Shown: in pieces, positions 1 to 64,000 of the stretch | Position numbering within the stretch: position 1 is the first letter of the stretch | Layout of the letters: each line of letters starts with the position of its first letter | Assembly (NCBI GenBank): GCA_000817105.1 | Contig: JUEP01000003.1 | Coordinates: forward strand, 62,001 to 126,000 | DNA length: 64,000 nucleotides | From: a marine actinobacterium MedAcidi-G3 | Lineage (GTDB): Bacteria > Actinomycetota > Acidimicrobiia > Acidimicrobiales > Poriferisodalaceae | Direction: 5' to 3' | Program-made: the position numbers and the translations under genes | Notes under the pieces: generated by a model | Told to the model about the DNA's origin: nothing | The model's database searches: none | What the model saw: only the letters and a program-made list of their open reading frames with translations

Positions 1-575
1 CGAGTTCGGCCTGCGCAATTGACGACAACAGTAACGCCCGGGTCAAGTAAATCGAAGACTCTGTATACCAGTTCTCCTCCCGGACAAGAGCGTCCTTTGG
101 GGATGCTCATTCGGTTAAATTCGCGCTCGGTTCTCGAGTCCAAAATGACTAGAGGGCGGCCTTCGGTAATCCATTCGTTTAATTGATCCGCTGCGACATG
201 TGGTGTTGCGTAGTGGCGTTCGACTAGCTCACCAAACAGCTTCGATGGAACATTTACGCCTGAATAAAGTTCGTGCCCTGCTCCTGTCCAAGAATTAATC
301 CCACCCTCTAAGACTTTTACGTTTGTCCATCCATGTGTCTCAAGAATATTTTGGAGCGACTTGGGCTCCTCTTCCTCATCACCAGCAATAACTATTGGAA
401 CTGAGCGTCGAGGTAAAAGAACTTCCATGGCGTCCGGGACATCTTCGAGGCGTAGGCTGGCCGCCCACAAAAGATGACCTTCGCGATATCTTTCGTGATC
501 TCGGGGATCGACGATCGCTAACTCTTCAGGGCTCCTGATTGCATCGACCAGGCTGCTAACCGAAATGCTGTCCAT
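1..575 (-). CDS. Tandem rhodanese-domain sulfurtransferase (3' end outside window)
   Basis: An open frame starts at the ATG at 575-573 and runs off the left edge (191 codons visible). The first rhodanese-like domain (about residues 10-100) has no cysteine at its active loop, which reads VIAGDEEEEP, so it is probably inactive. A second domain starts near residue 110 and carries the candidate catalytic Cys187 in the loop NCAGRTR, typical of multi-domain rhodaneses. Such enzymes move sulfane sulfur between thiols in the cytoplasm. The start overlaps the stop of the upstream cysteine-dioxygenase-like gene by one base (TGATG), so the two are probably co-translated and act together in cysteine/sulfur oxidation. 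Further domains may lie beyond the window edge. Confidence 0.85.
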   Translation of the reverse strand, partial: MDSISVSSLVDAIRSPEELAIVDPRDHERYREGHLLWAASLRLEDVPDAMEVLLPRRSVPIVIAGDEEEEPKSLQNILETHGWTNVKVLEGGINSWTGAGHELYSGVNVPSKLFGELVERHYATPHVAADQLNEWITEGRPLVILDSRTEREFNRMSIPKGRSCPGGELVYRVFDLLDPGVTVVVNCAGRT

Positions 576-1144
576 CACGCGCGAGCATCAACGATTGGAT
601 ACCGGATTTTCATAGTTCGCCATTCTCTATCAGATTCGCTCCAATAGTTACGTGGCGGAAGATCGAGCAGATCATGTCCATAGCAGTGGAAATTTAGTGA
701 CCCGCCCTGCACATGGATGGAATGGACATCATCAGCTAGGAAGGCGATACCTGTCCCGTGCTCAACCACCATTTCTTCTAGGACTTTGGGCGGCCCTTGT
801 CCAGCAACCGTTGCATATCGGCGATTAGTTTCCCGACCTTCTAAACCCACAATGCACGCCCAAGTTAAGTGGTCGTGTGGTGGAGCTTGAGTTGTGTCGG
901 CGACTGACTGCACATACAGCGCGAACCGATGATCTTCATCTTGGGACAATAAATAAAGGGTACTGCCGTCTCTTGTTTCGTCAGATGGGAAGTCACTCCA
1001 CGGGAACAGTTTTTTTTGTTTCGCCAATTCAACGAGACGATGCCGAATCAACTCAACGGAGTCACGGTCAATCCCTTTAGCATCAATATCTCTAATGTCT
1101 GACATCGCCGCTGCGATTGCGGCGGTTCTCTCAGCGTTAGCCAT
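575..1144 (-). CDS. Cysteine dioxygenase family protein (cupin)
   Basis: A 189-residue cupin of the cysteine dioxygenase/3-mercaptopropionate dioxygenase type. The iron-binding set is visible as His90-Asp-His92 in the first cupin motif and His144 in the segment HSIHVQGG; the 52-residue spacing between the last two matches known cysteine dioxygenases. The family oxidises a thiol to a sulfinate with O2 in the cytoplasm. The gene is coupled to a downstream multi-domain rhodanese and follows an enoyl-CoA hydratase gene. Cysteine, 3-mercaptopropionate or another small thiol could be the substrate; the sequence alone does not decide. Confidence 0.85.
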   Translation of the reverse strand: MANAERTAAIAAAMSDIRDIDAKGIDRDSVELIRHRLVELAKQKKLFPWSDFPSDETRDGSTLYLLSQDEDHRFALYVQSVADTTQAPPHDHLTWACIVGLEGRETNRRYATVAGQGPPKVLEEMVVEHGTGIAFLADDVHSIHVQGGSLNFHCYGHDLLDLPPRNYWSESDREWRTMKIRYPIVDARA

Positions 1145-1170
1145 TACTTATTGGCTCCATCAAATGACCT

Positions 1171-1947
1171 CTAACGACCTTTCCATTGCGGAGGACGTTT
1201 CTCAGAAAACGCAACTGGTCCTTCGACGTAATCTTCACTCTTACTCATCGCCTTTACAGCCTCGTATTTACCTTCGTGGGCAGCTCGCACACCAGCCTGG
1301 TCTAACCCTTGCATGGCGGCCTGTTTTGTTGCCCTAATCGACATCGGAGAACATTCGAGAATCATTTCTGCCCAGCGGCGAGCTTCGCTAAGAGCTTCTC
1401 CCTCTGGTGTCACAGCTGTTACGAAGCCCAGCTCATAACCTTCCTGAGCCAAGACATGGCGGCCAGTCAACATCATCCCCATAGCGCGTTTCAGCCCAAT
1501 CTGCCGAGGAAGACGATGGACTCCGGCAGCTAAAGCAGCCAAGCCAACTTTGGGTTCGGGCAACGCCATCCGTGCATTTTCACTGGCGATAATCATGTCG
1601 CAAGCAAGGGCGATTTCGAAGCCACCGCCCATAGCGACTCCGTTGACGGCTGCAATAACAGGTTTATCAAGATCCCATCGAGATGTTAATCCGCCAAAGC
1701 CACTAGCTGGCATAGCGGAGCGATCTCCACCTTCGGCCTGGTACCGCAAGTCATTGCCTGCGCTAAAAGCCCGATCACCCTCGCCTGTAACTATGGCTAC
1801 CCATAGCTCGGGGTCATTTTGAAATTCATCGAATAGTTCTGCCATCTCTGCGTTAGCAGGTGGGTGCAGCGCGTTCATTCGCTCGGGTCGGTTAATTGTG
1901 ACAGTGAATATGTGACCGTCACGTTCTGCGTAACAAGAATCAGCCAT
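1171..1947 (-). CDS. Enoyl-CoA hydratase/isomerase family protein
   Basis: A 258-residue crotonase-fold protein. The oxyanion-hole segment GNDLRYQ is near residue 65, and two glutamates at the hydratase positions are present: Glu111 in GGGFEIALACD and Glu131 in LPEPKVGL, with the 20-residue spacing of genuine enoyl-CoA hydratases. This supports hydration of a 2-enoyl-CoA in beta-oxidation or a related CoA pathway, but the acyl chain is unknown. The ATG at 1947 lies a few bases inside the end of a short upstream frame (1940-2062), and tRNA-Tyr precedes it on the same strand. Confidence 0.9.
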   Translation of the reverse strand: MADSCYAERDGHIFTVTINRPERMNALHPPANAEMAELFDEFQNDPELWVAIVTGEGDRAFSAGNDLRYQAEGGDRSAMPASGFGGLTSRWDLDKPVIAAVNGVAMGGGFEIALACDMIIASENARMALPEPKVGLAALAAGVHRLPRQIGLKRAMGMMLTGRHVLAQEGYELGFVTAVTPEGEALSEARRWAEMILECSPMSIRATKQAAMQGLDQAGVRAAHEGKYEAVKAMSKSEDYVEGPVAFSEKRPPQWKGR

Positions 1948-2062
1948 CCTCGGAAGTTAGCTCATGAGCGCGATAGGGCGCCTCTTCTTCTGGTTTGGCG
2001 AGCGATGACTTGTCAATAGCGAGCCGCTCGTTCATGCGGCGTGTTAGCTCTTGGAGGCGCAT
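1940..2062 (-). CDS. Possible 40-residue small protein coupled to the enoyl-CoA hydratase
   Basis: A short frame from the ATG at 2062 gives an Arg/Glu-rich peptide that starts MRLQELTRRMNERLAID and ends RAHELTSEDG. Its stop overlaps the start of the enoyl-CoA hydratase gene by 8 bases, which would permit translational coupling. It lies directly after tRNA-Tyr on the same strand. I recognise no family. The charged composition looks protein-like, but the frame is too short to be sure, and it could simply be the leader between tRNA and gene. Confidence 0.3.
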   Translation of the reverse strand: MRLQELTRRMNERLAIDKSSLAKPEEEAPYRAHELTSEDG

Positions 2063-2082
2063 CCACCACATACCAGGCGCGG

Positions 2083-2168
2083 TGGTGGGCCGGGGAGGAT
2101 TCGAACCTCCGTAGGTGTGAACCGACGGGTTTACAGCCCGTTCCCTTTGGCCGCTCGGGCACCGACCC
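2083..2168 (-). tRNA. tRNA-Tyr (anticodon GTA)
   Basis: On the minus strand the acceptor GGGTCGG (2168-2162) pairs with CCGGCCC (2093-2087) with one G-U pair. The anticodon loop reads CTGTAAA, giving anticodon GTA. The T-arm GGAGGTTCGAATCCTCC is canonical, and a long variable arm is present, as expected of bacterial tRNA-Tyr. The 3' CCA appears to be encoded (2085-2083). Confidence 0.95.
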
Positions 2169-2265
2169 AACGGCGGTTACGTTATCGGTTTGGTTCCATT
2201 GCCCCAAAGAAGATGACCGGTTTAAGCAATGACGAGTTTGCTAACCGCTCGCTATATTGCATTTC

Positions 2266-2754
2266 ATGGGTTCTTTTGACGTTGTTTCTCAATTAGATAT
2301 GCAGGAAGTTCGCAATGCTGTGGACCAGGCAGCACGGGAAGTGTCCACTCGTTACGATTTCAAAGATAGCGGGTCCCAAATAACTCTCTCAGAGGTCGAA
2401 ATTTCTCTGGCGAGTAGTAGCGAAGACCGGCTTAACGCTCTGCGACAGGTACTCGAAGAGAAATTGGTCAGAAGAAAGGTCAGCCTAAAGACACTTAGTT
2501 ATGGGGATGTCGAAGAGGCATCAGGAGCGACTGTTCGCCAACTGGCAGCGCTTCAGGCTGGGATTAACAGCGAAAAAGCAAAGGAATTAAATAAGTTCAT
2601 TAAGGGTCTAGGAATTAAAGGTGTTCAATCTCAAACCCAGGGTGACCAAGTTCGTGTAATTTCCAAAAAACGCGATGATCTGCAGACAGTAATCACAAAA
2701 ATGAAGGAAGCAGATTTCGAGTTGCCGCTGCAATTTGAAAACTTCCGAGACTGA
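2266..2754 (+). CDS. YajQ family nucleotide-binding protein
   Basis: A 162-residue protein starting MGSFDVVSQLD, which matches the family start M-x-SFDVVS; an upstream TTG at 2257 would only add three residues. The family pattern of paired ferredoxin-like domains is visible, with STRYDFKDS near residue 31 and the C-terminal QVRVISKKRDDLQ segment. YajQ proteins bind nucleotides and some bind cyclic di-GMP or RNA; the role in this lineage is unknown. It converges on htpX with almost no intergenic space. Confidence 0.93.
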   Translation: MGSFDVVSQLDMQEVRNAVDQAAREVSTRYDFKDSGSQITLSEVEISLASSSEDRLNALRQVLEEKLVRRKVSLKTLSYGDVEEASGATVRQLAALQAGINSEKAKELNKFIKGLGIKGVQSQTQGDQVRVISKKRDDLQTVITKMKEADFELPLQFENFRD

Positions 2755-2755
2755 C

Positions 2756-3610
2756 CTAAATACCCTCGCGCCAACTTTCATCACGCAATCGGGCAATTCT
2801 TTTTTCCATAGGAGGGTGCGTCGTGAAAAGGTTGCGAAAGGCCATCTGACGGCCAGCCAAGGGATTCGCTATATACATTTGTGCTTGATTCGCATTTGCC
2901 AAACTTGGAATCGAGCGGCTGGCAAGATCTAGCTTCTCTAATGCAGCGGCAAGAGGTTCACCGTCGCCGATCATTCGCGCAGCGGTTCTATCTGCTTGAA
3001 ATTCTCGACTTCGGCTGATCGCCATTTGAATAAGAGCCGCAGCTATCGGGGCGATAATGATCAGGAGTATGTCAACGAGCGGATTACGGTCCCGATCTCT
3101 ATTGCCACCTCCGAAAATCATCGCAAATTGGGCCATGTTCGCGACAAAGCTGATTGCCATCGCTATTGCGGCAGCGACCGAACCGATAAGGATGTCGCGA
3201 TTCTTTATGTGCGCCATCTCATGCGCCAAGACGCCTCGTATTTGGTCCCACGAAAGATGCTGGATGAGTCCCTCGGTAACGCACACCGCCGCGTGGCTTG
3301 GGTTTCGACCTGTTGCGAAAGCGTTCGGCTGCGGATCGGGGCTTACATAGATTCGGGGCATTGGTTGGTTAGAAAGATCACATAGCTCTCTCATTATTGA
3401 CCAGTATTCGGGGAGCTGGTCTTCTTCTACCTCGACAGCTCGAGCTGAGCGGATAGCCAATTTGTCGCTCATCCAGTAACTGCCACCGACTAGCGCCAAT
3501 GCAAGAAACAGACCAATCGTAAGTCCGCCTGATCCCCAAAAGCTGGAAATAAACATGATGAGCCCGCCCATTGCAGCAAGCAGCATCGTGGTTTTGAGGG
3601 TATTTTTCAT
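2756..3610 (-). CDS. htpX: Zinc metalloprotease HtpX
   Basis: A 284-residue M48-family membrane protease involved in quality control of membrane proteins. Two N-terminal transmembrane segments (about residues 8-26 and 29-47) are followed by the zinc motif His130-Glu131-x-x-His134 in LAHEMAHIKNRD. A further hydrophobic pair (about 145-165 and 178-197) comes next, then the third zinc ligand Glu203 in SREFQAD. Length and order match bacterial HtpX. The start is supported by an upstream GGAGGG. It lies downstream of the HAD gene on the same strand. Confidence 0.95.
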   Translation of the reverse strand: MKNTLKTTMLLAAMGGLIMFISSFWGSGGLTIGLFLALALVGGSYWMSDKLAIRSARAVEVEEDQLPEYWSIMRELCDLSNQPMPRIYVSPDPQPNAFATGRNPSHAAVCVTEGLIQHLSWDQIRGVLAHEMAHIKNRDILIGSVAAAIAMAISFVANMAQFAMIFGGGNRDRDRNPLVDILLIIIAPIAAALIQMAISRSREFQADRTAARMIGDGEPLAAALEKLDLASRSIPSLANANQAQMYIANPLAGRQMAFRNLFTTHPPMEKRIARLRDESWREGI

Positions 3611-3688
3611 TCGGATTCCCTCCAGAGTTGGTGCTTATCCCTAAACGTACCGTCTTCTAGGGGCACATTCCCCACAGACCGATCACAT

Positions 3689-4180
3689 TTAATGAGGGTG
3701 ATATCCGCTGTCTAAAAATATTGTGGGTATGCCTTCACTTTTGTACATACGCACGTTTCTCATGTCGTCGTCAATGGCCAACATCGGAATGTAGCCCTGA
3801 TGCCTGAGGGTCGCGGTCTCCTCACGTTTAAAACCTGGCGATGGCTGGAAGTCTCCAAGTGGCCTCATGATCAGGAGGTCGTAACGGATTTTGTGCAGAT
3901 GTAACCAATCAAGAGTCGCCTTTTGAATCCACGTTGGCCTGGATGTTAAAAGGACGATTGTCAATTCGAGGGCCAACAGTTCCAGCAGTGTTTTGTTCTC
4001 TTCAAAAACACCATCCCCGCCGCACTCTGCGAAGAATCCATCCCAGTCGCGCCACGGGGGATCTAGATAGTGTTGGCGATGTGCTGCATCAGCCAACACG
4101 CCGTCAATATCGACAACGACACACTCTCCTGGTTGGTCGGCTATTTGCCTCCAATGCCAATGTCTAGGGATCTTCCTCAT
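3689..4180 (-). CDS. HAD-superfamily phosphatase, polynucleotide kinase 3'-phosphatase-like
   Basis: A 163-residue HAD-fold protein with the nucleophile motif VDIDGVLAD (Asp24, Asp26). A downstream acidic motif, LAIDDDMRNVRMYKSEGI (Asp137-Asp139), has the shape seen in the phosphatase half of polynucleotide kinase/phosphatase proteins. It probably removes a phosphate from a nucleotide or nucleic-acid end; the substrate is not decidable from sequence. It sits 17 bases after the acetyl-CoA synthetase gene on the same strand and may share its transcript. Confidence 0.75.
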   Translation of the reverse strand: MRKIPRHWHWRQIADQPGECVVVDIDGVLADAAHRQHYLDPPWRDWDGFFAECGGDGVFEENKTLLELLALELTIVLLTSRPTWIQKATLDWLHLHKIRYDLLIMRPLGDFQPSPGFKREETATLRHQGYIPMLAIDDDMRNVRMYKSEGIPTIFLDSGYHPH

Positions 4181-4197
4181 AATGCGGGCAGCAGGAG

Positions 4198-6189
4198 TTA
4201 ATCCTCCTGCGGCGCCTGTTCAGCGCGATCTCTGATTTCATCGACAACAGTTGCGTCGGCAAGAGTGGTGGTATCTCCGAGTTGCCGGCCTTCAGCAACA
4301 TCACGGAGGAGCCGTCGCATTATTTTCCCTGAGCGAGTTTTAGGCAGATCGGGAACCAGAACAACCGCTTTAGGTCTTGCGATAGCTCCAAGTTTTTTCG
4401 AAACGTGTTGTCTTATTTCTTCTCGCAGTTCGTCGCTTGGGTCATTCCCACCTCTCAGAATGCAATATCCAACTATTGCTTGGCCCGTGGTCTCATCGGT
4501 GGCACCAACGACTGCTGCCTCCGCCACTGAGGAGTGGTCAACTAACGCCGACTCAACTTCGGTTGTTGAAATGCGGTGCCCTGATACGTTCATCACGTCA
4601 TCGACTCTTCCCAACAACCATAAGTAGCCATCGTCGTCAATCTTTGCACCGTCACCAGCAAAATATCGGCCAGGATATTCTGACCAATAGGTCTCTTTGT
4701 ATCGCTCTGGGTCGCCCCAGATACCTCGGAGCATCGATGGCCAGGGTTCCGTAATCGTTAGGTACCCGCCGCCTTTCTCTACCTTATTTCCACTGTCATC
4801 TACTACCTCAACTACTACGCCCGGAATAGCATGCGTAGCTGATCCCGGCTTTGTTGTGGTTACGCCTGGCATAGGAGTGATCATGTGGCCGCCAGTTTCG
4901 GTTTGCCACCATGTATCCACAATTGGGCAACGTTCATTCCCAATGTGCGTGTGATACCACATCCAAGCTTCTGGGTTTATTGGCTCCCCCACAGTCCCCA
5001 AAACTCGCAAACTGGACAAATCGTGCTCGTCGATTTCCTGAGCTCCCCATTTCATAAAGGTGCGTATAGCGGTTGGCGCTGTGTATAGCTGCGTTACCCC
5101 ATATCGCTCGACTATGTCCCACAAGCGATCCTTTGGCCAATCACCTCTTTCGCCTTTGCGAAATTCTGGGCGCGGAGTATCAGGGGTTCCTTCGTACATC
5201 ACTGAGGTCGCCCCGTTAGCTAACGGTCCGTAAACGATGTAGCTGTGACCAGTAACCCATCCAATATCTGCAGCGCACCAATAGACGTCGGAATCTGCGT
5301 TGAGATCAAAAATATATTTGTGGGTGAATGCAACTTGGGTCAGATAGCCCCCCGTGGTGTGCATAATTCCTTTGGGTTTAGCTGTTGTTCCAGAGGTGTA
5401 CAGCAGATACAGCAAATCTTCGCTATCGAGCTGCTCCGCTGGGCAGTCGGATGAGGCTGTTTCCATCAATTCGTGGTACCAGTTATCAACTGCCTCGTTC
5501 CAGACGACTTCTTGACCTGTGCGTTTCACCACCACAACGTTTTCGATCGTTTTAGTTGCTTCTACAGAAGCGTCTGCTGTGTCCTTAAGTGGAAATGTGT
5601 CTCCGCGCCTATAGCCGCCGTCAGCGGTTATCAAAAGTTTGGCGCTCGCGTCATCAATCCGATCTGACAGCGAGTCCGCTGAAAACCCGCCAAAGACAAT
5701 TGAGTGAGGAGCACCAATTCTTGCACACGCAAGCATTGCAACTGGGAGTTCGGGAATCATTGGCATGTAGATACATACGCGATCACCTTTTTCGACTCCC
5801 AAAGATTTTAAGACATTCGAGAATTTTGATACTTCTTCGAGAAGGTCCCCATAAGTGATGGTTCTGGTGTCTCCAGGTTCGCCTTCCCAATAGAAGGCAA
5901 CCTTGTCTGCTCGACCGGCTTCTACATGTCGATCCAGACAGTTGTACGAAACATTGAGCTTCCCATTTAGAAACCATTTGGCAAACGGGAGTTCCCATTC
6001 AAGCACTGTGTCAAAGTCTTCAAACCAGGTGACGAGTTCTCTAGCCTGGCGAGCCCAAAAGCCAAGTCTGTCCGCTTCGGCTTCCTCATACAGACTTCTA
6101 TCAGTCACTATCGCGTTACTCTGAAAAGCGTCTGAAGGCGCAAAGCTGCGGTCTTCTACGTAGTAATCCTCGATCGTTGGTTCAGCCAT
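4198..6189 (-). CDS. acsA: Acetyl-CoA synthetase
   Basis: A 663-residue AMP-forming ligase that makes acetyl-CoA from acetate, ATP and CoA in the cytoplasm. The P-loop-like motif [18 protein letters not shown] is near residues 267-284, the hinge region [20 protein letters not shown] follows, and the C-terminal [11 protein letters not shown] holds the catalytic and typically acetylatable lysine (about residue 622). Length is as expected. A Shine-Dalgarno GGGGAG precedes the ATG at 6189. It follows the complex I/MidA run on the same strand after an 89-base gap. Confidence 0.97.
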
Positions 6190-6278
6190 CTTGCTCCCCT
6201 TTGTGGAAGGCGTCCTAACTTCGACTCGACAGCTTGCGAGCCTAGCTCCTAGTTCCTCTAGGTTCGGGTGGGATCTAA

Positions 6279-7295
6279 TTAATCACTGATTTGCCACTCA
6301 GCCACTAGAAATGCTCCGAGACCCGTTTGACTCGTAAGCGCAGCGGCTTCATCTAGAACTTGTCGCGCCGCCACTGCCGTCGAATCTGGGGACGCAGCGG
6401 CATCTCTCCACTGTTCACGCGCCCATTCCGTCATCGATTCAATGCCTTGTGAAACAAGCCAGTCCGCTTGGAGACTAATACGGGGCGAACCTGGTAATTG
6501 GTCGAACGCTACGTCGCAGGTAATGTCACGAGTCCCTGGCTCGGCGTATGGCGTGCCAGCTCGATGATGTCCTCTATAGGTTCGTAACCATTCCCCTAAG
6601 GGTCGATCAAGCAGCGCCTCAGAGTTCTCAACTCCGTAGTCAAACGCCAAGATCCTTCCTCGCTCCAGGAGTTTCATAGCGCGATTTATCCATACCGCAC
6701 CCTTCACGTGTAACGGAAGCGTTGTCCCCGGCGACGCTTTAGGTGCAAGAGATGCTGCCATCGTCGCAGCTGAATTTTCTGCAGGCTGCCAGGCTTCGTT
6801 CCCGTTTTCTACGTGGAGTTCGAGCCACCCTTCAGCGGCCTTTCGCACAACTCGCGGTGGAAGGTTATCCAGCAATTCGTTGGCTAGAACTACTCCTACA
6901 AAGGGTCCTACAGGAAGGTCTTTCAGTGCAGCTACAGGAATTTCTTCTCGATCTATGAAGCAACTTTCGGTGACTCGCGCAAATGCGGTTTCGCGTTGGT
7001 GGTCTGATCGCTCAATCATGACGTAACGCAAAGCATCTGCGCAGTCTTGAATTGACAAGAAAATGTCTCTACAAAGCGACCCAATCCCCGATCCAGCTTC
7101 GACCACTACAAAAGGGTCTGGACACTTCAATTCATGCCATACCTGATCTAGATACGAGGCCACACAGCCACCAAAAAGCGTGCTCGTTTCGGGGGACGTT
7201 ATGAAATCGCCGCCTTGAGTTCCTGCTCGCCCATGTTGCGTGTAGAAACCCTGCGGACCGTAGAGGGCTTCCTCCGCATACAAGTCGAAGCGCAT
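6279..7295 (-). CDS. MidA/NDUFAF7-type SAM-dependent methyltransferase
   Basis: A 338-residue COG1565-type methyltransferase. The family signature GDFITSPET (about residues 29-37) is present, followed by the SAM-binding loop [10 protein letters not shown] (about 65-74) and [13 protein letters not shown] (about 136-148). In mitochondria the homologue NDUFAF7 dimethylates an arginine of NDUFS2, the NuoD counterpart, during complex I assembly. Here the gene sits 39 bases after nuoN of the 11-subunit complex I cluster, on the same strand, so a matching role in complex I maturation is a reasonable inference. NuoD of that cluster keeps the target arginine, while NuoD of the other cluster does not. 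Confidence 0.88.
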
Positions 7296-7334
7296 CAGGA
7301 AGTATGCCCGACAAAACGGGTCAATCTGACTTTC

Positions 7335-8825
7335 CTATCCACCCAATGCGGACAGCACCGACACCTCGCCAAAGTGACCGACAAGACCGGGCAAAATCCC
7401 AAAGGCCATGGTTGCGATTATGGTCATCGCTAGAGCCGCTTTCAAAGAACCAGTCATTACAACCGGTCGTTCGTCTCCATCGGGTGCTGGTTGGAACCAC
7501 ATTTGGCCGAGAATACGCGCGTAATAGGCGAATGCGATAACTGTGTTAACAGCTACTACAACTCCCAAACCTGCTGCCCAACCGCCACCGGCATCCAATA
7601 AGGCTCTGAAAAGTCCAAATTTGGCGAACCAACCACCTGCCGGCGGTATTCCAGCTAGGGCTGCTAAGAAAATTGTCATCGCAACGGCGAGGCCTGGGGC
7701 ATATTGGAAAAGACCCCCATAGCTATCAATTTCACCTGAACGCGTCTTTCTAGCTACCGCCAAGACAACAGTAAATGCCCCCAAATTCATGAACGCATAA
7801 ATCGCCATATAGATCACGACAGCTTCGACCGCTCGTGCCGGCGCATCAGCAGCGACAGCAAATGGCACCAACATAAAGCCGCCCTGGGCAACGCCTGAAT
7901 AGGCAAGCAAACGAACAATATTCGTCTGGCGAAGAGCGATGAGGTTGCCGATCGTCATCGTCAAAGCAGCGATCAACCAGAAAAAGGGTTGCACGACATC
8001 GTCGCGCCCAGCGAAGGCAACAAAAACAAGCTGTATTAAGGCCACCATGCCTGCGGTCTTAGAAGCAACAGCAAGGAAGGCAGTAACGGGTGTGGGAGCT
8101 CCTTCATAGGTATCTGGTGCCCATGTATGGAAGGGCACGGCCGAAACTTTGAAGGCAAAACCAATCAAGATGAATAGGATTCCGAGAATGGCGACTGGAC
8201 TTGAATCAAGTGAGCCAAGTTCCTCCGCTATTGCCCCGAAAGCCGTCGAGCCTGCAAGCCCGTATACCAAGGACATCCCATAGAGCATGACGGCAGAGGC
8301 GAAAACCCCCATTAAGTAATACTTGAGTCCTGCTTCGTTGGATCTGGCGCCTCCTTTCCTCCAAGCTGCCAGCATGTAAGCCGGGATCGAAAGCAGTTCC
8401 AGGGCAACAAAAACGCTAATGAGATCTCGAGAACTACTCATCATCACCATGCCCAACAACGAGGTGAGCATGAGGGTGTAATACTCATTTTCGTAGTAGT
8501 CACCGTCTCGGATGTAGTCAACCGACATGAGAATTACCACGTAGCCCGATATTAGGAAAAGGGCCTTTAGGACAAGCGAAAAGTCATCTATGACGTAAGC
8601 GCCACCAAACATTGTCCGGTCAGTACCATCAAGCGCCAAGGTTATGACTGGAAGCAAAGTTGCAAGCAGACCTATGCCTGCCAAGGTGGGCATTGCTTGC
8701 TTCGATCGATCATCCCAGATGATGTCAACAACAGTTATCAGGGTGCCAAATGCAAGGAGCGTTAGTTCAGGCGCGAGGGCATGCCAATCAAGCGCAGGAC
8801 GCGAGAAGGCGAGCAGAGCTTCCAT
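7335..8825 (-). CDS. nuoN: Complex I subunit NuoN (11-gene cluster)
   Basis: A 496-residue antiporter-like proton-pumping subunit with about 14 transmembrane segments. The conserved segment VPFHTWAPDTYEGAPTPVTA around the discontinuous TM7 identifies NuoN rather than NuoM or NuoL. It is the last structural gene of the nuoABCDHIJKLMN set and starts 3 bases after nuoM ends. The protein is clearly diverged from NuoN of the neighbouring 14-gene cluster, so the two are not a recent duplication. Confidence 0.95.
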   Translation of the reverse strand: MEALLAFSRPALDWHALAPELTLLAFGTLITVVDIIWDDRSKQAMPTLAGIGLLATLLPVITLALDGTDRTMFGGAYVIDDFSLVLKALFLISGYVVILMSVDYIRDGDYYENEYYTLMLTSLLGMVMMSSSRDLISVFVALELLSIPAYMLAAWRKGGARSNEAGLKYYLMGVFASAVMLYGMSLVYGLAGSTAFGAIAEELGSLDSSPVAILGILFILIGFAFKVSAVPFHTWAPDTYEGAPTPVTAFLAVASKTAGMVALIQLVFVAFAGRDDVVQPFFWLIAALTMTIGNLIALRQTNIVRLLAYSGVAQGGFMLVPFAVAADAPARAVEAVVIYMAIYAFMNLGAFTVVLAVARKTRSGEIDSYGGLFQYAPGLAVAMTIFLAALAGIPPAGGWFAKFGLFRALLDAGGGWAAGLGVVVAVNTVIAFAYYARILGQMWFQPAPDGDERPVVMTGSLKAALAMTIIATMAFGILPGLVGHFGEVSVLSALGG

Positions 8826-8827
8826 CG

Positions 8828-10390
8828 TCAGTTACCGGCCGCAATCGCCTCGACGCTTGCGGTTATCCCACTCACTACGTCGTCAGTGACATTAAAGATT
8901 AAGTTCGGCCAGACACCAAATAGCACAATGCCAATTAGGAACGGCATCCAGGCAATCCATTCGTCGCGGTTAACGTCGGCTATTTTCTGCTCTGCGAATT
9001 CTTCAGTTGGTTCGCCAAAAGCTGTTCGTTGGTATAACCAAAGCAAGTACCCCGCAGCCAATACGGTGCCAATTGCCGCAATCACCATATAGACGCGGAA
9101 GACCTCTTCAGACAGACCGGCGCCTGGATTGTATGCAGACAGGATCGCTGGGAATTCTCCCCAAAACCCGGCTAACCCTGGCAACCCCAAAGATGCCATG
9201 GATGCAAATCCAAGGATCCAACCCATTCGCGGAGCAGATTTAAGAAGGCCTCCAAGGCGAGCGATTTCAAGCGTGTGATAACGCTCTTTGATTGATCCAG
9301 CGACAAAGAAAAGCATGCCGGTGATCAGGCCATGAGCAACCATCCCAAAGACAGCTGCGTTAATACCGAAATCAGTGAGGGTAGCTATTCCCAACATGAC
9401 AAAGCCCATGTGAGCCACTGACGAGAAGGCGATAAGGCGCTTCATATCTTTTTGCGCCAGGCACCCCAATGCCCCGTAGATGATGCCTATTACCGCCAGA
9501 AGCCCTATCCAAGGCGCCCAAGCAATGGCTCCTTCGGGTAAAAACGGGATTGCTATTCGGATAAAGCCATAGGTGCCCAGTTTTAGGAGAACAGCCGCAA
9601 GAATCACAGAGCCGACGGTCGGAGCTTGTGTATGTGCATCCGGTAGCCAGGTGTGAAATGGGAACATTGGAACCTTTATGCCAAAGCCCATGAATAACCC
9701 TGCGAAAATCCAGACTTGTGTGCTCTTGATGATTCCCACGCCTGCAACATCAGTGAGAACTCTCATATCAAACGTCTGAAGCAACTGTCCCGAAGCATCC
9801 TTTGACAGGAAGAACAGGGCGAGAAAGCTAATGATCATCAATGCTGAGCCGAACAGGGTGTACAGGAAGAATTTGAGTGACGCGTATCGCCGATCTTCGC
9901 CACCCCACACACCAATTAGGAAGTACATGGGCAGGAGCACGACTTCAAAGAAGACGAAGAAAAGGATCATGTCTTGGGAAACGAACGAACCGTTCATTCC
10001 TGTCGACAAAATAAGCAACAGCACAAAAAAGGCTTTGGGGTTACCGGGATCAGGAATGTGATTCCAGCTGTAGATCAGACATAGGGGAACTACAACAAGC
10101 GATAACAACAGCAGGGGTAGTGAAAGTCCATCTAATCCGACGATGTAACGACTGTTTATGACATCAATCCAGCCTTTGTCGACCACGAACTGAAGCTCGC
10201 CGGCCGCACCATAGTCAAATTGGATCGCTATGTAAGCCCCAACAACAAGCGCTATCAGCGACGAACCCAAGGCAACTAATTTGAGCTCGGTTTCATAGGC
10301 TTTTGGGATCAACATGACGATCAGTGCGCCTACCAAGGGCAGGAACACCGCCAGGCTCAAGACCCAGGTATCAAATCCTGTCACTTCCAC
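8828..10390 (-). CDS. nuoM: Complex I subunit NuoM (11-gene cluster)
   Basis: A 520-residue membrane subunit with the NuoM signature FPFHTWLPDAHTQAPTVGS, followed by a lysine-bearing helix VLLKLGTYGFIR. It forms one of the three antiporter-like proton channels of the membrane arm. It sits between nuoL (10-base gap) and nuoN (3-base gap). About 14 hydrophobic segments are visible, and length is normal for NuoM. Confidence 0.96.
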   Translation of the reverse strand: MEVTGFDTWVLSLAVFLPLVGALIVMLIPKAYETELKLVALGSSLIALVVGAYIAIQFDYGAAGELQFVVDKGWIDVINSRYIVGLDGLSLPLLLLSLVVVPLCLIYSWNHIPDPGNPKAFFVLLLILSTGMNGSFVSQDMILFFVFFEVVLLPMYFLIGVWGGEDRRYASLKFFLYTLFGSALMIISFLALFFLSKDASGQLLQTFDMRVLTDVAGVGIIKSTQVWIFAGLFMGFGIKVPMFPFHTWLPDAHTQAPTVGSVILAAVLLKLGTYGFIRIAIPFLPEGAIAWAPWIGLLAVIGIIYGALGCLAQKDMKRLIAFSSVAHMGFVMLGIATLTDFGINAAVFGMVAHGLITGMLFFVAGSIKERYHTLEIARLGGLLKSAPRMGWILGFASMASLGLPGLAGFWGEFPAILSAYNPGAGLSEEVFRVYMVIAAIGTVLAAGYLLWLYQRTAFGEPTEEFAEQKIADVNRDEWIAWMPFLIGIVLFGVWPNLIFNVTDDVVSGITASVEAIAAGN

Positions 10391-10400
10391 TGTGCTGCTC

Positions 10401-12599
10401 CTATACGACGATCACGAAGACTATGGCCAGAACGGCAGCTGCTCCGAAAAGCAACTGTCCGTAGTTCTGAACTTTTCCGGACTGGATAGAGCGAAGACCC
10501 TCACCAGAGGAATCCGCGCCGCGGGCGGCGGCATTGACAGAACCGTCAATGGCACCTTGATCGATCCACTTATACACCCATCGACCGACATCTCGAGCGG
10601 TTTCTCCGGCAGTGTTTACGGTTCGATCTATGACGTTCTGGTTGAACCTATTGGCCCATTTTGCGACTGGTCGTTTGACTGTCTCAACGATTACGTCATT
10701 GTAAAGATGGTCAAGATAATATTTGTTCTCAAGGATTGTGTATCCCCTTCGGGCGTACCGGTTGCGTTCGGTCAGACCATGTAATCCGATCCGTCGCCAG
10801 TAGTACAAATAAGTAATGAGTATTCCAGATACAGCTAGCGCCAGGCCTACTAGGGCCATCGTTAGGGACGGGTCAGGGTGCGAAAGCCCTAAGCCATTTA
10901 AATAAACTGAGGGTTCAGCGTAAGTTTGAATCCGATGGGCAAGACCTTCGAGTCCTATGGGCTCTAGAACGGGTCCTGGCAAGTTGAACGCTCCCGCAAG
11001 CACTGCCATTCCTGCCAGAATCCAAAGCGGAACGGTCATTACTTTCGGGGATTCGTGCGGGTGACCATGGCCACGGAATTCGCCATGGAAGGTGTACCAA
11101 ATGACACGTGTCATGTATGCGGCCGTCATTAGTGCCACCGCACAGCCGAAGATGAGCATCAGCGGATAGCCATTTTGCTGACCTACAAGTGACCCCAATA
11201 AAATTTCATCTTTTGACCAAAACCCGGCGAACGGGAAGATGCCAGCGAGGGCCAGTGAGGAAATCACAAAGGTGCGATAGGTGTGCGGCATATCCTTTCT
11301 CAGCCCACCCATCTTGCGCATATCGAAAGTGTGATGCGCTGCGTGGCTCACTGAACCAGCTCCGAGGAATAAACAAGCTTTAAAGAAGGCATGCGTAAAC
11401 AGATGGAATATGGCAGCGGTCCAAGCCCCGACTCCGAGAGCCATAACCATGTAACCCAACTGGGAAACGGTTGAGTAGGCGAGGACCTTTTTTATGTCCC
11501 ACTGGGCAAATGCAAGCCCCGCACCGATCAGCGCAGTGAATCCACCTATGAAAGCCATGAGGTTTATCGAGCTGGTGCCGATTGAGAACCCTTCGTAGAA
11601 CACTGGGTACAAGCGGGCGATCATGTAAACACCAGCAACAACCATGGTCGCAGCGTGAATCAACGCTGACACGGGAGTTGGTCCAGCCATTGCATCTGGT
11701 AGCCAGGTGTGGAGAGGGAATTGGCCGGATTTAGAAGCAACCGCTGCCATTAAACAGCAAGCGGCAACTAGCAATGCAAGGTGGTGAGCACCAGGATTGG
11801 TTGAGATCATTGTGTTGATCACATCGATGTCAAAGGTTTTGAAAGTCCCCCAGAGGACAATCATCCCGACCAAGAGACCCACGTCTCCCACACGATTTGT
11901 TAAAAACGCCTTTAGGGCTGCATCGGTGTTTGGTTTGTCTTCCCACCAATGACCAATCAGTGCGAAAGAACAGACACCTACTAACTCCCATCCCACAATA
12001 AGTTGGATGATGTTCTGAGCCATGACGAAGAACAACATCGCCGCAGTAAAAAGGCTTAGAAAAGCGTAGTAGTGAACGTACCTACGATCGCCTTTCACAT
12101 ATTCAGTGGAATAAATATGCACTAGGAGAGAGATTGAGGCGACCACCATCAACAAAAGCACCGTCTGGCCGTCTACGAAGGTTCCTACGGCAAAGTTGAC
12201 GCCGGCATTGGACCACCAATCCGAGAATGTTGATATGACCGGGCGAATCAACGGACTTGAGTGACCTCCGCCATGGCCGTCACCAGCGTGTCCAGACCCT
12301 ACGCCATGGTCATCGCCATGGTCATCGCCATGGTCATCGCCATGGTCATCGCCATGGTCATCGCCATGGTCATCGCCATGGTCATGGACTTGGACGATCG
12401 CATCTGGTGGCGGATTTTCTACCCTTTGGGTCCACTGAAATGCAGCGACAGCAGATAGAACCCAAACAAGCCCTAGCGCTGTTATGCCGACGATATGTAC
12501 TCGGTCAGCGCCTATATAACGCTTTCCAAAAAAGAGAATTACGACAAAGGAAATCGCTGGGATCAGCGGAATAACGAAGGCGTTTTCTAGCATCCACAT
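10401..12599 (-). CDS. nuoL: Complex I subunit NuoL with a His/Asp-rich repeat insert (11-gene cluster)
   Basis: A 732-residue distal proton-pumping subunit, longer than usual NuoL (about 610-650). The channel segment HTWLPDAMAGPTPVSALIHA and the C-terminal lateral helix plus final transmembrane segment are present. After the second N-terminal transmembrane helix, residues 72-114 form a low-complexity insert of repeated Gly-Asp-Asp-His units, encoded by a perfect 12-base tandem repeat, then a Gly/His-rich tail. By analogy with complex I topology this loop should face outside. It may bind divalent metals, but that is inference. An alternative start is the Met two codons downstream. Confidence 0.95.
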   Translation of the reverse strand: MWMLENAFVIPLIPAISFVVILFFGKRYIGADRVHIVGITALGLVWVLSAVAAFQWTQRVENPPPDAIVQVHDHGDDHGDDHGDDHGDDHGDDHGDDHGVGSGHAGDGHGGGHSSPLIRPVISTFSDWWSNAGVNFAVGTFVDGQTVLLLMVVASISLLVHIYSTEYVKGDRRYVHYYAFLSLFTAAMLFFVMAQNIIQLIVGWELVGVCSFALIGHWWEDKPNTDAALKAFLTNRVGDVGLLVGMIVLWGTFKTFDIDVINTMISTNPGAHHLALLVAACCLMAAVASKSGQFPLHTWLPDAMAGPTPVSALIHAATMVVAGVYMIARLYPVFYEGFSIGTSSINLMAFIGGFTALIGAGLAFAQWDIKKVLAYSTVSQLGYMVMALGVGAWTAAIFHLFTHAFFKACLFLGAGSVSHAAHHTFDMRKMGGLRKDMPHTYRTFVISSLALAGIFPFAGFWSKDEILLGSLVGQQNGYPLMLIFGCAVALMTAAYMTRVIWYTFHGEFRGHGHPHESPKVMTVPLWILAGMAVLAGAFNLPGPVLEPIGLEGLAHRIQTYAEPSVYLNGLGLSHPDPSLTMALVGLALAVSGILITYLYYWRRIGLHGLTERNRYARRGYTILENKYYLDHLYNDVIVETVKRPVAKWANRFNQNVIDRTVNTAGETARDVGRWVYKWIDQGAIDGSVNAAARGADSSGEGLRSIQSGKVQNYGQLLFGAAAVLAIVFVIVV
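12305..12376. repeat. 12-bp tandem repeat inside nuoL, six exact copies
   Basis: The unit catggtcatcgc is repeated six times without mismatch, and a partial seventh unit runs to about 12385. On the minus strand it encodes Gly-Asp-Asp-His repeats in the external loop of NuoL. Exact copies and a codon-multiple unit suggest recent slippage expansion that keeps the frame, so copy number may vary between strains. Confidence 0.97.
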
Positions 12600-12608
12600 A
12601 GTTCTGCC

Positions 12609-12908
12609 CTATCCCCGCATCAAATCGAAGTCTTCGACATCGATACTGGTTCGGTTGCGGTACAGAAGAAGGACGATGGCCAGGCCAACGCCAACTTCAG
12701 CAGCAGCAACGGCTATGACAAACAGCGCAAATACTTGACCGGAGACAACGCCGTGTTGAACACCAAAGACAACCAAGTTGATATTGACCGCATTGAGCAT
12801 CAATTCAATAGACATCAAAACCATGACGCCGTTTTTTCTGGCAAGAACTCCATATACGCCGACAGCAAATAGCACGGCTCCAAGAATCAAGAACTGGTTT
12901 AGTAACAC
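12609..12908 (-). CDS. nuoK: Complex I subunit NuoK (11-gene cluster)
   Basis: A 99-residue subunit with three transmembrane helices. The NuoK glutamate-containing segments [13 protein letters not shown] and [21 protein letters not shown] carry the conserved buried glutamates of helices 2 and 3. Standard length, located between nuoJ (1-base gap) and nuoL. Confidence 0.96.
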
Positions 12909-12909
12909 A

Positions 12910-13404
12910 TCAGTCCTTTCTCGCTAAAACGATCGCACCGATTAAGGCTGCGAGAAGAAGCACTGATACCGCCTCAAACGGGATGATATAGGTAGAAAAC
13001 ACTTCATCCGAAACGTCTGCAGTTCGGTAAACCGGGCCATCAGTAACAAGGCGATCAGAGCCAAAACCATTGAGCAAAGAATAAATCGTAACTCCGCCAA
13101 GAAGTGCGGCGACAAGGGCGGCTAGAGGCCACTGCTTGCCTGTCATTTCCATCTCATTCCCAAGCGGGGCTTTGGTTAACATGATGCCGAACAAAAAGAG
13201 CACCATCACTGCACCGATATAGACCAGAACTTGAGTGGTAGCTACGAATTCAGCTGTCAGGAGAACATAGAGAGCGCCGAGTCCAGCTAAAACCGCAACT
13301 AGATATAGAGCAGCATGCACGATGTTTCGCGTCGTGACCATCCGCAACGCAGAAACGATCACTATGGCGGAGAGAATCCCAAAAAAGATATTTTGAGCGA
13401 CCAT
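12910..13404 (-). CDS. nuoJ: Complex I subunit NuoJ (11-gene cluster)
   Basis: A 164-residue membrane subunit with five predicted helices. The third-helix segment [19 protein letters not shown] includes the conserved Tyr and Gly residues of the NuoJ/ND6 pi-bulge helix that links the quinone site to the pumps. Located between nuoI and nuoK on the same strand with gaps of 6 and 1 bases. Confidence 0.95.
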
Positions 13405-13410
13405 AAAGTC

Positions 13411-13950
13411 TTACCTCGGGACCTTTCTGACCGTCTGTTCAGAACCTGGTTCATAGTCAAGGAAGTCGGGAACTGTATCCATCCACTCACCTAATCGATC
13501 TTTATCGTGGAGTAGATCGGCAATCCGAGGCTCGCTGTATTCATATTCTGGTGTCCAAAAGAGCGCATCGAATGGGCAGACTTCGACGCAGATGCCGCAA
13601 TACATGCAGAGTGCATAGTCGATATCAAATCGGTCGAGCATATTGACCGTGCGAGGTTTACCGCCTTCTCTTCGAGGTGGCGCCTTTACCTTGTGGCCCT
13701 CGATATAGATACACCAATCGGGGCAGGACCGCGAACAAAGCATGCAGGCGGTGCAGTTCTCTTCATGCAGAGCAATAACGCCTCGAGCCCGCTCTGGTGG
13801 TGCCTCTTTCTCATGGGGGTACTGAACAGTCACTGCACCTTTTTGAGGAGCTGGGATCAGCGTTTTCCATCCACGCTTCGGAAACAGCGTACGCCCAGCG
13901 GTTTTAGCTGTTACGCCAAGACCTTTAATCAAGCCAGGTAATTGCGGCAT
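13411..13950 (-). CDS. nuoI: Complex I subunit NuoI, two [4Fe-4S] clusters (11-gene cluster)
   Basis: A 179-residue ferredoxin-like subunit carrying clusters N6a and N6b that pass electrons toward NuoB. Both motifs are intact: CTACMLCSRSCPDWCIYI and CMYCGICVEVCPFDALFW. The ATG overlaps the stop of nuoH by one base. The full cluster set implies that this complex is electron-transfer competent even though its operon lacks nuoEFG. Confidence 0.96.
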   Translation of the reverse strand: MPQLPGLIKGLGVTAKTAGRTLFPKRGWKTLIPAPQKGAVTVQYPHEKEAPPERARGVIALHEENCTACMLCSRSCPDWCIYIEGHKVKAPPRREGGKPRTVNMLDRFDIDYALCMYCGICVEVCPFDALFWTPEYEYSEPRIADLLHDKDRLGEWMDTVPDFLDYEPGSEQTVRKVPR

Positions 13951-14978
13951 CAGAAGACCACCTTAAAGATTCCGGTCAAAACGATGTTTGCCAGAGATAA
14001 AGGAATTAATACTTTCCACGCGAACTTCTGCAGTTGATCTTCGCGAAGTCTCGGGTAGGTAAATCGCACCCAAAAAATGAAGAATGAGATCAAAAGGATT
14101 TTGCCGAGCATCACTCCCGGACCCAACACGTTCAGGATGTTGTCGTCAACGTCAAAACCGGGAATCCACCAACCCCCTAGGAACATCACTGATGCCAGCG
14201 CCGCAAATGCAAATGCTGTGCCGAATTCCGCCATGAAGAACAGTAGGAAACGGAATCCCGTGTATTCAATGTGAAATCCGCCCACAAGTTCAGTTTCTGC
14301 GACGGGCATATCAAATGGCGTCTGAGTTAATTCAGCTTGAGCAGCGATCATAAAGATCAGGAAAGCTAAGAATTGAGTGAAGATAAAGGGATTACCAATT
14401 CCGCCAAAGCCAAAAATTTCTCCGGTCGCTTGCGCAACCACTATCTCCTGCAAATTAAGTGTCTCGGCTTGGATCACAACGCCCATCACGGCGAGAATCA
14501 GAGGAAGCTCATAGGCGATTAATTGGCCGGCAGCCCTCAAACCACCCAACAGCGCATACTTGTTAGCCGAGGACCAACCCGCCATCAAGATTCCAAGAAC
14601 TGACAGCGACGAAACAGCCATCGCGTAGAAGATCCCAGTGTCGAGATTTTCAACAACGGCATCAGGCCCAGCCGGAAGAATCACATACAAAAGAAAAGTA
14701 GAACCAAGGACTACCACTGGCGCCATACGAAATACTCGACGATCAGCCTGAGCTGGGTGAATATCTTCTTTCTGCAAAAACTTGATTGCTTCTGCTATCA
14801 GCTGAAGCGTTCCATACGGGCCTGTGTCATTGGGGCCTAGGCGACTCTGCATAAAAGCCATCATTTTGAACAGAAATAGATAGACCAAAATTAGCGAAGT
14901 GGTAGGAATTATCGCTAGAGCTAAACCGAGCTTGATACCGGTTTCTTGCCAGTAAGGAAGAGCAAGGAGTGTCGTCAC
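13950..14978 (-). CDS. nuoH: Complex I subunit NuoH (11-gene cluster)
   Basis: A 342-residue membrane subunit with eight predicted helices, forming the quinone chamber with NuoB and NuoD. Family segments visible include MQSRLGPNDTGPYGTLQ, GGLRAAGQLIAYELPL and AETELVGGFHIEYTG. A longer frame exists, but the GTG at 14978-14976 overlaps the nuoD stop as GTGA, the classical 4-base coupling, and gives the normal protein start MTTLLALPYWQE. I therefore prefer it. Confidence 0.94.
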   Translation of the reverse strand: MTTLLALPYWQETGIKLGLALAIIPTTSLILVYLFLFKMMAFMQSRLGPNDTGPYGTLQLIAEAIKFLQKEDIHPAQADRRVFRMAPVVVLGSTFLLYVILPAGPDAVVENLDTGIFYAMAVSSLSVLGILMAGWSSANKYALLGGLRAAGQLIAYELPLILAVMGVVIQAETLNLQEIVVAQATGEIFGFGGIGNPFIFTQFLAFLIFMIAAQAELTQTPFDMPVAETELVGGFHIEYTGFRFLLFFMAEFGTAFAFAALASVMFLGGWWIPGFDVDDNILNVLGPGVMLGKILLISFFIFWVRFTYPRLREDQLQKFAWKVLIPLSLANIVLTGIFKVVF

Positions 14979-16147
14979 CGGTCGATATCTCCCAAGATGA
15001 AGTACAGGGAGCCCAAAATAGTGATGACGTCTGGGACGTATACGCCCTTCATCACCCATGGAACAATCGAAATATTGTTGAAGCTAGGTGTCCGAATCTT
15101 GACCCGAAACGGCCCTAAATCGCCCTTACTAACGACGTAATAGCCCATTTCTCCGAGAGGATTTTCTGTAGACACATACGCCTCACCAGCCGGAACCTTA
15201 ATTATTCTCGGAACTTTTGCCATGATCGGCCCACTGGGAAGTCCATCAAGAAGCTGGTCGACCATGTGAGTCGCTTCTCGGGTTTCTTGGAGTCTTACCC
15301 AATATCGAGCAAACGAATCTCCATCTGGATGTGTCCAGACACGCCATTCAATTTGATCCCAAGCCAAGCCAGGGTTCGCATCTCGACGTAAATCCCAATC
15401 AACGCCGCTGGCACGAAGGTTTGCTCCAGAAAGTCCGTAGCCAAGAGCTACTTCAGGGGGTATGACGCCGACGCCACGACAGCGGGCTTGAAAAATTTCA
15501 TTGCCTACGAGGAGATCTTCCATCTCATCACAAAAGGTCCGCATTTTGACCATGACGGAACGAGTTTCTTCTATCCACCCCTTTGGAATATCGTCTTTTA
15601 GTCCACCAATCCGGTCAAAGTTAGGGTGGAATCTCCCACCGGTAACCTCTTCAATTTGGTTTAGGACACGCTCGCGATCTCGGAACGCAAAAAATACTGG
15701 TGTCAGGGCCCCAATTTGAACGCCCATATCGCCAAGGAACAACGCCAGGTTCGCGACTCGACTGAGCTCAAAAAGAATTGTTCTTATCCACTGGGCCCGG
15801 GGCGGCGCTTCGACTTCCATTAACCGTTCCGCAGCAAGAATGAATGGCACTTCATTGGCAAAACTACCTAGCCAGTCAATGCGGTTAATGAGAGTCGTGC
15901 ATTGCGGATAAGTGCGAACTTCGCAAAGCTTTTCATAGCCGCGATGCATATAGCCCATCATTGGTTCAGCGCGAATAACTTGTTCACCATCAAGCTGGCA
16001 GGCGATACGCAGAGTTCCGTGAGTGGCCGGGTGTTGAGGCCCGATATTTAAGGTCATGTCCCCGGTGTCAAGCTCAACATTTACTCGAGCATCGGCAGCT
16101 TGAGAACTTATGTAAGCCATCTGTTCACGATCTGAGGTGGCAGTCAT
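14975..16147 (-). CDS. nuoD: Complex I subunit NuoD (11-gene cluster), Trp at the quinone Tyr position
   Basis: A 390-residue 49-kDa-type subunit. The loop GPQHPATHGTLR (residues 36-47) keeps the quinone-site histidine. The segment MGYMHRGYEKL has Arg69, which aligns with the NDUFAF7-methylated arginine of NDUFS2. Exactly 23 residues later, where other NuoD proteins have the quinone-binding tyrosine (RMDY), this protein has Trp92 in NRIDWLGSF (codon TGG, 15874-15872). It ends GDIDR as family members do. It overlaps nuoC by 4 bases (ATGA) and nuoH by 4 bases (GTGA). Confidence 0.96.
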   Translation of the reverse strand: MTATSDREQMAYISSQAADARVNVELDTGDMTLNIGPQHPATHGTLRIACQLDGEQVIRAEPMMGYMHRGYEKLCEVRTYPQCTTLINRIDWLGSFANEVPFILAAERLMEVEAPPRAQWIRTILFELSRVANLALFLGDMGVQIGALTPVFFAFRDRERVLNQIEEVTGGRFHPNFDRIGGLKDDIPKGWIEETRSVMVKMRTFCDEMEDLLVGNEIFQARCRGVGVIPPEVALGYGLSGANLRASGVDWDLRRDANPGLAWDQIEWRVWTHPDGDSFARYWVRLQETREATHMVDQLLDGLPSGPIMAKVPRIIKVPAGEAYVSTENPLGEMGYYVVSKGDLGPFRVKIRTPSFNNISIVPWVMKGVYVPDVITILGSLYFILGDIDR

Positions 16148-16845
16148 GAAGCACCCCCATTCGCCTCAAACGCCGCCATTACTTCGGCTTCGAGTTGAGC
16201 TTCAAGATGTTCAGGGATCTCTTCAATATCGACAACTCCGGGCCATGGTTTTACTTGTCGAGCAAGCAAAGGGAAGTCTTTTCTCAGCGGGTGTCCTTCG
16301 AATTCGGTCGGCAGATAAAGGGGCTGCAAAGTTGGATGACCTCGAAAGGAAATACCGAACATCTCATATGTCTCGCGTTCATGCCAGTCTGCGCCAGGGA
16401 AGATGTCACGAATGGTATCGATGGTCATATCTTCACCCACATCGGTTTTGAGTATCACCCCGACCTGTTGGCTAAGAGAATAGAACTGAGCCAAAATTTG
16501 GAAACGGCTTTCCCCACCCGCGTAGCCTGTCGAACTGTCAACTTCGACAGGCTCGTCATCTTCTTCGTCAAGACCACCATCAAACTCAGTATCTTCGTAG
16601 CGTCCTTCGGGGGCTATTTCCCAGTCAATAGCTGACAGGAAACCGAAGTATTCAAAACCTGCGGACTGCACTGCCCGAATCGAGTCCTGCCAACTCTCGC
16701 TCCTGACGCGCAGCCATAGGTCTTCATTGGGGCGAAGCTGCGACTCAACAAGGTCTTCTCCGAGGATTTCGGAGAAGGAAGTTATAAGAGCTTCTCTTTT
16801 CTCATCAACATCAACGTTTTCTTCCGGGGGAGTTTCGTCAGTCAT
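16144..16845 (-). CDS. nuoC: Complex I subunit NuoC (11-gene cluster)
   Basis: A 233-residue 30-kDa-type subunit. The C-terminal signature WHERETYEMFGISFRGHP and [11 protein letters not shown] is intact. A long acidic insert (about residues 85-105, rich in Asp and Glu) separates the first and second halves and makes it larger than the 180-residue NuoC of the neighbouring cluster. It begins 4 bases after nuoB and is coupled to nuoD by an ATGA overlap. Confidence 0.95.
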   Translation of the reverse strand: MTDETPPEENVDVDEKREALITSFSEILGEDLVESQLRPNEDLWLRVRSESWQDSIRAVQSAGFEYFGFLSAIDWEIAPEGRYEDTEFDGGLDEEDDEPVEVDSSTGYAGGESRFQILAQFYSLSQQVGVILKTDVGEDMTIDTIRDIFPGADWHERETYEMFGISFRGHPTLQPLYLPTEFEGHPLRKDFPLLARQVKPWPGVVDIEEIPEHLEAQLEAEVMAAFEANGGAS

Positions 16846-16849
16846 CAGT

Positions 16850-17353
16850 TCACCCCTCTACCACTATGGGTGGACCCTGCCACTTCTCAGTTATGTCCTC
16901 TGCCTGGATGCGTTCTTGTAACAGAACGATGCCTTCTAGCAGTGCTTCTGGCCTTGGCGGACAACCAGGGACGTACACATCCACCGGAATCAATTGATCA
17001 ACGCCTTTGGTGACCGAATAGCTATCCCAGTAAGGGCCGCCGCAGTTTGCACAGGAACCCATGGAAATAACGTATTTAGGCTCAGGCATCTGTTCATACA
17101 GCCGAAGAATAACTGGGGACATTTTGTCGGTGACAGTTCCCGAAATGACTACTAAGTCTGCCTGCCTGGGGCTAGCAGGGAACGGGATTACACCCAGCCG
17201 CATAACGTCGTAACGCGGTGATCCAAAAGCGGCACCCATTTCAATCGCGCAGCACGCAAGCCCCCACTGATATACCCAAAGTGAACGGGCGCGCCCGAAG
17301 TTAAGAAGCCAACTGAGTGGTTTTGGCATCTTGCCTTTTTCAATGAGTCCCAT
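16850..17353 (-). CDS. nuoB: Complex I subunit NuoB, [4Fe-4S] N2 (11-gene cluster)
   Basis: A 167-residue PSST-type subunit that holds the terminal cluster N2. The ligands are the adjacent cysteines in [14 protein letters not shown], then [11 protein letters not shown] and [13 protein letters not shown]. Standard length for NuoB. Located between nuoA and nuoC. The sequence differs strongly from NuoB of the 14-gene cluster (for example [13 protein letters not shown] versus [13 protein letters not shown]). Confidence 0.96.
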
Positions 17354-17367
17354 CTGTTAAGCCTTCC

Positions 17368-17733
17368 TCAAACCCATCTCAAAACACCCTTACGCCATGC
17401 ATAGAACAAACCAAGTAAGAGAATGAAAATGAAAATCGCCATCTCAACCAGCCCAAAAACTCCGTAAACCTCAAGTCGAGTAGCCCATGGGAAAATAAAA
17501 ACTGCTTCGACATCAAAGAGGACAAACAGGACTGCGAAGACGTAGTAGCGAATCTGGCTTTGGGCCCAGTCTCCGCCCACGGGGTCTACCCCGCTTTCGT
17601 AGGCAATCAACTTTTGCCTCGTGGGGCGACTCGGGCGCAGAATTCGGGCAATAGTGAGCATGGCCCCGGCCATAGCAATAGCGGCTACACCAAATATCCC
17701 GACAGTCAGGTAGCTCCGCAGTAGTTCCGACAC
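17368..17733 (-). CDS. nuoA: Complex I subunit NuoA (11-gene cluster)
   Basis: A 121-residue subunit with three transmembrane helices and the conserved loop KLIAYESGVDPVGGDWAQ before QIRYYVFAVLFVLFDVEAVFIFPW. First gene of the 11-gene cluster, 181 bases after the end of nuoN of the upstream 14-gene cluster, so it could have its own promoter or be read through. Confidence 0.95.
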   Translation of the reverse strand: MSELLRSYLTVGIFGVAAIAMAGAMLTIARILRPSRPTRQKLIAYESGVDPVGGDWAQSQIRYYVFAVLFVLFDVEAVFIFPWATRLEVYGVFGLVEMAIFIFILLLGLFYAWRKGVLRWV

Positions 17734-17914
17734 AATTGTTGAGGCTAGTTAGGGGCTGCAGGACTTTCCAAAACCCAGCGCGGCGCCTCGTTCCGCGGGT
17801 TTCGGACGTAGTGAAAGTTATCGTGCTTGGAGCATAAAAGACGTGATTGTTGCCCACGATTCTTGTTTCTTCTCTCAAGAGGCTTGGAATGCTGAGTTAA
17901 CACAGATTGGAACC
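17734..17914 (-). promoter_or_regulatory. Intergenic region between the two complex I clusters
   Basis: This 181-base gap is the largest break in the minus-strand respiratory run. It contains an imperfect inverted repeat at 17771-17802, with arms AAACCC-CGCGG and CCGCG-GGTTT, about 40-70 bases upstream of nuoA. No clear T-tract follows, so it may be a weak terminator for the first cluster, a leader structure for the second, or neither. I do not see a convincing -35/-10 pair. Confidence 0.4.
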
Positions 17915-19405
17915 TCACCCTCGAACCAGAACCGGGACTGCGTCTCGGGCAAACTCAATGAGAAATTGTGGCACTAAGCCAACAATAATCGTAAAGCCAA
18001 CTGCGGCCAGCACCACGACCGAAGTAGTCCAATGCCATATTGGTCGTGGCCCTTCTTCTCCTTCATCTACCACGTACATGGCCATAACTATGCGGAGGTA
18101 CATAAAGGCGCCGATAACAGCAGTCACCATCGATACTCCTGCGATGAAGTAGCTCTCGCTTTCGACCGCTGCTGCTATGACTTGAAACTTGGCGATAAAT
18201 CCTGAGGTCGTCGGGATACCGGCTTGAGCTAACAAGAGCACAGTGAATCCAATGGCGATTACCGGTCGACTGCGGCCAAGGCCCGTATAACGGCTGAGAG
18301 GATGTTCGTCGTCAGGTCCCATCGCCCCCACAATGGCAAATGAGCCCAACACCATCAGCGTGTATGTAAACAGATAGAAGAGGGCTGCCGAAGTGCCCGT
18401 AGCACTTGCTGAATGGACGGCCACAAGTACGTAACCGGCATGGCTGACCGATGAGAACGCAAGCATTCGCTTGATGTCGGTCTGCAATATCGCCATTACT
18501 GAACCTATAACCAGCGTAATAACGGCTAACGCGCCCACTATCGGAGCCCAATCAACATCGTGGCTCGCAAAGGCAGCAAAGAAAATTCTTAGCAAAGCAG
18601 CGAACCCCGCAGCTTTCGCTATTGAGGCCATCCATCCAGTAACGGGGCTTGGGGCACCCTGATAGACATCTGGTGCCCAAAAATGGAATGGGGCTGCTGC
18701 GACCTTAAAAGAAAGACCCACGAGCAAAAGCGCCATTGCCGCCATTAATAGATGCTGATCTTGGAATACAACGGCATCAAGATAGCTACGGATATGGACC
18801 AGGTTCGTAGATCCTGTAGCTCCATATGTAAGCGCTATCCCATAGAGCAAGAAAGCGGAGCTAAAGGCTCCGAGCACGAAATATTTGATCGCCGACTCGC
18901 GAGCTTCTGATCGTCGGTGATGCATTGCAATCATTACGTAGATCCCAATAGATAGAGCTTCAAGCCCTAAAAACATCACTATTAAGTCATTGGCTGATGC
19001 CATAACGATGGCGCCAGCTGCCGAGCACAAGAGCAGCGCATGAAACTCAGGCGGGTCCATCTCTTCACGGTCTAGGTAACCGTGTGAAAGTAATGCGGTA
19101 GTTGCTAATCCAATCAAAATCAGCACTGTAAAAAAGATGCTGAACCCGTCAACTCCGAAAGCCGAGGCAATCGATGATGACGGCCCATCGGCCTTGACAT
19201 CGCTCCAGAGACCGAGAGCTACCACAAACGAGGTAAGGGCGGCACATAGTGTGGTGACAGTTGTAAAGACAGTCGACGCTCGTTGCGGGGCAAGTGCACT
19301 AACAAGGAGAACAGCTAGCGCTGCTCCTAGGAGAATAATTTGTGGCAGTAAAGCCCACCAATTAACTGATGGTCCTACGAAACCAACGAGCTGCAGGCTT
19401 CCCAT
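17915..19405 (-). CDS. nuoN: Complex I subunit NuoN (14-gene cluster)
   Basis: A 496-residue antiporter-like subunit with the NuoN signature APFHFWAPDVYQGAPSPVTG, followed by the lysine-bearing helix MASIAKAAGFAALLR. Last gene of the complete nuoA-N operon, with its start overlapping the nuoM stop by one base. It differs clearly from the other NuoN in this window. Confidence 0.95.
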   Translation of the reverse strand: MGSLQLVGFVGPSVNWWALLPQIILLGAALAVLLVSALAPQRASTVFTTVTTLCAALTSFVVALGLWSDVKADGPSSSIASAFGVDGFSIFFTVLILIGLATTALLSHGYLDREEMDPPEFHALLLCSAAGAIVMASANDLIVMFLGLEALSIGIYVMIAMHHRRSEARESAIKYFVLGAFSSAFLLYGIALTYGATGSTNLVHIRSYLDAVVFQDQHLLMAAMALLLVGLSFKVAAAPFHFWAPDVYQGAPSPVTGWMASIAKAAGFAALLRIFFAAFASHDVDWAPIVGALAVITLVIGSVMAILQTDIKRMLAFSSVSHAGYVLVAVHSASATGTSAALFYLFTYTLMVLGSFAIVGAMGPDDEHPLSRYTGLGRSRPVIAIGFTVLLLAQAGIPTTSGFIAKFQVIAAAVESESYFIAGVSMVTAVIGAFMYLRIVMAMYVVDEGEEGPRPIWHWTTSVVVLAAVGFTIIVGLVPQFLIEFARDAVPVLVRG

Positions 19406-20979
19406 TAGTGGTCGTCCTTACTTCCATGGTCTCTCTCTACAACTACGGGAGCGCCAGGGTCAGGTTGGACATAATCGGAATGGTCTTCAAGATGTGAAAT
19501 GAGATTGTTAACAGCTGGTTCTATTCGCTCTAGAAGCGGTTTGGGGTAGACGCCAAGAAAAACGATCCCTACTAGGAACGGAGTTAACACCAATCCCTCT
19601 TTGAGACTGAGGTCGGCAGTTTTCTCATCATCTGCAGTTGGCTCACCATGAAAGACCCTCTGATAAGCCCAAAGCAGGTACAGAGCTGCGAGAATTACGC
19701 CGGTTGCCGCTATGACCGTCCACCAACGTCGTGTTTCGTAGGAGCCGATTAGCACAAGGAACTCACCTACAAAGCCGTTCAATCCAGGCACACCTATCGA
19801 CGACAGCATTGCGACGGTGAAAAAGCCGGCAAAAATGGGAGCCGCAGATTGGATGCCACTGAGTTCTGATATCGCTCGAGTTTTTCTTCTTTCATAGAGC
19901 ATGCCAACCATGAGGAATAGTGCTCCGGTCGACAAACCATGATTGATCATCTGCAGCACTCCTCCTTCCAGGCTTTGCGTGGTGAACGCAAAAATGCCCA
20001 GCACTATAAAGCCCATATGGGCGACTGAGGAGTATGCAACGAGTCGCTTCAAGTCTTTTTGCATGGTCGCAACAATTGCGCCGTAGATCACTCCTATAAC
20101 ACCCAAAGTGGCCAGTGTTGGGGCCGCCCACACAGATGCTTCGGGGAACAGGTAGAGGCCGAATCGCAGGAGCCCATAGGTTCCCAATTTAAGCATGACC
20201 GCGGCTAGGACCACCGAACCAGCGGTCGGCGCTTGAGTGTGAGCATCGGGCAACCAGGTATGGACTGGGACGACAGGCACTTTGATCACGAATGCGAGGA
20301 CAAAGGCTAGAAAGCAAAGGCGGGCTGTGTTTGTAGAAAGTGCTTGCCGTTGTGCCAACTCAATGACGTTAAACGTTATGTCTTGGCCGCCCGAGCTCAA
20401 TGTAGCGACACTGATAATCGCGACGAGCATGAGCGCCGAACCAGCCATTGTGTATAGAAAGAATTTGGTTGCCGCATAACGCCGGTCGTCGTATCCCCAG
20501 CCACCAATCAGCATGTACATGGGAACCAAGACGATTTCGAACATCACAAAAAACAGGAATAGATCAAGCGCCAAAAACGCCCCAAAAGAACCAGCTTGCA
20601 ACAAAAGTAGCCATGCTGTGTATGGCTTAGGGTCGTGGTGCGGGTCAACTGCTATGAGAACTATTGGAGTAATTAGCCCAGTAAGAACGACTAGCCACAA
20701 CGAAATTCCATCGACTCCTACATGCCAGTTGATCCCCAAACTCGGAATCCACGACTGAATTGACTGCAATTGGAATCCTGGATCTTGAACCGAGAACTCA
20801 GCCATGACATAGAGCGAAAATGCTCCGGCTATAGCCGCAAAAATAGCTCCAACCGGACGCATCAACTCGGGCCGACTGTTGGGCAGCAACACCACTACCA
20901 AAGCCCCTACGACAGGGACGATAATCAACGCATTTAGGACCGGAAAAGACGCAACGCTCTGGGCTGTTAGTAGTTGCAT
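19405..20979 (-). CDS. nuoM: Complex I subunit NuoM (14-gene cluster)
   Basis: A 524-residue antiporter-like subunit with VPVHTWLPDAHTQAPTAGS and VMLKLGTYGLLRFG. I place the start at the ATG at 20979, which overlaps the nuoL stop by one base (TGATG) and begins MQLLTAQSVASFP. An in-frame ATG 18 bases upstream is possible. The C-terminus ends in a short charged tail, DHGSKDDH, one of several His/Asp tails in this window. Confidence 0.95.
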   Translation of the reverse strand: MQLLTAQSVASFPVLNALIIVPVVGALVVVLLPNSRPELMRPVGAIFAAIAGAFSLYVMAEFSVQDPGFQLQSIQSWIPSLGINWHVGVDGISLWLVVLTGLITPIVLIAVDPHHDPKPYTAWLLLLQAGSFGAFLALDLFLFFVMFEIVLVPMYMLIGGWGYDDRRYAATKFFLYTMAGSALMLVAIISVATLSSGGQDITFNVIELAQRQALSTNTARLCFLAFVLAFVIKVPVVPVHTWLPDAHTQAPTAGSVVLAAVMLKLGTYGLLRFGLYLFPEASVWAAPTLATLGVIGVIYGAIVATMQKDLKRLVAYSSVAHMGFIVLGIFAFTTQSLEGGVLQMINHGLSTGALFLMVGMLYERRKTRAISELSGIQSAAPIFAGFFTVAMLSSIGVPGLNGFVGEFLVLIGSYETRRWWTVIAATGVILAALYLLWAYQRVFHGEPTADDEKTADLSLKEGLVLTPFLVGIVFLGVYPKPLLERIEPAVNNLISHLEDHSDYVQPDPGAPVVVERDHGSKDDH

Positions 20980-22856
20980 CACAGCAGTAGCCCCCATGCT
21001 AAGAGCGCAATTATTGCTAGAGCGCCAACCGCTATTCCAATGGCGTAATTGCGCATATATCCGGACTGAGTCGGCTGTATTAGTTGACCAAATTTCATTA
21101 TCAGACGGCCTAAGCCATTAACCGAGCCATCAACTACCGAAGAATCGAAGTCGGCTGTCTTTTGGAAAGCAGAAGTTCCAGTACCACCAACTACTCGCGC
21201 GTATGTTGCATCTACATACATCGCGTTTTCGAGGAATTCAGGTTCTAGGCGATCTGTGGGAATTCGTCGGGTCAGCCAACTGAGTATCGCGATCGATATG
21301 CCGATCAGTCCAGCCACAACTGAAATCACGGCCAAAGCTATCTTTGTTGCGGTTCCTGAGCTGAAGTGGTGAGGATGATGGAAAATTGGTTCCAGAAAAT
21401 GTTCTAACACGAGCCAGTCTTTGACGAGCGGCAAATTGATGGCCCCGCCAACTACTGCGGCTCCAGCAAGCAAACACAACGGAGTCGTCATCGTCCACGA
21501 TGATTCGTGGGGGTGGACGTCTTCTTCCCAATTCTGTTTTCCAAAGAACACCAAGATGACTTGGCGACTCATGTAATAAGCCGTGAGTAGCGCCGTGACT
21601 AAGCCAACAAACCACAGCAAGGGTCCAATATTTTTTTGTTCCCAGGCAGCTAGTAATATTTCATCTTTGGACCAGAATCCGGCAAACGGCGGAACGCCTG
21701 CTATTGCCAACCATCCGACAATGAACGTGCCTGCCGTTATGGGCATGACTGCGCGTAACGCCCCCATCTTTCGCATGTCTTGCTCGTCGTGCATTCCGTG
21801 AATCACTGAACCTGATCCCAAGAACAACAATGCTTTAAAAAATGCGTGGGTGATCACATGGAAGATCGCGGCTACGTATGCACCAGAGCCAATAGCAAGG
21901 AACATGTATCCCAGTTGACTGACAGTCGAATATGCCAAGACTTTTTTGATGTCATGTTGGGCCACTGCACATAGCGCAGCAAACAAAGCGGTTGCGGCAC
22001 CGACGACTGCGATAACCAGCAGCGCATCGTCAGTAAGAACGCTATTCATGCGAACCAGTAGATAGACCCCGGAGGTCACCATCGTCGCGGCGTGCACCAT
22101 TGCCGAAACCGGGGTTGGTCCTTCCATGGCGTCGGGTAACCACACATAAAGCGGCAATTGAGCTGATTTGCCTGCCGCAGCGACAAACAGAAGAAGCGAA
22201 ACAGCTGTGCCGGTTGCTGCCGACATCGCAGGGGAGTTAGAAATTTCTGTGTAGGTGACAGTACCTAGGGCCGACCAAATAGCGAATGTGGCGATCATGA
22301 ATCCCCAATCCCCTACTCGATTGGTGACAAAAGCCTTTTTGCCCGCTCGGGCCGCACTTTCTCGTTGGTGCCAGAAAGAAATAAGAAAATAAGAGCAGGC
22401 TCCGACGCCTTCCCAACCAAGAAAAGTAACTACCAAGTTGTTGCCGAACACCAACATAAGCATCGAGAACAAGAAGAGGTTTAGGTATAAGAAAAATTTT
22501 GAAAACTTGGGATCTCCATGCATATACCCGATCGAATAGAGATGAATTAATGATCCGACCCCGGTAACAAATAACGCCATGGTTATTGAGAGGGGGTCGA
22601 CCAAAAATCCTGCTTCAACTTTCAACGACCCTGCTGGAAGCCATTCGAAAAGAATAAATTCATACGAACGATCGCCTGCGTGCCCGTCTCTTCCCAACAA
22701 GCCCACGAAAACCGCCAAAGTTGCTAGGAACGATCCCCCTGCTGCGATTGTCGCTATCCATCCTGATCCCGGTTCGCCAACTTTGTGCCCAATCAAAAGC
22801 AACAAAAAGAAGCCCAGCAGCGGAAGAGCGGGAACAAGCCAAATCAGTTCAACCAC
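20979..22856 (-). CDS. nuoL: Complex I subunit NuoL (14-gene cluster)
   Basis: A 625-residue subunit of normal length. The channel segment YVWLPDAMEGPTPVSAMVHA and the C-terminal lateral helix are present. Unlike the NuoL of the other cluster it has no His/Asp repeat insert, although HHPHHF occurs in a loop near residue 484. Located 4 bases after nuoK. Confidence 0.96.
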   Translation of the reverse strand: MVELIWLVPALPLLGFFLLLLIGHKVGEPGSGWIATIAAGGSFLATLAVFVGLLGRDGHAGDRSYEFILFEWLPAGSLKVEAGFLVDPLSITMALFVTGVGSLIHLYSIGYMHGDPKFSKFFLYLNLFLFSMLMLVFGNNLVVTFLGWEGVGACSYFLISFWHQRESAARAGKKAFVTNRVGDWGFMIATFAIWSALGTVTYTEISNSPAMSAATGTAVSLLLFVAAAGKSAQLPLYVWLPDAMEGPTPVSAMVHAATMVTSGVYLLVRMNSVLTDDALLVIAVVGAATALFAALCAVAQHDIKKVLAYSTVSQLGYMFLAIGSGAYVAAIFHVITHAFFKALLFLGSGSVIHGMHDEQDMRKMGALRAVMPITAGTFIVGWLAIAGVPPFAGFWSKDEILLAAWEQKNIGPLLWFVGLVTALLTAYYMSRQVILVFFGKQNWEEDVHPHESSWTMTTPLCLLAGAAVVGGAINLPLVKDWLVLEHFLEPIFHHPHHFSSGTATKIALAVISVVAGLIGISIAILSWLTRRIPTDRLEPEFLENAMYVDATYARVVGGTGTSAFQKTADFDSSVVDGSVNGLGRLIMKFGQLIQPTQSGYMRNYAIGIAVGALAIIALLAWGLLL

Positions 22857-22860
22857 GACT

Positions 22861-23169
22861 TCACCCCTTCAATGCCGAAAGGTCGTCTGCTGTCGCACCG
22901 GGTTGACGACGGAGGATCGCTACGACTAGCCCTAAACCGACAACTACTTCAGCTGCAGCGACCACTAGGACGAAGAAGACAACTGTTTGGCCTCCAATAT
23001 CATCGAGTTGCTGGGCCATTGCAACGAAACTGAGGTTCACGCCATTCAGCATTAGTTCAACGCACATCAGCATGACCAACGGGTTTCGACGAATTAAAAG
23101 TCCTGTTCCTCCAATTACGAACAACATGGCACCGAGGACGAGGTACCAGCCTGTGGTGATTTCCATCAA
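22861..23169 (-). CDS. nuoK: Complex I subunit NuoK (14-gene cluster)
   Basis: A 102-residue subunit with three helices and the glutamate-bearing segments MCVELMLNGVNLSFV and VVAAAEVVVGLGLVVAIL. It overlaps nuoJ by 4 bases. Confidence 0.96.
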   Translation of the reverse strand: MMEITTGWYLVLGAMLFVIGGTGLLIRRNPLVMLMCVELMLNGVNLSFVAMAQQLDDIGGQTVVFFVLVVAAAEVVVGLGLVVAILRRQPGATADDLSALKG

Positions 23170-23720
23170 GCTTCATTCCCCGGTTCAGGTGCAACACCTA
23201 CAACGTTCTTTGGTTTGCGTGCGAGGACGACGGCTCCGATAACCGCAATCACCAACAACAAAGAGGTCAGTTCGAATGCGTAGACGTAGTCAGAAAATAA
23301 TGAACGCGCTAAGAGTCGCACATTTTCATCTCCTGTTGCCGATCCGCCTATTGCTTCTGCTCCAGTAACAGGTTCTTTAACGACCATTACGAGCAAAGCG
23401 AGTATTGCAAGCGAGCCCGCAGCGAAAACAAGGGCTGCCCATTTTTGGACAGGTAGAACTGATAACTCTAGGTTTTGAGCTCGATCGACTCCTAGCAACA
23501 TGATTACAAATAAGAACAGGACAACGATCGCTCCGGCATAAACGATGACCTGAACCGCAGCAAGAAAGTGGGCCTCTAGCGCTACAAACTGAACCGCTAT
23601 TCCAAATAATGTCATCACCAACATCAATGCTGAGTGAACTGGATTGCGGGCAAGAATTACTCCCAGAGCTCCTGTCAGACATATCGCTGCAGCGAGGATA
23701 AAGACAACGGTGTCAACCAT
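23166..23720 (-). CDS. nuoJ: Complex I subunit NuoJ (14-gene cluster)
   Basis: A 184-residue subunit with five predicted helices and the third-helix motif QVIVYAGAIVVLFLFVIMLLG. The start overlaps the nuoI stop by one base. Slightly longer than the NuoJ of the other cluster because of a hydrophilic loop before the last helix and a charged C-terminal tail. Confidence 0.95.
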   Translation of the reverse strand: MVDTVVFILAAAICLTGALGVILARNPVHSALMLVMTLFGIAVQFVALEAHFLAAVQVIVYAGAIVVLFLFVIMLLGVDRAQNLELSVLPVQKWAALVFAAGSLAILALLVMVVKEPVTGAEAIGGSATGDENVRLLARSLFSDYVYAFELTSLLLVIAVIGAVVLARKPKNVVGVAPEPGNEA

Positions 23721-24370
23721 TAATCAACATCCTCCAACTGATCGTGTTCGTGAGCCAGAGTCTCGGGTTTTTCATCACTAGCTGAGTCGTGTTGACCTAA
23801 TTCAGGGTCTCTAGTCCCGTAGCCAAGTTCGCCGCTCCAGCCAACTCGATTTTCATAGTCAGGATTCCCAGCCGAAGCGGTGGCACGCATCCAACCGGAT
23901 GTGGCTAAATCATCACCTTCATGCCAAAGTTCCCATGGTTGGCGCTGAGGCAAACCATCGTCTCCCACTACTAGCTCGTTCTTTGTGTAAATCGCGTCTG
24001 AGCGATTGGCAAAGCTGAATTCAAAGAGTTTCGACTCGGTAATTGCCTCGGTTGGGCACGCTTCAACGCACAGATCGCAATGAATACACCGCAAGTAATT
24101 GATCTCATATACGTATCCGTAGCGCTCGCCTGGGGACACTGGATCTGATTCAGAGTTATCTGCACCTCTGACGTATATGCATCTTGCAGGGCATACGCCA
24201 GCACACAGTTCGCAACCAATGCATTTTTCCATGCCATCTTCGTACCGATTGAGGACATGTCGACCGTGGAAACGTGAGGGCTTTGGGCGTTTTTCTTTTG
24301 GATATTCAGTTGTAACTCTCTCTTCAAAGAGTTTCATGAAAGTGACTTTGAAGCCACCGAGATACCCCAT
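23720..24370 (-). CDS. nuoI: Complex I subunit NuoI (14-gene cluster)
   Basis: A 216-residue ferredoxin-like subunit with two intact [4Fe-4S] motifs, [18 protein letters not shown] and [17 protein letters not shown]. It has a long C-terminal tail (about 60 residues past the usual end) that finishes acidic and with His residues ([11 protein letters not shown]). The start overlaps the nuoH stop by one base. Confidence 0.95.
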
Positions 24371-25563
24371 TACGCCTCCTCTAATTCATCTTGGAAAGCG
24401 CGATCTCCAGCTCGAAGTCCCGCTAGGAGAAGGGCAGTTCCAATAGCCAATGCAATGAAAGCCGCACCGTAGGTTGCTATCCAATTCCAGTCGTTAGCCG
24501 CTCGGAGTTCTTTGAGGCTGATGAACATCAGCCAGAACAGAATTAAAGGGATAAGCAGTTTCCAACCAAGGTGCATCAGTTGGTCGTAGCGGAGTCTGGG
24601 AAGGGTCGCTCGAAACCAGACGAATACGAACAAGAAGGCTAAGACTTTGAGGAGGAACCATACAGTTGGCCAGAACCAAGTCATTCCAAACAAAATCGGT
24701 CCGGCGGGGCCTCCAAAGAACAAGGTCACCATGATCGCCGACATAGTGATCACATTCATGAATTCTGCAAGGAAGAAAAGGGCGAAACGAATTGACGAAT
24801 ACTCCGTGTGAAAGCCTCCGACTAGCTCCTGCTCCGCCTCAACTAAGTCAAATGGCGGCCGGTTAAGTTCAGCCGTTGCTGCAATGAGGAATACGATGAA
24901 GGGAACAACTCCCGAAGACAAAACGAACCATCTGGTGATGCCACCTGCTTGAGCGGCGACAATGCCATGCGTAGAGAGAGTTCCTGCCAGGATTACAACT
25001 ACGACCGTAGCCATTCCTAGAGCTGCCTCATAAGAGATGGCCTGTGCCGAAGCGCGCACCGACCCGATAAGTGGATATTTTGACCCAGATGCCCATCCCG
25101 CGAGCATCACTCCATAAACAGCGATTGACGACATCGCGAGCAGCAACAAAATGCCAATGGGTGGGTCGGCTACTTGGAGATACGTCTCTCGACCAAAAAT
25201 CGTGACGGTTCCTGATGAACCGCTACCGAATGAGCCGCCGATAGGCACAACGGCGAACGATAAGAATGCCGTGACTGCCGCTATGTAGGGCGCAAGCCGA
25301 AAAACTAAGGGGTCAGCATTTTCTGGACGAAGATCTTCTTTGAAAAAGAATTTCACGCCGTCAGCAAAAGTTTGTAATAAACCCCATGGGCCCGCCACGT
25401 TGGGACCAATTCGGTTCTGCATGTCCGAGATCAGTTTTCTCTCGAACCAAACCATAAACATAGTGGCGACAAGCAAAAACGTAAAAGCCACCAGCACTTT
25501 GGCCGCCATAATTCCAATGTCGACGAGGTCAACCCCATCAATAAAAAGCGGGTCCCCCGTCAC
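24370..25563 (-). CDS. nuoH: Complex I subunit NuoH (14-gene cluster)
   Basis: A 397-residue membrane subunit with segments [34 protein letters not shown] and [15 protein letters not shown]. It is longer than the other NuoH because of an additional C-terminal transmembrane segment (about residues 365-388, [20 protein letters not shown]). It overlaps nuoG by 4 bases (ATGA). Confidence 0.95.
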
Positions 25564-27995
25564 AACGTTTCAATCCTGATGTCATTGATCACAGCAGTAG
25601 CATCTATAAAACGATTTGCTCCTACGCCCGGTTGGTTGAATGGCAGTATTGCGGTTCCCCGTTGAACGTTGTCATCGGCTGTTACTGTCAAGTTTTCGGT
25701 GGCTCGGGTAGAGATGACCCGAACTTCAGTACCACTTGGTATACCAAGTCGTTGAAGGTCGTTCGGGTGAACTTTGATACTGGGTGATTCTGCCAGGTGT
25801 CGAAGCGACGGGCTTTGCTCTGTGGTCGTTGCTGCGTCCCATAGTTTGCGGCCGCTAATAAGCCGTAAACCATAACCGTCAGCAACGGGTGTGTCTTTCG
25901 GGACGGGCAAAGCAAGATCTATCGAACTTTGTTGAACCAAAATTCCTTCGAACATTTCAGAACTCTGCACTCTTTCTAGAGTGATGCCGGCGTGGCTAGG
26001 TGCGACTTGTTCAATTTCGCGCCAAATGTCCTCTTTGGACGTTAACTCCAAGTCGCCACCCAGACGCCATGCCAGTTCTGTCGCGATCATCCAGTCATCG
26101 CGGGTCGACCCTGGGGAAGTAATTTTTTGAGCGACTCGACTGATACGTCCTTCAATATTTGTTGTGGTGCCGCTCTGTTCCCCATACGCCGTCGCTGGCA
26201 AAACAATGTCAGCTTGTGCCACAGAAGAGGTAGCAAAGTTATCGATTGCTATAACTGTTTTGGTTTTTTGAATAGCGTCCGCCGCCAGATTACGATCAGG
26301 GAAATCAGATAGAGGATCCGCTCCCAAAAGAATCAAGGTTTCGATTTGCCCTGCAGCTGCGGCTTGCAGCATTTCAGAAGTCCCAAGACCAGATTTTTCG
26401 GGGATCTGCTTCCATTTCTCGGTAAGCGATGCACTGGGATTGCTGATTCTGGTGCGGCCGGGGAGAAACCCCGGAGCTAGGCCCATATCTAATGCTCCAC
26501 GAACATTTCCTCTCCGCACTGCGACTAAGAACGTGGCGTGCGGCAGTTCAGCCTGGATTACTGCAGCGGTAGCAACCGCCGGGTCTACTGATTCAGCAAC
26601 TGATGACCGTCCTAGAATCACTACAACCGAGCCATCGGAAAGTTGTTTTGCTAGCGGATCATCGCTGCTCAGCAATTCGCTGAGAGTTTTTGCCGCCTCG
26701 CCTGTCTGGCAACGGATTGAACGCTGGGCGTACGAGTCACTTCCAGTCGTGGCAGCTCCTATTTGAACTACTTGGGTTCGACCCTTTGTAGCGGCGCCCC
26801 GAAGTCGAAGGTGCAGTATCGCCAGTTCCTCTTTAAGGTCTGGACCAATTACTAGAACTGTGTCTGCCTCGCATGCATCTGCGATCGTTGCAGGCGGAAG
26901 ACCTAATACCAATTCTGCTGGGAGACCATCACCTAATTGTGCATCAACATTGTCAGTGCCAATCACGGACCGCGCGAATTTTGACCAGGCGTATGCATCC
27001 TCATTTGTCAATCGCGAGCCACCAATAATTCCCACTTTTTGAGGGCCTGCGCGACGGATAGCTTCAGCTGAGCTTGCTAGTGCTGAACCCCAGTCAGTTC
27101 CTAGTAGTTGTCGTTGGTTATCTGGGTCTCGAACAAAAGGAGAGGTAAGACGCTCATCACTGTTGACGGCCTCGAAGTTGAATCGCCCCTTATCGCAAAG
27201 CCAACCATGATTTACCGACTCTACGTCAACGCCAAGATAACGAACGAGTTCGTTTCTCGACGACTGGACTGAAATTCGGCAACCCATCGAACAGGTCGTG
27301 CATGTTGATTCGTTCTCTTCCAGGTCCCATGGGCGCGCCTTAAATCGATAAGGGGCTGCGGTAAGGGCTCCAACGGGGCAGATTTGAACAGTGTTCCCCG
27401 AGAAATAAGAACTAAATGGTTCGTCGGGGAATGTTAATACTTGAGTCGAATTTCCCCGCTCCGTGAACTGAATTAGCGGATCACCAGCAATCTCGTCGGC
27501 AAATCGGGTGCAGCGGTCGCAAAGAATGCACCGTTCACGATCTAGGTGAACTAGATCCGAAATTGGGATTGGTTTTTCGTAGTGACGTTTTTCCTCAATG
27601 AACCGTGATTCGCCAGGTCCATAGGCAAGCGTCTGGTCTTGGAGCGGACACTCGCCGCCTTTGTCACATACCGGACAGTCCAACGGGTGGTTGACTAGGA
27701 GGAACTCAAGAATCCCTTCTTGCGCTCTTTTCGTATCATCCGATTCGGTATCAACGATCATTCCCTCAGATACTGGGACCATGCATGATGGTTGAAGCAT
27801 TGGACCGCGGCCCGTATCGACATCAACTAGACACATGCGGCACATACCGACGGATGACATCCGCTCGTGGTAACAGAATCTGGGAATATGGACTCCCGCG
27901 CGATCAGCAGCCGCAATGAGCATCTCGCCCGATTGCGCTTCGATTTCAGTGCCGTTAACTGTGACGGTGACTTCAGTTACATCTTGCTCAGACAT
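25560..27995 (-). CDS. nuoG: Complex I subunit NuoG, with the N7 cluster motif
   Basis: An 811-residue iron-sulfur subunit. Ligands in order: [2Fe-2S] N1b at Cys41, Cys52, Cys55, Cys71; [4Fe-4S] N5-type with His103, Cys107, Cys110, Cys116; [4Fe-4S] N4 with Cys156, Cys159, Cys162, Cys206. The CxxCxxxCx27C motif at Cys232, Cys235, Cys239, Cys267 predicts the off-path cluster N7 known from E. coli and Thermus. A degenerate molybdopterin-oxidoreductase domain follows. With NuoE and NuoF it forms the NADH-oxidising arm. Only one copy exists for two complex I clusters. Confidence 0.97.
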   Translation of the reverse strand: MSEQDVTEVTVTVNGTEIEAQSGEMLIAAADRAGVHIPRFCYHERMSSVGMCRMCLVDVDTGRGPMLQPSCMVPVSEGMIVDTESDDTKRAQEGILEFLLVNHPLDCPVCDKGGECPLQDQTLAYGPGESRFIEEKRHYEKPIPISDLVHLDRERCILCDRCTRFADEIAGDPLIQFTERGNSTQVLTFPDEPFSSYFSGNTVQICPVGALTAAPYRFKARPWDLEENESTCTTCSMGCRISVQSSRNELVRYLGVDVESVNHGWLCDKGRFNFEAVNSDERLTSPFVRDPDNQRQLLGTDWGSALASSAEAIRRAGPQKVGIIGGSRLTNEDAYAWSKFARSVIGTDNVDAQLGDGLPAELVLGLPPATIADACEADTVLVIGPDLKEELAILHLRLRGAATKGRTQVVQIGAATTGSDSYAQRSIRCQTGEAAKTLSELLSSDDPLAKQLSDGSVVVILGRSSVAESVDPAVATAAVIQAELPHATFLVAVRRGNVRGALDMGLAPGFLPGRTRISNPSASLTEKWKQIPEKSGLGTSEMLQAAAAGQIETLILLGADPLSDFPDRNLAADAIQKTKTVIAIDNFATSSVAQADIVLPATAYGEQSGTTTNIEGRISRVAQKITSPGSTRDDWMIATELAWRLGGDLELTSKEDIWREIEQVAPSHAGITLERVQSSEMFEGILVQQSSIDLALPVPKDTPVADGYGLRLISGRKLWDAATTTEQSPSLRHLAESPSIKVHPNDLQRLGIPSGTEVRVISTRATENLTVTADDNVQRGTAILPFNQPGVGANRFIDATAVINDIRIETL

Positions 27996-29400
27996 CTACG
28001 GCCACCTCAATCATCGTTCTGGTTTCGTTACCAGCAACTTTCGCCTCAAATTCTTCCCGGAACAGAGTTAGCGCGGAATGAATTGGGGCAAAGGCAGATG
28101 GGCCAACAAAGCAAATTGTGGTCATCCGATAAGGAAAAGGAACAGCCTCAATACCTTTGTCCGGTACCGCCGCATGAGGGAATTCGCCAGGGCAGATTGT
28201 TTCTCCAACCTCAATCAATAGTTCAAGGTCTCGCGCAGTTCCTCGACCTGTTACAACTCTGCGAAGTATCTGTTCAAGCCAAGTCCCACCTTCCCGGCAA
28301 GGTACGCACTTACCGCATGATTCGTGGGCATAAAACTTCGTCAAGGTGAGGGCAGCAGCGGGAATATCAGTAGTTTCGTCCATCACCATGATCGCGCCGG
28401 ACCCCAACATCGACCCTTGAGGGCCTACTTGGCTAGCTTCGAATGGCAAATCAAGTTGGTCAGGAGTAAACCAAGGTGCCGAGCCGCCACCAGGCACAAA
28501 CGCTTTCAATTGGTTGTCATCTCGGATCCCGCCACACATGTCGTTGCCGTATAGCAAGTCGCGAAAGGTGGTCGTTCCGTTAACGATTTCATACACGCCT
28601 GGTCTCTTAACATGACCGCTAACTGCGACCATGCGAGTTCCCGGGGAGCTTTCAGTTCCAATGGCCGTGAATGCATCTGCACCATGCTGGACGATCCAAG
28701 GCAGGTTGGCCAAAGTCTCAACGTTGTTAACGATTGTTGGTTGCCCGTAGAGACCTATTGAAGCAGGAAAATATGGCGGTTTTAGCCGCGGCATCCCGCG
28801 GTTTCCTTCGAGGCTTTCGATTAGCGCTGTTTCTTCACCTACTACGTAAGCTCCTGCGCCCCAGTGCAAAACGATGTCAACGGAGAATTCGCTTCCCAAA
28901 ATGTTCTTTCCCACATAGCCGGCTCCATAGGCATCATTTAAGGCTTGAGCGACGCGTTCTTGCGCTACCGCCATTTCACCTCGGATGTAGAGGAAACACT
29001 GACTGAGGCCAACCGCGTAGCAAGCGATCAGGCATCCTTCAATAAGCTGGTGGGGATCCAATTCCATCAAAAGACGGTCTTTATAGGTTCCGGGCTCGGA
29101 CTCATCGCCGTTGACAACTAGGTACCGAGGCCAAACACCCGGCGGGCAAAATCCCCATTTAACGCCAGCGGGAAATCCAGCACCGCCACGGCCAAGCAGA
29201 GTTGCATCTCTAACTTCGTCGTGGACCTCTTCCGGGGTCTTTTTCAGAGCTTTCTTTAGGGCCTGATAACCATCTGTTGCTTCGTATCGCTCAAGCGTGT
29301 GCGAGTCCTCATAATCGAAACGAGCTGTCACAATTCGCGGCGTTTCATTAGCAATGAAACCCGGTGCATGGGCGATTGGAGTCCCAGTCATTTCATTCAC
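27988..29400 (-). CDS. nuoF: Complex I subunit NuoF (NADH/FMN site)
   Basis: A 470-residue flavoprotein that oxidises NADH. The glycine-rich FMN/NADH segment GRGGAGFPAGVKWGF (residues 70-84) is intact, as is the N3 cluster motif ESCGKCVPCREGGTW with the distal cysteine in TICPGEFPHA. It overlaps nuoG by 8 bases and nuoE by one base. Single copy in the window. Confidence 0.97.
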   Translation of the reverse strand: MNEMTGTPIAHAPGFIANETPRIVTARFDYEDSHTLERYEATDGYQALKKALKKTPEEVHDEVRDATLLGRGGAGFPAGVKWGFCPPGVWPRYLVVNGDESEPGTYKDRLLMELDPHQLIEGCLIACYAVGLSQCFLYIRGEMAVAQERVAQALNDAYGAGYVGKNILGSEFSVDIVLHWGAGAYVVGEETALIESLEGNRGMPRLKPPYFPASIGLYGQPTIVNNVETLANLPWIVQHGADAFTAIGTESSPGTRMVAVSGHVKRPGVYEIVNGTTTFRDLLYGNDMCGGIRDDNQLKAFVPGGGSAPWFTPDQLDLPFEASQVGPQGSMLGSGAIMVMDETTDIPAAALTLTKFYAHESCGKCVPCREGGTWLEQILRRVVTGRGTARDLELLIEVGETICPGEFPHAAVPDKGIEAVPFPYRMTTICFVGPSAFAPIHSALTLFREEFEAKVAGNETRTMIEVAVDV

Positions 29401-30008
29401 TAGGATCCTCCATCTTCACTGAACCAAACTGGCGCGACCTTGACGTCTTCAGGGGGTACAGCACCCACGGATCGATCTTCAGGTATATGTTGGCGAATTT
29501 GCGACAAGACTCCATGGTCTGGAACGTCATGATCCGACAGGGCAAGCTCATCAATGAGTTCATCAAATTGATCTGTAGTAACTCTGTATTGGTGTCGATA
29601 GTTAACTTGTAGACAAGGAGCTTCAGTACACGCGGCCTGACATTCCGCGCCTTCTAAAGTGAACAAGCCATCGGGAGTGGTACTGCCAGATTTCACGTTG
29701 AGCCGCGACTCAGCGTGTTTCATCAAGTCACCCGCTCCCATCAGTGCACATGACATTGTCGTGCAGATGTTGATCACATATTTTCCAACTGGGTGGCGTT
29801 TAAACATTTCGTAGAAAGAACACGTGCCGAGCACTTCTGCGCTGGTGGTACCCACTAACTCACCTATCTGCGTCATCGCGTCATCTGTGACCCAGCCTTC
29901 TTGTTCTTGGGCTAAGTGCAATAGAGGAATCATCGCCGAGCGCGGTTTGGGATAGCGCCCGATAATTTCTTCAGCTAGAGCCAAATTTTCATCAGTAAAG
30001 AAGGTCAT
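29400..30008 (-). CDS. nuoE: Complex I subunit NuoE ([2Fe-2S] N1a)
   Basis: A 202-residue thioredoxin-fold subunit. The N1a ligands are Cys82 and Cys87 in CTTMSC, and Cys123 and Cys127 in AECQAACTEAP. It is somewhat longer than typical NuoE because of an acidic C-terminal extension after residue 160. It overlaps nuoD by 4 bases. Confidence 0.96.
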   Translation of the reverse strand: MTFFTDENLALAEEIIGRYPKPRSAMIPLLHLAQEQEGWVTDDAMTQIGELVGTTSAEVLGTCSFYEMFKRHPVGKYVINICTTMSCALMGAGDLMKHAESRLNVKSGSTTPDGLFTLEGAECQAACTEAPCLQVNYRHQYRVTTDQFDELIDELALSDHDVPDHGVLSQIRQHIPEDRSVGAVPPEDVKVAPVWFSEDGGS

Positions 30009-31261
30009 CTATCGACCTCTCCCATAATTGGGTCAATCGATGAAATAACAGCAATAGCGTCAGCCAGAAGGCCCCCATGCATCATGTGCGGGAGGGTTTG
30101 TAGATTTACGAACGAAGGCGCTCGGATGTGCATTCGCTGCGGTTTTGGTCCACCGTCAGATATCAGATAACAGCCTAATTCTCCCCTAGGAGACTCGACA
30201 GATGTGTAAACCTCACCTGACGGAACTTTGAAACCCTCAGTAAAAATTTTGAAGTGGTGTATCAAAGCTTCCATCGACTCGTCGATACGAGCTCTCGGTG
30301 GAGGAGTCACTTTCCTGTCCTCAGTTCGATACGGGCCGTCGGGCATCATTTCTATGCATTGCTCCACAATGCGCATCGACTCTCGAATTTCGTTAAGTCG
30401 TATTGCATAGCGGTCAAATGTGTCACCGTATGTGCCAACCACAATGTCGAAATCAACTTGGTCATAGGCCAGATACGGCATTGCTCGACGCAGATCCCAA
30501 GCGAAACCTGTTGACCGCAAGATGGGGCCAGTGGCACCTAAAGCCAGTGCTTCTTCGGTTGTGATAACTCCAATCCCCTGAGTTCGTTCCCTCCAGATAG
30601 GTTGCCCAGTCATGAGAACATCGAATTGTTCGAGCCGTTCGGGCAGCACCTCAAGAATTTTTTGGATGTCTTCCCTCCACCCATCTGGCAGGTCTGCGGC
30701 GACGCCACCAGGTCTGATGTAATTGTGGTTCATTCGCAAGCCGGTGACCTTTTCGAAGAAACGAAGAACTTCCTCACGTTCTCGCCACCCGTAGATCATC
30801 ATGCCTACAGCTCCTAGATCCATTGCGTTAGTGGCTAGGAACAAGAGGTGCGAAGACATCCGATTCAGCTCACACATAAGCATTCGAATCCAAGTTGCCC
30901 TCTCAGGGATTTCGACTTCGAGCAACGCTTCGACTGCCAGCGAAAATGTCAACTCTGTGAACAACGGCGCTGCGTAGTCCATTCTGGTGACGTTTGTCGG
31001 CCCTTGCAGGTATGTCAGGTCTTCCGCAGTTTTTTCCATGCCTGTATGCAGATAACCGATGACTGGTTTCGAACGCAGGACCGTCTCGCCTTGTAATTCC
31101 ATAGTCACGCGCAGAACGCCATGGGTTGATGGGTGTTGGGGACCCATATTGATGATCATTCGTTCGTCATCGGGGTCGACAACAGAGGCCCGTTCTTCTG
31201 CTTCTGACTCGGACATTCTCAGAACAGCGTCACGATTTCGGAGATGATCTAGGGTGGTCAC
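30005..31261 (-). CDS. nuoD: Complex I subunit NuoD (14-gene cluster)
   Basis: A 418-residue 49-kDa-type subunit. It keeps GPQHPSTHGVLR and the canonical quinone tyrosine Tyr96 in VTRMDYAAPL. Where mitochondrial NDUFS2 has its methylated arginine, 23 residues before that tyrosine, this protein has Thr73 in GYLHTGMEKT, unlike the other NuoD in the window. The start GTG at 31261 overlaps the nuoC stop as GTGA. A longer in-frame start would run into nuoC and is less likely. The C-terminus is MGEVDR. Confidence 0.95.
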   Translation of the reverse strand: MTTLDHLRNRDAVLRMSESEAEERASVVDPDDERMIINMGPQHPSTHGVLRVTMELQGETVLRSKPVIGYLHTGMEKTAEDLTYLQGPTNVTRMDYAAPLFTELTFSLAVEALLEVEIPERATWIRMLMCELNRMSSHLLFLATNAMDLGAVGMMIYGWREREEVLRFFEKVTGLRMNHNYIRPGGVAADLPDGWREDIQKILEVLPERLEQFDVLMTGQPIWRERTQGIGVITTEEALALGATGPILRSTGFAWDLRRAMPYLAYDQVDFDIVVGTYGDTFDRYAIRLNEIRESMRIVEQCIEMMPDGPYRTEDRKVTPPPRARIDESMEALIHHFKIFTEGFKVPSGEVYTSVESPRGELGCYLISDGGPKPQRMHIRAPSFVNLQTLPHMMHGGLLADAIAVISSIDPIMGEVDR

Positions 31262-31800
31262 CGGCCATCTACCGCCTTGAATTGGACCGGAATACGTCCC
31301 AATGAGAAGTCTTTGCGTAACGGATGTCCTTGCCAATCATCAGGCAAAAGAATTGGACTTGGATCAGGATGGCCTTCAAATTCCAAGCCGAACATGTCGT
31401 TAGCTTCTCGCTCCATTGCTTCCGCGCCTGGGTGAATATCTGTAATGGTCGCAACAACTGGGTCGGCCTCGGAAACTTGGAGTCTGATTCGGATTCTCCG
31501 AGATCCATGGACATCAAGCAGATTAACTACGAGTTCGAAACGTTCTCCTGAGATAGTTATTGGCAATGATCGAGTTTCATTTCCTAAATAATCGGCCCCG
31601 CAAAGATCAATACATACGCCGTAGCCTTCGTCCTTCAAAGTTTGGACAAGGTCGTGGTATCCGTCTTTAGTGGGGTGAAGGACAGTCTGACCAGCCGCCG
31701 ATGTCACAGCTGATCCATGAAGCATTTCGACACTTGCTTCAGGAATTTCGGGTTGCTCTGATTCAGTTTCTTCCTCGACCGCCGGGGATAAATCACTCAT
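31258..31800 (-). CDS. nuoC: Complex I subunit NuoC (14-gene cluster)
   Basis: A 180-residue 30-kDa-type subunit with the C-terminal motif [17 protein letters not shown] and [11 protein letters not shown]. The first 25 residues are acidic. It overlaps nuoB by 8 bases and nuoD by 4. Confidence 0.95.
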
Positions 31801-32413
31801 ATAGATCCCCAGTTTTGATAATGACAGGCGCTGGTTGACCGTCTAGCGCCGCTTCCGGCCCAAGTTCGATTTCCGCTCCGCGCCCTGTTTCATCGCGCCT
31901 CTGAGTGAGTTCACCGGTGCGAATTTTTTCGTGCAACGCGAGAATCGCATGCAGCAGCGTTTCTGGTCCTGGCGGACAACCTGGCGCATAAATATCTACC
32001 GGTACTACTTGGTCAACGCCTTGAACAATCGCATAGTTATTGAACATGCCACCGCTAGAGGCACATACACCCATGCTGATAACCCATTTGGGTTCCATCA
32101 TCTGGTCATATATCTGTCGCAAGACAGGCGCCATTTTCTGACTGACTCGACCTGCAACAATCATTAGGTCCGCTTGTCGAGGTGACGCACGAAACGTTTC
32201 CATCCCGTAGCGGGCCATGTCGTAGTGCGCGGTTCCAGTAGCCATCATTTCTATCGCGCAACATGCGAGGCCAAAGGTCGCTGGCATCAGGCTTCGTCGC
32301 CGTGCCCATTTGACCAGCTCTTCTATCGGGGCTGTGATTATGTTGTGGCCAAGCCCAGCGAGTCCATCATCGCCAAGGCCTAGCTTGTGTTTGATATCTG
32401 AAAGGTCTGCCAT
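31793..32413 (-). CDS. nuoB: Complex I subunit NuoB (14-gene cluster)
   Basis: A 206-residue subunit with N2 ligands in [26 protein letters not shown] and [13 protein letters not shown]. It has a C-terminal extension of about 30 residues compared with the other NuoB. Its ATG overlaps the nuoA stop by one base (TAATG). Confidence 0.96.
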
Positions 32414-32889
32414 TACGCCGCCTCGGAATCATCAGCAGCGGTCTCAATCTCGATACGGCCCTCAAGGCCGACCTTTCGAATTGTGGAGGTGGTAGTCCGT
32501 TCGGGGCTAGTTGCCGGAGTTATTAATTGCCGACCTGGTCCCCAATTAAGGCCACCTTTTGCCAGTTCGTAAACAAATGAAAGAAAAAATATGCCAGCAA
32601 AGATGGTCATAGCCACTAGCCCGAACAGACCTAATTCGTCGTTAGCAACCGCCCATGGATACAAGAAAACGATTTCAATATCGAACATGATGAACAGCAT
32701 GGCAACCAGATAGAACTTCACTGGGAATCGTTCTGGTATCGCTACTTGTTCTGTAACGCCACACTCATATGCTGACCTCTTTGCAACGGTGGCTCGTTCT
32801 GGTGCTAGTAGGCGGGAGGCAACAATACTAAGCAGCACAAACAGAACTCCGAGCACTCCTAGAGTTAGGACCGGGAGATACTGCTCCAT
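32413..32889 (-). CDS. nuoA: Complex I subunit NuoA (14-gene cluster)
   Basis: A 158-residue three-helix subunit with the loop [19 protein letters not shown] and the segment [23 protein letters not shown]. The loop carries the cysteine (ECG) common in NADH-linked NuoA, where the other copy has serine (ESG). An Arg/Thr-rich C-terminal tail makes it longer than usual. It starts 23 bases after the membrane protein that ends the cytochrome b/Rieske gene set, so the two complexes may share a transcript. Confidence 0.94.
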
Positions 32890-32912
32890 CTAAATTTACC
32901 CCTTCCCCTGAT

Positions 32913-33731
32913 TCAGTTCCCCGCTGCTTCTCGGACAGCCCATACGGCTTGATCTCGTCGGTGGAGGTGATAACAACCTAAACCAAAAAGCAATCCAGAG
33001 AAGATAGCTACAAGTGCTGGTCGCAGCCTGAGATTGCCTTGGTCTCGGACCATTACAACGGTATAAATCGGTGCTGCCTGATCTAGTTCCGCGACAGGTA
33101 GCAGAACCTTTCCATCTGCCCCCAATGTGTTCGGGTCAATATCGGCGGTAGGCGTGTAAGGCTGCAGTTGCACAGCGGCATAGTGAGGCCGGCCTCTACT
33201 GGGAATAAAATACTGGGTTAAAGCGTTATCTGGGATTCCAAGTGGCCGGTAGCGTTCTCCGCCGACGCGCATGACCCTATGAACTTGATAGTCAGTAGCA
33301 GCATCAAATAGACAGGTGTTCACTGTCTCAAGACGACGAGGATCACCAGCGCTGCACACAACTGCCGCATCTGCAGTCGCTTGCGCGTCAGCTTCGATTA
33401 CAACTTGCCAGCCGCTGGTTGGTTCACTGGCTAGATCGTTGTTTAGCTCCTGAACTAACTCAACAGGGACAGCTTCGGGATTTGTGCTTACGTGGGTCAC
33501 TTCCCAAGCCGGGCCGTGCCCAACCCATCCGATTCCGAAAAACCACCAGATGATTCCCATTATCAGGTTCCATCCCCACAGACCGGTCCACGCGACAAGA
33601 AAACCAAGTCTGACGCCAAGGTTGGTTGCGAGAAGTAGATACGTCGATCCGCATAAGACAATGATGCTGAGCAATACCGCTAGATAACCGGTAAGGACTG
33701 GGTCCCACCCCACTACAGCGACCAAATTCAT
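32913..33731 (-). CDS. Unknown membrane protein of the quinol oxidase locus
   Basis: I recognise no family. The 272-residue protein has two N-terminal transmembrane segments (about residues 14-38 and 42-66), then a hydrophilic domain of about 160 residues containing two cysteines (in VVCSAGDP and NTCLFDA) that might form a disulfide. A C-terminal transmembrane segment (about 243-261) ends with YHLHRRDQ. The start overlaps the dihaem cytochrome c gene stop by 4 bases, and nuoA follows. The placement suggests an accessory subunit or assembly factor of the cytochrome b/Rieske complex or of complex I. Confidence 0.8.
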   Translation of the reverse strand: MNLVAVVGWDPVLTGYLAVLLSIIVLCGSTYLLLATNLGVRLGFLVAWTGLWGWNLIMGIIWWFFGIGWVGHGPAWEVTHVSTNPEAVPVELVQELNNDLASEPTSGWQVVIEADAQATADAAVVCSAGDPRRLETVNTCLFDAATDYQVHRVMRVGGERYRPLGIPDNALTQYFIPSRGRPHYAAVQLQPYTPTADIDPNTLGADGKVLLPVAELDQAAPIYTVVMVRDQGNLRLRPALVAIFSGLLFGLGCYHLHRRDQAVWAVREAAGN

Positions 33732-34840
33732 TGCTCGTCCTTTGATGTATGCAACTCGGCAAACTGAACAGTTGATTGCTCTGCTGGATCTAGGCCTCGC
33801 TCATACTCCGAGATTGCACGGAGCTCGTCTTGAGTAAGAATTCGCCCAAAACCAGGCATGCCGTAGTTACCCAACCTTGCAAATTCACCATATGCGACAT
33901 TGTCAGCTGCGCCCGAAGTAAGGAAAGCAATTTGATCTTCAATGTCCGGGAACAAACGATCGAGGCTTACAGCGTTGAGAGCCGGGCCATATCGTCCCGA
34001 TCCTGCAGGTCCGGGCATAACTTCCACTACGCCACCATTATTTGGCAGTTGAGCTGGACCTCGCGCCGGCCATCTCGGAGTGTGGCAGCGAGCACAGTGA
34101 AGTTCAAATAAAACTTGTCCTTCGCTTTTTTCCGGATGGGCTGCTATTTCTTTTTCCTTTGCAGCACGTGCTCGTTCAGCGGCTTCCTCGTCTGGGATTC
34201 TTTCTCTCCACATCCACGCGATGAGATTGTCGACTTCTTGAGAAGTCAGAGGTCCACCACCAGGCAATCCCCACGCCGGCATAACCCCCCGGCCATAGTT
34301 CAAAATCTGACGAACTTCATCGACTTCATCTAGCTTCTCCGCATCGGTATCGAAGCGGGTAAAGACCGTGTCGATCGCTGGAGCGCGCCAACTCGTTTTC
34401 ACAATATAAGTGTCCTGGTCACTGAACTGGTTACCGATATCAAGGACGACGGGCGCGTAGTTCGCTCCACCCATGTCGGCACCATGACAAACGACACATT
34501 CAAGTTCCTGCGCAAGCCGCTCACCGGCAGCAGCGGCTCTTTCACCGAAGCCTTGTTCGGCGCCAGCGCGGCGGCCACCTTCTCTCAACCAATAGATAGG
34601 AAGTACCAGCGCGATTATGAGAAGCATTAAAACACCGAATGCTTGAACTCTTTCGAGACGACTTCCTTCAAGAGTTTCATCATCTGGCAATGATCCGCGG
34701 TTTGCAGCCAACTCAATTTCGCTGCCTCGTTCACCTTTACTCCGTCGGATATTGACGAAGACGTATATTGCCCAGCCAACAACCACAATGGCTAAGAGAA
34801 CCATCGCGATCGAGCGTTCGGTTGTGGCGGCGTAAATCAT
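33728..34840 (-). CDS. Membrane-anchored dihaem cytochrome c of the quinol oxidase complex
   Basis: A 370-residue protein with two N-terminal transmembrane segments (about residues 8-30 and 66-84) followed by two cytochrome c domains. Haem motifs are Cys115-x-x-Cys118-His (CVVCH) and Cys249-x-x-Cys252-His (CARCH), with candidate Met ligands in GVMPAWGLPG and NYGMPGFGRIL. It likely takes electrons from the Rieske protein and passes them toward the oxidase, the role played by dihaem QcrC in actinobacteria. It lies 55 bases after the Rieske gene. Confidence 0.9.
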   Translation of the reverse strand: MIYAATTERSIAMVLLAIVVVGWAIYVFVNIRRSKGERGSEIELAANRGSLPDDETLEGSRLERVQAFGVLMLLIIALVLPIYWLREGGRRAGAEQGFGERAAAAGERLAQELECVVCHGADMGGANYAPVVLDIGNQFSDQDTYIVKTSWRAPAIDTVFTRFDTDAEKLDEVDEVRQILNYGRGVMPAWGLPGGGPLTSQEVDNLIAWMWRERIPDEEAAERARAAKEKEIAAHPEKSEGQVLFELHCARCHTPRWPARGPAQLPNNGGVVEVMPGPAGSGRYGPALNAVSLDRLFPDIEDQIAFLTSGAADNVAYGEFARLGNYGMPGFGRILTQDELRAISEYERGLDPAEQSTVQFAELHTSKDEQ

Positions 34841-34895
34841 CTTTTGGTCACTCCCGCCGCGATGCAGTGATTTGAGAAGACAGAGAATGTATTCA

Positions 34896-35747
34896 TCAGG
34901 CGCAGTGGGGCCCTTCTAGGCCTTGACCTGTCGTATCTGTACCAATTGGAGGCCCTTGCGTGGGGCTTCCTGTGTCAATGACAACCTTGTCTCCGTCAAT
35001 AATGACTGGGAATCGGTCCATACCTCTAGGGGCCGGACCAACTTTCTTTTCGCCAACTCGATTGTATTGAGATCCATGACAAGGGCATTCAAACCATTGA
35101 GAGGTGGCACAAGATGGAACTTTGCATCCGAGGTGAGGACACTTTTGCCACAGAGCTACATAACCCATTTTAATGCCGTCTAGCACAGCTCCCGAATAAA
35201 CCGACTCGGCTGCTCTTTGTGTCGCTTCATCCATTGGATAAGGCTGCAAATAGGTTTGTGCCTCAGAGAAATAAGAAAATGTAACGGCCGGTGATGATGA
35301 CGCGATGACATCATTAACAGAGGAAATTGTTCCAATTTTCACCTTGGATCCAAATCCCCCTGTGGGACGCGGCCATAGAAAGGCGATGTTGGCAGCCCCA
35401 AAAGCAGATAAACCCATGGTCATAAGGGTTATTGATGCTCGATTTAAGAATTGCCGCCTGGTCACCCCTATCTCTTCAGGGTCAGGTGGGCTCCAGATTT
35501 CAGGTTCAGTCGGCTCCGGGACTGCCACATCACCCCCGACTCTTGCTAGAGCTACTGAACGTTCGAGTTCTTTGGCCTCATCGCTAACTGGGGCGACCGT
35601 CAATGATCCAGCATCTCGCTTTCGGGTCTCACGAGACAACTGGCCTAGCCCCTGCACATCACTTTTGCGCAAAGATGTGAACCCCACCAATGCCGCTAAA
35701 ACAACAAGCACAGGGATAGCTATGGCGATGATTGTACCGCTGGACAC
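34896..35747 (-). CDS. qcrA: Rieske [2Fe-2S] protein of the cytochrome b complex
   Basis: A 283-residue protein. An N-terminal transmembrane helix (about residues 5-25) is followed by a charged linker, a second helix (about 104-125) preceded by a twin-arginine-like RRQFLN (97-102), and the C-terminal Rieske domain with CPHLGC (Cys203, His205, Cys208) and CPCHGS (Cys221, Cys223, His224). A longer frame starts at 35795 inside the upstream gene. I prefer the GTG at 35747 because AAGGAG lies 7 bases before it. It transfers electrons from quinol to cytochrome c at the outer face. Confidence 0.93.
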   Translation of the reverse strand: MSSGTIIAIAIPVLVVLAALVGFTSLRKSDVQGLGQLSRETRKRDAGSLTVAPVSDEAKELERSVALARVGGDVAVPEPTEPEIWSPPDPEEIGVTRRQFLNRASITLMTMGLSAFGAANIAFLWPRPTGGFGSKVKIGTISSVNDVIASSSPAVTFSYFSEAQTYLQPYPMDEATQRAAESVYSGAVLDGIKMGYVALWQKCPHLGCKVPSCATSQWFECPCHGSQYNRVGEKKVGPAPRGMDRFPVIIDGDKVVIDTGSPTQGPPIGTDTTGQGLEGPHCA

Positions 35748-35758
35748 TGCGCTGCTCC

Positions 35759-36478
35759 TTAGAGGTGAAAGATGCCGTGGAGTCCTGTATCCCACGGGTA
35801 GGTGAAGTTGAAACCTTGGCCCCTAAAGAAGGAACCAATAATTACGAGGACCGCCCAAAACATCAGATGCATTGTCTGCATTGAGATTGCAAATTTGCGA
35901 TCTTCGGGGGCGTTTGAAGGATTGCGATCTATGTAAGGGGCAAAGCCCAACAACACCAAAACGATTCCAGGCAGAGTGACGCCCGCGATCATCGGATCGA
36001 ACATAGTAAGTAGCTCTTGCAGACCTAGGAAATACCAGGGTGCTTTCGAAGGATTCGGAGTTGCATTGTGGTTCGCATACTCCAGCAATGGTGCGTTAAT
36101 AAATAACGAAAAGACGAGTATAAAAGCGGTCAAGAACAGCGCCGCCGTGAACTCCGCAGCAAGGAGATGCGGCCAGACGTGCACCTTGTCACCCGGATTG
36201 GCCTTCACATCCTGGATTGAGCCCGACTTAACTACCGTCAATAATCTATGTGTGTTGCCGCTCGGTCCTGCCATCGCAGGTGGGGCAATAGTAGCTACCC
36301 CGCCACCTGTGGCTGCAGGGGTTCCTCCCTGTTGGCTCTGTTCGAGTAAAGAACGCGGGATAGTTTCGCCGTCGTCGTCGGAATCAGCAGCGGTATTACT
36401 GACGGGGGCTGAGCCTCCGTCCGCTGCCGCTTTGGCTTCTTGACTTCTTTTTAATAAGTGTTCAGGAATTTCAGTCAT
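35759..36478 (-). CDS. petD: Cytochrome b C-terminal subunit (PetD/subunit IV-like)
   Basis: A 239-residue protein with three transmembrane segments after residue 105, corresponding to the C-terminal part of cytochrome b. The quinol-oxidation-site motif, PEWY in most relatives, reads APWY here (residues 146-149, within NPSKAPWYFLGLQELL). The first 75 residues are a hydrophilic extension that opens MTEIPEHLLKRSQ and contains a second similar stretch, TIPRSLLEQSQ (39-49). The same motif opens the monohaem cytochrome c at 38565. The gene lies 22 bases after the N-terminal cytochrome b gene. Confidence 0.93.
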   Translation of the reverse strand: MTEIPEHLLKRSQEAKAAADGGSAPVSNTAADSDDDGETIPRSLLEQSQQGGTPAATGGGVATIAPPAMAGPSGNTHRLLTVVKSGSIQDVKANPGDKVHVWPHLLAAEFTAALFLTAFILVFSLFINAPLLEYANHNATPNPSKAPWYFLGLQELLTMFDPMIAGVTLPGIVLVLLGFAPYIDRNPSNAPEDRKFAISMQTMHLMFWAVLVIIGSFFRGQGFNFTYPWDTGLHGIFHL

Positions 36479-36500
36479 GAGATTGCTTTCAACCGCCTAT

Positions 36501-37298
36501 CTATAGCGGTCCGGAGATTCCGCCATCTTTGCGGACTCTCCAGAAATGAATTGCCAGAAAGATGACAAGGACGAACGGGAGCATCAATACGTGTAATACG
36601 TACCATCGGAGAAGGGTTTCAGCACCGATTTGTTTACCTCCCAAGAGGACAAAGCGAACTTGGTCTCCGAATACCGGAGTGAAACCCATCATGTTTGTAC
36701 CGACCGTTACAGCCCATAGAGATAATTGATCCCAGGGCAGCAGATAGCCAGTAAACGAAAGTAGAAGCGTGAGCTTTAAGAGCATCACGCCAACGATCCA
36801 GTTGAACTCGCGAGGAGCTTTGTATGCACCATGGTAAAAGACTCTCGCCATGTGCAAGAAGGTAGATAGCACCATCAAATGGGCGCCCCATCTATGCATG
36901 TTGCGAACAAGCAATCCAAAGCTCACCTGTGTGTGTAACGACTCTATATCGCTCCACGCAGCCGCAGCTGTCGGGCGATAAAAGAACATGAGGAAAATGC
37001 CCGTAATCGTCAACAAAATAAACAAAAAGAAGCTGAGTCCACCAAGGCAGAGCGTGTAGCTGACTTTCACTGCGTGACGCTTCACCTTCACAGGGTGAAG
37101 GTGATACAGGACGCTATTCATGATCACATAGGACCTGTTCCTAGGGCTGTCGGTGTAACCCTTGCGAAAAATGGAACCTGGGCGAAACACAGACGTCCAA
37201 AACTGGCTGTCTTGCATCCAATCAGCAGCGGCGCTAGCGCCTTGTTGAAGTTTTTCAGGCAGCGATTGCTTGGGCTTTTCGATCATATTTTTTGCCAT
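36501..37298 (-). CDS. petB: Cytochrome b N-terminal subunit (PetB-like), with haem c_i cysteine
   Basis: A 265-residue cytochrome b with four transmembrane helices. Haem b ligands are His135 and His149 (in NMHRWGAHLM and FLHMARVFYHG) and His236 and His251. The 14- and 15-residue spacings are those of b6f and Bacillus-type complexes. Cys84 in YTLCLGGLS aligns with the PetB cysteine that binds the extra haem c_i. Separation from the C-terminal part also follows the b6f/Bacillus plan rather than the single long QcrB of most actinobacteria. A 60-residue hydrophilic N-terminus precedes the core. Confidence 0.94.
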   Translation of the reverse strand: MAKNMIEKPKQSLPEKLQQGASAAADWMQDSQFWTSVFRPGSIFRKGYTDSPRNRSYVIMNSVLYHLHPVKVKRHAVKVSYTLCLGGLSFFLFILLTITGIFLMFFYRPTAAAAWSDIESLHTQVSFGLLVRNMHRWGAHLMVLSTFLHMARVFYHGAYKAPREFNWIVGVMLLKLTLLLSFTGYLLPWDQLSLWAVTVGTNMMGFTPVFGDQVRFVLLGGKQIGAETLLRWYVLHVLMLPFVLVIFLAIHFWRVRKDGGISGPL

Positions 37299-37316
37299 CT
37301 AAATTCCGCCTATTCC

Positions 37317-37733
37317 TCAGAGTCGCATGCCGTAGGCGTAGCCGTGAGTGTGAGTCCGACCGTGGGTGTCGCCTTCAGCGGGGGGAGTTTCAACTACTTT
37401 GCCCAGTGTTATGACGCCGGTAGGGCATCTATCAACGCACAAAGCGCAGCGAGTACATACGTCGTCATCAATTATAAAAATTGCATTATCTGCTGGATCC
37501 AGGCCGGGGAGGTCTGCGTCGATAGCTTCGTCAATCGCCTCTAAAGCTACGTAGTGAATACACTTCCACGGGCAAATATCGACGCAACCTTCGCATTGGA
37601 TGCACTCGGATTGATCAATATTGATGAATTGTTTTGGTTTTACCGCCGCAGCAAGATAATCGGCGTCGACTGTTTGCAGCACATAGTCGTCTACGAACCG
37701 CGGCATTGGCGGGTTGGCCTCAGTCTTTGCCAT
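37317..37733 (-). CDS. Two-cluster ferredoxin inside the cytochrome b operon
   Basis: A 138-residue soluble protein with two [4Fe-4S] motifs: Cys44, Cys47, Cys50 and Cys54 (CIQCEGCVDICP), and Cys93, Cys96, Cys99 and Cys103 (CTRCALCVDRCP). An acidic spacer of about 35 residues separates them. The C-terminus ends THGRTHTHGYAYG, His-rich like several other proteins here. It sits between a small membrane protein gene (1-base gap) and cytochrome b (18-base gap), so it probably interacts with that complex or with complex I. The redox partner is unknown. Confidence 0.9.
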   Translation of the reverse strand: MAKTEANPPMPRFVDDYVLQTVDADYLAAAVKPKQFINIDQSECIQCEGCVDICPWKCIHYVALEAIDEAIDADLPGLDPADNAIFIIDDDVCTRCALCVDRCPTGVITLGKVVETPPAEGDTHGRTHTHGYAYGMRL

Positions 37734-37734
37734 A

Positions 37735-38172
37735 TCAACTGCTCTTCATTAGTGGTCGACCAAAATCTGACACCGGTTCCACAACCGGTTTTTTCTCATC
37801 TCGTTTCTGCCACCAAAGCCACAGGAATGGAAGTCCTGCCAAAGCAACTATGTGTTCGATAACTACAACGATGTCAGAAACCTTCTTTAAGTCCATCCGC
37901 ATCGGTGGGAACGTAATTGGGTTTCCATCGAGGAACTGACCCTCGGTGAAGAGCATGCGCTCAACAGACCATCCCCATTCATTATCAGTGAGACGAATCC
38001 AACGGTCAGGCACAACTCCAAACACCATGAGAAGGAGCATGAAAACAAATGCTGAACCGAGCATCGCTTCGCCCCAGGATGTGGGACGGTCAATGGGCCG
38101 ACGGCGTCCGTAGGCAACGATTCCGTACACCATAAGACCCGTGATCATTATTGATGTCACAAGTGCGACCAC
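37735..38172 (-). CDS. Unknown three-helix membrane protein heading the quinol oxidase operon
   Basis: I recognise no family. The 145-residue protein has hydrophobic segments at about residues 3-21, 35-53 and 109-124, and a hydrophilic stretch between the second and third with PDRWIRLTDNEWGW. The GTG start is supported by a strong AGGAGG four bases upstream. It is the first gene of the minus-strand operon that continues through ferredoxin, cytochrome b, Rieske and complex I. An accessory subunit is the natural guess. Confidence 0.8.
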   Translation of the reverse strand: MVALVTSIMITGLMVYGIVAYGRRRPIDRPTSWGEAMLGSAFVFMLLLMVFGVVPDRWIRLTDNEWGWSVERMLFTEGQFLDGNPITFPPMRMDLKKVSDIVVVIEHIVALAGLPFLWLWWQKRDEKKPVVEPVSDFGRPLMKSS

Positions 38173-38564
38173 TGGCCCTCCTATCTACTACTTACTATCA
38201 GTCCGTGCTTACTGAATATTGGCCAGACTCCGAGGAACCTGGGCCTATGCAAATCCACATAATGGACTTACGTTCAAACCTATCGGAGTAACGCCCGGAT
38301 CGGTCTACGTTTTACTACGCATTCACGACGGATTCGCAACTCACGAACGCCTTATATGGTGGCACTCGCGAGCAGTGAATGCCGAACCCAAACCAGGATT
38401 TTTTTTGAGAACTTCATTCCGAGTACAACTTAGGCAAAAATCGTCTGCCAAACTTGGCCTCCTACCCCTGCTAGCGCCTATCTTTGATGAGCGCACGCAT
38501 CTTATTTATGTAACAGTAAAATCCGCAATGCGGGATTACCGGTTGGAATCTCGCGGAGGACAAA
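38173..38564. promoter_or_regulatory. Divergent intergenic region between quinol oxidase operon and cytochrome c
   Basis: This 392-base gap separates the minus-strand respiratory operon from the plus-strand cytochrome c gene and must hold promoters for both. Visible elements are the Shine-Dalgarno sequences AGGAGG (38182-38177, minus) and GGAGG (38555-38559, plus) and an AT-rich stretch at about 38485-38520. No coding frame here looks real, and no clear operator repeat was seen. Confidence 0.6.
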
Positions 38565-39338
38565 GTGACCGAAGTTCCCGAGTATCTATTTGAGCGTTCC
38601 AGACAGAGGCGGGTAGCGCTGGGCCTACTTGAAGACGATGGCGGTGGCGGAGCTGTCGCCTCTGATTCGGCAGACAGTGGAAGCAGCGGAGTTAGTTCCG
38701 GACCTAGCAGTGCAGATGTAATTGCTGCAGCTAAGGCTGATGCCAAGCTAGAGCAAGTTACTCATACAGAGATAGAACCGGAATGGGTCACCGCTGCTAA
38801 CACCAGAACAAAAATTCCCATGTGGGTTTTGCCCATTATGTTTTTCTTGCCGTTGTGGGCATTTGTCTATGTCAAAATGACCGAACCCCCACCAGAGCCT
38901 GTGACAGCTATGACTGAGGGTGCCGCAACTTATGCTGCGCAGTGTGCCAGTTGCCACGGTGGCAACGGAGCTGGGAGCGAAGGCGGAGGAGTTGGACGCC
39001 CTCTATATAACGGCGAAGTCTTATTGACCTTCCCGAAGCTGGACGCCGAGCTGATGCTTTGGCTTACCGTCGGTTCTGAAGGCATCGGTATCGGAAATCC
39101 TTATGGTGCAACTGATAGACCCGGAGGCGCCCATATTTCAGGAGAAACCGGCGCAAACATGCCTGGATTTGGCGGGGTGCTCACCGAGTACAAGATCTAT
39201 TCGGTGGCCCGTTATATTCGCGAAGTATTAAGCGGAGAGACCTTGAGCGACGACGAAATAGCTGTTCGTGATGCCGAATGGGAAGAGTTAGGCGGCGGCA
39301 AGGACGTTAGCGGAGGCCACGGAGGCGGCGGCCATTAG
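38565..39338 (+). CDS. Membrane-anchored monohaem cytochrome c
   Basis: A 257-residue protein starting at a GTG with GGAGG five bases upstream. It has a cytoplasmic N-terminal region of about 80 residues (opening MTEVPEYLFERSRQRR), one transmembrane helix (85-104) and an external cytochrome c domain with Cys127-x-x-Cys130-His131 (CASCH) and a probable Met ligand in NMPGFGGVL. The tail is Gly/His-rich (SGGHGGGGH). The opening motif recurs in the PetD-like subunit. It probably carries electrons between the cytochrome b complex and the oxidase. Confidence 0.92.
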   Translation: MTEVPEYLFERSRQRRVALGLLEDDGGGGAVASDSADSGSSGVSSGPSSADVIAAAKADAKLEQVTHTEIEPEWVTAANTRTKIPMWVLPIMFFLPLWAFVYVKMTEPPPEPVTAMTEGAATYAAQCASCHGGNGAGSEGGGVGRPLYNGEVLLTFPKLDAELMLWLTVGSEGIGIGNPYGATDRPGGAHISGETGANMPGFGGVLTEYKIYSVARYIREVLSGETLSDDEIAVRDAEWEELGGGKDVSGGHGGGGH

Positions 39339-39407
39339 TTCCAGCGTTGCAATATCGGCCTGATCAGAATCTAAGAACGTCAAACTGGAGCCGGAGGAAA
39401 TGCGCTA

Positions 39408-40673
39408 ATGACAATGCGTCTTTCTACAGAGGTCCTGGTAATCGGGGCTGGACCTGCCGGCACGTCAGCAGCTCATTGGGCCGCGAAATCCGGTCGGATG
39501 GTTGTGCTACTTGAGAAAGAAACGATGCCTCGTGAACGGGTGTGCGGTGACGCGTTAACACCGAAGGCAGTTGGCCATCTAGCTGACATGGGAATTGATG
39601 TCACCAACGAGAACTTCCATCAACATCATGGATTACGTATGACGGCCCATGGTCAAAGCATCGAACTCCAGTGGCCTACAGACCATGACCACCCAAGTCA
39701 CGGTTTAGTGATTCGACGTCACACGCTTGACAACTTTCTGGTCCAACATGCCGCTGATGCCGGAGCGCAAGTCTGGACCGGTGTTGAAGTTACTGAGCCA
39801 ATAATCGAACACGGCCATTTACGTGGCTGTCGGGCAGTCGGTTTGGGCCACGGGAGTGGTCCCGCTGGGGAAATAGAGGTGAGGGCTCGATTTGTCATTA
39901 TTGCGGACGGTCCGCTCTCTCCTTTTGGCAGAGCCTTAGGGACCGCCCGGACGAGGACCTACGCTCAAGGTGTCGCCATGCGGGGTTATTTTCCGAGCCC
40001 CCGTCATAGTGAAAACATCATCGAGTCAGTTTTCGATCTACGCGACAGCGCCGGCCATCAGCTACCGGGCTATGGATGGATATTCCCGGTTGGTGATGGG
40101 ACCGTGAACACAGGTGTCGGATTATTGAGTCACCATCACGGAAACGACCCCCAATCTATTCGTGAATTATTTAACAAATGGATCCGGCAAATCCCTGAAT
40201 CTTGGGGGGTTCACATTGATGACATTGAAGATGAACCAAAAGGAGGACGGTTACCGATGGGCGCATCGGTTCGTCCGAGATCAGGGCCTAACTGGGTCGT
40301 AGTAGGCGATGCGGCCGGAAGCGTAAATCCTTTTAACGGTGATGGTGTCGAGCCAGCTTTGAGCAATGGGCGGCTAGCCGCCTCTGTCGTCCATGACGCA
40401 CTTGCGAAGCGTGATGGCCTCGAGCTTCGCCGCTACGAAAAGCAACTTACCTCAAGCTACGACCACTACTACCGACTGGGAAGATTGGTTACTGAAGCTC
40501 TGGGTAAGCCAGGCTTGATGAGGCGCCTTACCTTACTTGGCATTCAATCGCGAGTCCTGACAGAACTCGTGATGAGAATTTCAACCAACTTGGTTAATAA
40601 CGATGCAGGCGGCACAGAGTCTGTTTACGAAATTGGCAAAGTACTTGCTCGGCTGATTCCTGATCGCGATTAG
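39408..40673 (+). CDS. Geranylgeranyl/menaquinone reductase family flavoprotein
   Basis: A 421-residue FAD-dependent oxidoreductase. The dinucleotide motif VIGAGPAGTSAA is at residues 11-22, the family segment RERVCGDALTPKAV is near 43-56, and the FAD-binding motif VVGDAAGSVNPFNGDG is in the second half. The group includes archaeal geranylgeranyl reductases and mycobacterial MenJ, which saturates one double bond of the menaquinone side chain. Its place next to cytochrome c and the quinol oxidase fits menaquinone side-chain reduction, but phospholipid or pigment prenyl reduction cannot be excluded. Confidence 0.85.
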   Translation: MTMRLSTEVLVIGAGPAGTSAAHWAAKSGRMVVLLEKETMPRERVCGDALTPKAVGHLADMGIDVTNENFHQHHGLRMTAHGQSIELQWPTDHDHPSHGLVIRRHTLDNFLVQHAADAGAQVWTGVEVTEPIIEHGHLRGCRAVGLGHGSGPAGEIEVRARFVIIADGPLSPFGRALGTARTRTYAQGVAMRGYFPSPRHSENIIESVFDLRDSAGHQLPGYGWIFPVGDGTVNTGVGLLSHHHGNDPQSIRELFNKWIRQIPESWGVHIDDIEDEPKGGRLPMGASVRPRSGPNWVVVGDAAGSVNPFNGDGVEPALSNGRLAASVVHDALAKRDGLELRRYEKQLTSSYDHYYRLGRLVTEALGKPGLMRRLTLLGIQSRVLTELVMRISTNLVNNDAGGTESVYEIGKVLARLIPDRD

Positions 40674-40686
40674 TCGTTTATCGCGA
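40664..40686 (+). terminator. Possible hairpin between convergent genes
   Basis: TCGCGAT (40664-40670) and ATCGCGA (40680-40686) form a 7-bp stem with a 9-base loop that includes the stop codon of the flavoprotein gene. No T-tract follows, so a role in termination between the convergent genes is only possible. Confidence 0.3.
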
Positions 40687-40736
40687 AGACATTGACTTCA
40701 CTGCAATCTCGGATAGCAGAGTCAGCTGATATTTTG

Positions 40737-41408
40737 TCAATTCGGATCATGGAACACTAAATCGAGCAATTGGTCGGCGGGCAGATCGTCAAGTGACTTG
40801 TACCGGGCATAAGCACCAGAGAAATTTAAAGATTCAACCAAAGGGTTCGGCACAACAATGGTGCGGAGCCCCGCAGCTAAAGCAGCCTTCAATCCGTTCG
40901 GACTGTCTTCCACTGCAACTGCAGAGCCTGCTGTCACACCCAAAAGTTGCAGTGCACGAAGAAACACATCGGGAGCAGGTTTAGAAACTCCAGCCACATC
41001 ATCTCGACAAACAACATAAGAAAAGCTTTCAAATAAGCCGACGCGCTTCAGATGCTGGTCCACCCAACTATGAGGCGAGCTTGAAGCCACGGCTGTCAAG
41101 ATTCCGAGTTTCTTGGTGGCTTCAAGTAATTCCAGCACTCCGGGCAGTAACGGCTGGCTTTCGGTTAATTCATCTTTAATTCGTTGACGCTGCTTCATCA
41201 CTGAATCATGGTCTAGCTGCGTGCCAAGCCGATTCTCTAGTTCTTGCACCCAAGCGGATTTGCGATCAGTTCCCATTCCCGCAAGCCACCACTCCATAGG
41301 AAAATCAATTCCGTAACTAGCCCAAATTTGGGCCGTTGATTCATAAGCAGGACTCTCGGTGTCAATTATTGTCCCGTCGAAATCCATAATTAATGCCCTT
41401 GGTTCCAT
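40737..41408 (-). CDS. HAD hydrolase, beta-phosphoglucomutase-like
   Basis: A 223-residue HAD phosphatase with cap domain. Visible are nucleophile motif MDFDGTIIDTE near residue 9, AVASSSPHSW (motif II), KPAPDVFLRAL with the lysine (motif III) and VEDSPNGLKAAL (motif IV). The group removes phosphate from sugar phosphates or acts as a mutase; the substrate is unknown. I use the ATG at 41408, two bases after hemD ends. A longer frame would overlap hemD by about 90 bases. Confidence 0.88.
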   Translation of the reverse strand: MEPRALIMDFDGTIIDTESPAYESTAQIWASYGIDFPMEWWLAGMGTDRKSAWVQELENRLGTQLDHDSVMKQRQRIKDELTESQPLLPGVLELLEATKKLGILTAVASSSPHSWVDQHLKRVGLFESFSYVVCRDDVAGVSKPAPDVFLRALQLLGVTAGSAVAVEDSPNGLKAALAAGLRTIVVPNPLVESLNFSGAYARYKSLDDLPADQLLDLVFHDPN

Positions 41409-41410
41409 AG

Positions 41411-42163
41411 TTAAACCAGGACTCCAATCACTGCTTGGAGCAGGCCTTCTGTCGACTGAGATTTCGCAATTCCCGAAACTTCTAACCCTTGGACCCGACA
41501 TTCTTCTGCTGTTGTTTGTCCAATCGCAATGATTTTGGATGCTGTAAGGCCTCGTGTTTGTTCTAAGTGACCCTTTACAGCCGAAGGTGAAGCAAAGATC
41601 ACAACATCTGCTTTTATAGCTCGCTCGACTAAATCATCCGCTAACGACGGGAATACGGTTCTATAGGCAACGACCCGGTCTACCTTCCAACCTTTACTTG
41701 TGAGAATGTCGGAAAGTTCAAGCCTGCCATCGGAAGCCATCGGTATTAAGACTCGATCATCAGACGCAGGGGCAGGGAATGCTTCCGCTAGTGAAAGTCC
41801 GTCATTGTTACTCGGTACCAGATCTGGTTCACGTTTCAATTCAGATAGCACCTTAGATGCAGTAGACGGACCAATCGCCGCTAATCGCAGGCCATCAAAT
41901 TTTCGCAGAACACCACGTCGCGCTGCTCGAGCCATTAAGGCGGAAACAGCATTTGAGGATTGGAAGGCGATCCAGGAAAATCTCTCGAGCCTAAGGAGGG
42001 CATCGTCTAAAGGTTGGCCTCCATCCATCGGCGGGACTATGGCAATAGCCGGAGCTGGGACAACATCGGCACCTTCGCAGCGCAGAGCTGAAATGAGGTC
42101 ACCACTCTGGTGAGACGCCCTCGTAACTACCACCGATTTCCCTGCGAATAAATCAGTGGTCAA
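41411..42163 (-). CDS. hemD: Uroporphyrinogen-III synthase
   Basis: A 250-residue two-domain protein matching HemD, which closes and inverts hydroxymethylbilane to uroporphyrinogen III. Supporting segments are VVVTRASHQSGDLISAL at the start, FQSSNAVSAL, IGPSTASKVL in the first domain, and VIFASPSAVKGHL and AIGQTTAEECR in the second. HemD sequences are poorly conserved, but the 4-base overlap with hemC makes the assignment firm. Confidence 0.92.
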   Translation of the reverse strand: MTTDLFAGKSVVVTRASHQSGDLISALRCEGADVVPAPAIAIVPPMDGGQPLDDALLRLERFSWIAFQSSNAVSALMARAARRGVLRKFDGLRLAAIGPSTASKVLSELKREPDLVPSNNDGLSLAEAFPAPASDDRVLIPMASDGRLELSDILTSKGWKVDRVVAYRTVFPSLADDLVERAIKADVVIFASPSAVKGHLEQTRGLTASKIIAIGQTTAEECRVQGLEVSGIAKSQSTEGLLQAVIGVLV

Positions 42164-43029
42164 GAGATGTTTCCACCCTTGTCAAGCAAGTTGTAGCCTC
42201 CGCTCGCCAACAATTCTTGGGCTGTTTGGGCGCCTAACATAACTGGGTTACTACCCCGATGCTTTGCCCGCAGTACCGTGCCCCCATCAAGAGAAGCTAG
42301 AACCGTTTCCAAAAAAAGATCATCTCCGCTTCTATAGGCATAGGCGCCCACTGGGAGTTCACACCCGCCGCCAAGCTCTGCCAGATACGAGCGTTCCGCA
42401 ATAACGCACGTACCGGTTAACTCATCAACGATTTTTGTTAGCAAAGCGAGTGTTTCAAGGTCATCTTCTCTGCATTCAATTGCAATTGCTCCCTGCCCCA
42501 CTTGCGGAATCATTTGATCAGATTCGAACACATAGTCCGCTAAATCTGACATTCCAAGTCGATCAAGGGCAGCTTTCGCAACTACTACTGCGTCGACATC
42601 CGCGCCTTGAGCTATTTCAATCCGGGTCTTTATGTTTCCGCGTAGGCCAACAAAATGAAGATCTGGCCGCAAGTCGATCAATTGCACTCGACGACGGGCG
42701 GACCCGGTGGCCACAACCCCGCCTTCCGGGATTTCTTCAAGCGATTTCCCTATAAGAGCATCTCTCGGGTCCCCTCGTTCCAGAAACCCAACAAGATTTA
42801 GTCCGTCAGTTGGTCTGGATCTTAAATCCTTTGCACTGTGGACAGCGATATCGGCTCGACCCTCAAGCACTGCTATCTGGACTTCCTTTACGAAGACTCC
42901 TTCGCGATCTTTATCACCTTCTGTAGAGACGAGCAGAAAATCAGTGTCGACTCCCTTAGATTTCAAGCGCGACGACACAGCTTCTGCCTGCCAACGAGCT
43001 AGAGGGCTTGAACGTGTAGCGATAATCAA
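42160..43029 (-). CDS. hemC: Hydroxymethylbilane synthase (porphobilinogen deaminase)
   Basis: A 289-residue enzyme that joins four porphobilinogens. The start IIATRSSPLARWQA is canonical. HSAKDLRS near residue 64, the arginine-rich SARRRVQL (110-117) and Cys223 in LGGGCELPVGAYA for the dipyrromethane cofactor are all present. It is coupled to hemD and supports the haem demand of the many cytochromes nearby. Confidence 0.97.
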   Translation of the reverse strand: MIIATRSSPLARWQAEAVSSRLKSKGVDTDFLLVSTEGDKDREGVFVKEVQIAVLEGRADIAVHSAKDLRSRPTDGLNLVGFLERGDPRDALIGKSLEEIPEGGVVATGSARRRVQLIDLRPDLHFVGLRGNIKTRIEIAQGADVDAVVVAKAALDRLGMSDLADYVFESDQMIPQVGQGAIAIECREDDLETLALLTKIVDELTGTCVIAERSYLAELGGGCELPVGAYAYRSGDDLFLETVLASLDGGTVLRAKHRGSNPVMLGAQTAQELLASGGYNLLDKGGNIS

Positions 43030-43187
43030 TGAAGCCCTCGCTTGAAGGTCAACGGAGTTCTAGACCGAGTGTGCAAGATAACAACCTTTTGTTCAGGAGA
43101 AGACTTGCTTCGGTGCAACATTCTCGCAGCGTCGCGGACTTGTTGCCACTTCAGAGGGGAGGTGCACAGAAATTTTTTCCGGTCGGT

Positions 43188-43277
43188 TTATAAAGATATA
43201 GATAGCAACTGAATGGTTGCCGCCAAAATAATGACTAACAGCAAAGTGGTTAAGACCAGTGTCGTGGCGGGCCTCAC
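43188..43277 (-). CDS. 29-residue hydrophobic peptide coupled to the SAM hydrolase gene
   Basis: A GTG at 43277 overlaps the stop of the upstream SAM hydroxide adenosyltransferase gene as GTGA. The frame gives 29 residues that are nearly all hydrophobic after position 6 (LVLTTLLLVIILAATIQLL), consistent with one membrane helix, then stops at 43188. The 4-base overlap arrangement is the same as at several real gene junctions in this window. I know no family. It could be a real small membrane protein or a chance frame in an intergenic gap. Confidence 0.45.
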   Translation of the reverse strand: MRPATTLVLTTLLLVIILAATIQLLSISL

Positions 43278-44074
43278 GTAGCTTCCCGCAACGTCACTTC
43301 TGCCCCAACCGAAAGCCCGTTGGGGACTATTCCTTCTTGCTGGCCAGTCGCTATTGCCAACAAGCCATACTCATCGTCGACAAGCGCTAATTGTCCAGGG
43401 TTAACATCCTGTGGGTGCTGGAGTCGGACTACCCGCCGATCGTCACCGAATTCCAGAATTATGACGTCTCCTAAACCAGACAACGTCTCTCGATCGATAT
43501 TAAGTTGAGCTGATCCTTGTCGAGTACAACGAATTACCTCTGCCGAGATCGCACCGTCATCCTCTGTTCTTGGCATAGGTATCAAAGACGGGAGCAGGCG
43601 GCTCGGGTCTATCTGTTGACCTAGTTCCACAAGTAGGCCTCCCGCTGCAAGATGTCCTATTACAGGGGCAATGATGTCGCGTGCTGGATGTATTACTCCC
43701 GGCGAAGCATTATGAAGATCTTCGTTTGTCAGCTGCACTGCCTGGCTGGCTCCTCCAACGACGGCCACAGCGGCGCCAAGTAGACCGTTGTCTGGTCCGA
43801 CAAGGATTGATTGACCTTCGCCGACTTCGACAGCTATCGCAGGCCTCCCTGCAAGATCACCCACGGACGCTAGTAACAGCCCTGGCGATAAATAAGGGAC
43901 GCTTCTGGCCAACATCAGGGCGCCCCCACGAATATCGTTTGGTTCGATGTTATGGCAGAGATCTATGACCTTTGAAGACGGGCTCAGTTCGTGCAATATG
44001 GATCGCAGCAGTCCTACGGATTCGTCGTCCGTGCCTAAATCTGTTACGCAAGTAATCGTTCCGAATTCTGACAT
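43274..44074 (-). CDS. SAM hydroxide adenosyltransferase (DUF62 family)
   Basis: A 266-residue protein of the family that hydrolyses S-adenosylmethionine to adenosine and methionine and is related to fluorinase. Family segments are TCVTDLGTDDESVGLLRSIL at the start, CHNIEPNDIRGGALML, GPDNGLLGAA in the middle, and a C-terminal beta domain ending in the last 80 residues. Physiological role is uncertain. It sits 3 bases after proC on the same strand. Confidence 0.9.
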   Translation of the reverse strand: MSEFGTITCVTDLGTDDESVGLLRSILHELSPSSKVIDLCHNIEPNDIRGGALMLARSVPYLSPGLLLASVGDLAGRPAIAVEVGEGQSILVGPDNGLLGAAVAVVGGASQAVQLTNEDLHNASPGVIHPARDIIAPVIGHLAAGGLLVELGQQIDPSRLLPSLIPMPRTEDDGAISAEVIRCTRQGSAQLNIDRETLSGLGDVIILEFGDDRRVVRLQHPQDVNPGQLALVDDEYGLLAIATGQQEGIVPNGLSVGAEVTLREAT

Positions 44075-44077
44075 ATT

Positions 44078-44860
44078 TTAGTTTTGACCTAGTTCCTGAG
44101 AGCGTCGGCTAGCTGCTTCGATCGCTGCAGCGAAAGCAGCTCGAAGCCCGTGGTTCTCCAGTTCCCTCAACCCGGCGGCAGTGGTTCCTCCCGGCGACGT
44201 AACGTCGGCCCTTAATTCGGCAGGCGGTTTCCCTTCCGCCAGCAATTTCGAAGCACCGAGGAGAGTTTGAACGGCAAGATCTGTCGACACCGTTCTGCTG
44301 AGACCTGTCATTACTCCGGCGTCAATCATCGCTTCCGCCACCAAGAAAATGTATGCGGGACCAGAACCTGAAAGGCCAGTCACCGCGTCAAGAAGCTTTT
44401 CTTCGGTACGGACAACAGTCCCTACGGCTCCCAAGATTTCTTCTGCCCAAGCTAAATCTTCGGCGTCGGTATTAGCGTTACCGGAAATGGCTGCGGCACC
44501 CTCCCCTACCAATGCTGGGGTATTAGGCATTGCTCTAACAATAGGAATCGCTCCTCCAGTTGCCTCACCAATGGCAGTTAGTGTCACTCCGGCAGCAACT
44601 GATAACAGTCGATTAGTCCCTACTTCTGCAACCTGCGAAGCAACTGTCAATACAACATCAGGTTTCGTCGCGATTATTGAACCTTGAGATGGTTCGATTC
44701 TGTCAGATACCCGCACACCGTAAGTTTGGGCGAGTTCTTCAGCACGGCTGGCCGATGGTTCAACGACCACCACGCTTTCAGGTTTATGCCCGTTACTCAG
44801 TAACCCACCAAGTAACGCTGCTCCCATTTTGCCGCCGCCAACAATCAGCAGTTCAACCAT
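44078..44860 (-). CDS. proC: Pyrroline-5-carboxylate reductase
   Basis: A 260-residue NADPH-dependent enzyme that makes proline from pyrroline-5-carboxylate. The Rossmann motif VGGGKMGAALLGGL is near residue 6, PIVRAMPNTPALVGEGAAA near 110, and the C-terminal dimer region DVTSPGGTTAAGLRELE is present. The ATG at 44860 gives the usual start; a GTG nine bases upstream is also in frame. No strong Shine-Dalgarno decides between them. Confidence 0.94.
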   Translation of the reverse strand: MVELLIVGGGKMGAALLGGLLSNGHKPESVVVVEPSASRAEELAQTYGVRVSDRIEPSQGSIIATKPDVVLTVASQVAEVGTNRLLSVAAGVTLTAIGEATGGAIPIVRAMPNTPALVGEGAAAISGNANTDAEDLAWAEEILGAVGTVVRTEEKLLDAVTGLSGSGPAYIFLVAEAMIDAGVMTGLSRTVSTDLAVQTLLGASKLLAEGKPPAELRADVTSPGGTTAAGLRELENHGLRAAFAAAIEAASRRSQELGQN

Positions 44861-44904
44861 AAAGACCACGGTAGCGGCCGGCTCTGCCAGCCACTCGACT
44901 CTAT

Positions 44905-45390
44905 TTACTCTGCCTTCTTTTCATTCTCATTTTTCAAGCGGTTTGCAAAACCCATTTTGAGCGCTGCACGCCAATATCGTTCTACATACTCCCATATCGA
45001 ACCAAGGATTCTGTCGAGCTCATCTTCATCTACAGCATGGAATGGCAGCTCCCCTGTAAGAAAAATCCCCTCTTCGGGGCCAATCCCAAATTGGGCTCCA
45101 ACCAGGTCATAGTTTCGTCGAAGCAGAAGTTCAAACAATTTTTCTTTGTTGTCTTCTGGGTAAGGCAAAAAATAGGTTTCGTATTTCAGCGTTCGTTGAC
45201 CAAGAGTAAGCCACACAGTTGTGACGTCGCGTTCCTCCCCTTCGAGCCGTGCGTACCAGCGTCGCTGGATATCTTCGTCTCGACTTACATCTAAGAGGAT
45301 CGGTAGCTTTTCTTTTTGTTGTCGGAACCACTCATCAATTATCTGCTCGAGTGCAGAAAGTTCTTCCGGTGTTGCAACATCACGTGTCAC
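44905..45390 (-). CDS. YbjN-domain protein downstream of mshA
   Basis: A 161-residue soluble protein of the YbjN/type III chaperone-like fold group. It opens with a helix (ATPEELSALEQIIDEWF), followed by beta strands (VTTVWLTLGQRTLKYETYFL) and a second helix region (LFELLLRRNYDLVGAQFGI). The ATG overlaps the mshA stop by 4 bases. A YbjN-like gene also follows mshA in mycobacteria, so the pairing is conserved, but its function is unknown. Confidence 0.8.
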   Translation of the reverse strand: MTRDVATPEELSALEQIIDEWFRQQKEKLPILLDVSRDEDIQRRWYARLEGEERDVTTVWLTLGQRTLKYETYFLPYPEDNKEKLFELLLRRNYDLVGAQFGIGPEEGIFLTGELPFHAVDEDELDRILGSIWEYVERYWRAALKMGFANRLKNENEKKAE

Positions 45391-46634
45391 CCGCAGAAAA
45401 CCAGTTCTTTAGATGTCAGCCGGCTAAAGACTTCTATCGCGTTAGCCGCTCCAAGGTCCCAACTATTCAAAGAGGCACGTAACGCCCCTTGCCGTCCCAT
45501 TTCAGACCGCATTTCTGGGTCGTCTAGCAACTGATCTACGGCTGCAGCGAAACGCCCTGGATCTCGTTCATTGACTAAAATTCCGGTGACGCCATCCGTC
45601 ACATTGTCTCTGAGACCACCAACATTGCTAGCTACGACCGCTGTACCGCACGCAGCGGCTTCGAGGGCGACGAGGCCGAATGATTCGGATCGACTCGGCA
45701 CTAAGCAAACGTCAGCGGCTCGATAATAAGTGGACAGAGCCTGATGCGTTTGAGGTTCGACGAAGATAACGCGGTCATCAAGCCCATTATTTTTAATTCG
45801 CTGTTTTAGATCTTTATAAGTTTTCGGACCTTCGTCACCTGAAAGACCTCCCACCACAACCAGTCGCGCCTCTCGACTATTACTCAAAGCGAGAGCTCCT
45901 ATTGCGACATCCAATCCTTTCAGGGCCTGGATGCGTCCAACAAAAAGCAGCACGGGGTAATCACCTAGGCCAATTGCTGTCCGAGCAGAGCTCAAAGCAT
46001 TCGGATTGAAAATTTTGCTGTCCACACCCGGAGTCAAAATTTCAATTCGGTTTCTGGGAATTCCGTACAGCGATGTCAGTTGGTCAGCCTCAACGCTTCC
46101 TGACGCAAATACAGCGTCTGCGCACCCAATGACCAACTCTTCAGCCCTAATTCGACCTTCGGGCTCCGAGTCACCGGCAATGCTTTTGATGCGACCTAAA
46201 GTATGGAAAGTAACGGCAAGCGGTAAATCAAATTCGTGCTTTAGATGATGCCCTGCTACGGCAGACAGCCAGTAGTGAGCATGGAAAGCGTCGACAGGTC
46301 GTCGACCCAAGTATGCAGCAACCCCCTGCGTCCATATATCGACAACAGCTGGAAGATCGGCTTTTTCAAGTCCGTAAGGACCAGCTTCAATTTGGATTAC
46401 GTTAACCCCGGTCTCAAGTTCCACCATCTCCGGAACATCTGGATTTGTCCGACGAACGTAGATATCACACTCGGTACCTTTGTCCGCCATCGAAGCAGCT
46501 AACTCACGAACGTAAACATTTAAACCGCCACTATCGCCAGCACCCGGCTGGTCAAGGGGCGAAGTGTGCATGGACAGAACGCCTATTCTGCGGATAGGTC
46601 CATCAGACATGGGGAGGAATTCAGCTTCTGTCAC
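45387..46634 (-). CDS. mshA: D-inositol-3-phosphate glycosyltransferase (mycothiol biosynthesis)
   Basis: A 415-residue GT4-family glycosyltransferase that makes the first intermediate of mycothiol from UDP-GlcNAc and inositol 3-phosphate. The N-terminal segment SMHTSPLDQPGAGDSGGLNV is the MshA signature. The C-terminal donor-binding part has VPSRSESFGLVALEAAACGT with the E-x7-E motif. Mycothiol is the main low-molecular-weight thiol of actinobacteria, so this gene supports the taxon call. Confidence 0.94.
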   Translation of the reverse strand: MTEAEFLPMSDGPIRRIGVLSMHTSPLDQPGAGDSGGLNVYVRELAASMADKGTECDIYVRRTNPDVPEMVELETGVNVIQIEAGPYGLEKADLPAVVDIWTQGVAAYLGRRPVDAFHAHYWLSAVAGHHLKHEFDLPLAVTFHTLGRIKSIAGDSEPEGRIRAEELVIGCADAVFASGSVEADQLTSLYGIPRNRIEILTPGVDSKIFNPNALSSARTAIGLGDYPVLLFVGRIQALKGLDVAIGALALSNSREARLVVVGGLSGDEGPKTYKDLKQRIKNNGLDDRVIFVEPQTHQALSTYYRAADVCLVPSRSESFGLVALEAAACGTAVVASNVGGLRDNVTDGVTGILVNERDPGRFAAAVDQLLDDPEMRSEMGRQGALRASLNSWDLGAANAIEVFSRLTSKELVFCG

Positions 46635-46694
46635 AAGTGACCAAGGTATGTCACTAGCTGCAACTACTCCACTCGATTCTGAATAGAAACGAAT

Positions 46695-47444
46695 TTAAAG
46701 CGCTAAAACCACAACTGCTGCTGTCCAGAGCGGCGCAGCCAAAGCATGTGAGGCGTGCAGTAAGTCCCTTTGTTCATCTCGAACTATTAGCAGTTGCGTT
46801 GCTAACCGTCCCAGCGGAATGGCGATACCTAGCACGCAGGCGAACAGCCAATACTGCTGGGGGGATATCGGCGATACCGAGATTTGAATGGAAGTCCATA
46901 GCAATACTAGAACACCGCACAACGCTGCTAAGGGGGCCAACCGGCGCTGCAATCCTCCACCGGCACACAGCTTCAGACCCAGATCATGGAAGTAAACGAG
47001 CACTAAGAACAAACCGACTGATGACGGGTCCCGGACAGCCAAAGTAGTGAGGCTTGAAGCAGCGAGGCCTGCAGGTAACCAGACCTTTGCGACCCTCGCT
47101 GTTTGAAGTAACAAGGAATTTGACCCCCTGTTATCTATCGCTGCGATCAAAGGAGTACTAATAATGGCTGCTGTTACAACTAGCGTCGATAAACGAAAGT
47201 CGTTAAAGAGCCCGCTATAGGCAACAAGCAAAATAAACGCTGAGGGTGGAAGTCGTTCGAAAAAAGTGGGTCCAGCCAAACGGGCCGCCATCAGGACAGC
47301 GGCAAGCCCTATGGCCACCCCAAAAACAACAGCACCTATTCGTAGAAGAATTATTAGTCCGCATAATCCAGCGGAGTAATAAACAAAAGAGCCCTTACCT
47401 AGACGATAAGCGGCAACAAAGATATCCCGCAAATTGTCCATCAA
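46695..47444 (-). CDS. Unknown polytopic membrane protein
   Basis: I recognise no family. The 249-residue protein has about seven hydrophobic segments spread over its full length (around residues 22-45, 66-78, 87-101, 117-131, 138-152, 166-180 and 197-212, plus a terminal one). A polar patch, YFHDLGLKLCAGGG, lies in the middle. It overlaps a MoaD-like gene by 4 bases at its start. The context (MoaD upstream, mshA 60 bases downstream) does not indicate a function. Confidence 0.75.
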   Translation of the reverse strand: MMDNLRDIFVAAYRLGKGSFVYYSAGLCGLIILLRIGAVVFGVAIGLAAVLMAARLAGPTFFERLPPSAFILLVAYSGLFNDFRLSTLVVTAAIISTPLIAAIDNRGSNSLLLQTARVAKVWLPAGLAASSLTTLAVRDPSSVGLFLVLVYFHDLGLKLCAGGGLQRRLAPLAALCGVLVLLWTSIQISVSPISPQQYWLFACVLGIAIPLGRLATQLLIVRDEQRDLLHASHALAAPLWTAAVVVLAL

Positions 47445-47683
47445 CCGCCCGAAACTGGCGGGAGTACCGCCACCTCATCTCCCTCTGAGATCTGGGTATC
47501 TCCCTCGACCGGTTCTCCGTTCAGCCACACCCGGCTTATGGACAACATTTGGACAAACTCAGGCCCTAGATCGCTTTGCGCTTGGGCAAGTAGATCCTGG
47601 ACCGTATTAGCTTCATAACTAATTGTCCCGGCTCCTGCAATTTCTCGAGCGCCTGCGAAAAGTCGGAGCGTTACCTTGGCCAT
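47441..47683 (-). CDS. MoaD/ThiS-family sulfur carrier
   Basis: An 80-residue ubiquitin-like protein ending VSGG, the di-glycine tail that is adenylated and thiocarboxylated in this family. The C-terminal segment DEVAVLPPVSGG is typical of molybdopterin synthase small subunits. No other molybdopterin gene is in the window, so a role in molybdopterin or another sulfur-transfer pathway remains open. Confidence 0.88.
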   Translation of the reverse strand: MAKVTLRLFAGAREIAGAGTISYEANTVQDLLAQAQSDLGPEFVQMLSISRVWLNGEPVEGDTQISEGDEVAVLPPVSGG

Positions 47684-47769
47684 TCATGGATCCTATCTTC
47701 GGTTGGCATAACGCTTGCCTCTGAAACCACTACCTTCTTGAAGGTACTTACGAGAGAGATCGATACCTG

Positions 47770-48354
47770 GTGGATTTACTTATTCTTCGACATGGTCAAT
47801 CCGAGTGGAACGCTCAAGGGAAATGGCAGGGTCAAGCCGATCCACCGCTAACTAAAGTTGGGGAAAAGCAAGCGAAGGCGGCTGCTCAAAAGCTTCTCAG
47901 CGTCTGCAAGGGTTTCGACAAAATTGCATCTAGCGATCTACGCCGAGCTCGTCGCACTGCTGAGATCATCGCTCAAGTCAATGGCGGCGATGTAAGTGTT
48001 TATAAGGAATTTAGGGAACGCCACGCCGGAGTTTGGCAAGGGCTAACACGATCGGAAATCGAAGCTTCCTGGCCTAACGCTATTGCCGACCAGCGTTGGC
48101 CGGAGGGTTACGAATCAGATGACTCGGTGATTCAGAGAGTGGTGCCCTGTTTGGAACGATTAATTGAAAATAATAAAAATGTTTTGCTAATCGCTCACGC
48201 GGGCGTGATTCGGGCGCTAGATCGATTCACCGATGCAGAAGAAGCATCGATTACAAACAATCTTTCGGGCCGATGGTACCGGCTCAGCGATCAACTAATC
48301 CCTAGAGAATCCGCAGATTTTTCTGAAGAGGTTTTGGATCAATACATGGAGTGA
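47770..48354 (+). CDS. Histidine phosphatase family protein
   Basis: A 194-residue phosphoglycerate-mutase-like phosphatase starting at a GTG. The catalytic RHGQSEWN is at residues 7-14, the acid motif RERHAGVWQGL near 82-92, and the second histidine in LLIAHAGVIRAL. It is closer to PhoE/CobC-type phosphatases than to glycolytic mutase. The substrate is unknown. It is divergent from the moaD-like gene. Confidence 0.88.
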   Translation: MDLLILRHGQSEWNAQGKWQGQADPPLTKVGEKQAKAAAQKLLSVCKGFDKIASSDLRRARRTAEIIAQVNGGDVSVYKEFRERHAGVWQGLTRSEIEASWPNAIADQRWPEGYESDDSVIQRVVPCLERLIENNKNVLLIAHAGVIRALDRFTDAEEASITNNLSGRWYRLSDQLIPRESADFSEEVLDQYME

Positions 48355-48381
48355 TCAATCTTCATATTGGTTTGCAGAATT

Positions 48382-48543
48382 TTATATTTTGCTAATCCAT
48401 GACGCTGCTGCGGTGGGATCTATTCCATCAGCGAGCGCACTCAGGGTCGACTCGACCTTTGAAAACTCCACCTCATATTCGTTAAGTTGCGATTCAATTA
48501 AGGGAGTTCGTGAGTCGGCCGCCGTGTCCTCATTGTTTTCCAC
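48382..48543 (-). CDS. Possible 53-residue acidic helical protein
   Basis: A GTG at 48543 opens a frame of 53 residues: an acidic start (MENNEDTAADSR), then a helix-forming stretch LNEYEVEFSKVESTLSAL and an end DPTAAASWISKI. The stretch resembles the N-terminal helix of DksA/TraR-like small proteins, but there are no cysteines. It converges on the histidine phosphatase gene. The start lacks a well-spaced Shine-Dalgarno. I rate it as a likely but unproven small gene. Confidence 0.45.
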   Translation of the reverse strand: MENNEDTAADSRTPLIESQLNEYEVEFSKVESTLSALADGIDPTAAASWISKI

Positions 48544-48690
48544 CCTTTCAGTTTAGATTCAGGCTGAGGCTCAACGAGTCATTGATAATAATAATCCTGA
48601 GGTCTTCCAGGTTCAGTTCCCCTAAGGCTTCGTGGTGAAATTCCATAGGCGCGAACCGTTTCCGTTGACTTGTTTCAGCAAGCGCGACTG

Positions 48691-48723
48691 ATTGAGTGCA
48701 TTAAGTCTCTGGTTGCACTCAAT
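48691..48723. repeat. 10-bp perfect inverted repeat
   Basis: ATTGAGTGCA (48691-48700) and TGCACTCAAT (48714-48723) form a perfect 10-bp stem with a 13-base loop. No T-tract follows on either strand. It lies in the 190-base gap upstream of the small minus-strand frame and just before a doubtful plus-strand frame, so it could be an operator or a leader hairpin. Apart from it, I see no recognisable element in 48544-48728. Confidence 0.6.
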
Positions 48724-48857
48724 TCGTCATGGTCTTTACTCGAGCAAATCGGGGCTGCCCTCTTCTCTTCGTCGGTAACTTTGTGCCGCTAACCCAGGTT
48801 CGATCAGCACGTCAGGACTGGAACCGTTGTCCTGTCGTAGAATTACTATTTGTGGAT

Positions 48858-49058
48858 GAGATGGAGTGCAGTGCTCTCGAAAACGAATGGGAGTCCCCAC
48901 CTAACCCGTTAATGCACCCGCCCTGTCTCTGCCCAAAATGCAAAGTTGAGCCCCTCGAGTTTGAAAATTTACCTGGGAGGCTTCGAGCTAGCGGTATGCG
49001 ACAACGCCCCCTAGTCGAATCGTTAGAACTAGGGACTGAAGGGCAAAACATTCTTTAG
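48858..49058 (+). CDS. Doubtful small cysteine-containing frame
   Basis: A frame open from 48729 could be read from the ATG at 48858 to give 66 residues with MHPPCLCPKCKVEPLEF, a CxCxxC arrangement that might bind zinc. No Shine-Dalgarno is convincing, and an opposite-strand frame is also open. I recognise no family. The stretch 48729-49187 otherwise holds only this frame and the upstream region of tRNA-Lys. Confidence 0.25.
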   Translation, partial: EMECSALENEWESPPNPLMHPPCLCPKCKVEPLEFENLPGRLRASGMRQRPLVESLELGTEGQNIL

Positions 49059-49187
49059 TTTGATTCATTTCTTTAGTTTTGTTGGGGGCGACATTCATCT
49101 GAATCTTTACCCAGATACTTATGCGCGAATTAGAAATGACCGCCATTGGCGGAGGACCTAGTAGGAGACCACCGGTACGATGATGGT

Positions 49188-49260
49188 GGGCCGCTAGCTC
49201 ATCGGGTAGAGCAGGGGACTTTTAATCCCAAGGTGCCGGGTTCGAGCCCCGGGCGGCCTA
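49188..49260 (+). tRNA. tRNA-Lys (anticodon TTT)
   Basis: Acceptor GGGCCGC (49188-49194) pairs with GCGGCCT (49253-49259) with a terminal G-U pair. The D-arm GCTC...GAGC, anticodon loop CTTTTAA and T-arm CCGGG-TTCGAGC-CCCGG are canonical. The 3' CCA is not encoded (ACG follows), unlike the tRNA-Tyr in this window. Confidence 0.96.
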
Positions 49261-49263
49261 CGT

Positions 49264-49740
49264 TTATCTAGCAATAGCTGCCGTCTTGGCACCAGTAAGT
49301 TCGACAAGATCTTGCAACTCAATGCATATATTGAGCCCACGTCTTCCGCCACTGCAATAAAGCGATTCGAGCTTTGACGCAGATAGGTCTATGACGGTAT
49401 CTAGGGCAGTTCGAGTTCCTAAAGGACTTATACCGCCTCGGATGTAACCAGTTACGCGCTCAGCTTTTGCTGGATCGGTCATGGTCGCGGTTTTGTAACC
49501 TAAAACTGGAGCGACAGCCTTAAGGTTTAGTGTTTGCGATACGGGGATTACCGCAATTGCACAGCGGCTTTCCGATGGGCTACCTAAATCGATGACAAGG
49601 GTCTTGAAAACACAATCAACTGGCACACCCAAAGATTCAGCAGCTTCAAGTCCGAATTGCCGGTTACTCGGGTCATGCTCGTAGTGGTAGACGCCAATTT
49701 TGATTCCAGCAGCCTCAGCGACGCGAATCGCAGGGGTCAT
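49264..49740 (-). CDS. ybaK: Cys-tRNA(Pro) deacylase YbaK/EbsC
   Basis: A 158-residue editing-domain protein that hydrolyses mischarged Cys-tRNA(Pro). Family segments include GVPVDCVFKTLVIDL with the catalytic lysine, KAVAPVLGYKTATMTDPAKAERVTGYIRGG in pieces near residues 73-103, GGISPLGTR and CSGGRRGLNI. It ends a few bases from tRNA-Lys on the opposite strand. Confidence 0.93.
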   Translation of the reverse strand: MTPAIRVAEAAGIKIGVYHYEHDPSNRQFGLEAAESLGVPVDCVFKTLVIDLGSPSESRCAIAVIPVSQTLNLKAVAPVLGYKTATMTDPAKAERVTGYIRGGISPLGTRTALDTVIDLSASKLESLYCSGGRRGLNICIELQDLVELTGAKTAAIAR

Positions 49741-49766
49741 GTCACCTCACGCTTTCTGCAGACAAC

Positions 49767-50015
49767 TCACTGGACAAGACGGATGCTATTGCGACGCCTT
49801 ACCCAGTATGCGTTATCAACTTCGTCAGCTTCATGCCGGCGCCGGCGCGACCGAGCTATAGCAGCGTGGCGTCGAGCTGATGTTTCCATAACACTTTGAC
49901 GACTATGCCGTTCAGCATTTAATTCACGTATCCGAGTTTGGGCTTTAAGTCGGCTCAAATTACTGACGTCATTCCCGGTCGTTCTTTGCTGCTCACGTGA
50001 TGTAGTCATCTCCAT
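49767..50015 (-). CDS. Unknown small basic protein between dut and ybaK
   Basis: An 82-residue frame, very rich in arginine (for example RHAAIARSRRRRHEADEVD), lies between dut (42-base gap) and ybaK (26-base gap) on the same strand and may belong to their operon. An ATG two codons in (50009) is an alternative start. I know no family. The basic composition suggests nucleic-acid contact, which is only a guess. Confidence 0.45.
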   Translation of the reverse strand: MEMTTSREQQRTTGNDVSNLSRLKAQTRIRELNAERHSRQSVMETSARRHAAIARSRRRRHEADEVDNAYWVRRRNSIRLVQ

Positions 50016-50057
50016 AGATCTAGCTTCGCAGAGGGGAAGGACACCCTCGGATAAGAA

Positions 50058-50495
50058 TTAACGTCCGGAGTGGCCGAAACCTCCCAAGCCTCTTTCAGAA
50101 TCGTCTAATTCGACGGTTTCTTCCCATGTGACCTGTTCAACTTTTTGGATAACTAGTTGAGCAATCCGATCTCCTCGATGAACCTCATACGACTCGGTCG
50201 GGTCGGTATTTATCAATAAAACTTTGAGTTCATCGCGGTACCCACTATCGATCAACCCCGGGGAGTTGAGACATGTGATCCCATGTCTTAAAGCCAATCC
50301 ACTCCGTGGTTGAACGAATCCTGCATAGCCGGGAGGAATGGCGATCGCTATACCTGTGCCTATCAAAGCGCGCCCTCCTCCGGGGGCAAGAGTCATGTCT
50401 TCATTAGCTAAAAGGTCTGCACCGGCGTCATCTGCTTTCGCATAATTCGGCAACGGCAGATCGGAGTTAACGCGCTGGACTGGGATTACTACCAC
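50058..50495 (-). CDS. dut: dUTP diphosphatase
   Basis: A 145-residue trimeric dUTPase. All five motifs are visible: ADDAGADLLANED, PRSGLALRHGI, GLIDSGYRDELKVLLIN, GDRIAQLVIQKV and the C-terminal RGLGGFGHSGR. It removes dUTP and supplies dUMP for thymidylate synthesis. Confidence 0.97.
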   Translation of the reverse strand: MVVIPVQRVNSDLPLPNYAKADDAGADLLANEDMTLAPGGGRALIGTGIAIAIPPGYAGFVQPRSGLALRHGITCLNSPGLIDSGYRDELKVLLINTDPTESYEVHRGDRIAQLVIQKVEQVTWEETVELDDSERGLGGFGHSGR

Positions 50496-50570
50496 ATCAT
50501 GACTCTATGCATAGTTGGCCGTTAGTGCAGCCACCCTCTTTGGGCGGCTTACGACGCCTAGCATGTTGGA

Positions 50571-51107
50571 ATGCTTGTTTGGATGGATCTTGAAATGACT
50601 GGCCTAGACCCGGCGCGTCACGTCATCGTCGAAATTGCCACCATTGTCACTGATGATCAGTTGGAAATCGTGGCGGAAGGTCCCGATTTAGTAATTCATG
50701 CTGATAATGCACAGCTAGCAGAGATGGACGATTTTGTGACAGATATGCACACTAAATCGGGGCTTCTGAAGCAGATAAGTTTGTCATCCACCGATTTAGA
50801 AGAAGCGACGGAAGCGACTCTCCATTTCATTATGGAACACGTGAAGAAACCTAGATCTGTTCCACTGTGTGGGAATTCGATTGGGACAGATCGAAGGTTT
50901 CTAGACGCGTATATGCCTGAGATTGAAAACTTCTTGCATTACAGATCTATTGATGTTTCAACGGCTAAGGAATTAGCTCGCAGGTGGAACCCTGCAGTCT
51001 TAAAGGGCATTCCGAAGAAAGAGACTTCCCATAGAGCTCTTGATGACATTAGAGAAAGCATTGCTGAATTACGTCATTACAAGGAGCATTTCTTCAACCA
51101 CAGCTAG
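50571..51107 (+). CDS. orn: Oligoribonuclease
   Basis: A 178-residue DEDDh exonuclease that degrades 2-5 nucleotide RNAs and linear cyclic-di-GMP products. Catalytic residues are in WMDLEMTGLDP, NSIGTDRRFLDAYMPE and SHRALDDIRESI. It starts at the ATG at 50571 and is divergent from dut. Confidence 0.96.
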   Translation: MLVWMDLEMTGLDPARHVIVEIATIVTDDQLEIVAEGPDLVIHADNAQLAEMDDFVTDMHTKSGLLKQISLSSTDLEEATEATLHFIMEHVKKPRSVPLCGNSIGTDRRFLDAYMPEIENFLHYRSIDVSTAKELARRWNPAVLKGIPKKETSHRALDDIRESIAELRHYKEHFFNHS

Positions 51108-51147
51108 AAATCGAATTCGTATTAGATAAGCAGATAGAGTTTCTGCG

Positions 51148-52236
51148 ATGACTCGGCCAATGCGTGAGGAGCAGCGTCCCCCTGAGGACGGCGTGATTGA
51201 ACTTGCTCCCAACGTTCGCCGAATCCAGTTGCCAATGTCTATGCCAGGTCTCGGCCATGTGAACTGCTACATCCTTGACGATGAGCGAGGTGCGGCACTA
51301 GTTGACCCCGGTCTACCGGGGCCCAACAACTGGAAAGCTCTGATGAAAGGCTTGGAGCAAGCAGAGGTACCGCCAGAACGTATTCATTCAATAGTGATTA
51401 CTCATAGCCACCCAGATCATTTTGGGGCTGCAGGGCACTTTCATGACAAGTACGGGTGCGAAATTATCACGCACAAAAACTTTCGAATGTGGTGGAATTT
51501 AGAAGAAGAAGATGATGAACCTCTCCACAATGTCGTCTCGCCTGGCGACAATGCCCGACTTCGAGATGACCCCCTCTTTGCCGAGTTGGAGACCGGGCCA
51601 AGAGGACCTACTCCTTGGGGCGGAGAACGCTACAAAATGCCATGGCATCGTCGACTTGGCTACGCGATGATGAGAAAAGGTTGGGGAGGGGCTTGGTTTT
51701 CAACGCCAAAGCCGACGCGGCGGATCGAGGATGCAGATCGCATTAGCCTCGCTAGGCGAGAATTTGTCGCTGTTCACACACCTGGACACACAGCTGATCA
51801 TTTATGTCTATACGACCCCGAAGAAGGTCTGATGTTGTGCGGAGATCATGTTTTGCCCACTATCACACCCCACATCTCCGGTTTTGGGCCAGCTGCGGAT
51901 CCTTTAAAAGACTTTTTCGTCAGTCTTGATCGAGTCGCAAGCTTTGACGGCATCAAATTAGGGTTACCTGCACACGGGCAGCCGTTTACAAATCTTCCAG
52001 AACGCGTTCAGGACATAAAGCAACATCATCATGAGCGTCTCGACTTGCTTCGAGAAGTTTCCGACACGTTGGGTCAAGCTTCAGTCCAGAAGTACATGAA
52101 GGAACTTTTCCAACAACGTTCTTGGGGGCCAATGGCGGAGTCCGAAACCTTTGCTCATCTTGAACATTTGCGACGAGTCGGCGAGAGTGACGCTGTTCGC
52201 GCTTCCGACGGCGTTTTAGAGTATTCATTCAAATAG
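51148..52236 (+). CDS. Metallo-beta-lactamase-fold hydrolase
   Basis: A 362-residue binuclear zinc hydrolase. The HxHxDH motif appears as THSHPDHFGAAGH near residue 90. A further histidine comes in AVHTPGHTADHLCLY, an aspartate in LCGDHVLPTI, and a histidine in GLPAHGQPF. It is larger than glyoxalase II types and has a C-terminal winged-helix-like region. The substrate is unknown. It lies 40 bases after orn on the same strand. Confidence 0.88.
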   Translation: MTRPMREEQRPPEDGVIELAPNVRRIQLPMSMPGLGHVNCYILDDERGAALVDPGLPGPNNWKALMKGLEQAEVPPERIHSIVITHSHPDHFGAAGHFHDKYGCEIITHKNFRMWWNLEEEDDEPLHNVVSPGDNARLRDDPLFAELETGPRGPTPWGGERYKMPWHRRLGYAMMRKGWGGAWFSTPKPTRRIEDADRISLARREFVAVHTPGHTADHLCLYDPEEGLMLCGDHVLPTITPHISGFGPAADPLKDFFVSLDRVASFDGIKLGLPAHGQPFTNLPERVQDIKQHHHERLDLLREVSDTLGQASVQKYMKELFQQRSWGPMAESETFAHLEHLRRVGESDAVRASDGVLEYSFK

Positions 52237-52403
52237 TTGATTGGGTTTCAAAGGTTCACAGCGAGTGGAAGCGTTCTGGGGACCAGCTAACCTTCTAAGC
52301 TGCGTTACGAAGGCTTGCCTGAATTTATTCATTTGACCTGGCTCTGGCATTTGTGATGACCTTCAGTTAGTTAATCCTCTCAAGTAAAAGTTGTTTGAAA
52401 CTC

Positions 52404-52592
52404 ATGCGTAACTGCGTTCCTCAAAATTGGTCGTGCACATCACACACGACGGAGCGCGTCCTTGGTGCTACTGCTGAGGCTCGTTCGCGTATATCAACAA
52501 ACGCCAAGACCGGATTTGCTTCGATGCATCCAGGTACTTATTTCGCTGGGACTAAGCATCAGGTATGGCGGCCTCCAGAGGAGCAGATGTAG
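52404..52592 (+). CDS. Candidate leader ORF (uORF) of the WhiB7-like gene
   Basis: A 62-codon frame from the ATG at 52404 that encodes MRNCVPQNWSCTSHTTERV at its start and ends WRPPEEQM. I know no family. Its last codons contain GGCGGCC, which could pair with the 5' arm of the downstream hairpin, so its translation could influence that hairpin. It might be a leader peptide rather than a functional protein. No clear Shine-Dalgarno was found. Confidence 0.35.
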   Translation: MRNCVPQNWSCTSHTTERVLGATAEARSRISTNAKTGFASMHPGTYFAGTKHQVWRPPEEQM

Positions 52593-52607
52593 CTGCAAAA
52601 GCACATC

Positions 52608-52657
52608 AAAGCAATCCACTGTCTGGCCGCCGGTTAACCGGCGGCCTTAATGCTTTT
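52608..52657 (+). terminator. Candidate intrinsic terminator/attenuator upstream of the WhiB7-like gene
   Basis: Arms GGCCGCCGG (52625-52633) and CCGGCGGCC (52638-52646) enclose a TTAA tetraloop and form a perfect 9-bp GC stem. An outer AAAGCA (52608-52613) can pair with TGCTTT (52651-52656), and TTTT follows at 52654-52657. It lies 40-50 bases before the whiB start. The whole core is also a 22-bp DNA palindrome, so a protein-binding site is an alternative. Confidence 0.55.
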
Positions 52658-52696
52658 ATCCCATCAAATAGTCCTTATTCAGTTAACAGAAAGAAA

Positions 52697-53038
52697 ATGG
52701 AGAATCTAATGCTTGAGCTCCTTATTGAAACCGACGATGAATGGAACGTTGCAGGTCGATGTAATGACAACAACGGGACATTGACTCATTTGTTCTTCTC
52801 GGACAACACCAATCATCAAGCACGTGCAAAGGCGATGTGCTCCAAATGTTCCGTCTCCACTCAATGTTTGGAAGCGGCTCTCACCCGCAGAGAACTATGG
52901 GGGATTTGGGGGGGAGAGTTAATCGAGAATGGTCGAGTTGTGATTGGCAAGCGGGGACGAGGCCGGCCACGTAAGCAGCCACAGCCAGTCCTTGAGGTCA
53001 ACGAAGTCCCGATTCCGCCGGAATTGATTCCGGCGTAA
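52697..53038 (+). CDS. WhiB-family regulator with AT-hook, WhiB7-like
   Basis: A 113-residue [4Fe-4S] regulator. The four cluster cysteines are Cys22, Cys48, Cys51 and Cys57 (MCSKC...QCLEAAL). The beta-turn GIWGG at 69-73 is followed by a C-terminal AT-hook GKRGRGRPRK (84-93). This combination of WGIWGGE and RGRPRK is that of WhiB7, which activates intrinsic antibiotic-resistance genes in mycobacteria by binding AT-rich DNA next to the -35. The start is the ATG at 52697. An in-frame upstream start at 52565 would read through the hairpin and is less likely. Confidence 0.88.
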   Translation: MENLMLELLIETDDEWNVAGRCNDNNGTLTHLFFSDNTNHQARAKAMCSKCSVSTQCLEAALTRRELWGIWGGELIENGRVVIGKRGRGRPRKQPQPVLEVNEVPIPPELIPA

Positions 53039-53151
53039 CCGAAAAGAGGAGTTGTGCCTTTCCTTCTCCTCTGACAAACGACTGACGCTTAACCGCTGAG
53101 GGCCTCCGAAATGGCCGCCCGCCAGCACAACGTTAGGACTGGTTTGGTCGA

Positions 53152-53182
53152 GGAGCCCCCAGGTTAATTACCCGGGGGCTCC
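53152..53182 (+). terminator. GC-rich hairpin after whiB
   Basis: GGAGCCCCC (53152-53160) and GGGGGCTCC (53174-53182) form a perfect 9-bp stem with a 13-base loop, about 115 bases after the whiB stop and 60 before tlpA. There is no T-tract, so termination might depend on the stem alone, as in many high-GC actinobacteria. Confidence 0.6.
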
Positions 53183-53242
53183 GACGCGTTTGAGAGGTAC
53201 CGTGATCTATGCGAATCGCACACGTCGACGCTTGAAAGCAGC

Positions 53243-53791
53243 ATGGCTCATTCTTGGCGAAAATCAGCAATCGGCTTTTTATGCCTTTACGTCCTAGGCG
53301 CTTCGATTTTTTTATTCAGTGGAGCAGGTGGGCCGTCAAAGGTCGTAACCCCCAACGCGAATGATATTGATAATCCAACAGAGAGTGCGGGTTTATATCT
53401 TCTTGAGTTTTCCACATTCGAGGGCGATCGGCGTTCTCTCTTCACCTTCTCCGGACAGCCTCTTATTATTAATTTCTTTGCTTCGTGGTGCGCACCTTGC
53501 GTGAAAGAGATGCCAGATTTCGAGAGGCTCCACCAAAGCCATGGCAATCAAGTCACTATCTTGGGGCTAGCAATCGAGGAGCTCAGGCAGGCCAAGGAGA
53601 TAGTGGCATCGACCGGAGTCACTTATTCCGTCGGGCTTGATGAAGATGATCTTCTAGCCAGCCTTAATGGATTTGCTATGCCAACTACTGCTTTCATTTC
53701 ACAAGATGGCAGGCTTCTCGAGAGCCACAGCGGGGTGCTCGACTATTCTGGACTCGTTAGCCGGGTAGAAAAGCTGTTCAGCAATGAGTGA
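53243..53791 (+). CDS. TlpA-like thiol-disulfide oxidoreductase
   Basis: A 182-residue thioredoxin-fold protein with an N-terminal signal anchor (residues 9-27) and the redox pair Cys83-Ala-Pro-Cys86 in FFASWCAPCVKEMPDF. The cis-proline region reads FAMPTTAFI. It probably acts outside the membrane to reduce apocytochrome c or other thiols. It overlaps ccdA by 8 bases, which supports a ResA-type cytochrome c maturation role. Confidence 0.9.
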   Translation: MAHSWRKSAIGFLCLYVLGASIFLFSGAGGPSKVVTPNANDIDNPTESAGLYLLEFSTFEGDRRSLFTFSGQPLIINFFASWCAPCVKEMPDFERLHQSHGNQVTILGLAIEELRQAKEIVASTGVTYSVGLDEDDLLASLNGFAMPTTAFISQDGRLLESHSGVLDYSGLVSRVEKLFSNE

Positions 53792-54644
53792 TGTAAATTT
53801 AGCCTTCGCTTTTACAGCAGGAATCGTCGCAACCATTAATCCCTGTGGCTTTGCAATGTTGCCGGCGTACATTTCTTATTTCTTAGGTATCGAAGCCACC
53901 TCGAGCCCAAGTCTCGCTTCAAGTATCACTAGAGCTCTAGTGACCGGATCGGTTGTTTCAGCAGGATTCCTATTCGTCTTCGGTATCGCTGGGCTATTAG
54001 TTTCATTGGGTTTCACCGCTATCCGAGGAATTGTTCCTTGGATAGCGATCGGCGTTGGCGTAACTCTGATCATTCTTGGCTGTTTGGTATCTAGTGGTAG
54101 ACGAATAGATATTGCTCTACCAAAATTCAGTGGAGGGACCGACGGAAAAAACTTACGCAGTCTCGTGATTTTCGGTGTTTCTTATGCGGTGGCATCCATT
54201 TCATGTGGTCTACCTACCTTTATTGTCGTTGTATCCACTTCAGTTACCGGTTTCCGGTCAGGCTTCACAGCATTTATTTTTTATGCCTGCGGCATGTCAG
54301 TGACTTTGTTAGCCCTAACAATCAGTTTGGCTCTCGCTCGTTCTGCCTTTCTTGAAAGACTCCGATCTTTAGTTCGCTACGTAGACCGCGCTTCAGGCGC
54401 GTTGATGATTTTGGCCGGTTCCTATCTAGTCATATTTTGGGTGATTGAACGAACTGGAAGTTCGTCGAATTGGTTTGTGACGTTGATAGAGGATTGGAGT
54501 TCGAATTTGACGAATGCGGTTAGCGATATCGGAGGTGTTCGCACGGGAGTCTTGTTAAGCATTGTCGTGGCTCTTGGGTTGCTGGTCTGGCTACTGCAAT
54601 CAAACTCAGCCCAGTCCGATCAAGCACCAGAGGAGGCTATGTAG
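53784..54644 (+). CDS. ccdA: CcdA/DsbD-type thiol transport membrane protein
   Basis: A 286-residue protein with about six core transmembrane segments. The redox cysteines are Cys21 in NPCGFAMLPAYIS (first segment) and Cys141 in SISCGLPTF (fourth segment), as in CcdA. It passes reducing equivalents from cytoplasmic thioredoxin to the outside partner, here most likely the TlpA-like protein encoded just upstream. A further C-terminal hydrophobic segment is near residues 255-275. Confidence 0.92.
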   Translation: MSDVNLAFAFTAGIVATINPCGFAMLPAYISYFLGIEATSSPSLASSITRALVTGSVVSAGFLFVFGIAGLLVSLGFTAIRGIVPWIAIGVGVTLIILGCLVSSGRRIDIALPKFSGGTDGKNLRSLVIFGVSYAVASISCGLPTFIVVVSTSVTGFRSGFTAFIFYACGMSVTLLALTISLALARSAFLERLRSLVRYVDRASGALMILAGSYLVIFWVIERTGSSSNWFVTLIEDWSSNLTNAVSDIGGVRTGVLLSIVVALGLLVWLLQSNSAQSDQAPEEAM

Positions 54645-55300
54645 TGGCGTTACATCTCGGGAATCATGAACTTCTGGAAACAGATCGACCTTTCGAAGCC
54701 TTGCTTTCTCAACCTGGTGTAAGTGAAGTACTGCGTTTGGGCTCGCGGTTTGGCTTTATGGCCTTCCACGGGGGTTGGTTGGAAGAAGTGACAGATGATA
54801 TTGCAAGCGCTGCATCTGATCGGTCTGGAGCGTCCTACTACGGGGTTTTACAAGGCCCCAACAACCAGTGGCACATTCCTTCTCGCCTAGTGAACCCTGA
54901 AGAGTCAAGAAATCTTCAGCTCTTTATAGACCACGTTGATGTGGTAGTCGCTATTCACGGTTTCGGACGGCCAGATTTGCTTCGCTCTGTTCTTTTAGGC
55001 GGCCAAAATAGGGATTTGGCAGAGTTTGTCGCTTGCCGCTTAATCGGTTATTTACCTCAGTACGAGATAGTCCACGATCTTTCGGCCATGCCTATCGGGC
55101 TACGCGGGCAACACGCGAAGAATCCTGTCAACCTAACTCGTGGTGGTGGCGTCCAAGTCGAGCTTCCTCCTCGTATTCGAGGCAAGAGCCCACTGTGGAC
55201 TGGATTCAAAGGTCCAGGACGAGTACCTCATCATGAAGCATTGATCAACGGCTTAGCAACTGCCGCTAGAGACTGGTCAGCTCGCTATGAAAGCTCTTAA
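54644..55300 (+). CDS. Poly-gamma-glutamate hydrolase family protein
   Basis: A 218-residue protein of the zinc-dependent PGA hydrolase family known from phage PghP and Bacillus. Family segments are MAFHGGWLEEVTDDIA, VAIHGFG, HAKNPVNLTRGGGVQVELPP and a final RGK segment. It probably cleaves gamma-linked polypeptides or related amide bonds. The start overlaps the ccdA stop by one base, but a functional link with thiol transport is not obvious. Confidence 0.8.
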   Translation: MALHLGNHELLETDRPFEALLSQPGVSEVLRLGSRFGFMAFHGGWLEEVTDDIASAASDRSGASYYGVLQGPNNQWHIPSRLVNPEESRNLQLFIDHVDVVVAIHGFGRPDLLRSVLLGGQNRDLAEFVACRLIGYLPQYEIVHDLSAMPIGLRGQHAKNPVNLTRGGGVQVELPPRIRGKSPLWTGFKGPGRVPHHEALINGLATAARDWSARYESS

Positions 55301-55303
55301 GCC

Positions 55304-55954
55304 TTAGGGAGCTAACCGGCTAACGTTCCACTCATTATCGGTCTTCCGATATTGCAGCCGGTCGTGAAGCCGGTAATGGCGCCCCTGCCAAAATTCAATT
55401 GACTCTACAAAAAGTATGTAACCCCCCCAATGGCTAGGACGTTCAGGCAACCGATCGCCCAATTTTTCGTTGAGCTCGTCCCATGCCCCTTCTAGCTCAG
55501 CTCGGTTTTTAACTGGGCGACTCTGTTTCGAAACAGCTGCCGAAATTTGGGAACCTCGTTCCCGAGACAAAAAGTATTCATCACTTACTTCCGCGCTTGT
55601 TTCCTCGACGTAGCCAGTAATCCGCACCTGTCGCTCCAATTCCAACCAGCCAAGTAGAGCTGCCGCCTTGTTGTTATGACCTAAATCTGATCCTTTCGCG
55701 CTCTCGTAATTTGTGTAAAAGATCAAGCCACCATCTACTTGGCCTCGAAGCAGGACGTTTCGAGAAGATGGTTCCATTCGTTTGTTGACAGTTGATATTG
55801 TCATCGCGTTTGCGTTGTAGAAGCCAAGCTCACGCGCATATCTCAGCCACAAATTCAAGAGATCCATGGGATCGTCTGGTACTTCAGATTTGGACAACCC
55901 CTCAGTCATCAAGAGATCTCGTATCTGTTGTAATGAGTTTAATTCCGGCATCAC
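55304..55954 (-). CDS. pdxH: Pyridoxamine 5'-phosphate oxidase
   Basis: A 216-residue FMN enzyme that makes pyridoxal 5'-phosphate. Family segments are DPMDLLNLWLRYARE, RNVLLRGQVDGGLIFYTNYE, KAAALLGWLELERQVRITG, SRERGSQISAAVSKQS, and the C-terminal FWQGRHYRLHDRLQY with the PLP/FMN-contacting arginines. Convergent with the previous gene, with 3 bases between stops. The second Met (55951) is an alternative start. Confidence 0.95.
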   Translation of the reverse strand: MMPELNSLQQIRDLLMTEGLSKSEVPDDPMDLLNLWLRYARELGFYNANAMTISTVNKRMEPSSRNVLLRGQVDGGLIFYTNYESAKGSDLGHNNKAAALLGWLELERQVRITGYVEETSAEVSDEYFLSRERGSQISAAVSKQSRPVKNRAELEGAWDELNEKLGDRLPERPSHWGGYILFVESIEFWQGRHYRLHDRLQYRKTDNEWNVSRLAP

Positions 55955-55989
55955 AGTTTGAACTCCACTTCTCTACTAGGCACTATGCC

Positions 55990-56337
55990 ATGGCAATACG
56001 ATCCGCGACCGCAGTAGGGCTTGCTGCGGTCACAGGAGCCGCCTCGCGTTGGGCCTTCAGTTCCTTAATCGGCGACTCATGCGGTTTACTGGCGGCAAAT
56101 ATCATTGGTTGCGCTCTCATTGGCTGGGCCTCGAGTTCCAATCAGTCAAATTGGGATCAAACATGGCTGACAGTTGGCTTGTGCGGATCATTAACTAGCT
56201 TCGCGGGTTTGGCAGTGCTACTCGGTTCCGGGTTAGAAGAACAACGCTGGGCTTTCGTCTTTCTTTGGGGTTCGGCAACTTTGATTAGCTGTGGAGTTAG
56301 CTTCGACCTAGGCCGTTCATTTGGAGACACGCGATGA
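55990..56337 (+). CDS. FluC/CrcB fluoride channel subunit 1
   Basis: A 115-residue four-helix protein. Arg20, Asn37 in AANIIGCALIGW and the segment GLCGSLTSFAGL identify FluC. In single-gene FluC the motif TTFSTF supplies two pore phenylalanines. Here the first is kept (Phe71) and the second is Leu74. The ATG at 55990 gives the normal length; a longer frame upstream crosses pdxH. Its stop overlaps the second FluC gene by 4 bases (ATGA), as in two-gene actinobacterial systems. Confidence 0.9.
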   Translation: MAIRSATAVGLAAVTGAASRWAFSSLIGDSCGLLAANIIGCALIGWASSSNQSNWDQTWLTVGLCGSLTSFAGLAVLLGSGLEEQRWAFVFLWGSATLISCGVSFDLGRSFGDTR

Positions 56338-56654
56338 CAGCGGTCTTATTTGCAGCGTTTGCAGGGATAGGTGCGTTCACCCGATGGAAGGCTTGTGCCC
56401 GGTGGGGAAAGTTAGGGACGTTGATCCTCAACCTATCTGGTGCTTTTGGGCTTGGTCTTATTTCAGGTCTTGACGGCCCAATCGCACCTGTCCTTGGTAC
56501 TGCAGGAATCGGCGCTATGACTACCGTTTCAGGCCTCGCCCAAGAAGTCCACTCCCTGAGTGCTTTGTCAAAAGCTCGAGGTGCTTTTTATCTCGCCGGA
56601 ACATTAGTCACTGGAGTTGCTGCCGCTTGGCTAGGAGTTCATTGGAGCTTATGA
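56334..56654 (+). CDS. FluC/CrcB fluoride channel subunit 2
   Basis: A 106-residue four-helix partner. Arg17, Asn33 in LNLSGAFGLGLISG and the segment IGAMTTVSGLAQEV correspond to the family motifs, but both pore phenylalanines are replaced (Val65, Leu68). It probably forms a heterodimer with subunit 1. It overlaps the serS stop from the opposite side by 6 bases. No fluoride riboswitch was seen upstream of the pair. Confidence 0.88.
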   Translation: MTAVLFAAFAGIGAFTRWKACARWGKLGTLILNLSGAFGLGLISGLDGPIAPVLGTAGIGAMTTVSGLAQEVHSLSALSKARGAFYLAGTLVTGVAAAWLGVHWSL

Positions 56655-57908
56655 ATGATCGGGGCCAGCAATTGAGTCGAATCCCACGTAAGGCTGAAGG
56701 GCCTCAGGGATCGCAATCGAACCGTCACTCTGTTGGCCATTCTCCATAAGGAAGACCAAGGTTCGAGAAATTGCGCACGCAGTTCCATTCAAGGTATGTA
56801 GCAATCCTGTTCCTTCGCTATCTCTATATCGGCTCCGCATCCTTCGTGCCGAGTAGTCGGTGTAGTTAGAACAAGAAGTCACTTCACGGTACGCACCTTC
56901 TGATGGAAGCCATACTTCTAGGTCATATTTCTTGGCCGCAGCTGCCCCTAAATCTCCTGAAGCAACATTAATTACTCGATACGGCAGCTCGAGCGAAGAC
57001 ACGATTTCTTCCTGCAAGGATCGAAGGGTTTCTAATTCGTCCCAACTGACATCAGGATCACAGAATGTAAACATTTCCACTTTGTCGAACTGATGAACCC
57101 GAAAAATACCTCTCGTGTCTTTGCCATATGTCCCTGCCTCTCGTCGGAAGCATGAGGAAAACCCTGCGTACCGCACAGGTAGCGATTCTCGGTCGACGTG
57201 CTCGCCCCGATGTAAACCAGCTAACGCCACTTCGGAGGTTCCAATCAGAAATAGATCATCGCCGTCTATCTCATATACCTGATGCCGGTCAGTAGGGAAG
57301 AACCCAGCGTCGATCATCATTTCTTCGCGCACTAGAACTGGAGGCACAACCGGAATAAAGTCGTGTTTTTCGAGAATGTCGTAGGTGAATTGGACTAACG
57401 CGAATTCGAGACGCACGGCGGGCCCCATCAGGTACGCAAATCTACTGCCACTATTTCTGACGGCCCTTTCGCTATCAACCAGACCAAGCAATTCGCCTAA
57501 CTCAGCGTGGTCGTAGTTTCGAGCTGGTGTCTGCTCACCGACTTCTTTTTCGGTAATGAAATCATTTTCGCCACCAACCGGCACTGATTCATGAGCCGGG
57601 TTCGGAATCTGAAGCGCTAGCTCGTCAACTTCTTCAGTCGATTCTGCTTCTGTTGCCTCTAGCTTTTCGAGTTCAGTCTTTATTCTGGCGGCTTCAGCAA
57701 TTTTTGATTCGCGCTCATCTGGATTCGCTCGACCAATCTCTTTGGAAGCAAGGTTTTGGGCAGCTCGAGCCTCTTCGGCAGCATGCATAGCTGCTCGCCG
57801 CCGTTCATCAGCAGCCAAAGTTGCTTCAATAAGCGAAGGATCTGCGCCCTTCTTTTCTGCTCCAGCTCTATAAGCAGTTTCGTCTCTTAGCCGTCGAAGG
57901 TCGATCAC
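56649..57908 (-). CDS. serS: Serine--tRNA ligase
   Basis: A 419-residue class II synthetase. After a long N-terminal coiled coil come motif 2 (FSSCFRREAGTYGKDTRGIF) and motif 3 (NGTACAISRTLVFLMEN), with GTSEVALAGL for the serine site. I use the GTG at 57908, which gives the usual start IDLRRLRDE. A TTG at 57950 would add 14 residues (ISVEPDTPLPSIVV). Neither has a good Shine-Dalgarno. Confidence 0.95.
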   Translation of the reverse strand: MIDLRRLRDETAYRAGAEKKGADPSLIEATLAADERRRAAMHAAEEARAAQNLASKEIGRANPDERESKIAEAARIKTELEKLEATEAESTEEVDELALQIPNPAHESVPVGGENDFITEKEVGEQTPARNYDHAELGELLGLVDSERAVRNSGSRFAYLMGPAVRLEFALVQFTYDILEKHDFIPVVPPVLVREEMMIDAGFFPTDRHQVYEIDGDDLFLIGTSEVALAGLHRGEHVDRESLPVRYAGFSSCFRREAGTYGKDTRGIFRVHQFDKVEMFTFCDPDVSWDELETLRSLQEEIVSSLELPYRVINVASGDLGAAAAKKYDLEVWLPSEGAYREVTSCSNYTDYSARRMRSRYRDSEGTGLLHTLNGTACAISRTLVFLMENGQQSDGSIAIPEALQPYVGFDSIAGPDHS

Positions 57909-57975
57909 AACAATTGAAGGTAGCGGGGTATCAGGCTCTACAGAAATCAAATATTACGAAGAGTTGCCAGATCCG

Positions 57976-58329
57976 TTAACAATAAGCGCTCAGATCGCAC
58001 CCGGAGGGGTTCTGCCAGAACACCATCGAAGTTCCCATCGCTGCAAACACAACCATCGCGAGGATTACACCGGTGACAAATATGTATGTGAAAACCTTGC
58101 TGTCGAACTTGAGGTGCATGAAATACGAGACGACTATTTGAAATTTGACGACCATCAAAATTAAAAGCGAAGGGACTTCTAAAACGCCGAAATCCCAGAA
58201 GTAAGTCGCTACCTCGACCGCTGTAAGTACGGCGAGAAGTAATGCAATCTTGATATAACCGACGTCACTTAATCCATGGTCTTGATGTTCATCGTGTGTT
58301 TCTTCTTCCGAAACGGCAACTGTATTCAT
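57976..58329 (-). CDS. ctaF: Cytochrome c oxidase subunit IV (CtaF/CyoD-like)
   Basis: A 117-residue three-helix protein of the caa3/bo3 subunit IV family: helices at about residues 26-42, 52-72 and 81-103, with FQIVVSYFMHLKFDSK between the last two. The N-terminus (EEETHDEHQDHG) is acidic and His-rich. Last gene of the ctaCDEF set, 13 bases after ctaE. Confidence 0.92.
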   Translation of the reverse strand: MNTVAVSEEETHDEHQDHGLSDVGYIKIALLLAVLTAVEVATYFWDFGVLEVPSLLILMVVKFQIVVSYFMHLKFDSKVFTYIFVTGVILAMVVFAAMGTSMVFWQNPSGCDLSAYC

Positions 58330-58342
58330 GTGACCATTAGTC

Positions 58343-58987
58343 CTATGGGATCAGGTAAACAACCGCGAAGATAACAATCCACACGATGTCAACAAAGTGC
58401 CAATACAAGCCTATTATCTCAATAGTTTCTGCTCGCTCTGGGCCCAATTGGCCTCCAGAAACCAAAGCCCACATAGTGACGAGCATCACAATCCCAAGTG
58501 ATACGTGAACACCATGGAAGCCTGTGAGAGTAAAGAACGCAGAGGATGAAATATTGGTGGTAAAACCCAAACCTTCGCGGTAAAAACTGGTGAATTCGTA
58601 AACTTGGCCAGCAATAAAGATAGACCCAAGGCCAGCTGTGGTTAACAACCACAGCTTGCAGCGCTCCATCTCCGCTCGTTGTATCGAGGTAACGGCAAGC
58701 ACCATCGTCAGCGAACTCATTAGAAGCACAAACGAACTTACCGAAGTAAATGGAATATCAAAAAGATCTGCCGCCGTTGGGCCAGTGGTAGACGGGCCAA
58801 CACGGTTCCGCAGCAGCAGATAAGTCGATATTAACGCACCGAAAAGCAGGCAGTCCGAGCCCAAGAAGGCCCACATGGTGACTTTCTCGTTGGTAAGGCC
58901 TGTATTCGTCGGCAAGTGATGATAGTCATCCCACTCTGTGCGGCCGTAAGCGATCTGGGCATCTGAGTCATGGGTAGTTTCAGACAA
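58343..58987 (-). CDS. ctaE: Cytochrome c oxidase subunit III
   Basis: A 214-residue five-helix subunit III. Family segments: KVTMWAFLGSDCLLFGALIS near the start, FFTLTGFHGVHVSLGI in the middle, and GLYWHFVDIVWIVIFAVVYL at the end. It overlaps ctaD by 8 bases. A second subunit-III-like gene is at 62986-63594. Confidence 0.95.
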   Translation of the reverse strand: MSETTHDSDAQIAYGRTEWDDYHHLPTNTGLTNEKVTMWAFLGSDCLLFGALISTYLLLRNRVGPSTTGPTAADLFDIPFTSVSSFVLLMSSLTMVLAVTSIQRAEMERCKLWLLTTAGLGSIFIAGQVYEFTSFYREGLGFTTNISSSAFFTLTGFHGVHVSLGIVMLVTMWALVSGGQLGPERAETIEIIGLYWHFVDIVWIVIFAVVYLIP

Positions 58988-60986
58988 CAGGGGCCTCCTC
59001 AGTTATTTCAGAGGCTTCATCGCCCGGTGAGTCATCGTCATCGGGCCCATGCTCGTCAGCGTGATCACCATGCCCAGCATCGGGGTCGGTAGCCGGCTCC
59101 AAGCTCCACCCATACATTGCGCCAAGCAAGAGTAAAAGACCAATACCGGAGATCCAGAGGTTGTATATCAACCCAAGGGCAATTAGCGGAAGCGCCGAAG
59201 CCAGCACGATCGGCCAGTAAGAGGGCGACGGAAGATGTGGGTTTTGATCGCCTTTTTGTGCAATCTCATTTCCATCCGCCACCTTGCGAAGTTTGCCATT
59301 CTCATCTGGCTGATACTTTTTATGCCAAAAGTCATCAACGTCAGTAATCACTGGTACATAGTCGAAATTATGTTCTGGAGTGGGGCAAGGGATCGCCCAC
59401 TCGATGGTTCGGCCATCCCAGGGGTCCGCTGGCTCTTGTGGAACTGTCCCAGCTTTATAACCGAGCCAAGTCCGGACAATGTTCACAGCGAAAACAATCA
59501 TCCCGATAAGGATCACAAAAGCGCCAATTGTCACAACAGCGTTCCAGAAGTCAAAGCCGTCTTCGGGCCCGTACCGACTGTGTCGACGCGCCATCCCTTG
59601 AAGCCCGACTATATGCATTGGACCAAAGGTCATATTAAAGCCCACAAGCAAAATCCAGAAATGCCACTTCCCCAGAGACTCATTGAGTTTGTAGCCAAAC
59701 GCCTTTGGCCACCAGTAGTACATCCCAGCAAAGAGGCCCATCAATGCGCCGCCAAACAATACGTAATGGAAGTGGGCGACGATGAAGTAGGTGTCAGTTT
59801 GTTGTGTATCTGCAGGTGCTACGGAATGCATTACGCCGGAAAGTCCACCAATAGTGAACATCGAAACCAACGAGATTGAGAACATCATGGGCACTGTGAA
59901 TTTGAGGTTGCCACCCCACATTGTTGCGATCCAATTCAGAATCTTCACACCAGTTGGGACTGCGATGAACATAGTTGTGGCTGAGAACGCCGCCACGCCG
60001 ACGGGGCCAAGCCCCGAAACAAACATATGGTGGGCCCATACCCCCCAACCCATAAACCCAATCGCTGCACCCGATATGACGATGACCGAGTAACCAAATA
60101 GCGGCTTGCGAGAAAAGACCGGCAAAGTTTCAGACACAATACCGAATGAAGGCAAAATGAGGATGTAGACCTCTGGGTGGCCGAAGATCCAGAAGAGATG
60201 CTGCCAGAGGAGCGGGTCGGCACCCATCGCTACGTTGAAAAAATTCGCGTCGAACGTTCGGTCAAAGCTCAGCAGGATCAAAGCAACCGTGATGACAGGC
60301 AAAGCAAACAAAAGTAGCAGCTGAACCACAAAGATCATCCACGTGAAGACAGGCATACGCAGCAGCGTCATCCCAGGAGCTCGCATATTAAGAACTGTGA
60401 CGATGAGGTTTATTGCCCCTACCAGCGAAGCTATACCCGCTATTTGAAGCCCAAGAGCATAGAAATCCATACCAGCGCCTGGACTGTACGTAACTCCAGT
60501 GTTGGGGGCGTAGGCGAACCATCCACCGTCGGGGCCACCGCCAAGGAACCAACTGAGGTTCAGGAAAATACCAGCAAATACGAAGATCCAAAGTCCCAAG
60601 GCGTTCATCCTCGGGAAAGCAACATCGCGGGCCCCGATTTGTAACGGGACGATGTAATTAGCAAACGCAGCCGCTAGCGGCATAATCACAAGGAAAACCA
60701 TGGTTGTTCCGTGCATTGTGAAAATTTGGTTGTACTGCTCAGCTGTAAGGACCGTGCCATCAGGCGTAAATAGCTGGGCCCTTATGAGAAGGGCTTCGAC
60801 GCCTCCCCACAGAAACCAGAACATGGCGACAGCACCATACATAATGCCGATTTTTTTATGGTCGACTGTGAAGACCCATGCCCGCCAGCCACTGGCGTTA
60901 GTGGGGCGCGCGAACGCGCCGGTCGACGTACTGGTATCTCCAGATTCAAGTTCGAGGATTTCTGGGCGTTCCTCGGTTATGGCCAT
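58980..60986 (-). CDS. ctaD: Cytochrome c oxidase subunit I
   Basis: A 668-residue haem-copper oxidase subunit I with twelve core helices plus a C-terminal extension. The HPEVYILILPSFG segment has the Cu_B histidine and the Tyr that is cross-linked in A-type oxidases. HFHYVLFGG holds the haem ligands, and TMHGTTMVFLVIMP is near the start. The C-terminal tail after residue 640 is acidic and His-rich (HGDHADEHGPDDDD). It reduces O2 to water and pumps protons. Confidence 0.97.
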   Translation of the reverse strand: MAITEERPEILELESGDTSTSTGAFARPTNASGWRAWVFTVDHKKIGIMYGAVAMFWFLWGGVEALLIRAQLFTPDGTVLTAEQYNQIFTMHGTTMVFLVIMPLAAAFANYIVPLQIGARDVAFPRMNALGLWIFVFAGIFLNLSWFLGGGPDGGWFAYAPNTGVTYSPGAGMDFYALGLQIAGIASLVGAINLIVTVLNMRAPGMTLLRMPVFTWMIFVVQLLLLFALPVITVALILLSFDRTFDANFFNVAMGADPLLWQHLFWIFGHPEVYILILPSFGIVSETLPVFSRKPLFGYSVIVISGAAIGFMGWGVWAHHMFVSGLGPVGVAAFSATTMFIAVPTGVKILNWIATMWGGNLKFTVPMMFSISLVSMFTIGGLSGVMHSVAPADTQQTDTYFIVAHFHYVLFGGALMGLFAGMYYWWPKAFGYKLNESLGKWHFWILLVGFNMTFGPMHIVGLQGMARRHSRYGPEDGFDFWNAVVTIGAFVILIGMIVFAVNIVRTWLGYKAGTVPQEPADPWDGRTIEWAIPCPTPEHNFDYVPVITDVDDFWHKKYQPDENGKLRKVADGNEIAQKGDQNPHLPSPSYWPIVLASALPLIALGLIYNLWISGIGLLLLLGAMYGWSLEPATDPDAGHGDHADEHGPDDDDSPGDEASEITEEAPVV

Positions 60987-61020
60987 AGGGATCGATCTCC
61001 TGAAAGCCGCTGCGTGCGGG

Positions 61021-62190
61021 TCAACTTGGCATTAACGGTGGGGGTCCACCGAGGGTCATTAGATAGGTAACAAGGTCGTCGAGCTCTTTGTCTGAAAGTG
61101 TCTCGGCAAAAGAAATCATTCCCTGGCGATTTTCGGGACGAGAAGGTTTCTGGCCAGGGGCATTACGAATCCATTCTTTAAGGTCAGCAATATTGACAGA
61201 GCCGTCTTCTTCGTAAAGTTCAAAAATTGCTCCGGCAAATGAGGTTCTGGTCATCAAATGAGTCAGATTGGGTGCATATCCCGAAGTCAAGTTAGCGTTC
61301 CCATCAGCTGCTGACTCATAGACACCATTGATCACGTGACAGCTGACGCAATGTCTACCGAACAAGTCGTAGCCGCTTTTTGCTGCTGCAGCTGCTGGAA
61401 TGTTGGCTGGCGTTAATTGCTCTCGGACCCATTCGTCATAATCCTCGTCGGTGAGTACCACTGCACGCATTTGCATATTGGCGTGACTTAGCCCGCAAAA
61501 TTCTGTGCACTCGCCATAGAAGATGCCTGGCACAGGTGAGCTAATGCGCCAAGAATGCACCCGCCCGGGGACGGCGTCCCGCTTTCCATTGAGTTGTGGA
61601 ATCCAGAATGAGTGGATGACGTCATTTGAGCGGATATCTAGATTGATTTCTTCGCCTACTGGTATGACTATCTCGTTAGCCGTGACGATGTCTGAAACTC
61701 CATCTTCGTCTACGTCATAGCTGAACTGCCACCACCACTGTTGGCCTTCAACTTTGATCGTTCTTCCATCGCTTTTACTGCTCAGATCAAAAACGGTAGG
61801 GATAGTTACGATTGCGAGGAACACCAACATAAACACCGGGATTAGTGTCCATGTCAGTTCAGCTTTTCGGTTCCCATGGATTTGTTTAGGGAGTTCATTG
61901 GGGTCATCAGTAGGTCGTTCACGGAACTTAACAATCGCCGTTATGACTGCGCCAGCTACAAATAAGCCGACAGCGGCGGCCATGTAACCCGATAACCGCA
62001 TTATCCCGTCAATTTGTTTCGCATTGTCTCCGACTGGATCCGTGGGGTCAATTCGCCCACTAGCGCATGAGGCAATTAACATTGATCCCAACAAAAGGGG
62101 GAGTAGTCGGAGCAGTCGACTCATAACAGACTGGGATTTGGTCATTTCTAGGCTTTTGACCTCGGTTGATATGGGGATTCTTGGACTCAT
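61021..62190 (-). CDS. ctaC: Cytochrome c oxidase subunit II with fused cytochrome c (caa3 type)
   Basis: A 389-residue protein. A lipobox-like LIASC (Cys42) ends the signal region, then helices at about 65-85 and 112-132 precede the Cu_A domain with ligands His193, Cys228, Glu230, Cys232, His236 and Met239. A C-terminal cytochrome c domain follows, with Cys281-x-x-Cys284-His285 and a Met ligand in QGMISFAE. This is the caa3 arrangement. The ATG overlaps the upstream stop by 4 bases (ATGA). Confidence 0.96.
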   Translation of the reverse strand: MSPRIPISTEVKSLEMTKSQSVMSRLLRLLPLLLGSMLIASCASGRIDPTDPVGDNAKQIDGIMRLSGYMAAAVGLFVAGAVITAIVKFRERPTDDPNELPKQIHGNRKAELTWTLIPVFMLVFLAIVTIPTVFDLSSKSDGRTIKVEGQQWWWQFSYDVDEDGVSDIVTANEIVIPVGEEINLDIRSNDVIHSFWIPQLNGKRDAVPGRVHSWRISSPVPGIFYGECTEFCGLSHANMQMRAVVLTDEDYDEWVREQLTPANIPAAAAAKSGYDLFGRHCVSCHVINGVYESAADGNANLTSGYAPNLTHLMTRTSFAGAIFELYEEDGSVNIADLKEWIRNAPGQKPSRPENRQGMISFAETLSDKELDDLVTYLMTLGGPPPLMPS

Positions 62191-62978
62191 TTGATAACTA
62201 CCGGGAGGCGATGGTCTGGAGCAGAGTGCTCGTCGCTCGAATGGCTTTCCTCACCATGGTCTTCTTCGCCGTGGTGATCTTCGTCATGGTGGTGAAAATC
62301 ACGCTCGCCGCGAGCGGTAGCGGCAATGCCCCCAACTATCAGGGCCAAGCCGCCTAGCACTAACACTGATGCCACGACAGCTTTACGGAGGTCCGGCTTC
62401 GCATACAAAACGAACGCGAATGCCAGTACCAAACTGGACGCGATTATTGCGAACCAACTGGCTCCATTCTTGCTCGAAGCTAAGAAAATTCGAGAAACCA
62501 ACACAACGGGAAGGGCGATTGAAAGAGCCCCGTAGAGCGGTATTTCAAAGGGGGCTAGAATCCGCTTCCGTTCGACAGCATTAGCTTCCTGGTCCTTCGA
62601 CAAATGTTCCGACCATGAACTAAACGTCCATTCGACCGCTGAAACGAGCAGGGTCGCTATGCCGAGAATGGCAATAAAACCATCGACAACCAGCCCCACC
62701 ATCAATATGCCGAGGCCGATAGCACCCATTACCGGCCACCAAGCAGGAACTGCAGGATGGCTGTGGGCACGCTCTCTATCTATCGAGTCGCCATCACCAA
62801 TCGACAAAGCCAAACCTGCCAGAAGCGCGAAAGCTGCGGCGGCCGTGCCCAGCACTATTGTGCCAAAAAAGACGATATGGCCATCGCCATCCATACCCGT
62901 AACTAACCCAAGCGCGACTGCTGCCGCAATGGCAAGTGTTACGCGTCCAGCAAAGTATCTGCTTGCAATTCCGAGCAT
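62187..62978 (-). CDS. Unknown polytopic membrane protein with His/Asp/Glu-rich tail
   Basis: I recognise no family. The 263-residue protein has about seven hydrophobic segments. From residue 230 the tail is dominated by His, Asp and Glu (for example FHHHDEDHHGEEDHGEESH), which could bind copper or zinc. It lies between the second subunit-III-like gene (7-base gap) and ctaC (4-base overlap), so it may be an oxidase accessory or metal-handling protein. Confidence 0.8.
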   Translation of the reverse strand: MLGIASRYFAGRVTLAIAAAVALGLVTGMDGDGHIVFFGTIVLGTAAAAFALLAGLALSIGDGDSIDRERAHSHPAVPAWWPVMGAIGLGILMVGLVVDGFIAILGIATLLVSAVEWTFSSWSEHLSKDQEANAVERKRILAPFEIPLYGALSIALPVVLVSRIFLASSKNGASWFAIIASSLVLAFAFVLYAKPDLRKAVVASVLVLGGLALIVGGIAATARGERDFHHHDEDHHGEEDHGEESHSSDEHSAPDHRLPVVIK

Positions 62979-62985
62979 CAGTCCC

Positions 62986-63594
62986 CTACTTCACCACGTA
63001 AACCGTGAACCATGTCACAGTCCATACAAGAGCCGCGAAATCCCAAAAGAAGACAGCGGCTCCAAAGGCTGTACTCCCTTGTTGCCCAACGCTGCCGCCT
63101 AGAGACCGAAGCCCCATTAGCCCAAGATAAAGGAGTCCTACAACAACAACGGCCAACGCAAGACCAGTAGTCGCAAACGCAAGGTTTTGATATTCGCCGG
63201 CGCCTATCTCTACTCCCATACGGTTAAGGCTATACATCACCATATTTACAAACCCAAGCCCCAAAAGAAGAGTCGTGGCAATGGCCGTCCAGGCATGTGC
63301 CGTATCTTGCCGCCTACTAGCCCATAGCGCCCAGTGGGCGGTAATCATCGATGCCCCAAGGGTTAGAAGTGCATAATCGAATTGGGGGTTTGGCACAGCT
63401 AAACCATCGAGCCAATCAGAACCCGGGTGGGGGCCTGAGGCATGCCGCCGAGCCATATAGAAGCCAAGCGCCCCTGCCATCATCATTGAGATCGCGGCAC
63501 AGGCAAACCCAGTTGCTACAAGTTGGGTTCTAGGTCTTTGAGGTCGTCCCGATGCAAGGGCCGGGGTGGTAAGAGCGGGGGTGGTATCTGACAT
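62986..63594 (-). CDS. Second subunit-III-like haem-copper oxidase protein
   Basis: A 202-residue five-helix protein resembling subunit III: TGFACAAISMMMAGALGFYMA, then YALLTLGASMITAHWALWA, and the C-terminal AVFFWDFAALVWTVTWFTVYVV, which corresponds to the final WHFVDxVW helix of CtaE with His replaced by Asp/Phe residues (FFWDF). Its start abuts the stop of the preceding gene, so it probably pairs with the subunit I encoded there. Confidence 0.8.
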   Translation of the reverse strand: MSDTTPALTTPALASGRPQRPRTQLVATGFACAAISMMMAGALGFYMARRHASGPHPGSDWLDGLAVPNPQFDYALLTLGASMITAHWALWASRRQDTAHAWTAIATTLLLGLGFVNMVMYSLNRMGVEIGAGEYQNLAFATTGLALAVVVVGLLYLGLMGLRSLGGSVGQQGSTAFGAAVFFWDFAALVWTVTWFTVYVVK

Positions 63595-64000
63595 CAGGCA
63601 GTTACTTCTTCGGAGTCAGTGGAATCGAGTAGAGGGGTGCCCGAAGTGAGCATCGGCAAGTCATCTGCTTCACCTATTGGCGGTGGCGACGGCAACATCC
63701 ATTCTGGAGACAGTGCACCCCAAGGGTCATCATCTGCCTGTAGGCCCTTTTTCAAGCCTACGGAAATGAGCAAATTGAGAAGAAGTAAGCCAGCGCCCGC
63801 TATAAGAAGCGCTACTCCTGCAGCCCCAATAGCGCTCAGCCCTTCGGCTCCGCTGTCATCAATCCAACCCGAATACACAGCAGTTGCATTTGGGTCTGCG
63901 TAAACAAAGTCCGGTTGCTCGGTGAGAAGGCCAGAAAGAGTTGGGCCAACGAACGCCAAAAGTGCTCCTGCGCCAATCGCCAGAAAATTCAGCAGGCCCA
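63594..64000 (-). CDS. C-terminal end of a probable second oxidase subunit I (5' end outside window)
   Basis: The frame is open through the right edge (135 residues visible). It has two hydrophobic segments and then a hydrophilic C-terminus with DDDPWGALSPEWMLPSPPP, which matches the DPW-x3-LEW-x4-PPP stretch typical of the end of haem-copper oxidase subunit I. The catalytic core lies outside the window, so the call rests on this tail and on the adjacent subunit-III-like gene. Apparent internal starts near 63959 are TTG codons and not the true start. Confidence 0.65.
   Translation of the reverse strand, partial: GLLNFLAIGAGALLAFVGPTLSGLLTEQPDFVYADPNATAVYSGWIDDSGAEGLSAIGAAGVALLIAGAGLLLLNLLISVGLKKGLQADDDPWGALSPEWMLPSPPPIGEADDLPMLTSGTPLLDSTDSEEVTA

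Follow-up and report, generated by a model that had tools for sequence, protein, structure and literature searches.

A predicted uORF-controlled attenuator ahead of whiB7 in a marine member of the Acidimicrobiia

The locus described here raises the question of whether the leader RNA of a WhiB7-like gene in marine Acidimicrobiia could respond to the progress of ribosomes, by the mechanism described for whiB7 and wblC leaders (PMC11550727; PMC13393426; PMC4128351). The Mycobacterium whiB7 leader carries an upstream open reading frame (uORF) and a Rho-independent terminator (Dinan 2014, PMC4128351), and in Streptomyces coelicolor wblC, as far as the account of Lee 2022 (10.1111/mmi.14834) relayed in PMC11550727, PMC7157823 and PMC13393426 goes, translation of the uORF favours the terminator and its inhibition favours an antiterminator; the switch has been reported to work in the Mycobacterium and Streptomyces groups (PMC11550727; PMC13393426). 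The stretch of DNA that was analysed, 64 kb in length and referred to as the window, comes from a draft genome of 2.1 Mb in 32 contigs, with MAGs labelled Acidimicrobiales or Acidimicrobiaceae, some of them Candidatus Microthrix, as the closest named relatives. Isolate names among these point to a marine origin, and the relatives place the window in Acidimicrobiia. We consider it highly probable that the whiB7 leader in the window (Table 1) is a transcription attenuator controlled by translation of its uORF.

Table 1. Features of the whiB7 leader and gene, in window coordinates
Feature	Position	Strand	Remarks
Probable whiB7 promoter: A/T-only TTTATT, 3 nt, -35 TTGACC	52324..52338	+	near-invariant in 20 close leaders
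62-codon uORF, MRNCVPQNW...YFAGTKHQVWRPPEEQM-stop, ATG...TAG	52404..52592	+	gapless in 20 genomes
Antiterminator strand GGCGGCC, uORF codons 55-57 (W-R-P)	52567..52573	+	copy of terminator 3' arm
Antiterminator middle helices, 52576-52578/52619-52621 and 52580-52582/52615-52617	52576..52621	+	CAG/CTG here
Stop-codon hairpin, GATGT..ACATC with inner GCT/AGC	52586..52607	+	straddles TAG 52590-52592
Terminator hairpin GGCCGCCGG-TTAA-CCGGCGGCC	52625..52646	+	stem kept across leaders, unique in window
Imperfect U-tract TTAATGCTTTT	52647..52657	+	GCTTTT conserved in close relatives
whiB7 Shine-Dalgarno GGAG	52699..52702	+	kept in 20/20 close leaders
whiB7 gene, 109 aa	52709..53038	+	WhiB domain, GIWGG, AT-hook RGRGRPRK

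The gene product matches the Pfam family PF02467 (E=1.5e-14), and its best PDB match is WhiB7 of M. tuberculosis (7kif, E=4.7e-16), with WhiB1 and WhiB3 behind; the 7kif match takes in the part with the WGG motif and the AT-hook. A sequence-only reading of this DNA had called the gene WhiB7-like, which is borne out by the WhiB domain, the GxWGG motif, the AT-hook and the top PDB match, and by these signatures the gene is a WhiB7 orthologue.

The promoter-like element TTTATT-CAT-TTGACC, about 66-80 nt ahead of the uORF, would suit a WhiB7-type promoter, with 3 nt between its A/T-rich box and its -35 sequence. In most leaders of the order, TTGAC is likewise preceded at 3 nt by an A/T-rich box, the corresponding promoter box of Mycobacterium-like leaders reads GAAAAT-CGC-TTGTGG, and a WblC box has been described (PMC7157823). 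Compared with GAAAWY, the window box TTTATT is an inexact match, with closer matches in other members. The position of the promoter predicts a leader of about 350 nt, like the mapped mycobacterial leader (PMC4128351). The element is the only exact match in its genome, where a search with the motif TTTATTCNTTTGAC returned one further match, with a mismatch; as this match is no better than that of a control pattern, it is not taken to indicate a regulon.

The coordinates given for the uORF in the sequence-only reading proved exact, and the frame is constrained at the codon level. In 20 related genomes the ATG and the position of the stop are identical and zero indels occur over the 62 codons. 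The whole uORF has an omega of 0.39 and its last 20 codons one of 0.24, whereas the shifted frames give 1.09 and 1.12. Judged in this way, the uORF evolves as a coding sequence and its translation is predicted. The C-terminal consensus of the peptide is xYFTGxKHQxxRPSEEQM followed by the stop, and no strong Shine-Dalgarno sequence stands ahead of the window uORF. At 52579-52592 the uORF ends in GAGGAGCAG-ATG-TAG, where a start-stop pair closely follows a Shine-Dalgarno-like run. This arrangement is conserved in most close relatives, and the run may hold a terminating ribosome on the stop codon. Near codons 44-50 (52529-52555), a segment CCAG..CTGG reads CCGG..CCGG in most relatives, possibly a further upstream hairpin with compensatory change.

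Downstream of the uORF and 62 nt ahead of whiB7 lies the hairpin, whose coordinates and T-rich tail TTAATGCTTTT had also been given exactly, and which is retained in 19 other Acidimicrobiales genomes. It is the sole perfect GC-rich stem of at least 9 bp on both strands of the window; first-order simulations yielded a mean of 0.15 comparable stems per strand, and a stem with an upstream 7-nt copy of its arm appeared at a frequency of 0.0 in 20 simulations. The hairpin plus the upstream arm copy is not a product of chance. A strict scan for promoters and terminators called neither, the terminator being missed because the T-run is interrupted; the stem and its retention support a terminator-type hairpin with predicted termination.

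The segment GGCGGCC had been noted as identical to the 3' arm of this hairpin and able to pair with the 5' arm (52625-52631), and sequence and folding agree on both points. When the two states were folded, RNA ending at 52638 adopted the antiterminator around an inner stop-codon structure (z = -3.9), and RNA ending at 52659 adopted the terminator together with the same inner stop-codon hairpin (z = -3.5). The single competing pairing of 7 bp that had been proposed is thus real, but the predicted antiterminator is larger and encloses a conserved stop-codon hairpin, a part absent from the earlier proposal.

Covariation among related leaders supports the competing pairing. A compensatory change in L096 and L024 gives GGCGACC with GGTCGCC, the middle helices appear as CGG/CTG and CGG/CCG in other leaders, and in six of the 20 close leaders a G-C pair of the stop-codon hairpin has become A-U by changes on both sides. 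Double-change cells number 7 for the antiterminator in 20 leaders (1.9 when shuffled) and 18 for antiterminator and stop hairpin in a set of 22 sequences (5.7 when shuffled; 0/500), counts which, given that related sequences are non-independent, are not to be read as probabilities. In an alignment of 44 leaders, which was fitted to a covariance model and is biased in the model's favour, all 8/8 pairs of the stop-codon hairpin have double changes, terminator and stop hairpin together have 113 double-change cells (30 when shuffled), and 97.3% of the terminator pair cells are kept (98.2% in 20 leaders). A helix between AAGC of the uORF and GCTTTT, present in the RNAalifold consensus, was rejected; it is invariant and without covariation signal, and distant leaders have no GCTTTT.

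We suggest the following scenario for control of whiB7. A ribosome translating the uORF to its end would cover GGCGGCC and the stop-codon hairpin, in which case the terminator would form and transcription would end before whiB7. If ribosomes were stalled or short of about codon 52, the 3' segment of the uORF would be free to pair with the 5' arm of the terminator, enclosing the stop-codon hairpin, while the 3' arm is still to be transcribed, and RNA polymerase would read through into whiB7, the product of which would probably amplify the signal at its own promoter. With an in silico ribosome mask spanning -18 to +14 of the A site, the antiterminator survives with the A site at codons up to 50 and is lost only for codons 52-63; in the model, this is the geometry by which a ribosome that reaches the stop would promote termination. 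In the full-length RNA at equilibrium, the terminator prevails at every ribosome position, with an advantage of -10.4 kcal/mol in the window and a gap of -10.3 to -13.2 kcal/mol in Mycobacterium-like and Streptomyces-like leaders. Since the terminator has an advantage of about 10 kcal/mol in these groups too, in which the switch reportedly works, kinetics must decide between the two structures. We infer ribosome-dependent switching of the window leader, termination at the hairpin, autoregulation by WhiB7 and a response to ribosome-targeting drugs or amino-acid shortage; the uORF is probably a general sensor of slow translation.

A uORF ending about 20-45 nt ahead of a GGCC-type hairpin is found upstream of WhiB7-type genes in the family, in most of the order's other families and in more distant groups. 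The three-part anatomy is common to the Mycobacterium-like leader L048, the gene of which closely matches M. tuberculosis WhiB7, and to L054 and L056, whose assignment as Streptomyces-like is our own deduction. When the sequence ahead of the arm is dinucleotide-shuffled for comparison, the unshuffled pre-terminator RNA folds better in 38 of 41 leaders of the order and phylum; at least 7 of 9 arm bases are paired into the uORF in 30 of the 41 (7.1 expected), and the duplex alone and the stop hairpin alone each reach p<0.05 in 23/41, with a possible bias from the hand-picked uORF frames of distant leaders. The antiterminator pairing is weak in L032, L053, L068, L071 and L072. Orthologue leaders keep the hairpin and the complementary segment in most cases, and this comparison of relatives favours the attenuator.

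The R1 covariance model recognises one locus in the genome of the window, its second match being the antisense palindrome of that locus. It finds no match in the leaders L002-L006; other whiB-type leaders of the genome (L002, L003, L004 and L006 examined) are without a comparable hairpin. Among the relatives, 53 of 61 have R1 matches, the best match being the whiB7 leader where compared. Genomes with weak WhiB matches only (G012, G044, G047, G056, G058) gave no R1 match, and G020 gave only a weak one. Weak second matches in eight genomes were rejected as attenuators, as they are terminator-like and sit between convergent genes. In sister genomes (L099, L101-L107), conserved GGRCCGCCGGG-type terminators with weak R1 scores separate convergent genes for a probable transporter-binding protein and an acyl-CoA-dehydrogenase-like protein. 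Rfam at gathering score returned no family for the window, Mycobacterium-like, Streptomyces-like or other member leaders. Taken together, the coverage of the antiterminator (30/41 and 38/41 leaders), the masking at codons 52-63 and the single locus at whiB7 favour the attenuator.

Translation of the uORF could instead influence readthrough via Rho-dependent polarity or mRNA decay, not via alternative RNA structure. Translated leaders in Actinobacteria can work through Rho, and the weak U-tract here would suit such a route, but the stem is strictly conserved and the competing pairing covaries, so that we regard it as unlikely. We give somewhat less credence still to a reading in which the uORF is a small-protein gene like any other, ended by a terminator of its own, and whiB7 has its own promoter past the hairpin. 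While the uORF is under protein-level selection and the hairpin could simply end its transcript, conservation is loose in the N-terminal half of the peptide and poor in the roughly 50 nt from hairpin to whiB7 except for the Shine-Dalgarno sequence, the strict scan found no promoter there, and the 3' arm copy and the stop-codon hairpin would be left without a role. Similar GGCCGCCGGG hairpins between convergent genes elsewhere in sister genomes would suit a third reading, in which the hairpin serves the adjacent genes as a bidirectional terminator and has no part in whiB7 control, but this is highly improbable given that the flanking genes are co-directional here and that the element remains upstream of whiB7 across the order and is missing from genomes with weak WhiB matches only.

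Read as an attenuator controlled by its uORF, the window leader resembles that of Mycobacterium whiB7 in its predicted length, in its uORF and in having a stem-loop with a T-rich tail placed between that uORF and the gene, and in L048, too, the uORF repeats the terminator 3' arm (as TCCGTGG) and has a stop-codon hairpin. It differs in its arm, GGCGGCC with W-R-P codons as opposed to TCCGTGG, and in its peptide. The Streptomyces-like L054 and L056 fold as the window leader does, whereas the terminator of S. coelicolor wblC has GGGCCGCGGAACCC and its uORF stop, TGA, is part of the stop hairpin's 5' arm. As in the trp, ilvB and drug-sensing ABC-F attenuators, a ribosome on a leader peptide would pick terminator or antiterminator, but the window uORF is 62 codons long and has no run of one amino acid. 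The earlier suggestion that the same logic would be found here with unrelated sequence holds for the peptide and the arms, which differ, but not for the 5' arms as a type, which share GGCC-N-CGG-type sequence, nor for the geometry, which is the same; the suggested extension of mycobacterial whiB7 control to a distant lineage agrees with the three-part anatomy predicted in Acidimicrobiia. What is known is the kind, the uORF attenuator of whiB7/wblC; what is new is a putative example in marine Acidimicrobiia with a better resolved antiterminator.

The distribution of these leaders suggests that the attenuator is probably ancestral in Actinomycetota. We lean, with some reserve, towards the view that whiB7 leaders form one RNA family, absent from Rfam, which descends from an early Actinomycetota ancestor, combines a uORF copy of the 3' arm, a covarying stop-codon hairpin and a terminator, and would sense ribosome progress in a general way in soil and pathogenic lineages and in uncultured marine ones alike. 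This would extend the drug-resistance switch of Mycobacterium and Streptomyces to marine Acidimicrobiia, and suggests that the sensing of ribosome stalling through WhiB7 is ancient and not an invention of soil bacteria or pathogens; the phylum-wide covariation of the antiterminator, including the stop-codon hairpin, predicts which bases of the leader matter.

At 53145-53176, about 110 nt downstream of whiB7, a strong hairpin GGAGCCCCCAGGTTAATTACCCGGGGGCTCC probably marks where the whiB7 transcript ends. Some genomes of the order, such as G042 (L037/L057/L063) and G172 (L038/L058/L059), have two or three WhiB7-like genes; in G042, two of them stand in tandem, and the uORF-terminator leader is seen ahead of one.
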